From contig CANLOE010000026.1 of the NCBI GenBank assembly GCA_947492745.1, positions 1 to 64,000 on the forward strand: 64,000 nt of DNA, in the 5' to 3' direction. The notes beneath the pieces are model-generated. The model ran no database searches and had not been told where the DNA came from. It saw only the letters and a program-made list of their open reading frames with translations. Every line of letters starts with the position of its first letter. Position 1 is the stretch's first letter. This document shows, piece by piece, positions 1 through 64,000 of this stretch. The DNA comes from an uncultured Cyclobacteriaceae bacterium (GTDB lineage: Bacteria; Bacteroidota; Bacteroidia; Cytophagales; Cyclobacteriaceae). Made by a program: the position numbers and the translations under genes.

Positions 1-479
1 GACTCCAGAAGAGTTTAGTAAAATCAATTATTCAAAATGTGCTTAACTTATTGTCCAGTTTTTTATTGCAATTCCAACTATTGATTATTTTGGGTTCAAT
101 GAAATGACCGAAATAAAGTCAATATAACTAAGTATACAAGTCTATCGATGGGTTTCCATGCGTGAGTAATATCTATAGGAGAGCAATATTCGTCTTCGGC
201 TTCCGTTTTATCGATAATGCTCTTTTCTCACAGGCTTTTTTAGGAGTGCTCGTTCCTGTAAAATTCTTGCGGCTAGCGTTGCTATCCCGTTAATGATTCG
301 ATAATTGGAATAAGTGATGGGAATTTTTAAACATATTTTCGGAGCAGTTTTTTAATGTGCAGTTTATTAATGTGTTGTGATGGTATATTCTTGTGCAACG
401 CCACATATAGTACGCTGTATTTTTCCATTTTTCAATAGTTTTTGCTTATTTAGCAATGTTCAAGATAAAGGCTCGTATT
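1..479. other. Gene-free stretch with a family D repeat remnant
   Basis: No convincing reading frame was found. Bases about 62-95 match the right-hand end of the family D palindromic repeat (ending in TTATTTTGGGT followed by TCA), so an old, truncated element lies here. The rest is AT-rich and could carry the promoter of the gene starting at 480, but no box could be assigned. Confidence 0.5.
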
Positions 480-845
480 ATGGGAAATGTTTCTAAGATA
501 ATTTACAAAGGAAAGGAAATCATTTATGTGGATTATAGGGGGGCTACATCGACCGAAGAAATGATAGCATTGGTGCATGAAGCTAAAAGAATTATCATTG
601 AAGACAATAAAAAATACCTGCTACTATCCGATTTGAGAGGTGTGAGGGGATCAAAAGAATACATCGATGAGTTAAAGAAAGCGGCTCAGGGTACTCCAAA
701 ATTAGCAGAAAAAAGGGCTGTTATCGGAATCGATAGTATAGCTAGAAAAGTTTTGTTGAAAGCTTACAATCTTGTGCTTGGCTCTAGGGTCTACAGACCT
801 TTCAACTCTGAAGAAGAGGCCAAAGACTGGCTGGTAAATGATTGA
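480..845 (+). CDS. STAS/SEC14-like (SpoIIAA-like) protein
   Basis: A small soluble protein of 121 residues with no signal peptide or membrane segment. The pattern GNVSKIIYKGKEIIYVDYRG near the start, followed by alternating strands and helices (KKYLLLSDLRG, then AVIGIDS and a YRPFNSEEEAKDWL tail), resembles the SpoIIAA-like/STAS-SEC14 proteins common in Bacteroidota. Their biochemical role is largely unknown; a protein-protein or lipid-binding role is inferred from the fold. The start at 480 was preferred to the in-frame ATG at 456 because an AAAGG ribosome-binding-like sequence lies 8 bases upstream and homologous proteins usually begin with MGN. The gene stands alone, with a repeat remnant upstream and a convergent OmpA gene downstream. 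Confidence 0.7.
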   Translation: MGNVSKIIYKGKEIIYVDYRGATSTEEMIALVHEAKRIIIEDNKKYLLLSDLRGVRGSKEYIDELKKAAQGTPKLAEKRAVIGIDSIARKVLLKAYNLVLGSRVYRPFNSEEEAKDWLVND

Positions 846-1032
846 CACTAAGCAACGTTTCTTGAGGTGGGATAGAAGAAACTACATTGATTTCAGATAC
901 TCTTTTTTATTGGCGGAAAATGTAAAAACCCACTGACTTTTTCACGAAATGGTAGGGGGTGGGCATAGGCAATGGACACCCTACTCATTGCTTTTTCGGC
1001 ATGTAGTATATTTTTTTATTGCTATAATGCAA

Positions 1033-2817
1033 CTATTTTTTCACTACGGTGAAAACGACCCTTCTGTTTATGGCCCTACCACTTTCCGTATCATTGCTGG
1101 TTTTGGGTTGACTTTCTCCATAACCCTTGGCCCTGACCCGTTCTTCGGCGATTCCCTGCTCTATCAGATAGTCCATGACGGCATCCGCCCTTCCCTGAGA
1201 GAGTTTTTCATTATAGGCATCCGTCCCCTTATTATCGGTATGCCCTTCTATTTCTATTGCCACGGAAGCATTCTCTTCCATAAACTCTACCACCCTGTCA
1301 AGCTCCGGAAATGAGGCTGTCTTCAATACGATTTTATCAAAGTCAAAGAATATATTGTTTAAGCGGACCGTCGTTCCGATTTCTATAGGATCGAGGTAAA
1401 AATCTTTGTCAGCAGTGACAGGGTCCGCCATCTCCGTGATATTTATACTGTCTGTAGCGGTGATAAAACCTTCGGCACTGGCACTGAGGATATATCGTGA
1501 CTTCGATTTCAGTCTGAATTCGTAATATCCGTCTTCGGTAGCGGTTCTTCCCTGGGCAGTGCCTTCCTTCATATTATATTGTACGGAAGCTTGTAGAGGT
1601 GCTTTTGTTTTGGCATTGTAGACTATCCCGGAAATCATAGGATCGGACACTTCCGCACTTAATAGAAAGTCCTTGGTGAGGGTAGTATCCCCATAAACCT
1701 CACTCAGGTCCAGGTTGCCATTGGTGCCCTTATACCCATTGGCGCTGGCATGAAAGGTATACTTTCCCCTTTTAGTCAGTAGTGTTTCATAAATGCCCGT
1801 TTCGGGGTTTGTTTTCAGGGTCCCCAATGTTTTATCGTTCAATTTATATACAACGGTTCCATTGAGTTGGCTGTTTGTTCTTTTGTCCAACAGATAGCCC
1901 GAAAGGGTTACTTTGGTTTTTTTCAGGACCAAGCCAAAGATGTCGAGATTGCCTCCATCCACCAATCGTTTTGCTTTGGTGGTGAATATATTGCCCCTAC
2001 CATCTACAGTATAATAACCATCAAAATTTGGCGTGTTGACAGGAGGGCCTATATTTACCGGTTCGGACCATTTCATCCAAGTATCATCCAGACGTTCGGT
2101 TCGGTACACGTCAGCACTTCCCAGTCCCATATCTTTTCGACTACTGGCATAGTACATTGTTTTATTGTTACCGGAGATGAAAGGTCCGAATTCATCACGG
2201 GCCGTGTTCAGCGGAGCGCCCAGTTTTTTCGGTCTGGACCAAGTTCCGTCCTCTTGAACAAAACTAACGTACAAATCACTGAACTTGCTGGATTCTTTTT
2301 CACTGAAGTACAAGACCATCACTTTTTTATCGGATGTCATACTGGCACCATAGAACCTTCCCAAATTCATCTTTTTGAAATCGTCAACTTTGATTTCTTC
2401 AGGTGAGGTCCAAGCGCTTCCTTTCTGTTGGCTGAAAGAAAAGCCTTTGGAGTTCTTTCCGCGACCTCCGCGAATCAATATGGAGCCATCATTAAATACG
2501 GTAAACACCTGATTGGAACGACTTTGATTCAAGGGCTTTTCCAAGTGCTGCGCTTCTCCCCATGTACCGTCTTTCTGCAACTCAGAGTACCATATATCCT
2601 GACTTCCTTCCTTACCGTAAGTGTTTTCAGGGTGATTGGAAACAAAGTAAAACAGCTTTTTCCCATCAACGGAAATGGTCGGGCCAGCCTCATGATAGTG
2701 GGTGTTGACCTGCCTACCGATACTCTTCAACTCATATTTGTTGTTGTTCAACTGAGCCGGTAACTGCTGTATAAAAAGTAATAAAACAAAACACAAAAAT
2801 GCTGTACGCATAATCAT
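1033..2817 (-). CDS. PD40 / OmpA family outer-membrane protein
   Basis: A lipid- or peptidoglycan-associated envelope protein. From the chosen start (MIMRTAFLCFVLLLFIQQ) it has a signal peptide ending near PAQ, then WD40-like PD40 propeller repeats in the first half (GPTISVDGKKLFYFVS, FGPFISGNNKTMYYASSRKD, GYYTVDGRGNIFTT), two carboxypeptidase-like regulatory beta domains in the middle (TLSGYLLDKRTNSQLNGTVV; ISGIVYNAKTKAPLQASVQY), and a C-terminal OmpA domain (NNIFFDFDKIVLKTAS, IEIEGHTDNKGTDAYNEKLS, GRAINRRVVF) that should bind peptidoglycan. This order is standard for Bacteroidota OmpA/PD40 proteins of about 600 residues. The reading frame remains open to 2985, but the upstream part is not signal-like. 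The gene diverges from the gene at 3029. Confidence 0.85.
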   Translation of the reverse strand: MIMRTAFLCFVLLLFIQQLPAQLNNNKYELKSIGRQVNTHYHEAGPTISVDGKKLFYFVSNHPENTYGKEGSQDIWYSELQKDGTWGEAQHLEKPLNQSRSNQVFTVFNDGSILIRGGRGKNSKGFSFSQQKGSAWTSPEEIKVDDFKKMNLGRFYGASMTSDKKVMVLYFSEKESSKFSDLYVSFVQEDGTWSRPKKLGAPLNTARDEFGPFISGNNKTMYYASSRKDMGLGSADVYRTERLDDTWMKWSEPVNIGPPVNTPNFDGYYTVDGRGNIFTTKAKRLVDGGNLDIFGLVLKKTKVTLSGYLLDKRTNSQLNGTVVYKLNDKTLGTLKTNPETGIYETLLTKRGKYTFHASANGYKGTNGNLDLSEVYGDTTLTKDFLLSAEVSDPMISGIVYNAKTKAPLQASVQYNMKEGTAQGRTATEDGYYEFRLKSKSRYILSASAEGFITATDSINITEMADPVTADKDFYLDPIEIGTTVRLNNIFFDFDKIVLKTASFPELDRVVEFMEENASVAIEIEGHTDNKGTDAYNEKLSQGRADAVMDYLIEQGIAEERVRAKGYGESQPKTSNDTESGRAINRRVVFTVVKK

Positions 2818-3028
2818 CCAATATATTATGTCGAAAAAATTACAATACAATAGTATGAAAATATAAGAATATATCCTACTAATGTTTTTTGCGTATAAAA
2901 AGTTATATGTAAGATATGATTCCTTTTTTATGAAAAAGTAATAACAAGGAGATACTATAAAGGTATTTGATAATAGTTTTCGCACTTATGAATGAATATG
3001 GTAAAGGCACATACTTAACTACTGCACG

Positions 3029-3814
3029 ATGAAGAATTATATTTATTACATAGCGTTTATAACTTTGTTTTTCAGTTGTTTAAATGTGTTGGGGCAAGTA
3101 AAAACAGATAGGGTAGCTCTGTATGGAACGATAGTTTCCGCTCAGGATGGGGTACCCGTACCCTTTGTTCATGTGCTGAATAGAGCAAACAGACAGGGTA
3201 CTGTCAGTAATAATGAGGGAAGATTCTGGATTTCGATGGGACGTAAGGACAGCATAGTTTTCTCTGCTATTGGGTATGAATCGTACACTTTCAATTTAAA
3301 GGAAAGTATGACTTCCAATAAGCTGGAAGTGAAAATAGAGATTGATGTGGCAACACGGCAATTGCAGCCTGTAGAGGTCAGGGCCTATAGAAGTGAAATG
3401 GCGCTGAAGCAAGCGATTTTGGACATGGAACTGCCGACCGAAAGCCAATCGCTACAATTAGGGAACTATCAAAAAGAAAGTTTTGGTAATCACGGTAAAG
3501 TCGGAAGCACAGGTTCGGGGATTGCTCTCAATGGTAGTGTTTCAGCATTGGCCGATGCCCTAAGTAAGCGTGGAAAACAGAAGCGAAAACTACAGGCTCT
3601 AAAACTTGGAGAACATCGATATCAAAAGATAACTGAAAAATACAATCCTTACATTGTAAAACAAATCACTGATCTACCCAGTGATGAAATAGAAAAATTC
3701 ATGGATTTCTGCAAGTTGGAGGATAACTTTATCATAAGCTCCACTACTTACGAAATAACAGTGGCACTACATCGTTGCTTACGTGACTATAGCGATGCAT
3801 TACTTGATAAATAG
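3029..3814 (+). CDS. Exported carboxypeptidase-like regulatory domain protein
   Basis: A 261-residue exported protein with an N-terminal signal peptide (MKNYIYYIAFITLFFSCLNV, cleavage near VLGQ). Residues about 30-105 form a CarboxypepD_reg-like beta-sandwich: VALYGTIVSAQDGVPVPFVH, a VSNNEGRF turn and DSIVFSAIGYESYTF. The same module forms the plug-proximal start of many TonB-dependent receptors, but no barrel follows here. The second half (about 130-261) is basic and helical with no recognised domain. Function is unknown; a periplasmic or surface accessory role is inferred. It is divergent from the OmpA/PD40 gene with a short shared promoter region of about 200 bases. Confidence 0.7.
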   Translation: MKNYIYYIAFITLFFSCLNVLGQVKTDRVALYGTIVSAQDGVPVPFVHVLNRANRQGTVSNNEGRFWISMGRKDSIVFSAIGYESYTFNLKESMTSNKLEVKIEIDVATRQLQPVEVRAYRSEMALKQAILDMELPTESQSLQLGNYQKESFGNHGKVGSTGSGIALNGSVSALADALSKRGKQKRKLQALKLGEHRYQKITEKYNPYIVKQITDLPSDEIEKFMDFCKLEDNFIISSTTYEITVALHRCLRDYSDALLDK

Positions 3815-3887
3815 GAGCTACAGCTTGTCGAACGGTACTCAGGGGCGCATTTTTGTTGCTTAAACTGATATTGTATAAATTAGGAGC

Positions 3888-4313
3888 ATGACTAAGAGGA
3901 CAGTTGCATTGGCAAGATTTTTTTTATTGGTAGGGATATTGTGTTCTTGCTTTTTCAAAGTGCAGGCACAGGATGACCTGGACTTTGGTGATACGGAACA
4001 TACCAATCACAATCCTTCTATTGCGCTGAATAGAAAGGCCTTTAAGAAAAAGAGGATACTGTACATCATTAAAAAAGATACTAAGAAGACCCTTACGGGC
4101 AACCTCTGTTTTGAGGGGGCTACAAGGAAAATGGGCTTTGAATACCTGGTCCAACTTAAGGGAAATCAAGGTTACAAAAGCGAGTTTGGTAGACTGGTGC
4201 ATAACTTTGGGGTCAAGACCGTTATTCTTTTTCGCAATGGTCCCTTTTGGAAAATAAAGCTGAACAAAAAGAGAAAAGACTGTCGTAGAAATACGGGAGA
4301 CTTTATGGGGTGA
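3888..4313 (+). CDS. Hypothetical exported basic protein
   Basis: Unrecognised. The 141-residue product begins with a signal peptide (hydrophobic ARFFLLVGILCSCFF, then KVQAQD), so it is likely exported, possibly as a lipoprotein through the Cys in LCSC. The mature part is strongly basic (RKAFKKKRIL, KLNKKRKDCRR) and has no recognised domain. It follows the carboxypeptidase-regulatory-domain gene by 73 bases on the same strand and may be co-transcribed. It could also be a truncated remnant, since the neighbouring stretch to 5.7 kb is full of broken genes. Confidence 0.45.
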   Translation: MTKRTVALARFFLLVGILCSCFFKVQAQDDLDFGDTEHTNHNPSIALNRKAFKKKRILYIIKKDTKKTLTGNLCFEGATRKMGFEYLVQLKGNQGYKSEFGRLVHNFGVKTVILFRNGPFWKIKLNKKRKDCRRNTGDFMG

Positions 4314-4423
4314 CAGCAAGCGATTGTGCTGAAACGTATTTTTATCCTCAGGTGCAATTATCGATTTTCTCAAAAGATATGTGGGATTTGCTTGAATGAC
4401 ATCCATCTCAAGCATTTAGTTTC

Positions 4424-4632
4424 TTGATTTTTATCCGCGAAGATAATTCATTGCAGATCTGGGCCGTTGGCAGTGGTCTGACCATACCGCTTGCCGAACA
4501 GGTACTGGAAGGCCGCCCTAAAGGTTTGACAGCACATCCGGAAGAGCCGCACCTATATGTAGCCGTAGACGCTGAAAAAAAGGAGAGTACATCCATATCT
4601 TTGAAGTCATCAGACCATGGCCAAATAAAATA
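4424..4632 (+). pseudogene. Fragment of a possible beta-propeller protein
   Basis: A short frame that reads like part of a propeller or lactonase-type enzyme (SLQIWAVGSGLTIPLAEQ, then GRPKGLTAHPEEPHLYVAV). After a run of A near 4579 the frame drifts; adding one A gives a continuing EYIHIFEVIRPWPNK, which suggests a frameshift in the homopolymer. The fragment has no plausible start or signal and is cut off on the right by the family C repeat beginning at 4634. It is interpreted as debris of a gene destroyed by repeat-associated rearrangement. The assignment to a propeller family is weak. Confidence 0.3.
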
Positions 4633-4633
4633 A

Positions 4634-4801
4634 ACCCGGATCATGCGTTGTAACTTCGTAACGAGGGTTTACATATCCATAAATCAGGGATTTTTATTGG
4701 ATTTACCATAGCACCGCTATGGTGACTTCAAAAAACGTAGTGCAACGACCGGTTTGCAGCTATTTAGATCCGCAGTAGATTTTCCAATGCATGATCCAAG
4801 T
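4634..4801 (+). repeat. Family C palindromic element (copy C1)
   Basis: A 168-bp imperfect palindrome with ends ACCCGGATCATGCG and GCATGATCCAAGT. It contains the shared central hairpin AGCACCGCTATGGTGA and the inner arm CAACGACCGGTTTGC. The flanks are TAA on the left and TGA on the right, so no target duplication is preserved; the two sides carry different broken genes, consistent with recombination or deletion after insertion. Its right end supplies the last codons and stop of the truncated bestrophin frame at 4764. Other C pieces lie at 9131, 49980, 53469 and 63674. Confidence 0.8.
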
Positions 4802-5702
4802 TGAAGATATTGACGAATATAGAAGAGAAATAAGCATACTGTCTTGGAAAAGGAGTGTTTTTGATACGCTCGCACTTGCCTTGTAGCTCGTAGAACACTT
4901 CTATGGAATGCATCATATCAGTATGCTGAAAGCTGTCTATCAGCCCTTTTTTCCTCAGCTGGGCCAGTTCATCACCTTGATGGCGCAGTAGTTGGGTGGC
5001 ACCATTGACTTTTGTGATGATATCCGCATATTCGTTATCTTCTAAAAACCAAAGCACACATTCTTTACATTCGCTGTCATTGGTCAGTTTGAAATCTGGT
5101 GTATAGCTCGGGTTACCTCTGTCATGGATGGTGGTGGTGCGCAACTGCAAACGCAGGGCATTGATATAAGCCATATGCCGATAGATCAAACGTCGGTTGA
5201 TGCTATGAATGGCCTGCTCATCATAGCCCTCCGGCCTTTCCAGCAATCCAGTATAAGAAAGGAGCTGATTCGAGAAGGTACGACTGTAGTTGACGATACC
5301 ACCCCAGATTTTCCGCCCTTCCAGAAACGATCATAAGATTGGGAGTTTTTAACCCGGAATGTTCGTTGGAACTTCGTCATGAGGACTTAAATGACAATAA
5401 ATCAGTGCGTTTTCTTGGATTCAGCGTAGCATCGCTACGGTTAATTCAAAAAACGCATTCATTTACTGATTTGAAGCCGGTTAAGTCCGGAATAGATTTT
5501 CCAATGGACATTTTGGGTTTAAAACCGATATAGAACGCTACGGCCACACCTATGGTACTGATGGGCAAAAAAGGAATACTGAAATTATAACCATAATTGG
5601 CTCCCAGTTGATAAAGCCCGGTGATGGCCAAAGCCCATAGTGTAAACTTTACTACTGTCCGCCATGCAAAACTATAGATAACGCTCCAGCGGATATTTCT
5701 TC
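4764..5702 (-). pseudogene. Bestrophin-family anion channel, broken by repeats
   Basis: On the minus strand, 5702 to 5522 reads as the N-terminal part of a bestrophin (RNIRWSVIYSFAWRTVVKFT, then SIPFLPISTIGVAVAFYIGF). After a 167-bp family A element (5352-5518) it resumes as SQSYDRFW. A one-base deletion near 5320 then shifts the frame, and it continues as GGIVNYSRTFSNQLLSYTGL and HMAYINALRLQLR. The C-terminal half is lost: the frame runs from PFPRQYAYFSSIFVNIF into a family C repeat at 4801. A family B element (5706-5864) abuts the 5' end. Bestrophins are pentameric membrane chloride channels of about 300 residues; this copy cannot make one. Removing the A element and one TTA copy restores a continuous FKNSQSYDR frame at the insertion site. 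Confidence 0.85.
5352..5518 (-). repeat. Family A palindromic element A1 inside bestrophin
   Basis: A 167-bp imperfect palindrome (ends ACCCGGAATGTTCG and GGACATTTTGGGT) with an apical hairpin around GTAGCATCGCTACGG. It is flanked by identical TTA triplets at 5349-5351 and 5519-5521. Deleting the element and one TTA rejoins the bestrophin reading frame exactly, which makes this a clear case of insertion with a 3-bp duplication (TTAA is an equally compatible reading because of symmetry). The same length is found for copies at 27664 and 63713. Confidence 0.9.
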
Positions 5703-5705
5703 TTA

Positions 5706-5864
5706 TACAAATTTAGGTTTCAACTGTCGTATAAGATTCCGCGGGTCATTTTGTTTCAATCAAGGCGAGAACCGCAGGAATAGCAGCGCTATCCCGAGGA
5801 TTGTCAACGCAGAGTGAAGCATAATGAACAGGAAGATAGGCGATATTTGAAAGCTAAGTTTGTA
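5706..5864 (-). repeat. Family B palindromic element B1
   Basis: A 159-bp imperfect palindrome bounded by TACAAATTTAGG and CTAAGTTTGTA and flanked by matching TTA triplets (5703-5705 and 5865-5867). The apex is the perfect hairpin GGATAGCAGCGCTATCC type (here AATAGCAGCGCTATCCC). It abuts the 5' end of the broken bestrophin gene. Other B copies: 40912, 43345, 48564, 62923, a half at 53382 and a 31-bp deletion form at 8966. Confidence 0.9.
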
Positions 5865-5867
5865 TTA

Positions 5868-6329
5868 CACTGTCCAAGCGTAGCGAGTTTGTATATTTTA
5901 GCGCAATGGAATGATCTTTAGCCTATTTGTTAACGGTCCCGACCATGTGGAACTATATCAGCGGTATTCCTGTCAAGCAGGGTTCCGTATGGCCGGCTCG
6001 AAGCTTTTGCGAACTTTGCCCTGCTTCGTTTTTGGGTCAGGCCAAAAATGAAGAAGCCGACCTATCCTGATAGGCCTGGCCCAACCACTGAACTGACCTA
6101 AAATCAATATTATTCGGTTTTTCTTGAAAATCAGAAAATGATACATCGAAAAACATGTCAAGTATTTGCTGATCATTTTTAAACATGTTCTAAGTTTCGT
6201 CGGTACAAATTTATCTACGGCATATTATTTTCTTCTCTGCACCCACTGTTGTATATAAATCTATCGGCACATATATTTCGGTGAAATTTCCACAGATAAT
6301 ACTGCTGCCTTTGTCAATGGCTCACGTGG
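5868..6329. other. Gene-free stretch
   Basis: No credible gene on either strand. Small frames here overlap nothing recognisable and lack start contexts. Around 6040-6090 there are short G/C-rich inverted stretches (GGTCAGGCC; GATAGGCCTGGCCC), with no run of T that would make a convincing terminator. Confidence 0.4.
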
Positions 6330-6436
6330 CAGGCCGATCCTTTTGTGAACAATGCCCTTGGGACATTGTTCGACGCTCAGTCCTATCCAAAACAAGCGAT
6401 AATAAATTTTAAAATAGTAGCTGCCAAAACAGCCTC
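6330..6436 (-). repeat. Family E dispersed repeat (copy E1)
   Basis: Read on the minus strand it begins GAGGCTGTTTTGGCAGC and continues through ATCGCTTGTTTTGGATAGGA and an AACAATGTCCC segment. The same order occurs at 9347 (plus strand), 16185 (minus) and 40523 (minus), with end fragments at 48755 and 49950. Boundaries are approximate because no clean target duplication was found. Confidence 0.5.
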
Positions 6437-6561
6437 CGAGCGTCAGAAGAATGGCTTTGATTTTTCGTACGACTCATTGACCCATTATATTTTTTGCAAA
6501 ATCCTTATCTTTGATGGTGGTATGGATGTACCGATATCGAAATTTACCTCATGTTGATCTT

Positions 6562-6903
6562 ATGAATTATTGGATGTTAAAGATAGGCCCTTGTCTATTT
6601 GTATTGATGCTCATCTTTTTTTCAGGATGCGGTCCTGACAAAGCTGTGGATGAGGTGGGCACTTTCTGCGAAATGGCCATCTCTATAGAAAACAATAAAG
6701 GAAAATTACCCCTAGAAGAGCGACAGGCACAATTGGTACAGTCCATAATGAAGATGAGCCTTTCTTCCAAGGGGCATAAGTTCATTACCGACTTGGCCAG
6801 TAGTGGTCATATCGATTATACTTTTTTCGAAGCTTATGCTATGGAAGAGCTGGGCATGCAAAACTATGAATGCCCCGCACTGCAACATCTATTTCCCAAA
6901 TAG
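6562..6903 (+). CDS. Small hypothetical lipoprotein
   Basis: A 113-residue product that starts MNYWMLKIGPCLFVLMLIFF and has a lipobox FFSGC, so it should be lipidated and anchored in the envelope. The mature part is helical and acidic (KAVDEVGTFCEMAISIEN; LPLEERQAQLVQSIMKMS) with no recognised domain; repeated short helices and a C-terminal AMEELGMQNYECPALQHLF hint at a small helical bundle. The ATG at 6562 was chosen over the longer frame from 6511 because the signal peptide begins there. It stands alone between a family E repeat and the PKD/T9SS gene. Confidence 0.55.
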   Translation: MNYWMLKIGPCLFVLMLIFFSGCGPDKAVDEVGTFCEMAISIENNKGKLPLEERQAQLVQSIMKMSLSSKGHKFITDLASSGHIDYTFFEAYAMEELGMQNYECPALQHLFPK

Positions 6904-7203
6904 TCGGATTGTTTTGACACCCCTCCGATAAGATAAGAACTATATTTTTTTCATTGTTTTTTCGAATAAAAAGAAGCGCTGATTTGACAAAATGCTCTTA
7001 ATGAAAGTGTTAACGTACGATAAGCCGAAGTAAATTTTGTCAGTTAGGCCGGAAATGATGGGATTTCGTCTTGTTTCCATAGGAGCTGAAGCAAAGCCTC
7101 TTTAAATTAAGGGTTTATGAAATTTTCTTATTTTGCACGAAGACCTATAAAAGGTATTCGGCAGGTGACGAGAATCACTTTCAACTTAAACCATAATTTG
7201 AAA

Positions 7204-8943
7204 ATGAAAAAGACATTACCTTTACTTCTGATACTTGCTATATGGAGCTTTTTCTCTGTACAGCAAGTTCGTGCCCAAAACAGCACCTCGGCTACTTACA
7301 ATGTTACCTTTACCAGCAACTGGAGTACAGCCGCGCACCCTAACAGAAATTTTCCTTCTAACGACCACTGGTCTCCGCTTGTCGGAGCCACCCATACCGA
7401 AGGGGTACATTACTGGTCCAGAGGGGGCATGGCAACTACGGGTTTCAAAAATATCGCTGAGACGGGGGCACATACCCGGTTTAGAAGCGAAGTAGAGCAG
7501 AGTATACAAAGTGGAGCGGCTAACCAGTATATCAACGGAGGTCCCTTGGCCACAGGCTTGGGAAATATTTCGATTACCTCCTTGGAAGTAGATGCCGATT
7601 TTCCGCTGTTGACCTTGATATCGATGATCGCTCCGAGCCCCGACTGGGTCATAGCAGTCGACGGTATTTCTTTATTGGATGACGATGGAAAGTGGGTCGT
7701 ATCCCAAACCATCGATTTATATCCCTATGATGCGGGTACGGACAGTGGTACCGAATACGGCTCACCCAATCAAGTAACCAACCCCCAGGCTTCTATCGGT
7801 AGCCTCAAGGGACAGTACCCTTTCTCCGATGAGAAAATCGGTACTTTGACCATTCAGCTGGTCACTGCCGATATCGATGCCCGTTTCGAGGCCGATGTAA
7901 AGGAAATCGAGGAAGGTGGGGAAGTGTCATTTTCGTTCTCCGGAAATAGCCTTCCAAGTGCCTATGAATGGGAATTTGAAGGAGGCATGCCGGCTACCAG
8001 TACAGAGAAGAATCCCGTAGTTCGCTATGATGTACCAGGCACCTATAACGTAAAGCTGACGACGATAGGAGCGTCCGGTGAAATTGCTTCCGCTGATATG
8101 GGAGATTATATCACCGTCAATAGTGTTTCGAACTGCTCCGGACCGATACCTAGCATCACCCTATCCAAAACAGATGAGACAGCACCTAAGCTCAACGATG
8201 GGAGCCTTGTGTTGAATATTGAAGATACGCCCGGTCGAGTAGCGTTGAGAATCAGTCTGAACGGAGGGCAGACGTACCCCTTCCGCACTAAGGACAATGT
8301 AGGTACCTTTACCATCGATGGTAGAAAACCAAGGACTTACGATGTGTGGGCCCTATGGGGAGATAGAACTTGCCCTACACCCATAGGAATGATTACCGTA
8401 GATGCGGCTCCTTCATGTGAAGGGACGGCCTTTCCTTCGGCGATGGTCAGCAGTCCACAGTCAGGCCATATCAAATTTACCTTTCCCGATGTTATGGGCA
8501 GGGGGAAAATCAGCTTTAGTACCGATGGCGGCAGTACTTACCCCCACAGTACTAGGGACAATAGGGGTAGCCTGACCGTTCGAGGTCTAAGCGCTGGACA
8601 GTATGACCTATGGGTACGTTGGGGCAATGGAGATTGTCCTACCGATTTGGGTACCTTCGACCTGGGTACTTCCAGTGCATCAAAACAGGGCATACCCCTT
8701 GATCTACCGGAGGAGATAAAGCTTTATCCAAATCCATTTGTTACCGGGATCCGTCTGTCTCCGAACAAGGCTTTGGAAGGTTCTGAGGTGGCTATCTTTG
8801 ATATGCTGGGTCAGCTTCTCGAAGTCAAAAAATATACCGGGGAGCCAATGCTAATGGGAGAAAACTTACCCTCAAGTGCTCAATACATCCTGAAAATAAG
8901 CTCCGAAAATGCCGTAAAGACCTATGCGATACAGAAACGCTGA
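7204..8943 (+). CDS. Secreted PKD-domain protein with T9SS sorting signal
   Basis: A surface or secreted protein of about 579 residues. It has a signal peptide (MKKTLPLLLILAIWSFFSV, cleaved near VRAQN), then a spondin-like region (TYNVTFTSNWSTAAHPNRNF, PLVGATHTEGVHYWSRGG, PSPDWVIAVDGISL), a PKD domain (VSFSFSGNSLPSAYEWEFEG, YDVPGTYNVKLTT), two similar Cys-containing repeats (C-P-T-P-I-G and C-P-T-D-L-G at the ends), and a C-terminal type IX sorting domain (IKLYPNPFVTGIRLS to AQYILKISSENAVKTYAIQK). The spondin_N-like fold is an inference from the SPDWxVAVDGxSL pattern, typical of cell-surface matrix proteins. Repeats separate its stop codon from the likely terminator at 9242. Confidence 0.8.
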   Translation: MKKTLPLLLILAIWSFFSVQQVRAQNSTSATYNVTFTSNWSTAAHPNRNFPSNDHWSPLVGATHTEGVHYWSRGGMATTGFKNIAETGAHTRFRSEVEQSIQSGAANQYINGGPLATGLGNISITSLEVDADFPLLTLISMIAPSPDWVIAVDGISLLDDDGKWVVSQTIDLYPYDAGTDSGTEYGSPNQVTNPQASIGSLKGQYPFSDEKIGTLTIQLVTADIDARFEADVKEIEEGGEVSFSFSGNSLPSAYEWEFEGGMPATSTEKNPVVRYDVPGTYNVKLTTIGASGEIASADMGDYITVNSVSNCSGPIPSITLSKTDETAPKLNDGSLVLNIEDTPGRVALRISLNGGQTYPFRTKDNVGTFTIDGRKPRTYDVWALWGDRTCPTPIGMITVDAAPSCEGTAFPSAMVSSPQSGHIKFTFPDVMGRGKISFSTDGGSTYPHSTRDNRGSLTVRGLSAGQYDLWVRWGNGDCPTDLGTFDLGTSSASKQGIPLDLPEEIKLYPNPFVTGIRLSPNKALEGSEVAIFDMLGQLLEVKKYTGEPMLMGENLPSSAQYILKISSENAVKTYAIQKR

Positions 8944-8965
8944 TCACTTCAATAGTAAAGAATAC

Positions 8966-8996
8966 TATAAACTTACATTTAAAACCTAAGTTTGTA
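8966..8996 (+). repeat. 31-bp deletion form of family B
   Basis: TATAAACTTACATTT joined directly to AAACCTAAGTTTGTA, i.e. only the two outer ends of a family B element with about 125 bp of hairpin missing. The right flank is TAA; the left flank is TAC. It precedes a family F element whose left arm is missing at the position where B3 is inserted in its host element, suggesting a B insertion followed by collapse. Confidence 0.6.
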
Positions 8997-9127
8997 TAAT
9001 GCCAATACATCAGGGAGTTTTATTGGGTTTAGCATAGCACCGCTATGGTGAATGAAGACCGGTGGGCAAAGCTTCTGATATGAAGCTATTTATGCGCGGA
9101 ATAGGTTCTCTATTGATTATTTTGGGT
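8997..9127 (+). repeat. Family F palindromic element, left arm missing
   Basis: Matches the right part of the composite element at 41074-41202: ACATCAGGGAGTTTTATTGG, the central AGCACCGCTATGGTGAA, then CCGGTGGGCAAAGCTTC and the end TTATTTTGGGT. It is followed by TGA and then the interior of a family C element, whose intact copies carry TGA at that position, so F was apparently inserted into C at a TGA site. Confidence 0.65.
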
Positions 9128-9130
9128 TGA

Positions 9131-9206
9131 ATTCAAAAAACGTAGTGCAACGACCGGTTTGCAACGATTGAGATCCGCAGTAGATTTTTCAATGCATGAT
9201 CCGGGC
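9131..9206 (+). repeat. Family C right half
   Basis: Right half of a C element: CAAAAAACGTAGTGCAACGA, then ATCCGCAGTAGATTTTTCAA and the end GCATGATCCGGGC, followed by TTA. It is interrupted on its left by the family F element at a TGA site. Confidence 0.7.
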
Positions 9207-9241
9207 TTAACAAGACGGGAAGATCCCTGTCTTCTCTTCCG

Positions 9242-9280
9242 GAAACCCTCCAGGAAAAAATTCTTGGAGGGTTTCTATTT
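9242..9280 (+). terminator. Intrinsic terminator-like hairpin
   Basis: Stem GAAACCCTCC paired with GGAGGGTTTC (9242-9251 and 9266-9275) around a loop, followed by TATTT. A second small inverted repeat AAGACGGG/CCCTGTCTT precedes it at 9211-9232. It probably ended the transcript of the PKD/T9SS gene but now lies about 300 bases from the stop codon because of repeats in between. Confidence 0.65.
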
Positions 9281-9346
9281 AGGCTATAGCGTATAATAAT
9301 GGAATTAGACTTGAAATTCTTACCGCAATGTGCGAATGCATATGCC

Positions 9347-9450
9347 GAAGAGACTTTTTTGACAGTTATTATTTCGGGAATTTTTTATCACTTGTTTTGG
9401 GTAGGACCGAAGGTGCGGAAAATGTCCTGAGCACACCTTCGGTGAAAGGC
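9347..9450 (+). repeat. Family E dispersed repeat (copy E2)
   Basis: Begins GAGACTTTTTTGACAG and runs through ATCACTTGTTTTGGGTAGGA and a GAAAATGTCC segment, the same order as the minus-strand copies at 6330, 16185 and 40523. Ends are approximate. A short open frame across it (9328-9603) was not accepted as a gene. Confidence 0.5.
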
Positions 9451-9791
9451 TCGGCCCATTGCCGTTTTAGGATAGTAACGTTATCTATGAGGGATTTAAC
9501 GTTTTATACATCAAAAGATTACATTGCATACAGCAACGAGTACGGTGAGGAAAGGATTCTACTTGGGATGAACTTGTACTCGCGAATTCCATGCGACGAT
9601 TAAAAATCAATACCATCTCCATAACAAATAAAGGGTACATGTCGCGATAGTCTCTAAGGCAATCCAATTACATTTACTTTGAAATGTAATGGTAATTTTG
9701 CAGCTTTACAATTGAAAATTCGGTCCTGATAGCATGATTTTTTCGGAAAGGACCGATTGTCATTTTGAAAACTCACTCATTACCCTATTAG

Positions 9792-10352
9792 ATGACTAAG
9801 GAATTTATCGTTAGAAGTGGCATAATCTTATTATTTGCTTTTTCATTTGCCTGTCATTTCGAATCGGACAGGAAAGGACCATTGGACAATAGCTCAGAAG
9901 TAATGACTACTTCCAAAGCCTTTGATGAACCTTCTGAAAATGAGAAAGTAACCTCTGATTTTTATGGCCGTTATGGGGCAGGAATCGATACGCTGGAGGT
10001 GATGGATATGGCTACTCTTGCAGAGTTGATGAAGGAAGAAGACTCCCTAATGGTCAAAGTTAGTGGTGAAATACTTTCTACCTGTTCTAAGAAAGGCTGC
10101 TGGATGGACCTGTCCACGGGCACTGACCTCCCCATGAAAGTACGTTTTAAAGACTATGGTTTTTTCGTTCCTACTTCCGGTGTGGAGGGAAAACAGGCCG
10201 TCGTGGAGGGAGTGGTCAAAAAACAGGAACTCAGTGTTGAAATATTGAGGCACTATGCGGAAGATGCAGGGCAATCCGAAGAGTTCATCGCTGGTATAAA
10301 CACTCCCAAAGAAACAATGACCTTTACCGCTTCCGGTGTTATCATCCGTTAA
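9792..10352 (+). CDS. DUF4920 domain lipoprotein
   Basis: A 186-residue envelope lipoprotein typical of Bacteroidota. The hydrophobic start is followed by a lipobox FSFAC (Cys 21), then a linker rich in S, T and E, and a DUF4920 domain from about residue 56: YGRYGAGIDTLEVM, VKVSGEILSTCSKKGCWMDL, MKVRFKDYGFFVPTSGVEGK and VVEGVVKKQELSVE. The conserved CxKKGCWM and FKDYGFFVP segments identify the family; its fold is OB-like by prediction and its function is unknown, though the conserved Cys pair suggests metal or thiol chemistry. It stands alone, about 600 bases before the polysaccharide locus. Confidence 0.85.
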   Translation: MTKEFIVRSGIILLFAFSFACHFESDRKGPLDNSSEVMTTSKAFDEPSENEKVTSDFYGRYGAGIDTLEVMDMATLAELMKEEDSLMVKVSGEILSTCSKKGCWMDLSTGTDLPMKVRFKDYGFFVPTSGVEGKQAVVEGVVKKQELSVEILRHYAEDAGQSEEFIAGINTPKETMTFTASGVIIR

Positions 10353-10961
10353 GTCTCATGCACAAAAGGTTCAAAACACCCTTGTCGATAGCATGAGGTG
10401 AAATAACCGATACCTAATCTATGTACTCCCGCTCTTAAAGTAACAATGCTACCAATACTCCATAGAAGTTTCCTGCCGTAGATGGAGCTAAAATAATAAA
10501 TAAATGATAACCCTAAGGATTATTAGGGAGGAGAATGCAACTGAACAGCGGTCTGTACTTTATCGGGTTTTATAAATGGAATAGTTAGGACGGATGGGAT
10601 TTATGAAGTGTACAAACATATCGATAAACTAATGAGAATACTGACTGGAATCATGCAAGAACCACAAAATATGACAAGAGTATTTCCGTCTGAGTACAGA
10701 ACGGTTCAAAATTTTCTATGTCCAAAGGCCGGACCCTTGTAAGGGAAGTCTCCTGCCGGCTTTACGTTAATACCGACTCAATAGAGAGTACTGATCGCAT
10801 GGTATATTTATGAAATACCATAGCGTAAACGATGGCCGCAAATGGGGCAATCTTGGAGGAAAGCCCATATATTTGAAGGAGTTTTATAAATGGACACTTG
10901 GTATCGCCCCTATAATATAAACAAACATCGATAATCGATTTTTTTTGACCTATTTGGAAGC
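10353..10961. other. Long leader region before the polysaccharide locus
   Basis: No gene was found in 609 bases. A G/C hairpin lies at about 10723-10762: GCCGG pairs with CCGGC around an inner CCCTTGTAAGGG, followed by TTTA, which could be an attenuator or weak terminator. An AT-rich TATAATATAAAC stretch near 10913 and an AATCGATTTTTTTT run near 10934 lie just upstream of kdsC. The size suggests a regulated leader for the 30-kb locus, which is inference. Confidence 0.35.
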
Positions 10962-11525
10962 ATGGAAAAAATTCTACGACAGTACAGCCCCGAACAGATT
11001 GATATAGCTGCCAAAGTAAAAGCGGTCATTTTCGATATTGATGGAGTGATGACCGATGGGGGCATTATCTACGATAATCAAGGAAATGAACTTAAAAAAT
11101 TCAATGTAAAAGATGGAATGATCGTGAAACATCTGAGACAGGCGGGGATTATCGTCGGAGCTTTGACGGGCCGCGACTCCCCTGTGGTACGTAAGCGTTG
11201 TGAGGAACTACAGTTGGACTTTCATTATCATGGCGTTAATGATAAGTGGAAGAAATGCCATGAGGCATTGGTTCCTTATGCGCTATTACCAAGTAACATC
11301 GCCTATCTGGGAGATGACTTGATAGACCTTGCTCTGATTCAAGGCAGTGCACTCGGAGTGGTCCCCGCAGATGCACCTCTATATATTAGAGAAAAGGCCG
11401 TGTTGGTGTCCGCTATGGGGGGGGGCAATGGGGTACTCAGGGAAGTAGGGGATATGGTATTGGCCGCTAAGGGTCATATGGAGTCCATAGTCAATACTTA
11501 TTTGGAAAAAGGAAAAAAACTATAA
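10962..11525 (+). CDS. kdsC: KDO-8-phosphate phosphatase, HAD family (KdsC)
   Basis: Removes phosphate from 3-deoxy-D-manno-octulosonate 8-phosphate in the cytoplasm, giving KDO. The 187-residue product carries the HAD nucleophile motif [10 protein letters not shown] (Asp25, Asp27), motif II in VGALTGRDS and motif [12 protein letters not shown], and lacks a cap domain, as expected for the tetrameric KdsC type. Its stop codon overlaps the start of kdsA by one base (TAATG), so the two steps are translationally coupled. A second KdsC-like gene occurs at 22503 next to a NeuB-like synthase. A close alternative would be a nonulosonate 9-phosphate phosphatase, but the kdsA neighbour favours KDO. Confidence 0.9.
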
Positions 11526-12361
11526 TGGAAAAATTCAAACATAGTGTACAACTCACCGAAGGAATGACCATCGGTGAAGATCGAATGGTCCTTTTTGCAG
11601 GACCTTGTGCAGCAGAAAGTGAAGACATCTGCGAAGAAGTAGGAGGAAGAGTGCAGGAGCTATGCCATAGTCTGGGCATTACCTATGTGTTCAAGGCTTC
11701 TTTTGATAAAGCTAACCGTACTTCCTCGGGGTCCTATCGCGGCGGCGGTATGGAGAGGGGATTGAAAATATTGGAAAAGGTCAAAGAGCATCTCAAGCTG
11801 CCTATAGTTACGGATATCCATGAATCCTATCAGGCCGAGGAAGTTGCCGCAGTAGCGGATATCTTACAGATACCTGCTTTTCTGTGTCGACAGACCGATT
11901 TGTTACGGGCTGCTGCGCAGACGGGAAAAGCGGTGAATATAAAACGAGGGCAGTTCATGGCCCCCGAAGATATGCAGTATGCCGCCAATAAGATAAAAGA
12001 AGAAGGAAACGATAAGGTATGTCTTACGGAAAGAGGTGTCTCCTTCGGGTATCATAACTTAGTAGTGGACATGCGCGCCCTACCCATCATGCGGCAGTAC
12101 ACCCCTGTAATCTTCGATGTCACACACAGTGTACAGCAGCCGGGTGGTGCCGGTGGCTCTTCCGGAGGACAAAGGGAGTTTGCACCCTATCTGGCCCGAG
12201 CCGCCGCTGCTACGGGAGTTGATGGATTCTTTATCGAGACACATCCCGAACCCGCCAAGGCATTGAGTGATGGGCCGAACATGATACCACTGAGCGAGAT
12301 GGAATCATTCCTTAAAATGCTGGTGGAACACTGGGATTTGGCCAAAAAATACAAAAAATAA
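11525..12361 (+). CDS. kdsA: 3-deoxy-8-phosphooctulonate synthase (KdsA)
   Basis: Condenses arabinose 5-phosphate with phosphoenolpyruvate to form KDO-8-phosphate. At 278 residues it has the normal family length. Characteristic segments are [11 protein letters not shown] (substrate loop), [45 protein letters not shown], and the C-terminal [12 protein letters not shown] and [16 protein letters not shown]. It overlaps kdsC by one base. No arabinose-5-phosphate isomerase (KdsD) or CMP-KDO synthetase (KdsB) is recognisable here, so those are probably elsewhere. Placement at the head of a polysaccharide locus may reflect KDO use in the capsule as well as in lipid A. Confidence 0.93.
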
Positions 12362-12428
12362 TAGATTGTTCATGCAAAGTTCTATCTTAGATGCGTCAAA
12401 CCGGAGTGAAAAACTGATTTATGCCTAT

Positions 12429-13229
12429 ATGAAGAAACACTTTCTTTTACTGTATTTTTTGATGATACTATTGTCTGCCTGTGTATCCAATAAGAAGGTG
12501 GTCTACATGCAAAAAGATGACCTGAAGCAAAAAGAAGTACCTTTGGATACTGTCGTCAGGGAGTATGCCATCCTACCGTTTGAGTACAGGGTGCAGGCGC
12601 AGGATGTATTGTCGATAAAGGTGGAAAGTCTCACTAAGGAGGAGTACAACTTTTTCAACTTGTCCACTATCGGTGATGGCGTGAACAATAATCAGCTCAA
12701 TCCGAACAATGCCGCTATATCAGGGGAACTGGTCGATGATGAGGGGTATATCCTCTTCCCTGTGGTAGGCAAGATCAAAGTAGCCGGTCTGACGATATTC
12801 GAAGCTCAGAGTACCATACAGAGTGTTGCGGAAGAATACCTGGAAAACCCTATTGTAAGCGTGAGGTTACTTAACTTCAGGTATACCTTATTAGGGGAAG
12901 TCAACGAAGAAAGGACGGTAAACACCTTCAATAACCGCATCAGTATAGTAGAAGCTATCGGTATGACCGCCGGACTGACCGATTTGGCAGATCGGTCCAA
13001 AATCAAACTGATCCGTCAAGTAGATAATGCCACCCAAGTTCATTATCTCAATCTTTTGGATGAGGATATCATGAACTCCCCCTACTATTATGTACACCAG
13101 AACGATATCATTATAGTTCCTCCATTGAAGCAGCGCCCATACCGGAAGTACTTTGGGCAGAACATAGGCTTTCTGCTTTCTTCTTTATCGACAGTACTAC
13201 TTGCCATAAATTTACTGACCAACAATTAA
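12429..13229 (+). CDS. Wza-type polysaccharide export lipoprotein
   Basis: Outer-membrane/periplasmic export component for capsule or exopolysaccharide. From the ATG at 12429 the signal MKKHFLLLYFLMILLSACVS contains a lipobox LLSAC. It is followed by the Poly_export domain (YRVQAQDVLSIKVESLTKEE; GELVDDEGYILFPVVGKIKV; AGLTIFEAQSTIQSVAEEYL) and a SLBB domain (VSVRLLNFRYTLLGEVNEER; ISIVEAIGMTAGLTDLADRS). A hydrophobic C-terminal helix (GFLLSSLSTVLLAINLL) is common in Bacteroidota versions. The frame is open from 12366, but the upstream residues are not signal-like. The Wzc-like kinase follows 12 bases downstream, the usual export/kinase pair. Confidence 0.9.
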   Translation: MKKHFLLLYFLMILLSACVSNKKVVYMQKDDLKQKEVPLDTVVREYAILPFEYRVQAQDVLSIKVESLTKEEYNFFNLSTIGDGVNNNQLNPNNAAISGELVDDEGYILFPVVGKIKVAGLTIFEAQSTIQSVAEEYLENPIVSVRLLNFRYTLLGEVNEERTVNTFNNRISIVEAIGMTAGLTDLADRSKIKLIRQVDNATQVHYLNLLDEDIMNSPYYYVHQNDIIIVPPLKQRPYRKYFGQNIGFLLSSLSTVLLAINLLTNN

Positions 13230-13241
13230 ATACTTTACTAT

Positions 13242-15671
13242 TTGGAGCCACAATATCACTTAGAAGATATACCGCAAAACCCATCACAACAGAATCTTGT
13301 CATTGATTACAAAAGGGTGATTTCCAAAGTACTGCGCTACTGGTACGTAGTGGTGGTCGTATTGTTACTATCCCTATTTTCGGCAAGCCTTATCAATAGG
13401 TATACTAAAAAGATATATCCCATTACCGCTTCCATCATTATCAAAGAAAACAAAGAGTATAGTGGAGAAGCAGAACTGTTGTATAACAATGCCTTGGTCA
13501 ACAGCTCTCGTAATTTTTTCAATGAACTTTATATCCTGAAGTCATACCCTTTGATAGAACAAGTAGTGAGGGAGCTGAATTTTGGGGTGGTTTTCATGAA
13601 GCAGGGAAATATAAACAGTATGGAGGTGTATGATGAACTTCCTTTTGACGTACACCTGATCAACGAAAAGGCGGCTTACAACCGGACCTTTGGGTTCGAA
13701 GTAGTAGACGAGACACATTTTTCTTTAGAGAGGTCTAATAGTGATGGAGAACGTTTTAATAACAAGATTACCTTTAAGTTCAATGATACGATACGCTATC
13801 AAGGCATAACCATGCGTGTGGACAAAGAGGAAGAGGCCACATTGACTTCCTATCAAAATCAATTCTATCTGTTACGGTTCCTCAACCCAAATCATGTAAC
13901 CAAGTTATATGTCAGTAAGTTGAAGGCCAGTTGGGCCGAGTCGGGTTCTTCTGTCATCAAACTGAACATCAACGGCCGAAGGCCCAATAAAGAGATTGCT
14001 TTTATAAACAGTCTGATAGAAAAATTCACTTCCTATGATCTGGATAAAAAAAACCAGGCCGCAACACGTTCCATAGAATTTATCGATGACCAATTGAAGA
14101 TCATATCCGACTCCTTACTGGTCTTTGAATCCGAGCTGGAGAGCTTTAAAAACGCGAACGCCATCACCGACCTCAGCTCGGAAGCCCAGCGCTTATATGA
14201 AGAGCTGAAAGGCTTCGAAGGACAGAAAATATCTGTTCTGGCCCATGAAAGCTATTACGACTACCTTATAGATTACATCCGGAAGGACGAAGGGCTAGGG
14301 CAGGTCATCCTACCCACATCCGTAGGCATTTCCGATGGAGTCTTGGTGAAACTGGTAGAGGCTTTGGTCAATTTACAGCTCGAAGCCAAACCCTATGCCA
14401 ATGGTAACAAAAAGAAAGGTAACCCGCTGTTGCAACAATTGGAAAATAGGATAGGGAGCATCAAAGAAGATATCATAGAAAGTGTCAACAACCTGAAGGC
14501 GACCGATAAGATCACTATCGAGAAATTGCAGTCCCAGATTACTGCTACAGAGCGACAGCTGGGCTATTTACCCAGTATAGAGCGCAGACTGATTACCATC
14601 AAGCGAAATTATTCTTTGAGCGAGGGACTCTATATTTTCTTGATGCAAAAGCGTGCCGAAGCCGGGATATCCAAGGCATCCACCACATCGGATATCATGG
14701 TCGTCAATCCGCCCATGGTTTCCGGAGGTCCCATCGCCCCAAAGGTCAACAACAACTATATAATGGCCTTTATATTGGGCTTATTGCTGCCCTTGGCATT
14801 TTTCGCGCTCCTAGAGTTTATTGATAACAAAATACAGTCCAAAGAGGATATCGATAAAATCACAACGATTCCTTTTATAGGTGCTTTGGGGCATAAACAG
14901 TTAATAGACAATCTAGTAGTATACAACAAACCCAAATCCGTAGTATCGGAATCGTTCCGGTCCTTACGCTCCAATTTGAATTACTTTACGGAGGGCAAGG
15001 ACAAAAAAGTATTTATGGTCACGTCGTCCATCAGTGGAGAGGGCAAAACGTTCACCACTATCAATCTGGCAACGGTACTGGCCTTTTCCGGTAAAAAAAC
15101 ACTTATAGTAGGTGCTGATTTGAGAAAACCAAAGATTTTTGGGGATTTTGGTCTTAGTAATGATTTTGGTCTGAGCAATTACCTTTCGGGTATGATGAGC
15201 TATAAGGATACGATACAACACTCGACAATCGCAAATCTGGACCTCATCAGTGGAGGACCTATACCTCCGAACCCTAGTGAACTACTGATGAACAGTAAGA
15301 TGGAAGGACTATTCGAAGAGGTACTGAAAGATTACGATTTTGTCATTCTCGATACACCACCCGTGGCACTGGTCACTGACGCTTTTGTACTATCGAAGTT
15401 TGCCGATCATACCGTGTTTATCGTTCGCCAGAACTATACCCCAAAAGGTATCCTGAAAAATGCAAATGACTTCTATGAACAGGGCAAGATCAAAAATATG
15501 AGTATCGTATTTAACGATATTCGTAACAATCGTCCGGGATACGGCTATAGCTATGGCTATGGTTACGGAAGAAGCTATAGTTATGGTTACGGCTATGGCC
15601 AAGGGTATGGGTACTATGAGGAGGAGGCCAAAAAGAAGGGATGGTTTGCGGGATTGTTCAAATCCAAATAA
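13242..15671 (+). CDS. Wzc-like polysaccharide co-polymerase / BY-kinase
   Basis: Controls chain length and export through tyrosine phosphorylation cycles at the inner membrane. The 809 residues show a Wzz domain with first membrane helix (YWYVVVVVLLLSLFSASLI, about 27-46), a long coiled-coil periplasmic part, a second helix (NNYIMAFILGLLLPLAFFAL, about 505-525) and a cytoplasmic BY-kinase: Walker A SSISGEGKT (about 595), Walker A' GADLRKPK (about 625) and Walker B FVILDTPP (about 700). The C-terminal tail is a glycine-tyrosine repeat with 12 tyrosines between about 768 and 793, the expected autophosphorylation cluster. The start is TTG: no ATG precedes the first helix. It lies 12 bases after the Wza-like gene. 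Confidence 0.93.
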   Translation: MEPQYHLEDIPQNPSQQNLVIDYKRVISKVLRYWYVVVVVLLLSLFSASLINRYTKKIYPITASIIIKENKEYSGEAELLYNNALVNSSRNFFNELYILKSYPLIEQVVRELNFGVVFMKQGNINSMEVYDELPFDVHLINEKAAYNRTFGFEVVDETHFSLERSNSDGERFNNKITFKFNDTIRYQGITMRVDKEEEATLTSYQNQFYLLRFLNPNHVTKLYVSKLKASWAESGSSVIKLNINGRRPNKEIAFINSLIEKFTSYDLDKKNQAATRSIEFIDDQLKIISDSLLVFESELESFKNANAITDLSSEAQRLYEELKGFEGQKISVLAHESYYDYLIDYIRKDEGLGQVILPTSVGISDGVLVKLVEALVNLQLEAKPYANGNKKKGNPLLQQLENRIGSIKEDIIESVNNLKATDKITIEKLQSQITATERQLGYLPSIERRLITIKRNYSLSEGLYIFLMQKRAEAGISKASTTSDIMVVNPPMVSGGPIAPKVNNNYIMAFILGLLLPLAFFALLEFIDNKIQSKEDIDKITTIPFIGALGHKQLIDNLVVYNKPKSVVSESFRSLRSNLNYFTEGKDKKVFMVTSSISGEGKTFTTINLATVLAFSGKKTLIVGADLRKPKIFGDFGLSNDFGLSNYLSGMMSYKDTIQHSTIANLDLISGGPIPPNPSELLMNSKMEGLFEEVLKDYDFVILDTPPVALVTDAFVLSKFADHTVFIVRQNYTPKGILKNANDFYEQGKIKNMSIVFNDIRNNRPGYGYSYGYGYGRSYSYGYGYGQGYGYYEEEAKKKGWFAGLFKSK

Positions 15672-16184
15672 CCGAAATGATACGGATTGAGGTTTAATGC
15701 CGTAAAAAAATCGCAGATTGTTTTCAACTTATTGATGCGATCGATTTCAAAAGAATTCGTAAAACCTTCGATTGGTTCATTCTGTATTTGTTCCGTTCAA
15801 GGCAGGGCCGATTTCCGCAAAATGTTCAGGAGATATTCAGTGAAGGGTCAGCTTACCGCGAGGGTTAAGATAAGGGCACTATCACAAGAGCCTTTTCTTC
15901 TTAGAAAGAAGGGGTGAATGTTATAGATCATCAACGTATTGAAATTGAATTCCAAGTAAAGATTGGGTGTAATTTGACAAATAGTGAAAATGAAGATGGA
16001 TTGAAAGACTGTTTTAAAATGAATCTTTTGTTTTCAAAGGTTGAAGATTGATGCTCAAAGGGGCATGTGAGATTCGCAGGAGAACGACATTCATTTCGAT
16101 TTTCCGCTTCCCCATCATGCTCCATTGCTGTATGTGCTTCTTTGGGTATAAAATCCCGCTGAGATTCCGTAGGTAGTAAGCTAT
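15672..16184. other. Gene-free gap inside the polysaccharide locus
   Basis: No convincing gene lies between the kinase and flippase genes. A 76-codon frame at 15687 has no domain, a poor start context and unusual composition, so it is not called. The gap is unusual because almost all other genes in the locus overlap or sit within 200 bases of each other; it may mark an operon break or a removed gene. Confidence 0.4.
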
Positions 16185-16254
16185 CATTTGATAATGATGC
16201 CGCACTAAAAACAAGCAACAACAAATTCTAAAGTAATAGCTGTCAAAACAGTCT
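16185..16254 (-). repeat. Family E dispersed repeat (copy E3)
   Basis: On the minus strand it reads GGAGACTGTTTTGACAGC, then a TTGTTGCTTGTTTTTAGTGC stretch that parallels the other E copies. It ends 72 bases before the flippase start. The inner limit is approximate. Confidence 0.5.
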
Positions 16255-16326
16255 CCGAAACCGAAAAGCAACCATGAAAATATGCAGGCCTACCCAGAGG
16301 GTTCCACAAGTAAGTAAATGTTTTAG

Positions 16327-17826
16327 ATGCCCAATAAAATGAGCCAACCCAAATCAATAAAAGTAATCGTCTTCCTCTTTGGGAAGGCCATCGGTATCCT
16401 AGCTACTTTTCTTTTCTTGCCCTATCTGGTAAGGGCACTTTCCATCGAGTCCTATGGGACTTACGGTCAGACCATTCTGATTATAGAGCTGGGCAAAGCA
16501 GTCGCCGGCGTCGGGCTTTCTACGGTTATTTTTGTTTTTCTTTCAAAAAGTGAGTATGATAAAAAAGAGGTCTTTCAAAACAATCTATGGTCTTCTATCA
16601 TTTTTGGTTTACTGTTTTGCGGATTGCTCTTTGTATTTTCCGACAGAGTAGGAGCCTATATGAACAATGAGCGTATGGGTGATTTATTGAGGATTTATTG
16701 CCTTTCCTTACCTTTCTACCTGATATACGAAGTCAGTAAGTCAGCATTGATATTCTATGATAAAGTAAAAACGGTCACCCTGGCCGAAGTTTTTTTCAAC
16801 TTGATCAAACTCTCCTTAATGCTGATCAGTGTTCAGGTATTCGGTTCATTGCCATTGGTATTTTACACATTGTTATTATATTCGATAGCATCAGCCTTAT
16901 TTTTCTACATCAAGCTGCCAAAAACGCTAAAAACAAAATACGCGATCAACCTAAAACTGATCAAAGAACAGATTTCCGTCGGGGTACCCTTGGGGATAAC
17001 AGGAGTACTGTCATTTTTGATTTTATCAACGGATAGTATGATGATCAGTTCGATGATGGGAGTGGAAGATTATGCCATCTATAGAAATGGTGCCATTCAG
17101 CTGCCCTTCATTGCTACCCTGTACTTCTCCATTTCGACCATCATCTTTCCCGATATCAATAAATACCTAGACAAAAATGAGATAGACAAAATGGTCAGGT
17201 TAAAGCAGAAAGCCATCAGTCTTTCGGTGATACTCGTATACCCGACATTGATATTCTTTTTGTTTTTTAGTAAATACTTTGTGGTTTTTTATCTTACGGA
17301 GCAGTATGAGAAAAGCGCTATCGTATTTTTGATCTATAATCTGGTCGTATTCGTAAGGATAAATAACTATAGGGATATATTGATATCCTACAAAAAGACT
17401 AAGTTCATACTTTATACGGTCATGATGTCTTTCATCGTAAATATCGCCTTGAACTACCTGTTCATACATCTATGGGGGGCCAAGGGTGCTGCTCTTGCCA
17501 GCTTGATATCTCTCGTCGCTTTGGTAACTACCATGTTTATAAGGACGACTTCATTGGTCCACAGGAGATTTGCTGACTTTTTTGACTGGGTGATGATGGT
17601 CAAGGTGGCCGTACTGGCCGCCATTTTCTCTGTACTAGCTTATAGCCTGTTTCGTGGGGTACCCCAAAGTTTTCTAATGTTGGTCATCTTTTTTACCGTG
17701 TATAGCACTATAGTATACTACTTGATCATCAAATTTAGTCTCGTCGAGAAAAAGATGATTTATCCTTTGACCGATAGACTGCCCTGGGTGGGCGGTAAGG
17801 TAAAAAATCTGATTCAAAAGATCTAG
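16327..17826 (+). CDS. Wzx-type lipid-linked oligosaccharide flippase
   Basis: Moves undecaprenyl-linked repeat units across the inner membrane. The 499-residue product is almost entirely membrane helices, about 12-14, with the polysaccharide biosynthesis/MATE-like start (KVIVFLFGKAIGILATFLFL PYLV, split here) and the family-typical SIESYGTYGQTILIIELGKA loop. Mid-protein GVPLGITGVLSFLILSTDSM is also characteristic of Wzx. Two in-frame ATGs exist (16327 and 16339). It follows a gene-free gap and is followed 22 bases later by the SGNH-like gene. It implies a Wzx/Wzy-dependent rather than ABC-transporter pathway. Confidence 0.88.
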   Translation: MPNKMSQPKSIKVIVFLFGKAIGILATFLFLPYLVRALSIESYGTYGQTILIIELGKAVAGVGLSTVIFVFLSKSEYDKKEVFQNNLWSSIIFGLLFCGLLFVFSDRVGAYMNNERMGDLLRIYCLSLPFYLIYEVSKSALIFYDKVKTVTLAEVFFNLIKLSLMLISVQVFGSLPLVFYTLLLYSIASALFFYIKLPKTLKTKYAINLKLIKEQISVGVPLGITGVLSFLILSTDSMMISSMMGVEDYAIYRNGAIQLPFIATLYFSISTIIFPDINKYLDKNEIDKMVRLKQKAISLSVILVYPTLIFFLFFSKYFVVFYLTEQYEKSAIVFLIYNLVVFVRINNYRDILISYKKTKFILYTVMMSFIVNIALNYLFIHLWGAKGAALASLISLVALVTTMFIRTTSLVHRRFADFFDWVMMVKVAVLAAIFSVLAYSLFRGVPQSFLMLVIFFTVYSTIVYYLIIKFSLVEKKMIYPLTDRLPWVGGKVKNLIQKI

Positions 17827-17848
17827 TTGAAAATGGATAGGCACTGAT

Positions 17849-18580
17849 ATGGTTTTATTATACAATTTTCTTCTGAGTATACGCCACAAGTTGATCTATA
17901 CACTGCGCGGGCAGCCTAGATTGCACTGTATCGGCGATAGTCATGTCGCGGTGTTCGACTACATCAGGCTTTATCACCCAAACCGGCCAAAAGGCTATCG
18001 CATATATACCTGTAGAGTGCCGGGAGCAACCAATATGGGACTGGACAATCCGAACTCCAAAACCAAGGCCTTACCCATATTTCAGGATTATATTAAGAAT
18101 AATGTAAAGAAAAAAGACTATGTTTTGTTTTTACTTGGAGAGGTGGATTGCGGTTTTGTTATTTGGTACAGGTCTAAAAAACATGGAAGGAGTGTTCGGG
18201 AGCAATTCGACAAATCGATAGGTAATTATAGGGCCTTGATGGATTTTGCGGCCGATCATGTGGATGATAAGGTGCTGATCTGTGAGACCCCTTATCCGAC
18301 GATACGTGATGGAGAGGACATGGGAGAAGTGGCCAATAAGCGTAAGGATATCGATACCGGTATTCGGGAAAGAACAGACCTGACCATAAAATACAACGAG
18401 GCACTGCATCACTATTGTCAAAATAAAGGATACACCTTCATCGGTATGAAGGAAGAACTATTGGACGATGTAACTGGCTTGGTCAAAGATGAGGTACGCA
18501 ACGAAGACCCCACCGACCATCATTATTCCCACAGGGCATACAGCACTCTCCTGTTGAAAAAACTAAATGAACTAGAGTAA
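17849..18580 (+). CDS. SGNH/GDSL-like hydrolase or acyltransferase
   Basis: Probably modifies the polysaccharide, for example by adding or removing acyl groups. The 243-residue product has block I GDSH (residues 29-32, LHCIGDSHVAVFD), a block III-like LLGEVDCG (about 96-102) and a C-terminal acid-histidine segment (DPTDHHYS, about 225), which together resemble the SGNH catalytic set. There is no signal peptide, so it acts in the cytoplasm. Cytoplasmic SGNH-fold proteins of this sort are frequent in capsule loci, next to sulfotransferases as here (8 bases upstream of the next gene). Substrate is unknown. Confidence 0.65.
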   Translation: MVLLYNFLLSIRHKLIYTLRGQPRLHCIGDSHVAVFDYIRLYHPNRPKGYRIYTCRVPGATNMGLDNPNSKTKALPIFQDYIKNNVKKKDYVLFLLGEVDCGFVIWYRSKKHGRSVREQFDKSIGNYRALMDFAADHVDDKVLICETPYPTIRDGEDMGEVANKRKDIDTGIRERTDLTIKYNEALHHYCQNKGYTFIGMKEELLDDVTGLVKDEVRNEDPTDHHYSHRAYSTLLLKKLNELE

Positions 18581-18588
18581 TCGGTAAA

Positions 18589-19284
18589 ATGAAAGACAGC
18601 ATCATAAGCACCCTGAGAAACAAGGCCAGACAGATCAAAAGCCGCACCTTGTACCGATGGCATGAGCAACAGCATCCCGGCGATTATATTTCGATACGAG
18701 CCTTTGATTACTATAAATGCATCTTCATTCATGTCCCAAAGGCAGCGGGTATCTCCGTGAGCAAGACACTGTTCGGTAACCTGGGAGGGGCACATAACAA
18801 ACTGACCCATTACCAACACTTATATACAAAATCGACTTTCGAAGAATACTATAAGTTCACTTTCGTGAGAAATCCCTGGGAACGTCTTTTTTCGGCCTAT
18901 CACTTTTTGAAAAAAGGAGGTATAAGCCCTAGAGATGTTGTGTGGGTAGAGGAAAACCTATCTCATATCCATGATTTTCAGTCGTTTGTGATGAGCTGGC
19001 TGGAAGAAGACCGTCTGAACGATTGGTTTCATTTTATCCCTCAAGTCGATTTTCTGACAGATACCTCAGGGAAGGTCGCCATGGATTTTATAGGAAAATA
19101 CGAAGAACTGGAAGCAGGATTTGATAACGTATGTGCCAGACTGAAAGTCAATAAAAAACTTCCGCATTTAAATAAAACGACAGCACTGAAAAGAAACTAT
19201 AAGGATTTTTATACTGGAGAAATGATAGATAAAGTCGCCCGTATCTATAAAAAAGATGTGGAAACCCTAGGCTATACGTTTTGA
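18589..19284 (+). CDS. Carbohydrate sulfotransferase (Sulfotransfer_2 type)
   Basis: Transfers sulfate from PAPS to a sugar hydroxyl. The 231-residue protein has the 5'-phosphosulfate-binding loop FIHVPKAAGISVSKT (about residues 46-60) and the 3'-phosphate-binding segment FTFVRNPWERLFSAY (about 90-104), with Arg94 and Ser102 in the expected positions. A later FHFIPQVDFL is typical of chondroitin/HNK-1-like families. It lacks the membrane anchor of eukaryotic relatives and is cytosolic. Its location between the SGNH-like gene and a glycosyltransferase suggests a sulfated surface polysaccharide, common in marine bacteria. PAPS synthesis genes are not in the window. Confidence 0.88.
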   Translation: MKDSIISTLRNKARQIKSRTLYRWHEQQHPGDYISIRAFDYYKCIFIHVPKAAGISVSKTLFGNLGGAHNKLTHYQHLYTKSTFEEYYKFTFVRNPWERLFSAYHFLKKGGISPRDVVWVEENLSHIHDFQSFVMSWLEEDRLNDWFHFIPQVDFLTDTSGKVAMDFIGKYEELEAGFDNVCARLKVNKKLPHLNKTTALKRNYKDFYTGEMIDKVARIYKKDVETLGYTF

Positions 19285-19361
19285 TCGAAGATGTCTAAAT
19301 CACTTCGAAGAATAGGACATACATTTTTCTTTTATCCAGCATGTTCTCTACACAATAAATA

Positions 19362-20435
19362 ATGAAAAAAGTCAAAGTATTTTTAGGGGCCTACATTAAC
19401 CAGACCAATGCCCAGAACCTCAGTGCCAGAACACTGGCCGAATACCTCGATAAGACGAAATTCGATGTTCATACCCTTTGTATCAAGCATGGTAATATCA
19501 AGGGCCTCAAACTAAAGGGGGTAAAGATCTTCACGTGCTTTTTCCCCGTCAAAGTGACCGGAAGGCTTGGGTTTCTATGGGGAATCTATCACTGTGATGT
19601 GGTATTTCTTCCTCGGGGTAATTTTTACCGATACCAGCGCTTTTTGGTTCGACTCTTCAAAAAGAAAAGTTTCAAGACCATGGAGAACATCCTTGATGAT
19701 ACTTCACTGAAAAGTGCCGTGTCCATTATCGGTACCGAAAAACAATTGAAAGAAGCCTATGGCTATTGCGATGAACTTTATGCCATTACACGCTTCATGA
19801 AAACCTATAACGAAGATCGTTTTGGAATCAAAAGTGAGGAACTTATCCTTCCCTTGGTCAATAATACTTCCTTCTTCGAGGTCAAGGGCAAAAAGGTCCC
19901 TGGACTGTCCGAGGTGATTTTTATAGGAAATGATATGCTGAGAAAGGGTATTCATGATTATATCGCGATGGCGGAGGCACATAGCGACATCGTATTCAAC
20001 ATAGTAGGCAGGGAGCCACAGGAGATGGACCTCAAGGGTTTACTTAAAACAAAGCATTTGAAAAATGTCAGGTATCATGGCCTGCTGGCGCATGAAGCGC
20101 TACTCGATGTTCTGAAAAGGTGTCAGATGAACATACTGCCTTCCCGTTCGGAGGGTTTTCCCAAATCCATTATAGAAACTGCGGCCGCTGCTGTACCCAC
20201 GATGACCTATGGTGACTATGGTGCGGAGGAATGGATCGTCAATCATGAAAATGGTTATGTCGCAGATAACGTAGAGGAGATGGTACAGGTACTGCGGCGC
20301 TACAAAGAAAACCCCGTCGATCTTCAGAAAATGACCGACGGAGCAATGGCACTGGCAGAGAGATTCGAGGTCAGGAAAGTTGTAGGCCTCTATGAAACCA
20401 TTATTGAAAGCTTACATGAAAAACGCAATAAATAA
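19362..20435 (+). CDS. Glycosyltransferase, GT4-like
   Basis: Adds one sugar during repeat-unit assembly on the cytoplasmic face. The 357 residues form a GT-B fold: N-terminal NQTNAQNLSARTLAEYL and a C-terminal nucleotide-binding half with FIGNDMLRKGIHDYIAMAE, VRYHGLLAHEALLDVL and the acidic ILPSRSEGFPKSIIETAAA motif typical of GT4 (E-x7-E). The N-terminal domain is shorter than in classical GT4 enzymes. Donor and acceptor cannot be told. The 3' end overlaps the start of the cytidylyltransferase gene by 44 bases (or 20 if that gene starts at 20416). Confidence 0.82.
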   Translation: MKKVKVFLGAYINQTNAQNLSARTLAEYLDKTKFDVHTLCIKHGNIKGLKLKGVKIFTCFFPVKVTGRLGFLWGIYHCDVVFLPRGNFYRYQRFLVRLFKKKSFKTMENILDDTSLKSAVSIIGTEKQLKEAYGYCDELYAITRFMKTYNEDRFGIKSEELILPLVNNTSFFEVKGKKVPGLSEVIFIGNDMLRKGIHDYIAMAEAHSDIVFNIVGREPQEMDLKGLLKTKHLKNVRYHGLLAHEALLDVLKRCQMNILPSRSEGFPKSIIETAAAAVPTMTYGDYGAEEWIVNHENGYVADNVEEMVQVLRRYKENPVDLQKMTDGAMALAERFEVRKVVGLYETIIESLHEKRNK

Positions 20436-21189
20436 AAAAGAAGGCATTGGCTTTGTTCTCCAGGCCAGGACGGGTTCTACTCGTTTGCCGGGAAAGATAC
20501 TCTTGCCCTTTTATAAGGGGCAGGGAATACTGGAACTACTGCTGCGCAGACTCAAGGAAAATTTTGAGGACCTGCCCATTGTAGTAGCCACCTCTGATAG
20601 TCCGGCGGATGATGCTATTGCCACCTTAGGGGAGCGCCTACAAGTAGCCGTATTCAGAGGAAGTGAACATAACGTACTGGATCGCTTTGTACAAGCGGCA
20701 GCATCGCAGGGCATAGAGCATATCATGCGTATCTGTGCTGACAATCCCTTTTTGGAAACAGGGTATATGCGACAGTTAATGGACCGGTGGACAGAAGACA
20801 TGGACTACCTTTCCTACCGGACACCGACAGGTATCCCCGCTATCAAGACCCACTTTGGGTTCTTTACGGAGATGGTGCGGCTCACTGCGCTGAAAAGCGT
20901 AACCCAGCTGACCCGCGACACCTTATACCTGGAGCATGTAACCAATTTTATCTATGGAAATCCCGATAGGTTCAGCGTACATTTTGTTGAAAATGAACTC
21001 TTGAGTAAAGGAGGTTACCGGTTGACAGTGGATACATCTGACGATTTTGAGAATGCCCAAAAGATTTATCACTATATTCACGATAACTATGGAGCGCAAT
21101 GGTCAATAAAGGAGATACTGGGATTTATCGATGGTCAAGAAGCACTGAAAGCTTCTATGCAGTATCAAATCGCATTGAACAGCAAATGA
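20392..21189 (+). CDS. SpsF-like cytidylyltransferase (CMP-sugar synthetase)
   Basis: Likely activates a nonulosonic acid with CTP. The GT-A-like fold begins FVLQARTGSTRLPGKIL, the nucleotide-binding signature of SpsF/CMP-KDO synthetase relatives. It continues with VVATSDSPADDAI, VFRGSEHNVLDRF, the metal-binding RICADNPFLE and a C-terminal YRLTVDTSDDFENAQ. Length (about 265) fits SpsF. The frame offers ATG at 20392 or 20416; the second leaves a shorter overlap with the upstream gene and starts close to the conserved core. The next genes are a NeuB-like synthase and a KdsC-like phosphatase, so the three form a synthase/phosphatase/activation module. The alternative is CMP-KDO activation using KDO from kdsA-kdsC. 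Confidence 0.82.
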   Translation: MKPLLKAYMKNAINKKEGIGFVLQARTGSTRLPGKILLPFYKGQGILELLLRRLKENFEDLPIVVATSDSPADDAIATLGERLQVAVFRGSEHNVLDRFVQAAASQGIEHIMRICADNPFLETGYMRQLMDRWTEDMDYLSYRTPTGIPAIKTHFGFFTEMVRLTALKSVTQLTRDTLYLEHVTNFIYGNPDRFSVHFVENELLSKGGYRLTVDTSDDFENAQKIYHYIHDNYGAQWSIKEILGFIDGQEALKASMQYQIALNSK

Positions 21190-21290
21190 AGGACTTGAGG
21201 ACAGTTTCTAAGACACTCTTCTGCCTCCAACAATACACTGATAGATAGAAAGATATACTAAAACCAAAGAACATAAATCCACAAGAGATA

Positions 21291-22331
21291 ATGAAGCATA
21301 CCTATTTGATTGGAGAAATCGGGCAGAACCACAACGGTTCCGTTGATATCGCCAAGTTGATCGTAGATGTTGTGACCCGACCCGTAGTGGACAAGCTTTT
21401 CGATAAACCCCGAAAAGGTCTGGATGCGGTAAAACTGACCAAAAGGGACCTGGCTCAGGAACTGTCCTCATCGCAGATGAGCCGTCCTTACGATAATAAG
21501 AATTCCTTCGGTAAGACTTACGGAGAACATAGGGCAGCCCTAGAACTCTCCGATGAACAGCACTTTGAAGTCTATCGCTATGCAAAGGAAAAAGGACTCG
21601 ATTTTGTGGAAACACTGTGTGCCACAGGCTGCCTCAGTCTGCTCAAACTCTTCACTCCTGATTATCTCAAAGTGGCCTCTAGAGACCTGACAAATTTACC
21701 ACTGCTCTCTGCCATGGCCGAAACCAAGATACCTATGATTCTATCCACGGGTATGGGGGGACCTAGTGAGCTGGACCTTGCTCTGGAGGCCATCACCCGA
21801 TACCATAGCGATGTCACGATATTGCACTGCTTATCGCAGTACCCTTCCGAATACCCTAATATCAATCTCAATACCATTCACTACCTGAAAGAGCACTACC
21901 CCGAATACCATATAGGCTATTCCGATCACTCGATAGGCATTGCTATCCCGATAGCGGCCGTTGCTATGGGAGCAGAGGTCATCGAAAAGCATATCACACT
22001 GGACCGACTTATGAAAGGTACCGACCAAGTAGGATCCCTGGCACCTGATGGTATTATAAGAATGGTCCGAGATATACGTAACCTGGAGGAGGCCAAAGGA
22101 GAAAATACCATGTTCGTGGATGATTCCGTGACTGCGGCCAAACATAAGCTGGAGCGTTCCGTTGCTACGAACAAAGCCATAAAAACGGGGGATATCCTAA
22201 AAGCAGAAGACCTGCACCTACTCAGCCCGGGCGATGGCTTCAAATGGTCCGAGAGAGATAAGATCATCGGTAGGGCCGTCAAGGAAGATATACCCAAAGA
22301 TGAAATCATCTATCCTGGCTTGATCGATTGA
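21291..22331 (+). CDS. NeuB-family nonulosonate synthase
   Basis: Condenses phosphoenolpyruvate with a six-carbon sugar to give a nine-carbon keto acid. The 346 residues begin LIGEIGQNHNGSVDIAKLIV, the NeuB barrel start. They continue with GLDFVETLCATGCLSLLK, PMILSTGMGGPSELD, LHCLSQYPSEYPNINLNTI, YSDHSIGIAIPIAAVAMGA and VIEKHITLDR, and end in a SAF domain (ERSVATNKAIKTGDILKAED). The segment between residues about 30 and 85 is longer and more charged than in sialic acid synthases, so the substrate may differ. The adjacent KdsC-like phosphatase suggests a phosphorylated product such as KDN-9-phosphate; no UDP-GlcNAc 2-epimerase is present to supply ManNAc. Confidence 0.87.
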   Translation: MKHTYLIGEIGQNHNGSVDIAKLIVDVVTRPVVDKLFDKPRKGLDAVKLTKRDLAQELSSSQMSRPYDNKNSFGKTYGEHRAALELSDEQHFEVYRYAKEKGLDFVETLCATGCLSLLKLFTPDYLKVASRDLTNLPLLSAMAETKIPMILSTGMGGPSELDLALEAITRYHSDVTILHCLSQYPSEYPNINLNTIHYLKEHYPEYHIGYSDHSIGIAIPIAAVAMGAEVIEKHITLDRLMKGTDQVGSLAPDGIIRMVRDIRNLEEAKGENTMFVDDSVTAAKHKLERSVATNKAIKTGDILKAEDLHLLSPGDGFKWSERDKIIGRAVKEDIPKDEIIYPGLID

Positions 22332-22490
22332 GCTGGAAAGAAGGGATTTCCTGTTGTTATCGATGAAAGCGATGCTCACCATGCATCGAAGGTTCACTGA
22401 TAATGGATGATTATAGGAAAGCAAAGGGCGGTAGCCGAGTGGTTTGAACCCTCTGCTCGAAATTGGCCCGAACAATAGAACTTATATTAG

Positions 22491-24184
<1,694 letters not shown>

Positions 24185-24202
24185 CGCTAGAGGTTTAGGT
24201 AT

Positions 24203-25315
24203 ATGGTAGTGAAAACAGCACATCTCTTATATTCGGGCATGGGTGGCCTTGGCACCTACTTTATGAATTTTGTCGATAGCGATAAGGACAACAAATTTGA
24301 ATCCATGGCTATTTTCGGAGGCATCGAACCACTGTACGAAGAGTATCGGAAGTACTGCGGGCAAAAGGGCATTCACTGCCAAGTCTTGAAAAAGACCAAA
24401 GGGCTGGACATAGGTTTTTTCAAACAGATCTATTCGGCGCTCCAAGCGATGGCACCCGATACCCTTATTGTGCACAGTTTGAGTATGACACTACCGGCGA
24501 TGCTCTATGCATGGAGGTATAAGAAAAAAATAGTGATGGTCGACCATACCCCTAGAGAGGCCAAGACCAAGCTGGAGTGGTACTACCTCTGGTGGGCACA
24601 AAAGATGGCCCATAGTGTGGTGTACTTTTACCCAAAACAGTTCGAAGTGCTGCGCCAACGGTTCCCCAATCTAAGAGGAGCGAAAAATGTAGCCTATATC
24701 AGCAAAGCGATAGACCATGAGTACTTTGTCCCGGGAGAGGAGAGGCATAGAGACCTCATCGTTATCGGTATGGCGGCAAGGATGGTGCCCAGTAAAGACC
24801 ATGCAGTACTGATAGCCGCTTTTCAGCGATTGTCCTCGATGAGCACCGTTCCCTTACAATTGAGGTTAGCGGGCGATGGCCCGGAAAGAGAGGGCTTAGC
24901 GACCATTGTACAGGAGAGTGAACACAGATCAAAAGCCGAGATTGTCTTTGAAGGGATGCTGGAGCGTGAGCAACTGTTGCCATTTTACCAAAATCTTGAT
25001 ATCTACGTCCACGCTACCCAAGGGGAGACCTTTTGCTATTCGATCATGGAAGCGCAGGCCTGCGGCCTGCCCATCGTTGCTTCGGATGTTGATGGTGTCA
25101 ACAATATACTGAAAGACAAAGAAGATGTGCTATTGTTCCAAAGAGACGTTCTTGATGAACTGACCGATAGATTACAACAATTGATCGATGATGCCCATCT
25201 GCGGCATGCCATGGGCCGCCGCAGTCGGCAGTGTGCCGTCAACAACAGCCTGAAGAACAATATGGCCACTAATTTTTACGAACTGTTTATCCGAAAAACA
25301 GGCGGTAGGTCCTGA
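24203..25315 (+). CDS. Glycosyltransferase family 4
   Basis: A 370-residue GT-B enzyme with an N-terminal SGMGGLGTYFMNFV glycine loop and a Glycos_transf_1 half: VIGMAARMVPSKDHAVLIAA, LRLAGDGPEREGLATIV, VFEGMLEREQLLPFYQNLDI, YVHATQGETFCYSIMEAQAC. The E-x7-E motif is ETFCYSIME. It likely acts in repeat-unit assembly. It lies 18 bases after the HP-motif transferase on the same strand. Sugar specificity is unknown. Confidence 0.88.
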   Translation: MVVKTAHLLYSGMGGLGTYFMNFVDSDKDNKFESMAIFGGIEPLYEEYRKYCGQKGIHCQVLKKTKGLDIGFFKQIYSALQAMAPDTLIVHSLSMTLPAMLYAWRYKKKIVMVDHTPREAKTKLEWYYLWWAQKMAHSVVYFYPKQFEVLRQRFPNLRGAKNVAYISKAIDHEYFVPGEERHRDLIVIGMAARMVPSKDHAVLIAAFQRLSSMSTVPLQLRLAGDGPEREGLATIVQESEHRSKAEIVFEGMLEREQLLPFYQNLDIYVHATQGETFCYSIMEAQACGLPIVASDVDGVNNILKDKEDVLLFQRDVLDELTDRLQQLIDDAHLRHAMGRRSRQCAVNNSLKNNMATNFYELFIRKTGGRS

Positions 25316-25416
25316 TAGTGCCATGCAAGAAGAATCCATAAGTAATCCACAAAACCGGTTCGTCGTATGATAGAGAACAACAAAACAAAGACCGATAACC
25401 CAGTAAACTATACCCT

Positions 25417-26562
25417 GTGAAACTATTATTCGTACAAAAAGAAGGTGGGATTTTCGGTGCTGAGAGCTATCAGCTCAATGTGATTCCCGCTTTGATGGCC
25501 AAAGGCGTCGAGATTCATTTCCTGCGTTTGTATACCGACTACCAAGGAGGTAAGGGAGGCGACTTTGTCGATAGGCTGAAGGCCATGTCCGTTACCGTAT
25601 TTGAAATCAATATCGGGAGGTATCCTTCTTACGGTAAGCTCAAAGCGATTCGGCAGGTCGTCAAGGCCGGTAATTACGATTTAGTGCACACTCACCTGAT
25701 CCATGCCGATTTTTACCTGGCGATGGTCAAAACACTGATGATGCGCCGATTGAAATTGGTCTCGACAAAACATGGTTATGACAATGACTTTACCAGTAAG
25801 TTTGGCTTTGATGCCACGAAACAGACCAATACGCCTTACTTTTTGATCAGCCGATGGGCAGAAGCAAGGATGAACCGCAGCTTTACCATCTCTCATGGAC
25901 TAAGGGATTTCTTCATTGCTACCGGCCTTACCAAAGCCGAGAAAATGAGCATGATCCACTACGGGTTCGACCTGCAAGAGATAGGTGATGGCATGGACTC
26001 CAAAGCCCACCGCAAAGCAGCACAACAACTGGTCATCGCGGGGCGCTTGATCAAGTTCAAGGGGCATGAGTACGTTATCAAGGCCCTTCCATTATTGAAG
26101 GATAAGTTCAGCGACCTCAAATTATTGCTGATTGGCATCGGTGAGCATGAAGATTACCTGAAAGCATTAGTAAAAAAACTAGGGCTGGAAGAGCAGGTGA
26201 TCTTTTTGGGCTATAGCAAAGAAGTCCAAAAATATATGTATAATTCCGATGTGGTTCTGGTGCCCTCCGTATCCGAAGGTTTCGGAGTGGTGTTTTTGGA
26301 GGCTTTTAACTGTAGAACACCCGTAATCGCTTTCGATGTACCTGCGGGTAACGAGCTGATGACTCATGGGGAGCAGGGTTTTTTGGTCAGCCCCTATGAG
26401 GTACAGGACATGGCAGCGCAGATTGAAAGTGTATTGTCCGCACCCGATAAGAGTAGGGCCGTGGCAGAAAACGCCTATGGTAAATTGAAGACCTATTTTA
26501 CTATTGATAGGATGGTAGAGGAAACGATTACGTTTTATGAGCAAGCCTTGAAAGAAAAGTAG
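25417..26562 (+). CDS. Glycosyltransferase family 4
   Basis: A 381-residue GT4 enzyme starting at GTG (MKLLFVQKEGGIFGAESYQL). The C-terminal donor-binding half has VIAGRLIKFKGHEYVIKALP, LLLIGIGEHEDYLKALV, VIFLGYSKEVQKYMYNSDVV and PSVSEGFGVVFLEAFNC (E-x7-E). No signal peptide. It is part of the same-strand transferase series and lies about 100 bases after the previous gene. The acceptor and donor are not predictable from sequence. Confidence 0.88.
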   Translation: MKLLFVQKEGGIFGAESYQLNVIPALMAKGVEIHFLRLYTDYQGGKGGDFVDRLKAMSVTVFEINIGRYPSYGKLKAIRQVVKAGNYDLVHTHLIHADFYLAMVKTLMMRRLKLVSTKHGYDNDFTSKFGFDATKQTNTPYFLISRWAEARMNRSFTISHGLRDFFIATGLTKAEKMSMIHYGFDLQEIGDGMDSKAHRKAAQQLVIAGRLIKFKGHEYVIKALPLLKDKFSDLKLLLIGIGEHEDYLKALVKKLGLEEQVIFLGYSKEVQKYMYNSDVVLVPSVSEGFGVVFLEAFNCRTPVIAFDVPAGNELMTHGEQGFLVSPYEVQDMAAQIESVLSAPDKSRAVAENAYGKLKTYFTIDRMVEETITFYEQALKEK

Positions 26563-26787
26563 TGCTAACGGGAGAAGAAAACACCCTACAGATCTATGGA
26601 AAAAGACTATCTTGGACGATAGGTCACGGATCTCGGAAGTCCGCCGTTCACATTGATGTGCCATTGCTGAAATAGGAAAAGAAGTAAAGGCACAAATCGC
26701 TACTAGCTACCTTGGAAATACCCCCGACCAAGTAATGAACCGAAATGTTCGTAAAAACTGTAAATTAAAAAAATCTAACCTGTAGTT

Positions 26788-27555
26788 ATGAATTTTAATG
26801 TAATAAGAAATGCGCTAAAACCAGGGTTCTTCCCTATCATGGTCAAGAAAATCGTGGCCCGTATAACAGAACCGAACATCAAGGATACCAAAGTGAAGGC
26901 GACAGAATGGTGTCGGTTAAATGCCGTAAAGACGGAAGACTTCTTGAAGCAGATCGATGCCCCGCTGTACCGAGCCGCTAAAGAGAACAGTCAAAAGCTG
27001 AATCAACATGGTGCTGCCGTCATCGAAAAACTACCCGTAAAAATGGGCGGTGGAGGCAATACCGAACTGCTTTATTTTTTGACACGCTACCTGAAACCCG
27101 AAGTTATCGTGGAGACAGGAGTATCCATGGGCTTTTCGAGCCATGCTTTTCTAACGGCCCTTCAAGAAAACGGCAGTGGAACCCTTTACTCCAGTGATTT
27201 CCCTTATTTCCGATTGGAAAATCCCGAAAAATACATTGGCTGCGTCGTAGAAGAAAAGCTGAAAACAAACTGGACACTATTGATTGATGGAGATGAGAAG
27301 AATCTGAAAGACATCGGCCAAAAGATATCCTCTATAGACCTTTTCCACTACGATTCCGATAAGTCCTATGCCGGTAGGCAACTTGGACTGGCACTGCTGA
27401 AAGACAAATTGAGCGAAAAGACCACCATCATCTTTGATGATATCGGAGATAACTACCATTTTCGGGATTTTGTGAACAAAACGAATCGAAAACACAAAGT
27501 GTTGGAAAGCCCAAATGGAGGTTTTGTGGGCATTGTAGGGCCAATCCTAAAATAA
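26788..27555 (+). CDS. Class I SAM-dependent methyltransferase
   Basis: A 255-residue protein with a Methyltransf_24-type Rossmann core: PEVIVETGVSMGFSSHAFL (motif I), GTLYSSDFPYF (motif II), IDLFHYDSDKSYAG and TTIIFDDIGDNYHF. The N-terminal 75 residues are helical and basic. Such enzymes in capsule loci often O-methylate sugars of the repeat unit; the substrate here is unknown. It is the last gene before the only palindromic element within the polysaccharide locus (27664). Confidence 0.8.
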   Translation: MNFNVIRNALKPGFFPIMVKKIVARITEPNIKDTKVKATEWCRLNAVKTEDFLKQIDAPLYRAAKENSQKLNQHGAAVIEKLPVKMGGGGNTELLYFLTRYLKPEVIVETGVSMGFSSHAFLTALQENGSGTLYSSDFPYFRLENPEKYIGCVVEEKLKTNWTLLIDGDEKNLKDIGQKISSIDLFHYDSDKSYAGRQLGLALLKDKLSEKTTIIFDDIGDNYHFRDFVNKTNRKHKVLESPNGGFVGIVGPILK

Positions 27556-27663
27556 ATACGAAGTGTTCAGTAGTTTGATGCCGACAACTTCGGCCGATAA
27601 TTAATTGGATAGTATTGCCGATTTTAGACGGTTTTGGCGCACTTTTGTATAAAGTGACCTTAA

Positions 27664-27830
27664 ACCCAAAATGTCCATTAGAAAATCTATTCCGGATTTA
27701 ACTGACTTCAAATCAGTAAATGAATGCGTTTTTTGAACTCACCGTAGCGGTGCTACGCTGAATCCAAGAAAACGCCCTGATTTATTGCCATTTAAGTCCT
27801 CATGACGAAGTTCCAACGAACATTTTGGGT
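27664..27830 (+). repeat. Family A palindromic element A2
   Basis: A 167-bp element (ends ACCCAAAATGTCC and GAACATTTTGGGT) flanked by matching TAA triplets at 27661-27663 and 27831-27833. The centre is CACCGTAGCGGTGCTACG. It is the only intact copy within the polysaccharide locus and lies between the methyltransferase and polymerase-like genes; 28 kb flanks carry no recognisable gene between 27834 and 28096. Confidence 0.9.
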
Positions 27831-28096
27831 TAATTGTCCAATTCGCGGCGGGAATTATGGATTTTTATCCTGATGAAGCCTTTTTTGAGTGGCGTAGCCA
27901 ATGTTACGTCGCGATTGGAAAGTCAAGAGTAGGACGAAACAAGCTGAATATACAGCAGGAAGAAAAATTCTAAATGACCTCTATGCGCCAAGCAATGATG
28001 TGAATCCTCAAGGCAGATACTTTACTGAACAGCAATGACGCTTTCCATTTTACTTACTTTCAAATGTATTATAGCTAAAACCGATAAAAAATAATC

Positions 28097-29305
28097 TTGG
28101 GATTTATAATAGCGATAATAGTGTTGGTTTTTGTGGCTAAGAAAATGGAATGGTCTATTTTCAGGCATCCCTATTTAAGTACTACTTATACCTTGGGCTG
28201 GTTATCCCGTTTGGGAGGTACCCTAGCTTATTCCGGTTATGCCTTTTTTTTTAGCGATGGCAATGTCGATGCCTATGTTTACTACCGATACGCCACCAAA
28301 TTCACCGCCTACTTTAAAAGACTCGACTTTTCACCCTTCACAGATGAGAGCCTGTATCGAAACGGGGAACTGTTCTATACTAATTTTGTAGCTTATCCCA
28401 CCTCATTCTTTCAGATCATCACCTTTGACTCCCTGCTGGGAGTCTACTTACTTTTTTCTGTAGTATGCTATATGGGCTTGATTTTGATGCTTAAGGCATT
28501 TTTGAGGAATTATGGCGAGATGGATATCAAAAAGATGGCAACTTATGTACTGCTTTTTCCGGCCGTATGGTTTTGGACCTCTACTATAGGGAAAGATGCT
28601 TTTATGTTCTTGGGATTTGGGCTGTTATGTACTGCTTTTAGACCCAATAATAAAATCAACTATTTGTACCTATTATCAGGGATAGCCGTGATTTACGCAT
28701 TCCGACCACCAGCGGCCTATATGGCGATACTCTCCATAGCAGCACTATTTGTGTTCAATCTAAAAGATGTGTTGGCAGTGAGAGCCATCAAGATCGGAGC
28801 AGGCATTACGATGGTCATCTTCATTTTGAACTACCTTAGTCAGCAGTGGGGCGTGGAGTCATTGGATGCCGATTCCCTATCGGAATTTCAGGAGTCTACG
28901 CAGCGCAACAATAACTACGGGGACGGAGCCCTCGAAGAAAAAACCGGAGGCCTTTCTTCCATTCCCAGAGGTATCGTAGATGTATTGGCACGACCCTTTC
29001 TATGGGAAGTCAGAAACTTTTCCACCTTACTCTCTTCCCTGGAGATCACCACATTGCTCCTGTTGTTATGGAGCAACCGTAAGTCCGTGAGCCGATTTTT
29101 CAAAACGGCCCTCAATAAGAAAATATCCACCTTCATTTTGGCCTTTATTACCATATACGTGGTTTCGGCCGGATTGGTAATGAATAATATTGGGCTGATT
29201 GCCCGACATAGGGCGATTCTTTTCCCCTTCTTTATCTTGATGGCTTTTTCCTATAGCAGGAAGCCAGTGGCCCCAAGAAAGATTCGCCCCTTAAAACAAC
29301 AATAA
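28097..29305 (+). CDS. Wzy-like polysaccharide polymerase candidate
   Basis: A 402-residue inner-membrane protein with about 10 helices (for example FIIAIIVLVFVAKKM, SLLGVYLLFSVVCYMGLIL, LLLLLWSNRK) and a large loop containing the TSTIGKDAFMF segment, typical of a Bacteroidota polymerase-like family found in capsule loci. In a Wzx pathway a Wzy polymerase is required, and this is the best candidate in the window. The start is TTG at 28097; no ATG precedes the first helix, so a longer N-terminus or disruption by the upstream repeat cannot be excluded. The stop overlaps the next start by one base. Confidence 0.65.
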   Translation: MGFIIAIIVLVFVAKKMEWSIFRHPYLSTTYTLGWLSRLGGTLAYSGYAFFFSDGNVDAYVYYRYATKFTAYFKRLDFSPFTDESLYRNGELFYTNFVAYPTSFFQIITFDSLLGVYLLFSVVCYMGLILMLKAFLRNYGEMDIKKMATYVLLFPAVWFWTSTIGKDAFMFLGFGLLCTAFRPNNKINYLYLLSGIAVIYAFRPPAAYMAILSIAALFVFNLKDVLAVRAIKIGAGITMVIFILNYLSQQWGVESLDADSLSEFQESTQRNNNYGDGALEEKTGGLSSIPRGIVDVLARPFLWEVRNFSTLLSSLEITTLLLLLWSNRKSVSRFFKTALNKKISTFILAFITIYVVSAGLVMNNIGLIARHRAILFPFFILMAFSYSRKPVAPRKIRPLKQQ

Positions 29306-30441
29306 TGGAATACAAAGGTAAGATCTTAGTTATCGCCAGTCACAACCACTCTCTGGTCAATTTCCGAAAGCAAATGCTGAAAGGATTTGCCGATATGGGG
29401 TTTCATGTGAAAGTAGTTGCTCCGGGCCATGACCCGTCCATTACCGAGGAAATGAACAAAATAGGAGTGGAGTACCAATCCATAAGCATGGGGAGGACCG
29501 GATTGAACCCCTTGCACGATCTGAAGACATTGTTCGAACTGATTCGACTGTTCAGAACTTACCGACCGACACATTCCCTGGCCTATACCATCAAACCTGT
29601 AATCTATGGCTCCATGGCTGCCCGCATATACGGCCATACCGCTTATTATGCTATGATTACGGGCTTAGGCTATATTGCTGTTGAAGATAACAGCCTTAAA
29701 AAGAAACTGATCGGTCTGGTGATCAAACAGCTTTATAGGCTCAGCCTCAAAGGGGTGTCCCGTTTGTTCTTTCAAAACCCGGACGATATCCAGTACTTTA
29801 TGGAAAAAGGATTCTTCACTGACAAGCAGAGAATAGCCCTGATCAACGGCTCTGGAGTAGACCTGAAAGACTTTCCCAAAGCGACCCCCGTGCTGAAGCC
29901 CGTGAAGTTCTTACTGATTGCCCGGATGATCAAAGCCAAAGGCATCATGGAATATGTCGAAGCAGCCCGACAACTGAAGAGCAACCATGCGCACGCCGAG
30001 TTTCACCTGATCGGTCAACTGGATGATAGAAATCCCGACGCCGTTGATAAGAAATTTATCGATACCATGAGCGAAGAAGGCTATATCAAGTACCATGGTT
30101 ATGTCAAAAACGTGGGGCAGTTGATGTCCGAGTGCTCTGTATTTGTCTTGCCGACGTTTTACAGAGAGGGTACGCCTAAGACGATATTGGAGGCCTTGGC
30201 CATGGGTAAACCCATCATCACTACCGATAGTGCCGGTTGTAGGGAAACGGTGGACCAAGGTAGAAACGGGTTTTTGATTCCTATCAAAAATGTTGACGAA
30301 CTGGTTAGGGCCATGAAGAAAATGATAGAAAACCCGGGCCTGATTGCCGACATGGGGGAAGCGAGTTATCAACTGGCTCAGGAGAAGTACGACGTCAATA
30401 AAGTAAACCGAGTGATTTTCGAAACCATGGATTTGATATGA
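29305..30441 (+). CDS. Glycosyltransferase family 4, PglA-like
   Basis: A 378-residue GT4 enzyme: [20 protein letters not shown] at the start, GMGRTGLNP-like [31 protein letters not shown], then [32 protein letters not shown] and [20 protein letters not shown] (E-x7-E). The N-terminal arrangement matches PglA/CapM-like enzymes that add the second sugar onto the lipid-linked first sugar, and the next gene is a PglC-like initiating transferase (ATGA overlap). Coupling of the two supports that role. Confidence 0.87.
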
Positions 30442-31052
30442 ACCTGTATTCCGACGTATTGAAGCGTGTCGTGGACTTTACGGTCGCACTGATGGCCCTT
30501 GTCCTCGTGAGTATTCCACTACTGCTGGTGGTGGTTACCTTGGCCATTGCCAATAATGGGAAAGTATTTTTCATACAGCGACGCCCAGGAAAGAAGGGCA
30601 AGGTATTCCGTATATTCAAGTTCAAGACGATGAACGATAAGACGGACGGTGAGGGCAACTTACTGTCCGATAAAGACCGACTGACGGTCATCGGTAAGTT
30701 GGTCAGGAAGACCTCGCTGGATGAACTGCCCCAGTTGCTCAATGTCCTCAAAGGGGACATGGCGCTTATTGGTCCCAGGCCTTTGCTCGTAGAGTACCTT
30801 CCTCTGTACAATGAACGCCAAAGGAAGCGTCAGGACCTGAGGCCGGGAATTACCGGTTGGGCGCAGGTCAACGGTAGGAATGCCATCTCCTGGGAGCGGA
30901 AGTTTGAACTGGACGTATGGTACGTGGAGCACATCTCCTTCTTGTTGGATTTGAAGATCCTGTACTTGACGGTAATCAAAACCCTGAAGGCAGAAGGTAT
31001 CAGTGATGGTGATACCGCTACTATGGAGCGCTTCACGGGGACCAAAGTTTGA
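30438..31052 (+). CDS. Initiating sugar-phosphate transferase, PglC-like
   Basis: Transfers a sugar 1-phosphate from UDP-sugar to undecaprenyl phosphate, the first committed step of repeat assembly. At 204 residues it is the small monotopic type: one reentrant N-terminal helix ([20 protein letters not shown]), [17 protein letters not shown], the catalytic [20 protein letters not shown] region with RKTSLDEL, and [16 protein letters not shown]. The overlap with the PglA-like gene upstream and PglD-like genes downstream suggests use of a UDP-di-N-acetylbacillosamine-type donor. Confidence 0.93.
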
Positions 31053-31077
31053 TTGTTGATTTTAATTTTCAGAGACG

Positions 31078-31677
31078 ATGTTAGTATACGGAGCAGGAGG
31101 CCATGCCAAGGTCATCATTGACTGCCTAACAGTACAACAAGTGAAGGTCACGGGTGTATTTGACGATTTTTCAAAGGAAAAATATCTATTGACCCATCGT
31201 ATCGTGGGCGGCTACACCACGGAACTATACATGGAAGCACCACTGGTCTTGGCCATCGGTGACAACGCTACCCGCAAGGAGCTGACCGACAAGGTACGCC
31301 ACGCTTATGGCAAGGTGATACACCCTTCGGCGCTGATCTCCGACACGGTCAAGGTCGGCGAGGGGACGGCCGTTTTCCATCATGCAGTAGTACAGAGCAG
31401 CTGTACCATAGGTAGGCACGTCATCATCAATACCTCCGCGGTCATCGATCATGACAGTACGGTGGGCGATTTTGCCCATATCTCCCCCAACGCGACCGTA
31501 TGTGGAGGCGCGGTGGTCAATGAAGGCGCCCACATCGGTGCCAATGCCACCATCCTTCCCGGCGTGAGCATCGGGAAATGGGCCGTCATCGGAGCGGGGG
31601 CCATTATTGTTGAAAATATTCCCGACAGGGCGGTCGTAGTGGGAAATCTAGGAAAGATTGTTAAATTTACAGAATGA
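31078..31677 (+). CDS. NeuD/PglD-type sugar acetyltransferase (first)
   Basis: A 199-residue left-handed beta-helix acyltransferase. The N-terminal Rossmann-like part MLVYGAGGHAKVIIDCL and the hexapeptide repeats (VGEGTAVFHHAVVQSSCTIG, NTSAVIDHDSTVGDFAHISP, GAHIGANATILPGVSIGKWA) match PglD/NeuD. His in DHDSTVGDFAH is the expected catalytic base. PglD acetylates UDP-4-amino sugars using acetyl-CoA, matching the DegT aminotransferase (33567) and dehydratase (38506). It overlaps the second acetyltransferase by 4 bases (ATGA). Confidence 0.87.
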   Translation: MLVYGAGGHAKVIIDCLTVQQVKVTGVFDDFSKEKYLLTHRIVGGYTTELYMEAPLVLAIGDNATRKELTDKVRHAYGKVIHPSALISDTVKVGEGTAVFHHAVVQSSCTIGRHVIINTSAVIDHDSTVGDFAHISPNATVCGGAVVNEGAHIGANATILPGVSIGKWAVIGAGAIIVENIPDRAVVVGNLGKIVKFTE

Positions 31678-32312
31678 AAAAGATAGCCATTTTTGGAAAA
31701 GGAGGCTTCGGAAGAGAAGTCAAAACCGTTATCGATCACATCAATAAAAATGGAGGCGAATGGGAGTTCATTGGTTTTTTTGATGACACTACTCCCAAAA
31801 ACTCCGAATCCCCTTACCTCGGCAATCTCGAAAGCCTGAACAAATTTGACGAACCTCTAGCACTGGTCTTGGCCGTGGGCAATCCCGAAGTCCGTGAGCA
31901 GATCTTTAAGGCAATAACCAATACCGATATTACGTTCCCCAGCTTGATTCATCCTACTGCGGTGATAGGTGACCCGAAAACAATCACCATCGCCCAAGGA
32001 AGTATATTAACGGCCAATGTCATATTGACCACCAACGTTACCCTTGGTGCCTTTGTGATATTGAACTTAGGGGTGACAGTAGGCCATGACAGCAGCTTGG
32101 GTGACTTTGCTTCCCTCATGCCGGGAGTGAACATCGCCGGAGATGTACACCTCAAGGAAAAAGTATACATCGGATTGGGAGCCAATGTTATCAATGAAAT
32201 CAATATAGGTAAAAGTACCATTATCGGAGGCGGTTCTTTGGTCAACAAAGACCTGGAAAGTCACTGTACCGCTGTAGGTATCCCTGCTAAAGTAATTAAG
32301 AGAAGGGCATAG
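31674..32312 (+). CDS. NeuD/PglD-type sugar acetyltransferase (second)
   Basis: A 212-residue relative of its upstream neighbour. The Rossmann start KKIAIFGKGGFGREVKTVID and hexapeptide coils (LTANVILTTNVTLGAFVILN, VGHDSSLGDFASLMPGVNIA, VYIGLGANVINEINIGKSTI) are intact, with His in GHDSSLGDF. Two tandem enzymes suggest two different N- or O-acylations or two amino-sugar substrates, as in legionaminic- or diaminosugar-type routes. Which one serves the bacillosamine-like step cannot be decided from sequence. Confidence 0.85.
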   Translation: MKKIAIFGKGGFGREVKTVIDHINKNGGEWEFIGFFDDTTPKNSESPYLGNLESLNKFDEPLALVLAVGNPEVREQIFKAITNTDITFPSLIHPTAVIGDPKTITIAQGSILTANVILTTNVTLGAFVILNLGVTVGHDSSLGDFASLMPGVNIAGDVHLKEKVYIGLGANVINEINIGKSTIIGGGSLVNKDLESHCTAVGIPAKVIKRRA

Positions 32313-32505
32313 AGACGCTTGAAATGATACATAAAATCTGTCATCGACTGTTCTGAGGACAGTATCATGGACAAAATGATAGTAGCGCTGTCTACGGCAA
32401 CTTCCATGAATTGTGCTCCAGAGGGTTACATGCGACGATGAGCAGGGTGAATGCCTTCCTTGCGGCTGTTGAAAATCTATAAATATAAATGAAAACGAAA
32501 GATAC

Positions 32506-33063
32506 ATGTTAAAACAGTCCCTAAGCATGTGGAAAGAATTCAGGCATCCCATCCTGTTCTTGATTCGTTTTTTTGTCTTTTACCTGACGACCAATTTTAT
32601 TTATGGACTCTATATCAATAGCTATGATCGGGTAGCCGACCCGGTAACCAAGGTGACCACCGTCCATAGCGCGGTAGTATTAAGGCTGGTCGGCACGGAA
32701 GTAAGCGTGGTCCCCAGCGCTACAGACCCGAAAGTCTACTTGGGCAACCAAGAAAGACAGGTTTTATCGGTTTACGAAGGTTGCAATGGTGTCAACGTGA
32801 TGATTGTATTTCTCGCGTTCATATTTTCATTTACTATGCCCAACCGGAAAATGTTATGGTTTGTCCCCATGGGGCTACTGTTCATTTACCTGATCAATCT
32901 GTTCCGGATTATTCTATTGTACTTCATCGCCGAGCACTTTCCGGATTACATGTATTTCTTGCACAAATACTTTTTTACGGGCATCGTATATACATTCGTT
33001 TTTTCACTTTGGTACTATTGGATTTCAAAAATCAACGTTGAGCAAGCCCCATCACATTCGTAA
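32506..33063 (+). CDS. xrtF: Exosortase family protein XrtF
   Basis: A multi-pass membrane transpeptidase-like sorting enzyme. The 185 residues hold about five helices and the three expected catalytic residues: Cys93 in YEGCNGVNVMIVFLAF, Arg134 in INLFRIILLYF and His153 in LHKYFFTGIVY. Exosortases cleave C-terminal sorting signals of exported proteins and generally occur beside exopolysaccharide genes. The next gene (26-base overlap) encodes the exosortase F-associated protein. The probable substrate, a PID-CTERM protein, is at 38251. Confidence 0.9.
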   Translation: MLKQSLSMWKEFRHPILFLIRFFVFYLTTNFIYGLYINSYDRVADPVTKVTTVHSAVVLRLVGTEVSVVPSATDPKVYLGNQERQVLSVYEGCNGVNVMIVFLAFIFSFTMPNRKMLWFVPMGLLFIYLINLFRIILLYFIAEHFPDYMYFLHKYFFTGIVYTFVFSLWYYWISKINVEQAPSHS

Positions 33064-33532
33064 CCAAGAGGATTCGCTGAAAAGGTTCTGCTTGATAGCA
33101 TTGGGCATAGCCGTTCTTATAGCTGTTTTTCTGTTCCAAAAGTTGGATTACGCACACTTGATATTGGATACTGTAGATCTGGAGTATGGCGATTATAATC
33201 AGCGTATTATTTACCTTTTTAATAAAGTATTGCGGTTCTTTATCAATGATGCCATGAGCATAATGATTATATATGCATTGTTTTATGAGAGAAAATACTT
33301 ATTGTTTTCTATCTATGTACAATTGTTTGGGATGGTATTTATTCTGATACCGTACCTGGTTCTAAAACAATATTTTTTCGATTATAATGGTCCGATGCTT
33401 TCGCACCTACATCGGCTGGTACTCAATCCGGTACTGTTGATGTTGCTGATACCCTTACTGCTATACCATAAAAGACTGGAGCAGGGCAGCAGTGCCGAAA
33501 GGAATAAGCAGGCAGAGCCTGATCAAAAATGA
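33038..33532 (+). CDS. Exosortase F-associated membrane protein
   Basis: A 164-residue membrane protein with about four helices (FCLIALGIAVLIAVFLF; AMSIMIIYALFYERKYL; LFSIYVQLFGMVFILIPYLV; LNPVLLMLLIPLLLY). The ordered short segments FLFQKLDYAHL, FNKVLRFFINDAMSI and HRLVLNPVLLMLLIPLL match the protein that always accompanies XrtF. Its role is unknown; a partner or assembly factor for the exosortase is inferred from the invariant pairing. The start is TTG at 33038, since no ATG precedes the first helix, giving a 26-base overlap with xrtF. Confidence 0.85.
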   Translation: MSKPHHIRNQEDSLKRFCLIALGIAVLIAVFLFQKLDYAHLILDTVDLEYGDYNQRIIYLFNKVLRFFINDAMSIMIIYALFYERKYLLFSIYVQLFGMVFILIPYLVLKQYFFDYNGPMLSHLHRLVLNPVLLMLLIPLLLYHKRLEQGSSAERNKQAEPDQK

Positions 33533-33566
33533 TATTATTTCAATAAATCTTTGATTGTTAGCTTTA

Positions 33567-34712
33567 ATGAAAACGAATGATAGGATCTATCTCTCTTCAC
33601 CTCACATGGGAGGAACAGAGCAACACTACGTCCAAGAAGCCTTTGATACGAACTGGATTTCACCCGTAGGGCCTAATATCGATGGTTTCGAGGAAGCTAT
33701 TGCCGATTACACCGGTTGTGGATATGCAGCTGCCCTGAGCTCAGGTACGGCAGCAATACACCTCGCTCTGGTCTTGCTCGGCGTGGGTTCGGGAGATGAG
33801 GTCATTTGTTCTACTTTTACCTTCTCTGCTTCTGTCAATCCCATCGTGTACCAAGGAGCCACTCCGGTATTAGTGGATTCCGAGTCACATACCTGGAACA
33901 TGTGTCCGGAGACACTGGAGGCAGCAATAAAGGATCGTCTACAGCAAGGGCGAAAACCAAAGGCCATTGTGCTGGTGCACTTGTACGGTATGCCCTCTAA
34001 AATGGACGAAATCATGAAGGTCGCCGAACAGTACGATATCCCCGTGATAGAAGACGCTGCCGAGAGTCTGGGCAGTACCTATAAAGGAAAAGCTTTGGGG
34101 ACTTTTGGCAATATGGGAATTTATTCCTTCAATGGGAATAAAATCATTACCACCTCCGGAGGTGGTGCATTGGTCAGTAAGGAAAAAACACTTATCGACA
34201 AAGCCAGGTTCCTTGCCACTCAGGCCCGAGAGCCGGCACCTCACTATCAGCATTCCGATATTGGTTATAATTATCGTATGAGCAATATCGTGGCGGGTAT
34301 CGGGCGGGGACAGATGGAGGTATTGTCGGGACACGTGGATAAACGTAGGGCTATCTATGGGGCATACCGTTCGGCATTTGGAAATTTACCGGGCATCCAC
34401 TTTTTGGACGAACCTGAGGGGTGTTTTTCCAATCGTTGGCTGAGCACATTGTTGATCGATCCAAGCACTTCTACTTCAGGAGTAGACCGAGAACATGTCC
34501 GAGAGTCACTCGAAAAAGAGAATATAGAAGCTAGGCCTTTATGGAAACCAATGCACCTTCAGCCCGTGTTCGAGAACTGCCCCTATTATGGAGATGGTAC
34601 TTCCGAGAGGCTGTTCGAACAAGGTATATGCTTGCCGTCAGGCTCTAATATGTCTGATAAACAGATGGATAGGGTGTTGAGGGAAATAAGCGCCCTATTG
34701 AATTTGGAGTGA
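33567..34712 (+). CDS. DegT/DnrJ/EryC1 sugar aminotransferase, PglE-like
   Basis: PLP-dependent transfer of an amino group to a 4-keto sugar nucleotide. The product of about 381 residues starts MKTNDRIYLSSPHMGGTEQH (ATG at 33567; a TTG 12 bases upstream also keeps the frame). It contains ALSSGTAAIHLALVLLG, STFTFSASVNPIVYQGA, VLVHLYGMPSKMDEI, VIEDAAESLGSTYKG and the PLP-lysine segment SFNGNKIITTSGGG. PHMGGTEQHYVQEAF near the start is typical of PglE-type enzymes. It fits between the dehydratase at 38506 and the PglD-like acetyltransferases in a bacillosamine-type pathway. Confidence 0.93.
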   Translation: MKTNDRIYLSSPHMGGTEQHYVQEAFDTNWISPVGPNIDGFEEAIADYTGCGYAAALSSGTAAIHLALVLLGVGSGDEVICSTFTFSASVNPIVYQGATPVLVDSESHTWNMCPETLEAAIKDRLQQGRKPKAIVLVHLYGMPSKMDEIMKVAEQYDIPVIEDAAESLGSTYKGKALGTFGNMGIYSFNGNKIITTSGGGALVSKEKTLIDKARFLATQAREPAPHYQHSDIGYNYRMSNIVAGIGRGQMEVLSGHVDKRRAIYGAYRSAFGNLPGIHFLDEPEGCFSNRWLSTLLIDPSTSTSGVDREHVRESLEKENIEARPLWKPMHLQPVFENCPYYGDGTSERLFEQGICLPSGSNMSDKQMDRVLREISALLNLE

Positions 34713-34751
34713 TTTTTGATGGCTTCGAATAAAGTTTAGGTAACTCTACAA

Positions 34752-34759
34752 TATTTTTG
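34752..34759 (+). promoter_or_regulatory. Possible Bacteroidota -7 element
   Basis: TATTTTTG matches the TAnnTTTG -7 consensus of Bacteroidota promoters. It lies about 150 bases upstream of the 1105-residue T9SS protein. No -33 TTTG was found at the usual distance, so support is partial. Confidence 0.3.
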
Positions 34760-34911
34760 TACCTTAATTGTCAATGGATTATCAAAGAAAGATTATATCT
34801 ATCTATCTTATAAGGTATTAGTCAATATTTGCAAAAAAAAGTGGGATTAATTAATATTCCTATTGCATCTGGCGCATTTTTTTTAACTAATTTTAAATTC
34901 GACTAAACAAT

Positions 34912-37900
34912 ATGAAAAAGCTTATTTTTTGTCTACTTTTTCTCTGCATGGCTTTGGTAAGTAGTGCACAGCTGGATTTTGTGGCACAGCAGAACGGAGA
35001 TTGGGAAGATGGTGCTACTTGGGGAAATACATCTCCCGGTACCGAGGGGATAGACTTTCCGGGACAGGCCGATAACGTTTATACCAGCGGTTTTGAAATC
35101 ACGGTTTCCGGCACTGTGGATTGTAATAATCTTTATGTCCAGTTCGATGTGGAGAATGGGCTGAATTTCAGTAGTTCTTCCAGAACAATACAAGTACACG
35201 GTACCTTAGTGGGATGGGATGGTGATGATGGTGGAGCTGAGGAAATACCTGAAGTCGATGTTATTGATGCCTCGGAGTCGGCCGGTAGATTGAGATTTAT
35301 CGGTGATGGGGACTTTTTTGATGGAGGGGAAAACATAATCTTTTCTTGGTCCGCCGATGCACCCATATACCGTATCTTATGTGACTTTGATGACCCGAAC
35401 CTTACCCTGACATTTGAAGATGCCGAGGTAATGATATCCGCAGGAGGTAGTAGTCCTTACTTTAGAGTAGATGATGGTAAAGTGGAAATCCCCAACGGTT
35501 CCAGTTTATCCTCTATAGGAGGTAGTTCTACACTGAGGACCCTTTCCGGTGGTTCACTCTCTATCTTTTCACCCGTTTCCGGATTTGATATACTGGATGT
35601 CGACAGCGATAGTGAAATTATTGCTTTTAACTATCTAAATTCCAATACGGCCATTGTCGATGGTATATTGGAGACAAAGTTCGATGGTATCAATCAGACA
35701 CAAGGGTGGTGGCTTGGTGACAATATTCCGGGTAGTCTCAGTGTTGGTTCTACTTCAACTATAAAATATACAGCTTTTAATGCTCAGCAGGTTTTTGCCA
35801 AAGTTCTGGGAAATTTGGAACTCGGAGGAAGTGGGACCAAAATCTTGAGTGCTTCGGGAACACTGGAGGTGCTCGGAGACTTTGCTATCAGTACGGCATC
35901 GGTTACTTTCGATACATCCGACAATTCCGAACCTATTGATATTTTCGGTAATATCGACAATGATGGTACTTGGGAACCCACACAACTAGTGCGTTTTAAT
36001 GGTACCGGGTCCAGCCAAGTGGTAGGAGGCAACAATCCTATTGTTTTCAAAGGAGGATTATCCATAGGAGAAGAGGGAATAGAACCTTCCAGTTTGATAT
36101 TGTTGAACGCTACCGTTGATATCGATAGTGATCTCAATATTTATAACAATGCCACTTTGGACCTTTCGGGCAATAACATCACCCTTACCGGAGATTGGAC
36201 CAATAACGGTATCTTTTCCAATTCAGGCTCGGGTGCCGGCACCGTTACCTTTGATGGTACGGGCAGTAGTTCTGTACTGGGCAGTACCACTACTAGTTTT
36301 AACAATGTCATTATTGCTTCCGGAAAGACCCTCGATCAGAGTGTTATCAATGCAACCGACTCTTTGAACGTGCAAGGGACCTGGACCAATAATGGTACTT
36401 TTGAGGCAGGTACGGGTACCGTTGTTTTCAACGGTGTAGGTACTCAAAGCCTTAACGGCTCTTCTACGACCACATTTAACAATATTTATGCACAAAACAA
36501 TATCAGCAATGATGCTATACTAGAACAAAGCGGTATTCTGACATTGGATGACAATGTGGACTTTGATGCCGATGGTCTTGGCTCAGGAGTGTATAATTTA
36601 CTTTCTACTGCTTCGGGAGATGCTTGTATCGCGTCTATTCCCAGCACATCTTCGGTCTCAGGGGTGGTAAATGCACAGCGTTATATGGAAGGAGAAGGGC
36701 GAATATACCGTTACATTTCATCTCCTATTGCTAATGCTCCTGTCAGCGCCCTTCAGGACGACTTCCCCATCACGGGGACCTTTACCGGTGCTGATGAAAT
36801 ACCCGGATTGAACTCTATGCCGTCCATGTTCGATTATACAGAGTCTGCCTCCGGTGATTTTCAACAAGGTTGGGAATCCTATCCTGAAATCGTCAATACG
36901 GAAACCTTGGTTCCGGGGAGAGGTTACGCCGTCTTTATTCGTGAGGAAGTAAATCCAACAACTATCGATATATCGGGAACAATCAATCAGGGCGATTTCA
37001 ACTTTGACGTTACCTATAACAATAGTGGTAACTCCGCAGATGGATGGAACCTGGTGGGTAACCCATATCCCTGCGATCTGGACTGGAACAGCGGCAGTTG
37101 GACCCGGACAAATGTGGCAGGTACTGTATACATCAGGGATAATGGAAATGGGGGGGTGTTTACTTCCTATGATGGTGTAGTGGGGCTGAACGGAGGGGAG
37201 AGGTACATCGCGTCAGGACAGGCTTTTTGGGTCCAGGCCACTTCCGCTGGGCCGGTAATGAGCATCACCGAGGAGGTGAAAAGTGCTCAGTCCGCTACTT
37301 TTTTCAGGACCGGAAGCGTTGCCAACTTACTGAAAGTAGCCTTGGGAGACGGTTCGGGAGATAGCGACGAGACCGCATTTCGTTTTATCGAAGGAGCTAC
37401 AAAGAACTACGATGTCGCCATGGATTCGAAAAAACTTGAAAACCCGGGTATATTCAACTTCTCTTCCTATTCGGAAGATGGGAAAAAACTGGCCATTAAC
37501 TATTTGCCCGAATTGAGCTGTGGAAGTACCATAGTCCCACTGGATATCGCTGATGTAGATGAAGGTAACCATAAACTACTTTTTACGGGACTATCCAGTT
37601 TTGACAACTTAGCTACTTTGCAACTCATGGATGCCTATGCTGGGGAAATGATAGATATAGACGGAGATATAGTATATGATTTTACTATTGATGAGGATAT
37701 CGCCTCTATGGGGTCAGAGCGCTTCAAACTGGTGTTCACCGGTAAGGGTTTTGTCCCCGAGATAATCGAGGAAGATGGCATACTGCGTTCGAGTATCAAA
37801 GCCGATATTCAGTGGTACTTTAATGATGAACCTATAGAAGGTGGCAATTCACTGACCATCGAAGCTACTGCCTCTGGGATTTATACCCTGGAAGTTACAA

Positions 37901-38229
37901 AAGGAGAGTGTACAGGAGCCGTGAGCAGAACGGTTGTTGTTACAGCTTTGCCCGAAGAGAGCAGTGCAGAAAAAACAACTTTCAAACTATCACCGAACCC
38001 AGCAAGCGAGAGGGTAGAAATATTCTTACCCGTGGACTTAATGTCCGGTGATAATGTTCTAATGGAACTCATCGATAGGACTGGTCGTGTAGTGTCCAAA
38101 AGAAACCTAACAAGAGAACAGAAGGAGTGGAAAGGAAGCTTTAATTTGAGAAATTACGCCAAGGGTATCTATTTTATTACGATATTTGATGGCGATTCAA
38201 GGATTTCGGAAAAGCTGGTAATAGAATAA
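34912..38229 (+). CDS. Large T9SS-secreted surface protein
   Basis: A 1105-residue exported protein: signal MKKLIFCLLFLCMALVSSAQ; a long beta-rich part with repeated GTWTNNGTFEAGTGTVVFNG-type motifs (about residues 420-520), characteristic of beta-helix adhesin-like regions; an RYISSPIANAPVSAL and WNLVGNPYPCDLDWNSGSWT region typical of Bacteroidota surface proteins (about 590-780); an Ig-like segment IQWYFNDEPIEGGNS (about 965) and a C-terminal type IX sorting domain (KLSPNPASERVEIFLP to KGIYFITIFDGDSRISEKLV). It sits inside the polysaccharide locus and just upstream of the PID-CTERM gene, so a surface-matrix or adhesion role is inferred. Confidence 0.85.
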   Translation: MKKLIFCLLFLCMALVSSAQLDFVAQQNGDWEDGATWGNTSPGTEGIDFPGQADNVYTSGFEITVSGTVDCNNLYVQFDVENGLNFSSSSRTIQVHGTLVGWDGDDGGAEEIPEVDVIDASESAGRLRFIGDGDFFDGGENIIFSWSADAPIYRILCDFDDPNLTLTFEDAEVMISAGGSSPYFRVDDGKVEIPNGSSLSSIGGSSTLRTLSGGSLSIFSPVSGFDILDVDSDSEIIAFNYLNSNTAIVDGILETKFDGINQTQGWWLGDNIPGSLSVGSTSTIKYTAFNAQQVFAKVLGNLELGGSGTKILSASGTLEVLGDFAISTASVTFDTSDNSEPIDIFGNIDNDGTWEPTQLVRFNGTGSSQVVGGNNPIVFKGGLSIGEEGIEPSSLILLNATVDIDSDLNIYNNATLDLSGNNITLTGDWTNNGIFSNSGSGAGTVTFDGTGSSSVLGSTTTSFNNVIIASGKTLDQSVINATDSLNVQGTWTNNGTFEAGTGTVVFNGVGTQSLNGSSTTTFNNIYAQNNISNDAILEQSGILTLDDNVDFDADGLGSGVYNLLSTASGDACIASIPSTSSVSGVVNAQRYMEGEGRIYRYISSPIANAPVSALQDDFPITGTFTGADEIPGLNSMPSMFDYTESASGDFQQGWESYPEIVNTETLVPGRGYAVFIREEVNPTTIDISGTINQGDFNFDVTYNNSGNSADGWNLVGNPYPCDLDWNSGSWTRTNVAGTVYIRDNGNGGVFTSYDGVVGLNGGERYIASGQAFWVQATSAGPVMSITEEVKSAQSATFFRTGSVANLLKVALGDGSGDSDETAFRFIEGATKNYDVAMDSKKLENPGIFNFSSYSEDGKKLAINYLPELSCGSTIVPLDIADVDEGNHKLLFTGLSSFDNLATLQLMDAYAGEMIDIDGDIVYDFTIDEDIASMGSERFKLVFTGKGFVPEIIEEDGILRSSIKADIQWYFNDEPIEGGNSLTIEATASGIYTLEVTKGECTGAVSRTVVVTALPEESSAEKTTFKLSPNPASERVEIFLPVDLMSGDNVLMELIDRTGRVVSKRNLTREQKEWKGSFNLRNYAKGIYFITIFDGDSRISEKLVIE

Positions 38230-38250
38230 TCGATAAATGTCCCACATCAA

Positions 38251-38457
38251 ATGAAAACCTTTTATAGAAACTCCTTATTAACAATACCTTTGATACTTTT
38301 TAGCTTCTATTCTATCGCTCAACCGGGAGATCCTGACGGAGGGACCGATCCGGACAGTCCGGTTCCTATAGACGGGGTGAGTCTTTTATTGGCTGCCGGT
38401 GGGCTTTATGGAGTAAGGAAGGTATACAGGTACCGTAACCAAAAAAACAATACCTAG
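38251..38457 (+). CDS. PID-CTERM protein, likely exosortase substrate
   Basis: A 68-residue protein that is almost only targeting signals: an N-terminal signal peptide (NSLLTIPLILFSFYSIAQ), a short Gly/Asp/Pro linker and a PID-CTERM sorting tail: PVPIDGVSLLLAAGGLYGVR followed by basic KVYRYRNQKNN. PID is at residues 39-41, then a hydrophobic segment and an Arg/Lys cluster, the order known for exosortase signals in Bacteroidota. The mature product would be only about 15 residues. XrtF is encoded 5 kb upstream in the same locus, so cleavage by XrtF is a well-founded inference. It lies 21 bases after the T9SS gene. Confidence 0.85.
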   Translation: MKTFYRNSLLTIPLILFSFYSIAQPGDPDGGTDPDSPVPIDGVSLLLAAGGLYGVRKVYRYRNQKNNT

Positions 38458-38505
38458 TACAACCCATATCAAAAGGTATGGGGATTTTTATTCAACCTTT
38501 TGCGG

Positions 38506-40452
38506 ATGACAAAGCTGATAAAAAGCCTAAGAATATTACCAAGATGGATGATAATGGCACTGGATGCACTGATTATCGCATTATCCGGTGTACTCGCTTA
38601 TTTTCTTCGCTTTAATTTTATCTATCAGGAACTCGTAAGGACGAATTACCTTATAGGAGTGATGGCCATCGTTTTTTTTGGAATGACAATGATATTACTG
38701 ACCCGTAGCCATGCTGGTATTGTCAGATATACAGGATTGCAGGATGGATTGAGAATCTGTTACTCCTCTGCCCTTAGTATGGTTTCATTGGTCATCGTCA
38801 ATGTAGTTCACTACTATTTCATGGGGACCAATTTTATACCCTATTCCGTTATTATTATAACGTTTATGGCTTCATTCTTCTTTCTTTTCTTTTATCGATT
38901 GTTCGTTAAGAGTATGTTTTCTTACTATAGTACTATAGTCAAGCAAAAAGAGAATGTTGTGATATTCGGAGCCGGCGAATCGGGGATGATTACGAAACAG
39001 GTGATAGAAACCGATACCAATTCTAACTTAAGGGTAGTCGCTTTTTTGGAAGACGATGCGCGTAAGTCGGGAAAGAAAATAAACGGAACAAAAATTTTCA
39101 ATGCACGAAAAGAGATAGAAAAGGTTATTGATGACTACATGGTTTCGGAGTTGATCATTTCCATAAAGAAACTTTCATTGAGCAGGAAAAACGAAGTAGT
39201 GGATATCTGTTTGAGAAACAATCTTAAGGTAAGGACAGTCCCCGCAGTTGAGAAGTGGGTAAGCGGTGAGCTGAGTGTCAACCAGATAAAAGAAGTGAAA
39301 ATCGAAGACTTGTTGGGAAGAGAGTGTATACAGCTGGATAATGTAAATGTCAGTAACGACCTTTTGGACAAGACCATTTGTATTACGGGAGCGGCCGGCT
39401 CTATCGGTAGCGAGATTGTTCGTCAAGTACTACTTTTCAAACCGAGAAAAGTCATTCTTGTCGATCAAGCGGAATCGCCCTTGTACGAAATCGAAAGGGA
39501 GACTTGGCATTTCAAAGATACGATTGAAGTGGTCACTATATTGTCGGATATTACTGATTTTAACACTATGAAAAGGGTGTTTGCCCTACATACTCCGAAT
39601 ATCGTTTTCCATGCCGCTGCTTACAAACATGTGCCTATGATGGAGAACAACACAGCAGAGGCTATCAAGTGTAATGTGTTGGGAACCAAAAATATAGCGG
39701 ATTTGGCAGTAGCCTATCATGTGAACAAATTTGTAATGGTCTCTACTGATAAGGCCGTCAACCCTACGAATATCATGGGTTGTTCCAAACGTATAGCAGA
39801 GATTTATGTTCAATCACTGAATAATTCGATAGCTAAGGAAAAAAAGACCAAATTTATCACCACACGATTTGGTAATGTCCTCGGTTCCAATGGTTCAGTT
39901 ATACCTCATTTTAAAAAGCAGATTGCTATGGGAGGGCCATTGACCGTAACACATCCCGAGATAACCCGATACTTCATGACCATACCCGAGGCTTGCCAGC
40001 TGGTACTGGAGGCCGGTGCCATGGGAAATGGTGGAGAAATTTTCCTATTTGATATGGGAGCTTCCATTAAAATAGTCGATCTGGCCAAAAAAATGATTCA
40101 GTTATCAGGCTTGATGCCAGGAAAAGATATACAGATTGTATATACAGGTTTGAGGGAAGGAGAGAAACTTTACGAAGAGTTATTGAACAATCAGGAAAAT
40201 ATTATTCCAACGCATCATAAAAAAATCATGATAGCTAAGGTCGAAGCACAATTATTTGATGAGGTCGAAGCCAATATTAAGGAGTTGAAATTGAAAGTGG
40301 ACAGGCATCAAGAAATGGAATTCGTTAGACTCATGAAAAAAATAGTCCCCGAATTTATTAGTAATTCGTCTAAATTCGAATCCTTGGACAGGGAAAAATT
40401 GATCGGGTCCGTCAAGAATAAGGAAAAAGTGGTGAACGTAGCTTCTTGGTAA
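38506..40452 (+). CDS. PglF/FlaA1-type UDP-GlcNAc 4,6-dehydratase
   Basis: Converts UDP-GlcNAc into a 4-keto-6-deoxy sugar. About 648 residues: four N-terminal helices (WMIMALDALIIALSGVLAYF; IGVMAIVFFGMTMILL; SALSMVSLVIVNVVHYYF; FMASFFFLFFYRLFV), a CoA-binding-like Rossmann domain (VVIFGAGESGMITKQVIE), then the SDR domain with TGAAGSIGSEIVRQ, FHAAAYKHVPMMENN, VSTDKAVNPTNIMGCSKRIA and TRFGNVLGSNGSVIPHF. Such long membrane-bound forms are the WbpM/PglF/CapD class. The ATG at 38506 was chosen; a TTG six bases upstream also keeps the frame. It is the last gene of the locus. Confidence 0.93.
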   Translation: MTKLIKSLRILPRWMIMALDALIIALSGVLAYFLRFNFIYQELVRTNYLIGVMAIVFFGMTMILLTRSHAGIVRYTGLQDGLRICYSSALSMVSLVIVNVVHYYFMGTNFIPYSVIIITFMASFFFLFFYRLFVKSMFSYYSTIVKQKENVVIFGAGESGMITKQVIETDTNSNLRVVAFLEDDARKSGKKINGTKIFNARKEIEKVIDDYMVSELIISIKKLSLSRKNEVVDICLRNNLKVRTVPAVEKWVSGELSVNQIKEVKIEDLLGRECIQLDNVNVSNDLLDKTICITGAAGSIGSEIVRQVLLFKPRKVILVDQAESPLYEIERETWHFKDTIEVVTILSDITDFNTMKRVFALHTPNIVFHAAAYKHVPMMENNTAEAIKCNVLGTKNIADLAVAYHVNKFVMVSTDKAVNPTNIMGCSKRIAEIYVQSLNNSIAKEKKTKFITTRFGNVLGSNGSVIPHFKKQIAMGGPLTVTHPEITRYFMTIPEACQLVLEAGAMGNGGEIFLFDMGASIKIVDLAKKMIQLSGLMPGKDIQIVYTGLREGEKLYEELLNNQENIIPTHHKKIMIAKVEAQLFDEVEANIKELKLKVDRHQEMEFVRLMKKIVPEFISNSSKFESLDREKLIGSVKNKEKVVNVASW

Positions 40453-40522
40453 CGGTTGCTTCTTTATACTGTCCTTCTATATTAGGGATTGCTTTCTCGA
40501 TGATACTCATGCAGTAAGCTGG

Positions 40523-40621
40523 CCCTTTCGCCGGTAATGTCCTTATGAACAATTTCTTAACGCTCGGTCCTACTCATAATAAGTGATGACAAATTCCCAA
40601 GATAATTTTAAAACAGCCTCT
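40523..40621 (-). repeat. Family E dispersed repeat (copy E4)
   Basis: Minus-strand order GAGGCTGTTTTAAAATTATC, TGTCATCACTTATTATGAGT, AGGACCGAGCGTTAAGAAAT, AGGACATTACC matches E1 at 6330. It starts about 70 bases after the dehydratase stop codon. Limits are approximate. Confidence 0.5.
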
Positions 40622-40752
40622 AAAAGAGGAAAGGGGGGACATGGTTTTTTGCTAGGCTTTTAGCACTACCATACTAGATAAGAAGGCTTTGGTCCGAACT
40701 TCTGAATTCTATATATAATCTCATAAGCCAAATCGAAGAACCATACGGATAC

Positions 40753-40860
40753 CTACCTACTGAGATTAAGCCCTAGAACTTTCTCATGAGGGTTTAAATG
40801 GCCATCAGCTAGGATGTTTTCTTGGGTTTAGCGTAGCCTACTGCTGTTGCTATGTTATTT
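40753..40860 (+). repeat. Left half of an old palindromic element split by an IS
   Basis: Degenerate A-like sequence (CATGAGGGTTTAAATGGCCA, GTTTTCTTGGGTTTAGCGTA) that ends in ATTT where the IS relic starts. Its right half resumes after the IS at 42055 (ATTTATTCAAAAAACATGAG, CACTGATTTAAAACCG, to about 42120). The IS therefore inserted into a pre-existing element. Confidence 0.55.
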
Positions 40861-40873
40861 AGTCGTCCCTTAA

Positions 40874-41202
40874 ACCCAGAATGTTCGTTGGAACTTCGTC
40901 ATGAGGACTTATACAAACTTAGCTTTTAAATATCGCATATCTTCTTGTTCATTTAGCTTCACTCTGCGTTGACAATCCTCGGGATAGCGCTGCTATCCCT
41001 GCGGTTCTCGCCTTGATTGAAACAAAATGACCAGCGGAATCTTATACGACATTTGAAACCCAAATTTGTATTAAATGGCAATACATCAGGGTGTTTTCTT
41101 GGATTCAGCGTAGTACCGCTATGGTAAATGAAGACAGGTGGGCAAAGCTTCCGGTATGAAGCTATTTATGTGCGGAATAGGTTCTCATTGGTCATTTTGG
41201 GA
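40874..41202 (+). repeat. Composite A/F element carrying B3
   Basis: A 167-bp element (329 minus the inserted B core and one TTA) whose left arm is family A (ACCCAGAATGTTCGTTGGAA) and right arm family F (GACAGGTGGGCAAAGCTTCC; end CATTTTGGGA). It is flanked by TAA at 40871-40873 and 41203-41205. It lies within the IS relic and is itself split by B3 at a TTA site. Confidence 0.75.
40912..41070 (+). repeat. Family B element B3, inserted in an A-type arm
   Basis: A 159-bp B element with ends TACAAACTTAGC and CAAATTTGTA, flanked by TTA at 40909-40911 and 41071-41073. The uninterrupted host sequence GAGGACTTAAATGGCAATA is visible in copies A1-A3, so removal of B3 and one TTA restores it exactly. 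This is the cleanest empty-site comparison in the window. Confidence 0.93.
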
Positions 41203-41205
41203 TAA

Positions 41206-42045
41206 ATGCGTGTCCCTGGCCCGTAAAGAGGGCATCAAGCTCAGAAGGAGCTATGTGAGGATCACCAGGCAACCGGTCCGTGACACCTACAACGGCCGAC
41301 ACTCCAAGCGCAGGAAGAAGGCGAACACCGCAAAACGGAAGCTCAGGACCATTGCCGGCAGGTTGGTCAGGGAACTTGAACGCAAACTGCCCTCAACGGC
41401 CCACCGGGATACCCTAGAGCTCTTCAAATGGGTGCTCTCCCAGACCAGGACCGGCAATGACAAGATCTACAGCCTGCACGAGCCGGGGGCCTATTGCATC
41501 GCATCGCCAAGGGAAAGGCGCACAAGAAATATGAATATGGCTGTAAGGCTTCACTGGCCCTGACCCAGGACACGGGCATCATCGTAGGTGCAATGACCTT
41601 TGAGAACAACCCTTATGATGGGCATACGCTCGATGCACTACTGAGTCAAACACATTGGCTGACAGTAAGATGCCCAAAAACAGCTGCCGTGGACAGAGGG
41701 TACAAAGGGGCCAGGAACGTAGAAGGTACCACGATCGTAAAACCCTCCAAGCCCCTAAAAAGGGACAATGCATACCAAAAGAGAAAGAAAAGGAAACATT
41801 GTAGGAGAAGGTCCACAATAGAACCGGTCATCGGCCATGTGAAACATGACCACAGGGCCGCAAGGAACTTCCTTAAAGGGATGACGGGTGACCATATCAA
41901 CTTCGTCATGGCTGCAAGCGCTTTCAACTACAAAAAACTGATGGGAAAACTAAAGAAAAAAGCGCTTTGGCTCTTTTTTCAAAACAGCAAGGCATACTCA
42001 AACTTCAACCAAATCATATTTATCAATCTTAAAGTGACTTTTTAG
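41206..42045 (+). pseudogene. IS5-family transposase, truncated and frameshifted
   Basis: DDE transposase remnant. The surviving part begins CVSLARKEGIKLRRSYVRIT and includes KRRKKANTAKRKLRTIAGRL, then KIYSLHEP. The frame breaks at about 41503, where ATCGC is tandemly duplicated (41498-41502 and 41503-41507). Removing five bases restores CIAKGKAHKKYEYGCKASLA, followed by NPYDGHTLDALL, AVDRGYKGARN and the C-terminal STIEPVIGHVKHDHRAARNF. Roughly the first 200 codons, including the first catalytic Asp region, are absent. This protein cannot be active. Confidence 0.85.
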
Positions 42046-42329
42046 GGGACGACTATTTATTCAAAAAACATGAGCGGTTCACTGATTTAAAACCGTAATC
42101 GAAGATTGACGATCTTTGTATATTTTTTTAATGAAATCAGCGAATCATAATTTATCGATGTTATGATCGACCTTATCGGTATCAACGAAAATCGTTTCAC
42201 GAGCACGAAGAAATCAATGGAATTTGGCGCGCATGATTAGGTTAAAAGATAGATATGTAAAATCTAGAGCTAGACAGTGAAGAGGGTAGGGGCCGTCTCG
42301 TTTCTTTCCTTCTAGTATTTATGTATTGC

Positions 42330-43226
42330 TTATCTTCTTTTGGGACGTCTAAACCTCCGACTCCCTTTTCTTCTGGGACGTCTCACTCTCGATTTCCTTC
42401 CGGTAACTAATTCGTGAAGCCCCGACACGGGTAGGTAATATTCGACTTTTAAATTCCAGAGTAGGTATCCATCATCATTATCAGGATTACCACGCCGCCG
42501 ACCGGCCTTCCACTGGGAACCTTCTCCAAAGATTTCCGGCCTTCGATCAGCGAGAGCCTTGGCTATAGGATCTTCGAAAGATTCATTATCTACATATACG
42601 GTACTTACATCATCTAGATAGTCGGTAAATGTTTTGCGGTAGCCCATCTCTGCGGCTATATTGAAGAAATGGTTAACTCTCAACTTTACTCCAAGTCCCA
42701 TGGGAATGGCCAAGGTCATTCGACTATAGTCAACACCTTCGGTCATGAGTGGTTGCAGTGCATAGGTTTCATCTCTGTATTCTGCGGTAGGATTGAACCA
42801 AGTCAATCCCAAGCCCACAAATCCATAGATATTGAAGATGGGTCTCTGATAAAATCTACGTCCTATTTTATACAAATGGAACATTCCTACCGTATTGAGT
42901 TCGAAAGTATTTGATTTGAAGGATAGGTTTCTTTCGTTTCTGGAGCCACCATCTTCTGTCCCATCCTGAAGATCACTGCCTTCGAGCTGAAACCATGAAA
43001 ACTCTGCCCGTGCACTGAACCTTTCTGAAAATACCTGTTGGAGGCCTATAACAGCGTTCGGTCTCAAATCGAAGAAGTCCCCGGGATCTTGGAGATCACC
43101 AAGGTAGGTAGTTGCCCCCGTACCGACTGAAATGATTACTTTTCTATCATTTCTCAAATTGAAACTTTGGGCGTGAGCGTACCCAAAACCGATAAGTAAG
43201 AATAAAAAAGCAGATAATCCTTTCAT
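42330..43226 (-). CDS. DUF6089-type outer-membrane beta-barrel protein
   Basis: A 298-residue outer-membrane protein with signal MKGLSAFLFLLIGFGYAHAQ. It is followed by strands typical of small porin-like barrels: SVGTGATTYLGDLQDPGDFF, NAVIGLQQVFSERFSARAEF, FELNTVGMFHLYKIGRRFYQ, FNIYGFVGLGLTWFNPTAEY and MGLGVKLRVNHFFNIAAEMG. The C-terminus after the last strand (NLKVEYYLPVSGL) is an unusual Arg-rich tail (RRPRRKGSRRFRRPKRR) that would stay in the periplasm. The family is widespread in Bacteroidota; function is unknown. It stands alone between the IS relic and repeats. Confidence 0.8.
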   Translation of the reverse strand: MKGLSAFLFLLIGFGYAHAQSFNLRNDRKVIISVGTGATTYLGDLQDPGDFFDLRPNAVIGLQQVFSERFSARAEFSWFQLEGSDLQDGTEDGGSRNERNLSFKSNTFELNTVGMFHLYKIGRRFYQRPIFNIYGFVGLGLTWFNPTAEYRDETYALQPLMTEGVDYSRMTLAIPMGLGVKLRVNHFFNIAAEMGYRKTFTDYLDDVSTVYVDNESFEDPIAKALADRRPEIFGEGSQWKAGRRRGNPDNDDGYLLWNLKVEYYLPVSGLHELVTGRKSRVRRPRRKGSRRFRRPKRR

Positions 43227-43344
43227 AAAAAAATATAGTGAACAGTGGATTGACAGAAATCAAATATACTATTTTTCAGGTCAAAAAAAAATGCTTCCCG
43301 GGCCTATTGGGCCAGAGCGATATATATCGCTCTTTTGCATCTTA

Positions 43345-43503
43345 TACAAATTAGGGTTTCAACTGTCGTATAAGATTCCTTGGGTCATATTAGTTTCAAT
43401 CAAGGCGATAACCGCAGGGATAGCAGCGCTATCCCGAGGATTGTCCACGCAGAGTGAAGCAAAATGAACAGGAAGATAGGCGATTTTAAAAGCCAAGTTT
43501 GTA
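43345..43503 (-). repeat. Family B element B2
   Basis: A 159-bp element with TACAAATTAGGG and CCAAGTTTGTA ends, flanked by TTA at 43342-43344 and 43504-43506. Apex GGGATAGCAGCGCTATCCC. The right TTA overlaps the left TAA of the adjoining D1 element, so the two abut. Confidence 0.9.
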
Positions 43504-43507
43504 TTAA

Positions 43508-43824
43508 ACCCAAATTGATCAATAGGACTGCGTGATGAGCGTATAAAGTGCTATAAAGTCAGTAGTTTAGGTGAGAAGGCTTACATCGAAGATTCATGAA
43601 CTCCAATGGAAAACGAACATCACAGTGAACTAAATCGGAGATTCGACGAATACCATTGACACCGCAGGTTCATGAGCACCCTTAAAAATCAATCCAATGA
43701 GCGAACTAAATCAATCGATGTAATGAGTCATTGTACTACTAAGGTAACGAGTCCGCGTAGCGTAAAACCGTTGATTTTGAAGTGATTTATGCTTGTAATA
43801 GGAAGGCTATCGATCAATTTGGGA
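43508..43824 (+). repeat. Family D element D1, enlarged
   Basis: Ends ACCCAAATTGATCAATAGG and CTATCGATCAATTTGGGA with TAA on both sides (43505-43507, 43825-43827). It is 317 bp, about 150 bp longer than D2 and D3. The extra centre has its own near-repeats (GTGAACTAAATCGGAG and GCGAACTAAATCAATCG), so it either acquired an insert or represents a longer version. Confidence 0.7.
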
Positions 43825-43971
43825 TAAAGAGGAACAACCTGCTCCATGAGCATCGGAGCAGGTTGAGCAAAGAGGCTTTCAGTGCGGGTAGCTAAGGGGG
43901 TGCCTACTGTTTCCGGAGCAAAAGCTAATCAGCAGGGGAATGGTACCCGCTCACCGACTTATTTTGATAGT

Positions 43972-46938
43972 TTATTTTACTACTATTTTTTCCGTCATAG
44001 TGTAATCTTCCTTGCCTACTTTCACCAGATAGATTCCGGGAGCGAGATAGGAGCCATCGATATCATGTACATATCCATGTGCATGGGTCTTTTGTATACC
44101 GTAGGTGGCCAATACCCTGCCCGATACTTCTAGGATCTCGAAGTCCAGAACGCCTTCGTATTCGGTCTCCAGCTCAAATTTGAAATGGTTATTGGCCTGT
44201 GAGAACACTTTCAGTTGTGTCTTCGCCGCACTCAACCTCGAAGTCCGTAGCGAAGCATCGACAATGTCTACGGAGTAATCCTGAGTGCTGCCGAACATCA
44301 GCTGGGCACAGGGGTCTCCGACATTGTTCGAGACTTTGGAGGTCTCGTTATTGCCTATTCTGACACGTAAGCGGTGCCTTCCCAGTGGTGCATCATCGGG
44401 TAAGATGAAAGGGACCTCATTGTCATCGATAATGAAAGGTATGGAAAGGTTGCTCACAAGTCTCTCCTTTAGTTCAAAATCACCATTGTCATTTAGATCG
44501 ATCCAGAGGTTGAGCCTTTCAGTGGGTCCACCTAACCCAAAATATTGAACAGTAGCCTTGATTTCAGGTGCTGCCCTGTCCAAAGTGGCCACTTGCTCGG
44601 TAAAGTTCCAAAAGGATAGCTCTTCGCATTCGATATCGGTATTGGAGATCTCGTTCAGAAAAAAAGCAGTAATATAGTCAAAGCCTTCGCAACTGGAATA
44701 GGGCATGCAATACGCCTTATTGACCTCGATAGACCGGCTGTTGTTCGTAAGGTCTTCGTCCCCGGGCAGAGATACGCTCACTTCATAACCATAGCTGCCC
44801 AGCACCGAAAGGTCAATGGTCCTTTCGAAAGTAAACGACTTCAACTCTCCGGGAGCCAAAGTACTAGTGAAAGTCTCGCGAATGGTACGTCCGCTGTTTT
44901 TCAGAATCAGGGATATAGGAATACTGTTCTGTATCGCAGTACCAAAGTTTTTCACACTTACGGTAATTGCTGTTTTATCCGATAAGAACTGGTCCGAAGC
45001 CGGGGAAATGAGGTCTACCAGGCCCAAATCGTTGATTTTACGACGTGGTGTCTTCTTGCTGAGGCAGTCATTCTGCGGTGCGGAGTCCCCATAGGCCAAA
45101 GCCAGTGCTTTGATCTCAAAAGCTTTGTCCTCTGTCAGATCTGCTTTTGTGCGAAAGGAGTACGGCACCCGCGTACCGGGAAAGATAGGACCTTTGAGCG
45201 ACTCCCATACGATTTGATCATCATTGACCCTATAGCATAGTTTGACGAAGGGGAGTATCCTTTTTCCATGATTGGTGACATTTACTTTCAATGTTTCAGC
45301 ATCGGAAAACCCCTGAGGTTCCTCTATGGAAGAGATACCCACATCAATGGCCTTCCTCTCGGCAATGCGGAATACTCCGACCACATCGCGGGCATTGTCT
45401 CCCTTTGGAGAAAAATGCTCAGCCGTATGCCAGAAGTCCATACCGTTCACAGGGTCCACGGTCAGTTGCGCATAGTCCCCGTAGCGGGAGACCACATTAC
45501 TTCCCCTTCCCTCTACGATGGTCTGTTCTTTTATGGTCATTGCTCCCAGAGGGTCATCTTTCAGACGGCCCGTATAACGTACCGATACAAAAGAGTCTTC
45601 CATGGCACCCTCAGCTTTTGTCCCTATCGTGGTATATCCCATGCCGATATTGCCGAACGCATCCAGTGCCAGACTGGCGGACCAGGCATGTTTTCCTTCC
45701 GGGGATAGGTAGGAGCCCTCTTGGTGTACGGACCAGTCCCCTCCATGGGACGGTTGGCGAAATTCGTACCATCGTATGGCGTTCCGCTGAATATCTTCCG
45801 ATTCGGTGACACGTTCCGTAAAACCGGCCACAAAGGCATTATAACCGCAAAACCGACGATAAGTGGTCATATAGTTCATTGTATTGGCTTCCGTGTTGAC
45901 CTTGAACCCACCACTTATGGGCTGCTCCATGCTCTGTGTATTGGTATCAAAACTTCGGATATCGCCCTTGGAGACGGCAAACACTTCGTCTTCGGATACG
46001 GTAGAGGAACTTGGGCTATCCCAGTCGACATTGACGGTCCATAGCTTTAGGGCATCCTCTTCTACATCCCTCCAGGCATCGTCCTGAAAGTAAATGATCT
46101 TTGCATCACCTTTGGGAGGGAGTTCCGCACCGGTCGCATGTAGGGCGCCCAGTCCCACAAAACTGAAAGTGCGCAATCCGGGTAGTGAAAAGCCTATATT
46201 CCGAGCGGTAGGGTCACCGACCAGTAGTTTGTCCCTCTCCAGTACGAATACGCGCTCCTCGGCACTGAGCATATTTGTAGTGATATAATAGCCATCCGAC
46301 CATATGGAAAACTTAGGGTAATCCGGGAAACCGGGTGTGCTGAATCGGTACGTATACCAGCTGTCATTGACAGGGTCGGGTCCTTTGCTCACGGCAATCA
46401 AAATGCTGCTGGGCTTGGTACTGAACTGAGTGATGACAAAGCGGTCGGCAAAATTGTCATAAAAGACAATAGGATCACCATCTTCCTCATGAGACCAGAT
46501 ATTGGACAGGGAGGAACTCGGTATCAATACCTGGCCCCTTCTATCAAAAATGCTAAAGGAGAAGTTTTTAGCACTCACATAGTGGTTGGGGCCAATGGCC
46601 CCCGTAGGATCGGTCGGAGTACGTGGAGAGCTGCCCGATTCAAAAACCAGTTTGGGGCCTTGTCCCTCGCGCATCCCTACTGCAGCGCTCTGCTCCTCGG
46701 TAAGGGCGGGTGATACCGCGCGTCCTTTTCCAGGGGTTACCATCGCTCGATGATCGAGCCTGGCATTGGGTATTCGCCGGGTAGGCTTGGAGGCCTTTAA
46801 GGCACGGCCGCCCAATGGAGGTATTTCGCCCAGATACTCGGCATGTCCGAAGAAAGTAGCTGTTGTATCCTTCTGGGCCCTAAGAGACAGAGGCAACAGG
46901 ACAGACCATAATGTCAAAAGTATGATGATTCTAAACAT
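43972..46938 (-). CDS. Large secreted protein with GEVED and T9SS domains
   Basis: About 988 residues from MFRIIILLTLWSVLLPLSLR, a signal peptide ending near LRAQK. An N-terminal propeller-like part has DPTGAIGPNHYVSAKNFSFS, DGDPIVFYDNFADRFVITQF and HAWSASLALDAFGNIGMGYT. CARDB-like beta modules (VGISSIEEPQGFSDAETLKV; ISVSVKNFG-type ITVSVKNFGTAIQNS) and a GEVED domain (RLNLWIDLNDNGDFELKERL) follow, then a type IX sorting domain (LKVFSQANNHFKFELE to APGIYLVKVGKEDYTMTEKI). The frame is open to 47037, but the signal decides the start. Likely a surface-anchored or secreted enzyme or adhesin; no catalytic residues were recognised. Confidence 0.82.
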   Translation of the reverse strand: MFRIIILLTLWSVLLPLSLRAQKDTTATFFGHAEYLGEIPPLGGRALKASKPTRRIPNARLDHRAMVTPGKGRAVSPALTEEQSAAVGMREGQGPKLVFESGSSPRTPTDPTGAIGPNHYVSAKNFSFSIFDRRGQVLIPSSSLSNIWSHEEDGDPIVFYDNFADRFVITQFSTKPSSILIAVSKGPDPVNDSWYTYRFSTPGFPDYPKFSIWSDGYYITTNMLSAEERVFVLERDKLLVGDPTARNIGFSLPGLRTFSFVGLGALHATGAELPPKGDAKIIYFQDDAWRDVEEDALKLWTVNVDWDSPSSSTVSEDEVFAVSKGDIRSFDTNTQSMEQPISGGFKVNTEANTMNYMTTYRRFCGYNAFVAGFTERVTESEDIQRNAIRWYEFRQPSHGGDWSVHQEGSYLSPEGKHAWSASLALDAFGNIGMGYTTIGTKAEGAMEDSFVSVRYTGRLKDDPLGAMTIKEQTIVEGRGSNVVSRYGDYAQLTVDPVNGMDFWHTAEHFSPKGDNARDVVGVFRIAERKAIDVGISSIEEPQGFSDAETLKVNVTNHGKRILPFVKLCYRVNDDQIVWESLKGPIFPGTRVPYSFRTKADLTEDKAFEIKALALAYGDSAPQNDCLSKKTPRRKINDLGLVDLISPASDQFLSDKTAITVSVKNFGTAIQNSIPISLILKNSGRTIRETFTSTLAPGELKSFTFERTIDLSVLGSYGYEVSVSLPGDEDLTNNSRSIEVNKAYCMPYSSCEGFDYITAFFLNEISNTDIECEELSFWNFTEQVATLDRAAPEIKATVQYFGLGGPTERLNLWIDLNDNGDFELKERLVSNLSIPFIIDDNEVPFILPDDAPLGRHRLRVRIGNNETSKVSNNVGDPCAQLMFGSTQDYSVDIVDASLRTSRLSAAKTQLKVFSQANNHFKFELETEYEGVLDFEILEVSGRVLATYGIQKTHAHGYVHDIDGSYLAPGIYLVKVGKEDYTMTEKIVVK

Positions 46939-47581
46939 GATTTTTTTTATGATACCTGTTTGTGTAGTGAATACTCTATAAAAGCCCCGCTTTCGCATCG
47001 ATCTTTGGTATTGATTTTTCCATCTGTGGAAAACCAATTATTTATATGTGCCGACAAACCATCATTGAATGACAGTTAAAATCTCGATCTATAGCGGTAC
47101 AACTTCGCTCCAGCACCGGTATTCCAACAACTATCTCAATTGGTAAATAGGGGGGCATAAACGTAGAATTATCAATATATGAACTAAAAGGTATGTGGTA
47201 AATTGGTTTTGGTTAATATAACGCGTGTGTTACAGGTTACCCTACCTTCACGAAGATCGTTCCAGGTCTTTTGCCGATATAGTCCGCCTTCAGCAATCGG
47301 CCAAGAAGAGAAAAGTGGTAATGGAAGATGGGGAAACGGTTTGAGATGGAGGGTGAGATTTGAGAAATAGAGTGATGTGTCTCGCTCTCGCTCACAAACT
47401 CACTCTGCTTAGTACCCCCGAGCGGACAAATGTCGAACTGCTGAGCCTGTTTTGATGGAAGATTTGAAGATTTTTGGGGAAATAACGCTATGAACTAAAA
47501 CAAACCAGAGTCGGTTTTAGTATTACTTTAAATCACCAATACTTTTTATATATTAACAACAGTTAAGAACAAAGCTGGAAC
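46939..47581. other. Gene-free divergent region
   Basis: Holds the promoters for the two divergent neighbours, not individually recognised. Bases about 47240-47345 read in one frame as YLHEDRSRSFADIVRLQQSA ending at a stop, which may be the C-terminal remnant of a lost gene, but there is no other support. Confidence 0.35.
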
Positions 47582-47761
47582 ATGAAAAAAGTGATTAGAA
47601 TAGTTGATAGAGAAGGTGCTGGCTTTGATGCGACCTATTGGAAGAGTAAATCTTCTCAACAAAGGATTGACGCACTCGAACAGCTGAGGCAGCAACAACT
47701 GATGGTTAATGGAATTAGACAAAGACTTCAAAGAGTTTATAGAATTATTGAATCATCATGA
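47582..47761 (+). CDS. Small partner protein of a nucleotidyltransferase
   Basis: A 59-residue basic protein: MKKVIRIVDREGAGFDATYW, KSKSSQQRIDALEQLRQQQL, then RLQRVYRIIE. Proteins of this shape (VDYW-like, S-P/S-Q-Q-R-I-D-A-L-E-x-L-R, then RLQRVYRI) regularly precede single-domain nucleotidyltransferases in bacterial genomes and are regarded as toxin-antitoxin-like partners; that role here is inferred. It overlaps the next gene by 53 bases in a different frame. Intact, while its partner carries a stop. Confidence 0.7.
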   Translation: MKKVIRIVDREGAGFDATYWKSKSSQQRIDALEQLRQQQLMVNGIRQRLQRVYRIIESS

Positions 47762-48161
47762 AGTCCAGTATCTGGTGGTTGGAGGCTACTCAGTAGCTCA
47801 TCATGGATTTCCAAGGTATACAGGTGATATCGATATCTGGATTAATCCAACACCGGAAAATGGAAAAAGAGTAATGAAAGTCATGAACGATTTTGGTGCT
47901 ATGGGGCTGACAGAAAATGACTTTCTTCAACCGGATAAGGTGATACAATTGGGTGTAGAGCCCATTAGAACAGATGTGATGACTGCTATTGACGGTATAC
48001 CCGATTTTGATGTGGCTTTTGGGACCAGAGATATGGGTATCTATGATGAACTCTAAATCAATTTCATCGGATTCGATAATCTGATGAAGAACAAAAAAAG
48101 CTCCAATAGACTTCAGGACAGAAGAGATATTCAGGAACTGAGGAAGATTAAAGGAGACTGA
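47709..48161 (+). pseudogene. MNT-type nucleotidyltransferase with premature stop
   Basis: A minimal nucleotidyltransferase-fold protein: YLVVGGYSVAHHGFPRYTGD IDIWI (Gly-Gly-x-Ser and the catalytic Asp pair, split here), then KVIQLGVEPIRTDVMTAIDG. The frame meets TAA at 48054-48056, but the same frame continues for 35 codons as INFIGFDNLMKNKKSSNRLQ and DRRDIQELRKI, the family's normal C-terminus. A single change (AAA to TAA would read Lys) explains the break. The shortened product keeps the catalytic motifs, so some activity cannot be excluded. Genes like this act as antitoxin-type or toxin-type transferases with the small upstream partner. Confidence 0.75.
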
Positions 48162-48236
48162 TCACCCAGCTGGAGCTGAATCGATAATTCACTGAAATTG
48201 AACTGATTATAAATTTCATCAAAAATTACCAGAACT

Positions 48237-48274
48237 AAAAAGCCCTCAAATTATTGATTTGAGGGCTTTTTTTA
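48237..48274. terminator. Bidirectional intrinsic terminator
   Basis: Perfect stem AGCCCTCAAAT/ATTTGAGGGCT (48241-48251 and 48257-48267) with AAAA before it and TTTTTTT after it. It can end the nucleotidyltransferase transcript on the plus strand and the tRNA transcript on the minus strand. Confidence 0.9.
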
Positions 48275-48280
48275 TGGGTG

Positions 48281-48364
48281 TACCGTAGAAGGGAGTCGAA
48301 CCCCCACGTCCCGAAGGACACTAGATCCTGAGTCTAGCCTGTCTACCAATTCCAGCACTACGGT
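48281..48364 (-). tRNA. tRNA-Leu (CAG)
   Basis: 84 bases on the minus strand including the discriminator A. The seven-pair acceptor stem is ACCGTAG with CTACGGT. The D-arm reads CTGGAATTGGTAGACAGG, the anticodon stem-loop is CTAGA-CTCAGGA-TCTAG (anticodon CAG), a long type II variable arm TGTCCTTCGGGACG follows, and the T-arm is GGGGGTTCGACTCCC. The variable arm and G/A pattern identify leucine. CCA is not encoded (CAC follows the discriminator). Confidence 0.95.
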
Positions 48365-48563
48365 TTATTCAAATGAGGGACAAATATAAGGAGAAAATCT
48401 ATTCACGTACTATTAAATGGAAAGAATATATTACTATCGAAGTGATTTAGACTTTTGTGCCTTGATGAAGGCTTTTTTCTGTGGTATAGCCGAAGCAACG
48501 GAACTTGAAAAAGACAAAATAAGGGTGCTAAATGTGACAATAGCAGGTAAAAGAAAAGTCTAA

Positions 48564-48722
48564 TACAAACTTACATTTCAAATGTCGCCTATCTTCCTGT
48601 TCATTTTGCGCTACCCTGCGTTGAAAATCCTCACGATAGCGCTGCTATCCCTGTGGTTTTCGCCTTGTTTAGCCCAAAATGATCTGCGAAATCTTACACG
48701 ACATTTAAAAAGCAAATTTGTA
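48564..48722 (+). repeat. Family B element B4
   Basis: A 159-bp element (TACAAACTTACATTTC to GCAAATTTGTA) flanked by TAA at 48561-48563 and 48723-48725. The apex reads CGATAGCGCTGCTATCC. The flanking TAA differs from the TTA of B3, which has the same orientation, arguing that the triplet is target-derived. Confidence 0.9.
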
Positions 48723-48829
48723 TAAATCACTTCGATAACAAAATCCGATAATAATTTCAGGACAGTCTGCGAATGTCTGTTTTGAGGCAAGAGCACTATG
48801 CTTTTGATAATTCCCGTGTTTTTATAAAT

Positions 48830-48860
48830 AAACCTCTCCAATTTTTCTCTGGAGAGGTTT
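48830..48860. terminator. Terminator-like hairpin
   Basis: Stem AAACCTCTCCA / TGGAGAGGTTT (48830-48840 and 48850-48860) around an ATTTTTCTC loop, located downstream of the minus-strand DUF2911 gene. T-runs are weak on both sides, so orientation is uncertain. Confidence 0.55.
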
Positions 48861-48962
48861 ATAGGGTATAAATACTTATTCTTTTTTTTACTGGATAAGA
48901 AAGAAAAGGCTACTCCATCTCGGCTTTACTTTATTCATCGTACTGCCGTAGTGAACGGGTAT

Positions 48963-49808
48963 TTATTTCGACCATTCTTTGATGGACTTCTCGTTCAAAC
49001 GGACATAATCCTCATTCTTTGCAGCTTTGGATAGTTCCAAGGACCTCTTTGCTGTGGCTACAGCTTCTTTCTTTTTGCCCATGTCAGCCAAGATCAACGC
49101 TTCACGCCTCACATGAAAAAAGCGGGCGTTTTCACTTTTCGTAGCTTTCTGGACATATTCCAAAGCTTTCTTCAAGTCTCCACCTGACTCATGGATAAAG
49201 CTGGCTGCTCTGAAGTAATCGTTTGCAGAGGGACCAGCCATGACATTTTCGATATTGGCCATCACTTTTTTCTTGACCTCAACCTGAAAAGGGACCGCCA
49301 CTTTAGTGTTGTCCCATGCAAAGACCAAATGTGCCGCATCCATACCGATATGATCGAATCCTATGCAGAACGACTCTATGGACTCACTTACTTTGCTGCT
49401 TTTGGCCATAACGATGGCTACAGGAGTTTTTTCCGTATAGCTGCCCCAGTTCCCGCTCTCATACGTGTAAAAATGGATGGCCCATTCGGAGGCATCCGGC
49501 TTTGTCAGAATAGCATAGGCTCCCGCCTCTAATGTCTTGCCATCAAAGGTAACGGCATCATCGAAGCTGATTTTGGTAGCCGCATTGGCACCTGTTCTCC
49601 ATATTTTTCCGTAGGGTACCAGTGCGTCATCACCAAAAATGGTCCTTCCTTTTTTACTGGGACGGGAATAATGCACCTCCAGTTCGGTCAATCCCACGGT
49701 CTGTACCGTTTTTGCCGATGGGCTAGGTGCCGGTGTACTGATCTGCGCAATCGTCAGCGTGTTCAGTAAAACTGTAAATAATAGTGTGAAAGTTAAGCTT
49801 TTCAACAT
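48963..49808 (-). CDS. DUF2911 domain protein
   Basis: An exported protein of about 281 residues. From MLKSLTFTLLFTVLLNTLTI it has a signal peptide, then a DUF2911 domain: VGLTELEVHYSRPSKKGRTI, FGDDALVPYGKIWRTGANAA, TKISFDDAVTFDGKTLEAGA, YAILTKPDASEWAIHFYT and MDAAHLVFAWDNTKVAVPF. The end is TPR-like (YVQKATKSENARFFHVRREA, KKEAVATAKRSLELSKAAK). DUF2911 proteins are common in Bacteroidota; their function is unknown. The frame runs on to 49949, but the signal peptide decides the start. Confidence 0.85.
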   Translation of the reverse strand: MLKSLTFTLLFTVLLNTLTIAQISTPAPSPSAKTVQTVGLTELEVHYSRPSKKGRTIFGDDALVPYGKIWRTGANAATKISFDDAVTFDGKTLEAGAYAILTKPDASEWAIHFYTYESGNWGSYTEKTPVAIVMAKSSKVSESIESFCIGFDHIGMDAAHLVFAWDNTKVAVPFQVEVKKKVMANIENVMAGPSANDYFRAASFIHESGGDLKKALEYVQKATKSENARFFHVRREALILADMGKKKEAVATAKRSLELSKAAKNEDYVRLNEKSIKEWSK

Positions 49809-49939
49809 TTTGCTAATTATAAAGGTTAAAATTGAATGTACTAAGATAGCATTTTCAACACTTTTTTGTTGAAAATGAAAAAGGATAAACAATATATGCT
49901 CAAGATAAAGATGAAAGCATTGTTCTCCATATCGAATGG

Positions 49940-49976
49940 GAGTATCCATTTTATTGATTTATTTTAAAACAGTCTC
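49940..49976 (+). repeat. End of a family E repeat
   Basis: TTGATTTATTTTAAAACAGT followed by CTC, then TTA and a family C fragment. Intact C copies have TTA at exactly that point, so E appears inserted at the TTA of a C element; the left part of C is not present. Confidence 0.45.
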
Positions 49977-49979
49977 TTA

Positions 49980-50014
49980 GATCCGCAGTAGATTTTTCAA
50001 TGCATGATCCGGGT
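49980..50014 (+). repeat. Family C right end fragment
   Basis: GATCCGCAGTAGATTTTTCA through GCATGATCCGGGT, followed by TGA. Same breakpoint as the fragment at 53469, where a B element takes the place of the E fragment. Confidence 0.65.
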
Positions 50015-50087
50015 TGAAGTGGTTTGTTCCGAAATAGAAGGGGACAAACCATAAGTTCGATGAATGCCCGATAGATAAATGGATTTA

Positions 50088-50264
50088 ACCCAAAATGATC
50101 GATAGGGTTTCGTTATGAGAGTATAATTGCAATAAAATCAGTGGTTTAGGTGAGGAGGCTTAGTGTAGGGTAGATAATTCAAGGTGTAAAACCTGCGCAG
50201 CATAAAACTGCTGATTTTGAAGCAATTTATGTTCGGAATAGGAAGGCTATTGATTATTTTGGGG
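50088..50264 (+). repeat. Family D element D2
   Basis: 177 bp, ends ACCCAAAATGATCGATAGG and AGGCTATTGATTATTTTGGGG; flanks TTA and TAG do not match, suggesting decay of the right end. The two arms share GTGGTTTAGGTGAGGAGGCT-type and GTAAAACCTGCGCAGC sequences with D3. Confidence 0.75.
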
Positions 50265-50315
50265 TAGAAATAAATAGGGAAACATAGAACATCCATGAGC
50301 TGGACTTGTATGAGG

Positions 50316-51158
50316 TTAAGGACTGTCATTTTTCCTAAGGTACTCTACCATTTTCTGTCCTTGGAAGATGCGATGTTCCAAATCCATAAAATCAAACTTA
50401 GCTTTTTGTCCATATTTTTTCAGAAACTCTTGATGCGCAAATTTATTGGAGTTGGGGGTAAATGAACGTAAAAAACTATTCTCAAATAGTTTTTTTAGGC
50501 TCTCATGAGATTTCAGCCAAGCATCTATCCCTTTTTGACGAATATACTTGGTCTTGTAATCATCTAAAAAAGTCTGCAATATGGTCATTTCGATGACGAC
50601 CATTTTTTGATCTAGCTCGATACCTGCCAGGTCTTCGAAACACTGCTCGTTCCAATAGATAGGTGAATTATTATAGAGGACAAAACAGCCAAAATTGCTA
50701 AAGTTTTTCTCTAGTAAAAAGCAATTGGCCTTGGCTAACAAATCATTGATAAAATCGTTACTGAACCATAAATTACTTAACTCTACAGCCCCTACCATGC
50801 TCCAGCTGGTGACATCACTAGCGGCGGCAAACCAGTACACATCTTTTTGCTTTCTGACCCTACGATCTGCCCAAGCATACCAAGAATGGCGATCAGCGAT
50901 GTTTTTGTAGTTCTCCGACGAGAGTTCATGAATCGTATGATTGTCTATATTGGGTATTGTAGGAGTTCCAAGACCAAAGGGCAAAAAGTCCCCAATGGCA
51001 CTAAGTACAGTGGGAGCAGTAGGGAGGTATGGAACCTTCTTTGCTTGAAGTTCGCCGAATGGAAAAAGTTGATTTGTTAGAACAACAAGCAATAGTAATC
51101 CAGTGATAGTGAACAATGAAAAAAACTTCACCATTATTTTTTCATTCAAATGTTTCAT
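50316..51158 (-). CDS. Hypothetical exported protein
   Basis: Unrecognised. 280 residues, with an N-terminal membrane segment (FFSLFTITGLLLLVVLTNQL) in the position of a signal anchor. The rest looks soluble with several aromatic clusters (HSWYAWADRRVRKQKDVYWF, AASDVTSWSMVGAVELSNLW) and basic helices near the end (HQEFLKKYGQKAKFDFMDLE). Two starts are possible (51158, or the Met at residue 9). The GAVELSNLWFSNDF and YYNNSPIYWNEQCFEDLAG-like parts show no link to a known family. It stands alone, with repeats on one side and a long empty stretch on the other. Confidence 0.55.
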   Translation of the reverse strand: MKHLNEKIMVKFFSLFTITGLLLLVVLTNQLFPFGELQAKKVPYLPTAPTVLSAIGDFLPFGLGTPTIPNIDNHTIHELSSENYKNIADRHSWYAWADRRVRKQKDVYWFAAASDVTSWSMVGAVELSNLWFSNDFINDLLAKANCFLLEKNFSNFGCFVLYNNSPIYWNEQCFEDLAGIELDQKMVVIEMTILQTFLDDYKTKYIRQKGIDAWLKSHESLKKLFENSFLRSFTPNSNKFAHQEFLKKYGQKAKFDFMDLEHRIFQGQKMVEYLRKNDSP

Positions 51159-52026
51159 TTTGCAGGTATTGCAGGCTTAAAAAAACTACTGAAAAACATG
51201 TTTTCAATAGTCGATAATCCAATTCTCAGGAACTTTTTTTGTAATTATTGTCTATTTTGTTCAAGCTTATTTTTAGAGAATGTTTTAAAATATATCTTTT
51301 ATCTTTAGGTACTTGGATTGATTACTTCTTGCCCCTACGCCGAACCTCTATAGAATAGTACCTATACCCTTGGTCCTGCCTCATTTTAACTGTAATATTG
51401 ATGGATGGGCTTAATAACACAATTCCAAAACAGTCTCATAAATAACTGTAAATCAATAAAATTTATTGGATTTGATTAGTATCGCTACCCATAGTCCAAA
51501 AAATACGTCCTTTTCACTGACTTATAGTCGTTTTATTGTCACAATAAATTTTCTTGTACGTAGTTAGGAGAAAAATTTACTTTTCATTTATTAAAATACA
51601 GGAACAGGTTGAATTGTTATAGCTTTGATTCTTTTTTTAAACTAAAAATCTCCTGAAGTCCTGTTGCTAAGATGTGAGGTGTTTTATAATCAGATATTTA
51701 TGGAAAATGTGCTGTCTGTAATGTAGGAGAAGGCCAGCTTGGTCTTGTGGCAGAGTGTTTTGATTCTTGACTACAAAAGTTCTACAGAACTTCCTGTCTA
51801 TAAAATGCTGTAGTATTGAGCAATGCTCCTATGGAGGCATTGGATCGGGAATGGTTCGTTTTGGGAGTGCAGTGGCCAAAGGTAATTTTGAAAAATAGGA
51901 TAAAGCCAGAGGGTAAGGGCAAATGTGCCATTATCCTCTGGCAATATAATCAATAATGATACTGACTTGTATACCAGTGTTTTGGGGAAGTAAGACCCTC
52001 TGATATCAATATGTGATAGGGACGGC
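51159..52026. other. Gene-free AT-rich stretch with repeat relics
   Basis: No gene was found in 868 bases. At about 51424-51450 there is a family E-like end (CCAAAACAGTCTC). From 51452 to 51535 a degenerate palindromic-element centre can be traced (TTATTGGATTTGATTAGTAT, ACCCATAGTCC, CCTTTTCACTGACTTATAG), aligned with the A/C consensus order. Nothing else stands out. Confidence 0.4.
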
Positions 52027-53067
52027 TCATTTATAGAGATTAGGGTTGTTGATACCTTCTATCTTGTTCGCCATATCACCGTACATCATCTTTTTGGCAC
52101 CATCGCGCAGTACAAAATCATGAGGAAAACCAAGGTCGATGCTGGACACCTCGTTCAGACGGGCCATCTGCTCATTACTGATATGGATATCGACAGATTG
52201 TAGATTGTCTTTCAACTGATCGATTTTTCGGGCTCCTATGATAGGGATGATGTTTTGCTTGACCAGCCAGGCCAGTGACAATTGTGCGGGGCTGCAACCT
52301 ATCTCACTGGCGACCTCTACTACTGTACGGGCGATGCGTTCGTTTTTCTCATTGAATCGGTACGAAGTCTTGGCCTCATTACGTGTACCTTTTACCTCAT
52401 CATCGAGGTATTTTCCTGTCAGTATACCTGTAGCCAGAGGCGACCAGGCCATTACTCCCAGATTCAATGCTTGTGACATGGGCAAAAGGTCCCTTTCAGG
52501 GGTTCTTTCTGTAAGGTTGTACTCAATCTGGTTGACAATATAGGGGGACATGCCCTTGTCGATAGCCCATGTATTGGACATAGAGACGACCCATGCGGGC
52601 GCATCGGATATGCCTAGATAGAAAACCTTACCTTGTTTTACCAAATCATCCAAACTTCTCATGACTTCTTCGAATGGAGTGGTATAGTCCCATGCATGGA
52701 CAAAAAGAATATCGATATGGTCTGTTTTGAGGCGTTTTAAACTAGCTTCTACAGATTGAACCAAGTTTTTCCTGTGATTTCCCGATTTATTGGGATTATG
52801 GGTTGTATTGGATAAGGAATATTTGGAAGCCAGTACGACATGGTCTCTGTCAGCTTGGATGAGGTCCGAAAGTATGCGCTCACTGGATCCCTCCGTATAG
52901 ACATCGGCCGTATCGATAAAGTTGCCACCTGCCTCCATAAACGTATCAAATATGGCCTTGCTGGTTTCTTTGGAAGAACCCCAGCCCCAATCCTCTCCAA
53001 AAGTCATTGTGCCCAAGCATAGTGGAGATACCCTTAGCCCGCTATTTCCCAGAAGTTTATAGTTCAT
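52027..53067 (-). CDS. Aldo/keto reductase
   Basis: NAD(P)H-dependent reductase of 346 residues with the (alpha/beta)8 barrel pattern: SPLCLGTMTFGEDWGWG, NFIDTADVYTEGSSERIL (catalytic Asp and Tyr), VVLASKYSLS (catalytic Lys), DILFVHAWDYTTPFEEVM (His), MAWSPLATGILTGKYLD and PIIGARKIDQLKDNLQ. The four catalytic residues D, Y, K and H are all present. The typical SSRI-type C-terminus is close to the AKR-13-like (YajO-like) group. Substrate is unknown. It is a lone gene, not in an operon. Confidence 0.92.
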   Translation of the reverse strand: MNYKLLGNSGLRVSPLCLGTMTFGEDWGWGSSKETSKAIFDTFMEAGGNFIDTADVYTEGSSERILSDLIQADRDHVVLASKYSLSNTTHNPNKSGNHRKNLVQSVEASLKRLKTDHIDILFVHAWDYTTPFEEVMRSLDDLVKQGKVFYLGISDAPAWVVSMSNTWAIDKGMSPYIVNQIEYNLTERTPERDLLPMSQALNLGVMAWSPLATGILTGKYLDDEVKGTRNEAKTSYRFNEKNERIARTVVEVASEIGCSPAQLSLAWLVKQNIIPIIGARKIDQLKDNLQSVDIHISNEQMARLNEVSSIDLGFPHDFVLRDGAKKMMYGDMANKIEGINNPNLYK

Positions 53068-53381
53068 CTTTTAAAATGGTTTAGTGTGTTTTTATGAAAA
53101 TTCTAAAATCCAATACAATACTAAACACATGGGCCAGATTTTGTTTTGCAAAAGAACGGTAAATTTATAGTGGAGCGCAATTGATAGGGAAGAAGACAGG
53201 TGAAATGTTTCACTGTTCCATTGATTCTTAACAGGCGTTCCCGACACGGTTTTTATTGATTCGAATAAAGACCATCAAAGGACAGACAAAACATTGTCAA
53301 CCTTTGATTTGACCACTGTGCTGAGCGGAGGTATGGTCATCTATCTTGGATTTTCGGGATGCAGCCCAGCACTGCTAGGGT
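53068..53381. other. Gene-free stretch downstream of repeats
   Basis: No gene seen. The section from about 53340 shows a short GCAGCCCAGCACTGCTAGGG stretch that precedes the B half-element and does not belong to the B consensus. Confidence 0.35.
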
Positions 53382-53465
53382 TAGCAGCGCTATCCCGAGG
53401 ATTGTCAACGCAGAGTGAAGCAAAATGAACAGGAAGATATGCGATATTTGAAAGCTAAGTTTGTA
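53382..53465 (-). repeat. Family B half element
   Basis: Only the half from the apex (TAGCAGCGCTATCCCGAGG) to the CTAAGTTTGTA end survives, followed by TTA and then a C fragment. B was inserted at the TTA of a C element; the other half and the left part of C are gone. Confidence 0.75.
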
Positions 53466-53468
53466 TTA

Positions 53469-53503
53469 GATCCGCAGTAGATTTTCCAATGCACGATTTG
53501 GGT
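53469..53503 (+). repeat. Family C right end fragment
   Basis: GATCCGCAGTAGATTTTCCA through GCACGATTTGGGT, followed by TCA. It shares its breakpoint with the fragment at 49980. Confidence 0.65.
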
Positions 53504-53614
53504 TCAAATTTCCCATTTCATTTATCGTTGAGTATAATAGGAGCTGAACGGACGTGGGGCAAAGTTCGGACCTAGTAGCATATTGCCTATTCGTGTACCT
53601 TGTCCAAGTAAAAC

Positions 53615-54715
53615 CTATGGTTTTACTACAGTAGTAAGGGGTAGCCTTACTTTAACAATAGTGCCTTTTCCCTCTACACTGCTCATGCTAATGCTCCCGT
53701 TCATTTTTTCAACAGCACGCTTGCTGATGTAAAGCCCCAATCCATTGCCCTTTGAAGCTGCATTGCCACGGAAAAATATGTCGAATACCTTATCATGTAA
53801 TTCTTTTTTTATTCCGGCTCCATTATCCTTGATGACAAAAGTAACACTATCGAAAGAGGCATAGGTGTGGATCTCTATAACACATCTCTTGCTTTCGTCC
53901 CTGTACCTTACAGCGTTTTCAATGACGTTCTGCAAGATGGCTTTTAAGAGATAAGCGTCGGTATGTATCGTTTCCAAAAGTGTGTAGTTCCTGAAGTCGA
54001 CCTGCTCATGGTTATCGTAAAGTTTCACACTTAGAATAACTTCATCCAAAATCTGAGGGATGAGGACCTGCTCGCAATCTACAGTTGACTCCTTCACTCG
54101 GAAGATATGCAATAAACGTTGTAGGGCAATCTCCAAATGACAGGTACTCTGCTCTAGAAAAGAGAGATTATCCATGATATCCTCAGGGGAAACACTGCTT
54201 TTCATGATGCTCAAGATTCCTTTTATGGAGGCCAGTGGGCCCTTGAGGTCATGCGAGGAGCGATAAATGAAAGTCATCAGGTCTTTTTCGGACTCCATTC
54301 GCATCCTTCTGTTTTCAGCTTCGCGGGCTTCCCTTTTCAGGGCCAGTGGCAATCTGGAAAGATTGTTCTTGGAAATATAATCATTGGCACCTGCTTTCAT
54401 GGCATCTACTGCCCTTTCTTCTCCGATAGCTCCTGATACTATAATGAAGGGTACATCATGCTGCATGCTCCTTGTAACCTCTAGTGCGGTAAAAGCATCC
54501 ATCCCGGGCAATGAATTATCACTCAGAACGATATCGTACCTGTTTTGCTTGAATTGTTGCATCAGCTCTTCCTTATTGTCTACCCTAGTACCCGTAAAGT
54601 CGATATTGGATTGACGCAAGACCCTCTCTATTAGAAAATAGTCATTCTCCGAGTCTTCAATAATGATGATGCGTAAGTTCTTCAAGTTAAAAAGAATTAA
54701 GTCAAAAAAATACAA
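53615..54715 (-). CDS. Response-regulator / histidine-kinase hybrid
   Basis: A soluble signalling protein of about 366 residues. An N-terminal receiver domain (RIIIIEDSENDYFLIERVL; phospho-acceptor in YDIVLSDNSLPGMD; SGAIGEERAVDAMKAGANDY) is followed by a HisKA-type dimerisation helix with HDLKGPLASIKG (FIYRSSHDLK, His phosphorylation site) and a HATPase domain (ILQNVIENAVRYRDE, IKDNGAGIKKELHDKVFDIF, GNGLGLYISKRAVEKM). No membrane segment, so it takes a signal from a partner; the PAS kinase and receiver protein upstream are the natural ones. ATG at 54715 or TTG at 54685 could be the start. Confidence 0.85.
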   Translation of the reverse strand: MYFFDLILFNLKNLRIIIIEDSENDYFLIERVLRQSNIDFTGTRVDNKEELMQQFKQNRYDIVLSDNSLPGMDAFTALEVTRSMQHDVPFIIVSGAIGEERAVDAMKAGANDYISKNNLSRLPLALKREAREAENRRMRMESEKDLMTFIYRSSHDLKGPLASIKGILSIMKSSVSPEDIMDNLSFLEQSTCHLEIALQRLLHIFRVKESTVDCEQVLIPQILDEVILSVKLYDNHEQVDFRNYTLLETIHTDAYLLKAILQNVIENAVRYRDESKRCVIEIHTYASFDSVTFVIKDNGAGIKKELHDKVFDIFFRGNAASKGNGLGLYISKRAVEKMNGSISMSSVEGKGTIVKVRLPLTTVVKP

Positions 54716-54906
54716 TTTTAGGATAACCGATCTTTACAGAAAGGCAATTCGTTTTTTCCCACAATTGTATAAGGTACAATAGTAAGGGGGACTTTTTTAC
54801 TTTGCTCTTTTTCAAGATATAAGTTTTCCGATTATTTCATTATACAATGTAACGTGATAATAGGGGCATAAGGTTCCGATAATATCAACAAGTGTACCCG
54901 AAGAGA

Positions 54907-55344
54907 TTATTGTGAGTTTGACTCAAGGTTCTCGTTGAGTACCAGCCAGTACATACCGAGCTGTTCTATGATTTTGGAAAACTGTACGAAATCCACAGGT
55001 TTTCGTACATAACTATTGGCTCCTATCTTGTAACTCTTCGCCACATCTTCCTCCTCGGAGGATGTCGTCAGTATGACCACGGGTATCATGGAAGTAGCGC
55101 TGTTTGTTTTTATCCGCTGTAGTACCTCTAGGCCTCCGATTTTCGGTATCTTAAGGTCCAATAGAATCAAAATCGGTTCAATAGTGTCCCGCCCATCGAG
55201 TCCGAAAAGGAGATTGATAGCTTCTTCACCATCCTCAGCAATGACGAGTGGGTTGGAAATTTTTTTCTTTTCCAAAGCTCTCTTTGCTAGAAAGATATCA
55301 TCTTCATTGTCTTCTACCAGAAGTATGGTGCCTTTTTTCATCAT
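54907..55344 (-). CDS. Single-domain response regulator
   Basis: A 145-residue CheY/Rcp1-like receiver with no output domain: TILLVEDNEDDIFLAKRALE (acidic pocket), EPILILLDLKIPKIGGLEVL (phospho-Asp), PVVILTTSSEEEDVAKSYKI and ANSYVRKPVDFVQFSKIIEQ. Rcp1-type proteins typically accompany phytochrome or PAS kinases. It starts 8 bases after the PAS kinase stop on the same strand, so the two are co-translated, and likely receives its phosphate. Confidence 0.9.
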   Translation of the reverse strand: MMKKGTILLVEDNEDDIFLAKRALEKKKISNPLVIAEDGEEAINLLFGLDGRDTIEPILILLDLKIPKIGGLEVLQRIKTNSATSMIPVVILTTSSEEEDVAKSYKIGANSYVRKPVDFVQFSKIIEQLGMYWLVLNENLESNSQ

Positions 55345-55352
55345 TTGTTTGC

Positions 55353-57611
55353 TTATTCAAGAGTAAAAAAAAATATACTGCCTTCGTTGGGTGTACTCTC
55401 GGCCTCTATGATTCCACCATGCTTGGTGATAACCCTTTGAACAATGGTAAGACCGATACCCGTACCTGAAAAATCTTTGTTTTTATGTAATCGTTGAAAA
55501 GCTATAAATAGATTACTATAAAAATTCATGTCAAACCCTGCACCATTGTCTTTTACAAAAAGCATGGTTTTGCCTTTTCTGTAAGTAGTTCCAAAACTGA
55601 TGCAGGGAGCTTCAGTTTTGGAACTGAACTTATATGCGTTGTTCAGTAAGTTTTCAAGGGCAATTCTCACTAGACGGTCATCACAATCAGCCACCACCTC
55701 TGGATGGATGTCCAGATGGAAATGTTGCCTGTATTGAAGGTTCAGCTCATTGGTGATGGCCTTTACGATAGTGCTCAGGTCTACCTGCCTACGCACTACC
55801 TCTCTTCTGTTGATTTTAGAGAGTGACAGTAGGTCATCTATGAGCTGACCCATTCTCAGGGCCCCTTTTTCGATGCGTTCTATATAACCCATGGCTGTAT
55901 CCTCCAACTGATGACCATAGTCTTCGTTCAGGGCTTTCGAAAATCCCTGAATGGCCCTTAGGGGAGACCTTAGATCGTGCGATACCGAATAAGAGAAAGC
56001 CTCCAGCTCCTTATTGGTCGCATTCAGCTCAAGAGTTCTTTCATTTACTTTGTGTCCCAGGCTGATGTTCAATCGCTTTATATGTTCTTCAAAATACTTG
56101 TTCTCCGTAATGTCCTGTAGCTGAAGAATGAGGAACCTCGGGTTATCTTTGATATTCTTGACCAGAACAATATGTAGATAACACCATATAAGACCTCCAG
56201 AACTTTTTTGGTACTTTTTCTCCATTCGCGAGATTTCCGTTTTTTTCTCAAGGATATCCTGTAACAGTCGGTTACTCTCCTCGGAGTGGCCGGAACTTGT
56301 GAAAAAGGAAATATCCTTATTCAACAATACCGATCTGGAGTATCCTATCATATTACTGAGCGATTCGTTGACCTGAAAGAGGTTTCCGTCGAGATCTACC
56401 AGTGCCAAGCCTATGGAAGACTTATCTATAACGGTCCTGAATTTTTCCTCACTATCTTTTAGTTCAGCTTCTTTTTGCTTGTACCGGGTAATATTCTCGG
56501 TAAACATACCTATGCCACCAATAGTTTGGTCGGCGTGATACCAAGGATAGAGTTCGTATCGTAACCATTGTTCCTCGCCATTTTTCCTAACGAACAGGCT
56601 CTCCCGCTGGCGTATGGATTTTCCTTTCAGTACACTTCGATGTTCTTCTAGCCATTCAGGGAGGTCGCATATCTCGGGAAATACATCATAGTGATGCTTA
56701 CCGATGATATCCTGTCCTTGTAGGTTGTAGTCTTCGTACCATCGGTCGCTGGCAGCAATGTAGTACAGGTCATTATCGAACATGGCTACGGCAGCGGGAG
56801 TATGTTTGATGAACATCATCAGACGGCTTCGGAGCGCTGCTTCCCTTTCATTGTTTATCCGTAATGCTGTTACGTCAGTGCATATTCCTGTCATATGTAT
56901 TTCCCTTCCTTCCTCGTCCAAATACGTATCGGCCTTGGAAGAAATGTATCTTATCCGATTGTCGGGAAGTATGATTCTATAATCGATATCGTATTTTTCG
57001 ATGTTTGATACAGCACTTTCAATGGCCTCCTGTACTTTGGGCCTATCCTCTGGATGTACGCATTCAGTGAAAGCTTCCATAGATCCTTTGTAAGTCGCTT
57101 TGTCCCACCCGAAGAGATGAAGCATATTGTCGTTACAGGTATAAGTTTGGTTTTTGATGTCCCAGCTCCATATACCCACACCGCTATCCTCTATGGCTAG
57201 GTCAATGAGCTTCTGGTCCTCTCGGAGTTTCTTTTCTCTCACTTTATCTTGGTGAATATCCTTGAAAAAACCCCGAACTGCCACGGTCTTACCCTCTTTA
57301 TGAACAGGTAGGCCCACGATTTTCACCCACAATTCTTTACCATTGGCGGTAAGTAATTTTATCTCTGATTCATAGGGCAGGCCTTTAATGATAGATTCTT
57401 GAACGACCTGCGCCACTTCGGAGCGATGATCGGGATGGTAGAATTTTTCACTTTCTCTGATATCTAGAGTAGTTCCAAGGGGCAACTCCAACATTTCGCA
57501 AACCTCGCTGGACCAAATCATTTGCCTTGAATCGAGGTCCATCTCCCAAATACCGGTTTTAGCGATTTTCCCAGTGGAATCAGGTAATTCCACTACTTTT
57601 TCATTTTTCAC
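55353..57611 (-). CDS. Multi-PAS sensor histidine kinase
   Basis: A 752-residue cytoplasmic kinase without membrane helices. It has four PAS modules in order: about 15-130 (GIWEMDLDSRQMIWSSEVCE), 135-250 (GIWSWDIKNQTYTCNDNMLH), 260-380 (PAAVAMFDNDLYYIAASDRW) and 395-510 (GLALVDLDGNLFQVNESLSN). Then come a coiled-coil, HisKA with FSYSVSHDLRSPLRAIQGFS, and HATPase with NLLNNAYKFSSKTEAP and VKDNGAGFDMNFYSNLFIAF, GTGIGLTIVQRVITKHGG. It heads the operon with the receiver gene 8 bases downstream. Redox or ligand sensing by PAS is inferred; no heme- or flavin-binding residues are identified. Confidence 0.9.
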   Translation of the reverse strand: MKNEKVVELPDSTGKIAKTGIWEMDLDSRQMIWSSEVCEMLELPLGTTLDIRESEKFYHPDHRSEVAQVVQESIIKGLPYESEIKLLTANGKELWVKIVGLPVHKEGKTVAVRGFFKDIHQDKVREKKLREDQKLIDLAIEDSGVGIWSWDIKNQTYTCNDNMLHLFGWDKATYKGSMEAFTECVHPEDRPKVQEAIESAVSNIEKYDIDYRIILPDNRIRYISSKADTYLDEEGREIHMTGICTDVTALRINNEREAALRSRLMMFIKHTPAAVAMFDNDLYYIAASDRWYEDYNLQGQDIIGKHHYDVFPEICDLPEWLEEHRSVLKGKSIRQRESLFVRKNGEEQWLRYELYPWYHADQTIGGIGMFTENITRYKQKEAELKDSEEKFRTVIDKSSIGLALVDLDGNLFQVNESLSNMIGYSRSVLLNKDISFFTSSGHSEESNRLLQDILEKKTEISRMEKKYQKSSGGLIWCYLHIVLVKNIKDNPRFLILQLQDITENKYFEEHIKRLNISLGHKVNERTLELNATNKELEAFSYSVSHDLRSPLRAIQGFSKALNEDYGHQLEDTAMGYIERIEKGALRMGQLIDDLLSLSKINRREVVRRQVDLSTIVKAITNELNLQYRQHFHLDIHPEVVADCDDRLVRIALENLLNNAYKFSSKTEAPCISFGTTYRKGKTMLFVKDNGAGFDMNFYSNLFIAFQRLHKNKDFSGTGIGLTIVQRVITKHGGIIEAESTPNEGSIFFFTLE

Positions 57612-58456
57612 CTCATGTATGTTTATTTAAGTAACAATTTAAACGATGAAAATATCAGGGCGAATCAAGAAAATGGAAAAATAGCACACATGTATTTATA
57701 CGTTATAATAATACTGGTACAGAGAAAAAAAGTATACTGACTGAAATCAAACTTTTTAAGATCACTTCGATAACTTGAAAAATTACCGATACCTTGACAG
57801 AGAATCTTAAGGTAGGTGTCCATTGTTGTTTATCCTCCATACAGTACAGAAACTTCCGGAAAATTGTGTTGAATTCATGTAAGCGTACGAGATTTACAGT
57901 CCATGACGAGATACATGTATTTACTGATTTGCGATTTATACTCAAGAAAAAGTAAAATGGGAAATTCGTGATTCAACAAACTATGGAAAAATCCTGCTTT
58001 GGTACAATTTCATTCGTTGATTGGTCATTCGGGCCGTTTTGGACGGAATAGTGTTTTCGAAATCATTTTCATTTTGATATATAAAGACAGGATATATGAC
58101 CTCTACTTCAGGATAATCGATACCCCCAAAGATAAAAATGGCTTTAGAACAGGGTATGTTGTAGGTACGGAATGATTTCTTTAGGTGCATGGGTAGCCTA
58201 GGAGATAGTCATCACTTTAAGATACTGGCTGAAAAGCTAGAGCGATAAAATATTGGCCGATAAACATTGAATGGTATTTGTCGTTTTCAGGTCACCGATT
58301 ACACGAATTTATCTTATGTTCGGAGCACTTATGCTCAGTCATTGATTAGATTCGTGAAATAATGGAGTAGCTTATTGTGTAATTCAATAAAATCATACAT
58401 TTGTATAAATGAAAATAGTATTATGATAACCTATAGCTAAGAGGCTGTTGACAAAA
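57612..58456. other. Gene-free stretch between divergent regulators
   Basis: No accepted gene. A 69-codon minus-strand frame (57981-58190, FGGIDYPEVEVIYPVF) has gene-like composition but no recognised homology or start context and is left uncalled. The promoters for both neighbours should be here but no clear boxes were identified. Confidence 0.35.
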
Positions 58457-61420
58457 ATGATAGGTAAGGCAGTAGCTGGTATATTTTTCATGATTTTACT
58501 GTGGCAAGTCGTACCGTACTCCAAGGCACAGGACATAACGACTTTTATCAATTACACTACGGATGATGGACTGCCCAGTTCTGAAGTGTACCGTTCCTTT
58601 CAGGACAGCCACGGTTTCATGTGGTTTGCTACCGATAGGGGAGTGGTCCGCTTTGATGGTTATGAATTTACCGTATTCAACTCGGACGATGGTCTGCCCG
58701 ACGATGTGATATTCGAAATCAAAGAAGATGACGAAGGGAGGATATGGTTTGCTTCTTTCTCCTTCAGTTTGGCCTATTTTGATCCCAGGTTAAGGAAAAT
58801 CGTCAAATACCCCTATAATGATACCATTCTCAAGGCCAAACAATCGAAATACATCAGATCTATCGATATGGACAAACAGGGAAATGTGTATATCGGACTC
58901 TACAGTGATGGTATGATGGTCATCGATAAAAACGGGAAGTTATCCAGCAAAAAAAATAGCGAATACAATGAGTTTGTTCTTTGGTATGCAGATAGTTGCG
59001 AATTGACCTACTCGATGACCAATGCTTCCGGAGCGAGCCGTTTAAGGATTATCCAACAGCAAGATGGAGAAATCTTCGAGAAGCATTTCGACATACAGCT
59101 TACCAAGGCCTTCCATGCCCCCTATTCCATTCTTCAACACGATAGTATCTATGTACTGGCACTTTCCTATGAAATTATCTTGCTGATGGAAGAGGTTCGA
59201 AGCCAGATTATTTTTGAGGATAAGATAATCTGGGCCAGTTTTCACGATGGAAACCTATGGGTGGGTTTCCATCAAAAAGGTGTCAAGGTATATGCTTTGG
59301 AAGAAGATTTGACACTGACACCAAAAGGACACTATCTGATGGACAAATCCATATCGTCGGTATTCAAGGGCAAGGCCGGAGGCTACTGGCTAACCAGTAT
59401 CGAAGAGGGTGTCTTCTACTTTCCCAATCCCAAAATAGCCCTACATAATGCTCGTAACGGACTTTCCGATGATCAAATCTATAGTATCAATGGTGATGGT
59501 AAGGGAACGGTCGCTTTAGGATTACTTAATGGAGAAATAGCATTACATGCCAAAGGTCACTTGAAGACCCTGCCAAGCCCTGGTCAACATGGTGCACGCA
59601 GTATTAACTATGATTCTATAGACGACGAATTTATAGTCGACCATTGGAACGCCCTGACACATTTATCTCCTAAAGGATATCATCAAAAAGTGGAAAATTA
59701 CCCCTTGGCCCGTACATATCAGCAAAGCGGAATCGGTGATAAGGTTTTTGCGGCTATAGAACCAAACCGAGATCTTACCCATATCGGTTATCTACGAAAT
59801 AGTAAATTCTATTATTTGGCCCAGCTATATAAGAAAGATAATACTTCCTTGCGAAAAATATACCAAGATAGCCACGGTCAGCTATGGGTTATTGGTCTTC
59901 GCGGTCTGTGGAAGTATGATGCAGCAAAAAAGACTTTTATCAACCAGAAGTATATCGATGATCTATTGGACATAAGGATAGAGTCCATCAAAGAATTCGA
60001 TGAAGGACAGATTATCTTGGGGACAAGAGGGCATGGGGTAATTTTATTGCAACAGGACTCTGTCTTACAGATTGGTAAGGAACAGGGACTCATCGATAAT
60101 AAAGTCAACGATATCTATGTTGATGACAATAATAATATATGGATAGCTACCCTATCCGGCATCAGTAGGATAATGGGAATACGCTATCCCATCATCGATA
60201 ATATCACTTTGAAAAACGGCCTACCTACCAATGAGGTGAACTGTATATATGTCAAAAATGATACCGTATATGCGGGAACAAAACGAGGTCTTGCCGTATT
60301 CAGGGTACAGGATATTATCAAGCCTTCATTAAAAGAGGTCCCTTTGATCGTGAAATCAATAAAGGTCAATGATGAAGACCGTGTTCATAGTGATATGAAC
60401 AATCTGAACTATAAGCAGAACAGGGTGGAGATCTCATTTGCGGCATTGGACTACTCCAGTCGCGGAAAAAATGTGTACAGCTATAGGATGAAAGGCCTCT
60501 CAGATGAGTGGGCCATTACGAACAATACCTCCGTCACCTATCCGTACTTATATCCGGGAGATTATAATTTTGAACTACGTGTCAAAAACATCAATGGTCA
60601 GTGGTCATCTCCTAAAGAATTACTGTCCATAGGTATCAAAGAACCCTTCTGGTACTTATGGTGGTTTTACCTGATAGTTGCCATCTTCATAGCGGCGATT
60701 ATCCTTTACATCTCCAGAAGGATCATACTGATCAACAAAAAGAAAGAAAAGACAAAATATGAAATTGTAGAATGGCGTTTGAAAGCCTTGGCCTCTCAGA
60801 TGGAACCTCATTTTATTTTTAACGCATTAAGTTCAATTCAGAACTATATCATCACCAATGATAAGATGCAAGCCAATAGTTACGTCAGTAGGTTTGCCAA
60901 GTTGATGCGCCTTACATTAGATCATTCTACCCAGTCCTTGATATCACTGGCAGAGGAGATAGAAGTACTCCGGCACTACATGGATATCGAAAGAGTGCGC
61001 TTCGATGGTCGCTTCCGTTATAGAATAGAAATCGACCCCGATATCGATAGGAAACATACCGCCATACCGAATTTCATGGTGCAGCCCTTTATAGAAAATG
61101 CCATATGGCACGGGTTTCCGAAAAGTCATGGAAAAGGCCTCATTACCTTACGGTTTTATGTATGTGACGGATTGTTCTTTGCTATTGTCGAAGATAATGG
61201 AGTAGGGCGTCAGGCAGCGTCCAAATCTCAAAAAACACACAGTTCGAAAGCAACGAATGTCGTTATCCAGCGACTGAGATTATTACAGTCCATCAAAAAA
61301 GCTACGCATGATCTTTCTATCGTTGATATAGAGGATGAAAATAACCAAAACAAAGCCTTAGGAACCAAGGTGATAATAAGATTTCCCTATGAAAAATTTG
61401 AGAGCAGTCATCGTCGATGA
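58457..61420 (+). CDS. Reg_prop/Y_Y_Y sensor histidine kinase, LytS-type
   Basis: A membrane kinase of about 987 residues. From MIGKAVAGIFFMILLWQVVP it has a signal peptide, then propeller repeats (two-component regulator propeller; TDDGLPSSEVYRSFQDSHGF MWFATDRGVVRFDG is one, split here), a Y_Y_Y domain (SYRMKGLSDEWAITNNTSVT, PGDYNFELRVKNINGQW), one transmembrane helix (WYLWWFYLIVAIFIAAIILY) and a LytS-type His_kinase (LASQMEPHFIFNALSSIQNY, then ENAIWHGF and IVEDNGVGRQAA). The extracellular propeller senses a ligand outside the cell. ATG at 58457 was preferred over a TTG 9 bases upstream. It overlaps the LytTR gene by 32 bases. Confidence 0.92.
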   Translation: MIGKAVAGIFFMILLWQVVPYSKAQDITTFINYTTDDGLPSSEVYRSFQDSHGFMWFATDRGVVRFDGYEFTVFNSDDGLPDDVIFEIKEDDEGRIWFASFSFSLAYFDPRLRKIVKYPYNDTILKAKQSKYIRSIDMDKQGNVYIGLYSDGMMVIDKNGKLSSKKNSEYNEFVLWYADSCELTYSMTNASGASRLRIIQQQDGEIFEKHFDIQLTKAFHAPYSILQHDSIYVLALSYEIILLMEEVRSQIIFEDKIIWASFHDGNLWVGFHQKGVKVYALEEDLTLTPKGHYLMDKSISSVFKGKAGGYWLTSIEEGVFYFPNPKIALHNARNGLSDDQIYSINGDGKGTVALGLLNGEIALHAKGHLKTLPSPGQHGARSINYDSIDDEFIVDHWNALTHLSPKGYHQKVENYPLARTYQQSGIGDKVFAAIEPNRDLTHIGYLRNSKFYYLAQLYKKDNTSLRKIYQDSHGQLWVIGLRGLWKYDAAKKTFINQKYIDDLLDIRIESIKEFDEGQIILGTRGHGVILLQQDSVLQIGKEQGLIDNKVNDIYVDDNNNIWIATLSGISRIMGIRYPIIDNITLKNGLPTNEVNCIYVKNDTVYAGTKRGLAVFRVQDIIKPSLKEVPLIVKSIKVNDEDRVHSDMNNLNYKQNRVEISFAALDYSSRGKNVYSYRMKGLSDEWAITNNTSVTYPYLYPGDYNFELRVKNINGQWSSPKELLSIGIKEPFWYLWWFYLIVAIFIAAIILYISRRIILINKKKEKTKYEIVEWRLKALASQMEPHFIFNALSSIQNYIITNDKMQANSYVSRFAKLMRLTLDHSTQSLISLAEEIEVLRHYMDIERVRFDGRFRYRIEIDPDIDRKHTAIPNFMVQPFIENAIWHGFPKSHGKGLITLRFYVCDGLFFAIVEDNGVGRQAASKSQKTHSSKATNVVIQRLRLLQSIKKATHDLSIVDIEDENNQNKALGTKVIIRFPYEKFESSHRR

Positions 61421-62102
61421 TGAAAGTAACAATAGAAACTATTTAAAAGAACTCATTAACGGGCATTGCGAAGGTGTATCTGTTGTGGCCACAGCGGATA
61501 CAGCACTGACCGGAATGAAGAGCATTAAAGAACATCGTCCAGACGTCGTCTTTCTGGACGTGGAAATGCCCGGTGGCTCTGGTTTTGACCTTTTAGAGAA
61601 TATAGATAAAAAGGATTTTCGTATCGTATTCGTAACGGCCTACAGTCAGTACGCCATAAAAGCACTTCGCTCTCAAGCGGTCGATTATCTTTTGAAACCT
61701 GTTGACCTAGAAGAACTACAGAATACACTAAAAGTCATTCGGAAAAATACGGCGACCTCCGTACATGAAGAAATCCCCAAGAAAGTGACTTTCACCCTGT
61801 TGGACAGGATTATCTATCTCGACCCAAAAGAAATAGTCAACATGGAAGGAGACGGTAGCTACTGTACCGTGTACCTTACCGATGGTACTTCGCATATCAT
61901 TTCAAAACACCTGAAAGCTGTAGGGGAGATGTTGCCAAAATCCTGTTTCTTCCGTATCCATAACTCACATATGGTCAATTTGCACTATGTGGAACAATTA
62001 CTAAAACAAGATGGTGATGTGGTGTTGATGACCAACGGTCATCAATTACCACTCTCCCGACGCAAAAAAGAAAATTTTGTAGAGGCTATGACACGTGCGT
62101 GA
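61389..62102 (+). CDS. LytTR-family response regulator
   Basis: A 237-residue regulator: receiver domain with AVIVDDESNNRNYLKELI, DVVFLDVEMPGGSGFDLL (Asp57) and IVFVTAYSQYAIKALRSQAV, and a C-terminal LytTR DNA-binding domain (IIYLDPKEIVNMEGDGSYCT, HIISKHLKAVGEMLPKSCFF, RIHNSHMVNLHYVEQLL, PLSRRKKENFVEAM). It is the partner of the kinase it overlaps. LytTR proteins bind direct repeats upstream of target promoters. The closest downstream gene on the same strand is the lanthipeptide precursor at 62704, a possible target. Confidence 0.95.
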   Translation: MKNLRAVIVDDESNNRNYLKELINGHCEGVSVVATADTALTGMKSIKEHRPDVVFLDVEMPGGSGFDLLENIDKKDFRIVFVTAYSQYAIKALRSQAVDYLLKPVDLEELQNTLKVIRKNTATSVHEEIPKKVTFTLLDRIIYLDPKEIVNMEGDGSYCTVYLTDGTSHIISKHLKAVGEMLPKSCFFRIHNSHMVNLHYVEQLLKQDGDVVLMTNGHQLPLSRRKKENFVEAMTRA

Positions 62103-62703
62103 TTTTATCCTTTAAAATTTAGAGACTGTTTTATGCAAATTTGGGTTTAATGTAAAAAAGCAATTTTCAAAAATGTAATGATATGTAACCTACAGCATAA
62201 TAGGGGTTTGTGAGTTTTTAATCAGGAAGGAAAGCAGAGAAGAAAAACTGGAGCTGACCACTTTTAAATTTGATACTACCAAGTATTTATCTACTTGAAC
62301 CGGTTTTCAACTGTCCAAGTAAACCTTGTCCAAAATCAGTAATCTTGTAATGGAAAAAAAGAATACACAAGTGATTAACTAATGCGCAATCATTGATTAG
62401 AACCTTTCTTCTACTAGAGGGATTTACTGTTCCTTAAGGGTAGGCATCGTTAACTGTACGGTATTGGAAAATAGCAATCGCAGATTCACTTTACCCTAAC
62501 TGAAGATGATTGTACTGTATTGGTTGAAATAGTGATGGTCAATGAATAATGTTCAGTATAATATTTTGATTTTCAGATGTTTATATCTTATGAGGCGTCT
62601 TTCAGGATGAAAAAATGAAAATCCAATAACAACAGAAAGACAGACAGGTCATAAGAACTCGTAATAATAACAATAACAATAAGTTTAATTTAAATCCAAA
62701 AAA
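62103..62703. other. Gene-free region upstream of the lanthipeptide gene
   Basis: 601 bases with no gene. It holds a family E-like end near 62117-62135 (GAGACTGTTTTATGC) and an AT-rich AATAATAACAATAACAATAA stretch just before the precursor ORF. It is the obvious place for the precursor promoter and any LytTR-binding repeats, but none was identified with confidence. Confidence 0.35.
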
Positions 62704-62922
62704 ATGAAAAAAGGTAAAATGAATCTGTCAGAATTAAAGGTAAAGAGTTTCACGACAAGTATTGACGAAACTAAAGAAAACACTGTAAAAGGTGGTGGCA
62801 CAGGTTTGGTGATATGCCTTGAAAGCTTTCAGTGTGGTGGCCAGAGCGAAGATACGGTCTGTAATAGTATACCTCCTGTTTGTATCCAGACAAGAAACAA
62901 TATCAGCTTCTGCTGTGTCTAA
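62704..62922 (+). CDS. Pinensin-like class I lanthipeptide precursor
   Basis: A 72-residue precursor peptide. The leader MKKGKMNLSELKVKSFTTSI carries the LSELKVKSFTT-type motif characteristic of Bacteroidota class I (pinensin-like) lanthipeptides, followed by a glycine cleavage motif TVKGGG (residues 28-32). The core (33-72) has six Cys (38, 44, 53, 60, 70, 71) and seven Ser/Thr, the residues needed for lanthionine rings. Modification enzymes (LanB, LanC, protease-transporter) are not in the window; they may lie downstream. The stop codon TAA is also the left target duplication of the family B element B5. Confidence 0.85.
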   Translation: MKKGKMNLSELKVKSFTTSIDETKENTVKGGGTGLVICLESFQCGGQSEDTVCNSIPPVCIQTRNNISFCCV

Positions 62923-63082
62923 TACAAACTTAGCTTTTAAATATCGCCTATCTTCCTGTTCATTTTGCTTCACTCTGTGTTGACAATCCTCGCGATAGCG
63001 CTGCTATCCCTGCGGTTGTCGCCTTGATTGAAACCAAAATGACCCGCAGAATCTTATACGACATTTGAAACCCAAATTTGTA
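62923..63082 (+). repeat. Family B element B5 at a stop codon
   Basis: 160 bp (TACAAACTTAGC to CAAATTTGTA), flanked by TAA at 62920-62922 and 63083-63085. The left TAA is the stop codon of the lanthipeptide precursor; an empty site would read GTC-TAA-ATAGTGG, so the stop codon was present before insertion. The gene's probable terminator now lies beyond the element. Confidence 0.9.
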
Positions 63083-63101
63083 TAAATAGTGGTTTGATTC
63101 G

Positions 63102-63137
63102 AAGGGACTCTACTTACGTTTTGAGTCCCTTTGATTT
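63102..63137 (+). terminator. Intrinsic terminator of the lanthipeptide gene
   Basis: Stem AAGGGACTC/GAGTCCCTT (63102-63110, 63123-63131) followed by TGATTTTTG. It was most likely directly downstream of the precursor gene before element B5 came between them. Confidence 0.75.
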
Positions 63138-63501
63138 TTGTCAAGTGTTCACCCCCGGTCGTGTCCAAAATGTTGATGAACTGAGGCAAGTCAAATGATT
63201 CGGGTTCAAAGTTGTCCCGAAAATAGGTTGATTTTGCTCAAAAGAAAATGGATAGGGAAATTTGAGAGTCAGAGTCATCATGGTAAAACTATCATTCTAC
63301 ACAAAAGTCTTTGAGATTCATCAATAGATTTTTTTAAGACGGTCATCATATATCCTTGTTCCCGACCAATTACATTGGAATGCCTGTTTTTTTGAACAAT
63401 CACATAGGCTCGGAAATAGAACCTCTTCTTACAGGGCTGGCCTAATTCTTGCACATCCGTCTGGGGGAAGAGAATCACGATAGCAGATGATTAGGTCTTT
63501 A
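63138..63501. other. Gene-free stretch
   Basis: No gene seen. Frames on either strand lack recognisable domains or start contexts. Confidence 0.35.
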
Positions 63502-63670
63502 ACCCAAAATGATCAATAGCCTTCCTGTTCCGAATATAAATTGCTTCAGAATCAGCGGTTTTACACTACTTAGGTTTTACACTTTAGTGATACAAAAGCC
63601 TCCTCTCCTAAACCACTGATTTTAGTATACTTTATGTGCTCATGACGAACTCCTGTTGATCAATTTGGGT
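63502..63670 (-). repeat. Family D element D3
   Basis: 169 bp, ends ACCCAAAATGATCAATAGCC and GTTGATCAATTTGGGT. Flanks are TTA and TCA, both TNA but not identical. It abuts the C element starting at 63674. Confidence 0.75.
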
Positions 63671-63673
63671 TCA

Positions 63674-64000
63674 ACCCGGATTATGCGTTGGAACTTCGTA
63701 ACGAGGGTTTAAACCCAGAATGTTCGTTGGAACTTCGTCATGAGGATTTAAATGGCAATACATCAGGGTGTTTTCTTGGATTCAGCGTAGCACCGCTACG
63801 GTGAATTCAAAAAACGCATTCATTTACTGATTTGAAGCCAGTTAAGTCCGGAATAGATTTTCTAATGGACATTTTGGGTTAAATGTTCATAAATCAGGGA
63901 GTTTTATTGGATTTAGCACAGCACCGCTATGGTGAATTCAAAAAACGTAGTGCAACGACCGGTTTGCAGCTATTTAGATCCGCAGTAGATTTTCCAATGC
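63674..64000 (+). repeat. Family C element, split by A3 and cut by the window end
   Basis: Left arm ACCCGGATTATGCGTTGGAA to GAGGGTT at 63709, then the A3 insertion, then the rest from 63883 (ATGTTCATAAATCAGGG, AGCACCGCTATGGTGAA, CAACGACCGGTTTGC, ATCCGCAGTAGATTTTCC). The right end lies beyond 64000. Copy C1 at 4634 shows the uninterrupted arrangement. Confidence 0.8.
63713..63879 (+). repeat. Family A element A3 inside a C element
   Basis: 167 bp, ends ACCCAGAATGTTCG and GGACATTTTGGGT, flanked by TAA at 63710-63712 and 63880-63882. The host C element continues on both sides; removal of A3 and one TAA gives a sequence close to that of intact C1, so this is a second direct view of an insertion with a 3-bp duplication. 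Confidence 0.92.

Follow-up and report, generated by a model that had tools for sequence, protein, structure and literature searches.

A pinensin-type lanthipeptide precursor behind a kinase-LytTR pair, with candidate maturation enzymes probably shared in trans among dispersed precursors

How would a lanthipeptide precursor that has no modification enzymes beside it be matured, and what would decide when it is made? The question is raised by a small gene near the end of the window, by which we mean the whole stretch of 64,000 nucleotides analysed (positions 1-64000 of contig C26 in the 7.1 Mb, 458-contig draft genome of an uncultured Cyclobacteriaceae bacterium). The explanation that we favour, and hold with considerable confidence, is that this gene encodes a class I pinensin-type precursor, one of about 20 that would share a single enzyme set acting in trans, and that it belongs to a conserved, probably cue-responsive module of sensor kinase, LytTR regulator and precursor. 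The earlier note on this DNA had recognised both the precursor type and a more than accidental link to the regulators, and these stand; it had foreseen neither maturation in trans nor the 20 or so siblings.

The precursor and the regulators in front of it

The NF038180 (leader_pinensin) model is matched by residues 5-31 of the leader with 45.4 bits (E 5.6e-12) against a cut-off of 24, bearing out the pinensin-type leader that had been claimed for the peptide. A self-built leader profile, which contained the peptide's own leader, picked out this ORF alone from the window's 372 small ORFs (E 6.7e-16, the next-best ORF having E 0.1). A GG at the end of the leader is common to nearly all paralogues, and we infer cleavage after it. 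The core that follows TVKGG, GTGLVICLESFQCGGQSEDTVCNSIPPVCIQTRNNISFCCV, reproduces the six Cys and seven Ser/Thr counted earlier, with Cys at core positions 7, 13, 22, 29, 39 and 40; its adjacent Cys pair, previously thought unusual, is ordinary in the family, 11 such pairs having been counted among 108 relatives. Downstream, the terminator-like hairpin has a stem of 12 bp, was equalled in stability by none of 200 shuffles, and ends in agreement with the end coordinate chosen in the earlier note. With a leader above the family cut-off, a GG and then a core of Ser/Thr and Cys, the ORF is confirmed, at the level of sequence, as a pinensin-type lanthipeptide precursor of the NF038180 family.

Table 1. 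Features of the precursor locus in window coordinates, with DUF805b RNA copies at other loci
Feature	Position	Strand	Evidence
Membrane sensor kinase, propeller (Reg_prop) + Y_Y_Y + His_kinase	58448..61420	+	Domain matches
LytTR response regulator	61389..62102	+	Response_reg E 9.5e-26, LytTR E 2.2e-16
Regulator-precursor gap, 601 bp, presumed promoter region	62103..62703	+	
Lanthipeptide precursor ORF, 72 aa, ATG start	62704..62922	+	NF038180 45.4 bits; paralogues in genome
Leader MKKGKMNLSELKVKSFTTSIDETKENTVKGG, C39 cut predicted after GG	62704..62796	+	Model match residues 5-31
Core peptide, 41 residues, 6 Cys, 7 Ser/Thr, C-terminus CCV	62797..62919	+	
Terminator-like hairpin with T-run	63102..63139	+	-21.5 kcal/mol, z -3.98
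DUF805b copies	L207:9256-9298; L208:5625-5666, 10426-10465; L085 (4 copies), L025, L026, L099, others		

The propeller kinase and LytTR regulator reported upstream have the domains claimed for them, and their genes overlap by 32 bp. Proximity alone proves little, since just one of the 11 LytTR genes in the genome adjoins a precursor. The same order of kinase, LytTR regulator and precursor nevertheless recurs in another uncultured Cyclobacteriaceae bacterium (genome G062, locus L207) and in Fulvivirga imtechensis (locus L208), where the best homologues of the regulator are separated from a precursor downstream by 176 bp and 201 bp respectively, as opposed to 601 bp in the window, and follow a propeller kinase similar in length. 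When sought in 390 genomes of the family, the window regulator shows about 40% identity everywhere and a clean orthologue set is absent, so that a tree was needed; in it, the three precursor-linked regulators form one clade among 59 homologues (FastTree support 0.964; SH-aLRT/UFBoot 97.3/94). A tree of the kinase C-terminal regions leaves this clade unresolved (33/28) and places one unlinked kinase inside it.

Regulators of other kinds also occur near precursors, as in genome G013, where a different LytTR gene and a TPR kinase lie upstream of two of them. Of 45 neighbours lying upstream of precursors on the same strand, 7 are response regulators, as are 4 of 95 other neighbours (Fisher p 0.026), a count that leaves out the window regulator and has the two orthologous modules among the seven; set against a background of about 1.6%, which is our own estimate from an assumed gene density, the p value is 7e-6. 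LytTR-type direct repeats were sought in four regulator-precursor gaps and found in one (L089), the gaps of the window, L207 and L208 having none, and no recognisable Bacteroidetes promoter was found in the 601 bp of the window's gap. The canonical Bacteroidetes promoter (TTTG-N-TAnnTTTG) was also tried upstream of 108 precursors and rejected, being without enrichment there. The recurrence of the module and the regulator tree support a link between precursor and regulator that goes beyond proximity, and since the precursor's place behind the sensor-regulator pair is conserved in other bacteria, production of the peptide is probably switched on by an outside signal through the kinase and LytTR regulator.

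In a different reading of the same arrangement, the mature peptide acts as the signal: once exported, it would bind back to the periplasmic propeller of the neighbouring kinase and so autoinduce the module. Peptide pheromones autoinduce in the LytTR systems of Firmicutes, and in Agr and Pln systems the pheromone gene adjoins a histidine kinase and a LytTR regulator, much as the precursor does here; the window kinase differs in being a propeller/LytS-like sensor of Bacteroidetes, and the peptide as its ligand is hypothetical. Precursor, sensor and regulator do form a conserved unit, and near-identical precursors flank the pair in F. imtechensis (from 5684 and 10485 of L208). Against this, kinases are absent beside most precursors, related propeller kinases exist without a precursor (L215), and the three modules have cores unlike each other, so we regard autoinduction as unlikely, if the best of the alternatives to an outside cue acting on a module with shared enzymes.

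An RNA element before many precursors

An unbiased k-mer test of the sequences upstream of 108 precursors returned GAGTAGG, seen 17 times where 0.2 were expected, and CCGAAAA, seen 19 times where 1.4 were expected. The element present there, upstream of many precursors, matches Rfam family RF02914 (DUF805b) above its gathering score. It is an H-type pseudoknot, whose outer pair is GC in 15, UA in 6 and CG in 4 copies; the pseudoknot has a covariation score of 0.457 compared with 0.137 when shuffled, and the first stem also shows compensatory variation. With a purpose-built model, 43 of 47 matches lie 5-21 nt upstream of the start of a pinensin-type precursor, although the 47 are not a tally of independent cases, because they include all 26 copies from which the model was built, mostly from precursor loci, and because several of the Chryseobacterium loci hardly differ from each other. 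The 43 include those in single clusters of Chryseobacterium, Pedobacter and Chitinophaga; of the other four elements, three stand before different GG-leader peptides and one before a secreted subtilase that adjoins a precursor. Because the loci searched earlier had been chosen for precursors or LanB, we scanned 787 kb of F. imtechensis and found three elements, all three at precursor loci; this is a check of specificity and not a random sample, since four of the five contigs were picked as precursor carriers. The searchable literature yielded no tie between DUF805b and lanthipeptide genes.

The window precursor differs from many of its relatives in being without the element, which is absent from 62100-62760 when judged by RF02914 and from the whole window when judged by the purpose-built model; it is likewise absent before a second precursor at C26:64586, just beyond the end of the window. 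In F. imtechensis, the two precursors on either side of the kinase-LytTR pair (L208:5684-5881 and 10485-10694) have near-identical cores, and each has its own DUF805b element. The subtilase gene (L255:747-3806; S8 family, with a Por secretion tail) has the element 5' of its start and is followed, 273 bp further on, by a precursor; its product is possibly a maturation protease; a reading of this 999-residue gene as a kinase was rejected, as Pfam identifies a subtilase with a secretion tail.

Maturation enzymes and dispersed precursors

The remaining 1 kb of the window contains no maturation enzymes, as had been noted, and the rest of contig C26, which ends at 68359, revealed no lan gene either. 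The earlier proposal of a lanthipeptide would have fallen had the genome lacked lan genes altogether; instead, the class I enzymes are present, as one LanC and one LanB on contig C130. The LanB is split, with Lant_dehydr_N and Lant_dehydr_C on separate adjacent ORFs and an HlyD protein adjoining. LanC retains the zinc motifs WCHG and CHG. There are two C39 exporters, on C63 and C36, of which the former scores 1334 bits against the exporter of a lanthipeptide cassette in G013 and the latter only 646; by sequence, the C63 peptidase-transporter is a close relative of lanthipeptide-cassette exporters. Maturation would thus be in trans, the set being on other contigs (C130 and C63), although a draft of 458 contigs could in principle hide a second lan set. 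The C36 exporter (L095, C36:28501-40000) probably belongs to a separate RiPP system, the genes beside it presumably being of the ATP-grasp/SPASM (grasp-with-SPASM) type.

A search for paralogous precursors, which the earlier note had recommended, found 19 places in the genome above the NF038180 cut-off, one of them, on C70, with an internal stop, and about 20 pinensin-leader precursors in total. Three adjoin LanC on C130 and the others are scattered in unrelated neighbourhoods. Between paralogues, leaders have an identity of 0.44-0.48, whereas cores (0.17-0.19) are barely more alike than shuffled cores (0.16-0.17); Cys accounts for 9-12% of core residues and 0.1-0.2% of leader residues. Precursors with this leader occur in 8 of 59 genomes, the host genome included, with at least 109 in G013 and 16 in G021. 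All eight have a LanB above cut-off, and the matches in each look like one gene, the pieces in G053 being split over two contigs. In G013 a cassette of exporter, HlyD, LanB, LanB_C and LanC has no local precursor at all. Elsewhere, NF038180 counts were 14 in Fulvivirga marina, 22 in F. kasyanovii, 32 in F. imtechensis and 42 in an uncultured Cyclobacteriaceae bacterium, and one in each of Pedobacter, Chryseobacterium, Chitinophaga and Aquimarina.

Several observations stand beside this pattern. Outside Bacteroidota, pinensin-leader matches number 65 in Acidobacteriota MO_135.B14 and 10 in Aminicenantes CS4-C025, which suggests either transfer of the dispersed system between phyla or mixed bins. 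In two genomes a GNAT acetyltransferase gene lies 3' of a precursor on the same strand (L022:3742-4266 and L208:6016-6573) and could be a self-protection gene. Finally, positions 63667-63999 hold dispersed repeats, among them GTTGGAACTTCGT, with six copies in the window where 0.06 are expected, and a 69-nt repeat containing GGTGAATTCAAAAAAC that is also found near precursors and lanC elsewhere in the host genome.

The LanC protein belongs to a clade with a C-terminal extension of about 230 residues (L021:931-2901; homologues at L125, L101, L083 and others). For the F. imtechensis extension, structure prediction gave a pLDDT of 91, and Foldseek matched it to NGO1945, TglHI, PqqD, TbiB1-leader complexes and the dehydratase MibB, with modest E-values (best 1.4e-3) and, for PqqD and TbiB1, probabilities up to 1.00 and target TM-scores of about 0.7. 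The Pfam match of the host-genome LanC to PqqD is weak (E 0.14). From the predicted fold, the extension is probably a leader-binding RRE fused to LanC.

We therefore envisage a window precursor without enzymes of its own, one of about 20 dispersed genes relying on one maturation set in trans. The split LanB would activate and eliminate Ser/Thr, the zinc LanC would close the rings and the C39 peptidase-ABC exporter would cut after GG, and the host enzymes would act in this way on all of the 20 or so precursors. The constant leader would act as an address that RRE domains, including the one at the LanC C-terminus, probably recognise, and the core would be left free to vary. Because the enzymes would be common to all, specificity of use must lie in the timing of each precursor's production, and given the conserved kinase-LytTR-precursor module, the window peptide is most likely produced in response to an external cue sensed by the propeller kinase. 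We infer that its gene would be under direct LytTR control and that the peptide would be modified and exported, with whatever biological activity it may have.

Export alone would require less: the peptide could leave after the GG cut without lanthionines, its Cys forming disulfides, and the likeness among leaders would then serve only the C39 exporter. Some family cores are indeed poor in Ser/Thr or without Cys, and DUF805b also stands upstream of GG-leader peptides that are not of pinensin type. We think this improbable, since the pinensin leader model can be told apart from generic GG leaders, LanB is present in each of the precursor-bearing genomes tested, and the window core offers seven Ser/Thr for its six Cys. 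It is more doubtful still that precursor duplication left the ORF behind as a silent copy in decay, as the stop in the C70 paralogue, the unlinked enzymes and the lack of a recognised promoter might suggest, for its frame is intact, its leader is conserved, it has a terminator hairpin of its own and the module is kept between genomes. Accidental adjacency of regulator pair and precursor is already disfavoured, at similarly low odds: the window was chosen for the link and a single LytTR gene of the genome's 11 lies beside a precursor, but two further genomes have the same order and the three regulators group together.

Relation to known systems

The nearest known compounds are the pinensins, class I lanthipeptides of Chitinophaga pinensis, with which the system shares the NF038180 leader family, a split LanB, LanC, and a GG leader with C39 exporter; a Bacteroidetes LxLxKx5L leader, a GG site and a split LanB have been described for the pinensin group (PMC7268733). 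The usual description of pinensin-type genes is of a single cluster that includes the precursors, whereas the window precursor is unlinked, the cores are mutually unrelated and one enzyme set would serve about 20 of them. In that respect the layout resembles the prochlorosins (ProcM/ProcA, class II) of marine picocyanobacteria, where one synthetase faces dispersed precursors with a conserved GG leader and hypervariable core, occurring as singletons and tandems with up to 83 per genome (PMC10783134). A single modification set, dispersed precursors, constant leader and variable core are all found here. The system is prochlorosin-like without being a member, because leader family and enzymes differ: prochlorosins proper have a Nif11-type leader and LanM, while this system has a pinensin-type leader, LanB and LanC. 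It also occurs in other phyla, reaches at least 109 precursors in one relative, and links its precursors to two-component genes and to an RNA in cis. From sequence comparison, we read it as the class I equivalent of the layout seen in prochlorosins. No class I one-to-many lanthipeptide system was found in the literature searched, mostly without subscription papers, which is weak evidence of novelty.

More broadly, we lean towards the view that several Bacteroidota, and by count alone one Acidobacteriota and one Aminicenantes genome, run a class I library in which tens to more than 100 cue-specific precursors, under local regulators or DUF805b, would feed one LanB/LanC-RRE factory. Such dispersed precursors are easily missed because lanthipeptide searches look beside the enzymes: antiSMASH reported two RiPP clusters for Fulvivirga kasyanovii (PMC12565237), against the 22 precursors that the leader model alone finds in the type strain. 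The tie to DUF805b and the RRE-like domain of LanC may matter more than the peptide itself. If the tie is true, an orphan RNA gains a gene class, secreted GG-leader peptides, and with the precursor genes a concrete biological setting. The conserved kinase-LytTR-precursor module makes control of individual precursors directly testable, and a class I one-to-many system would be a second natural promiscuous lanthionine factory beside ProcM.
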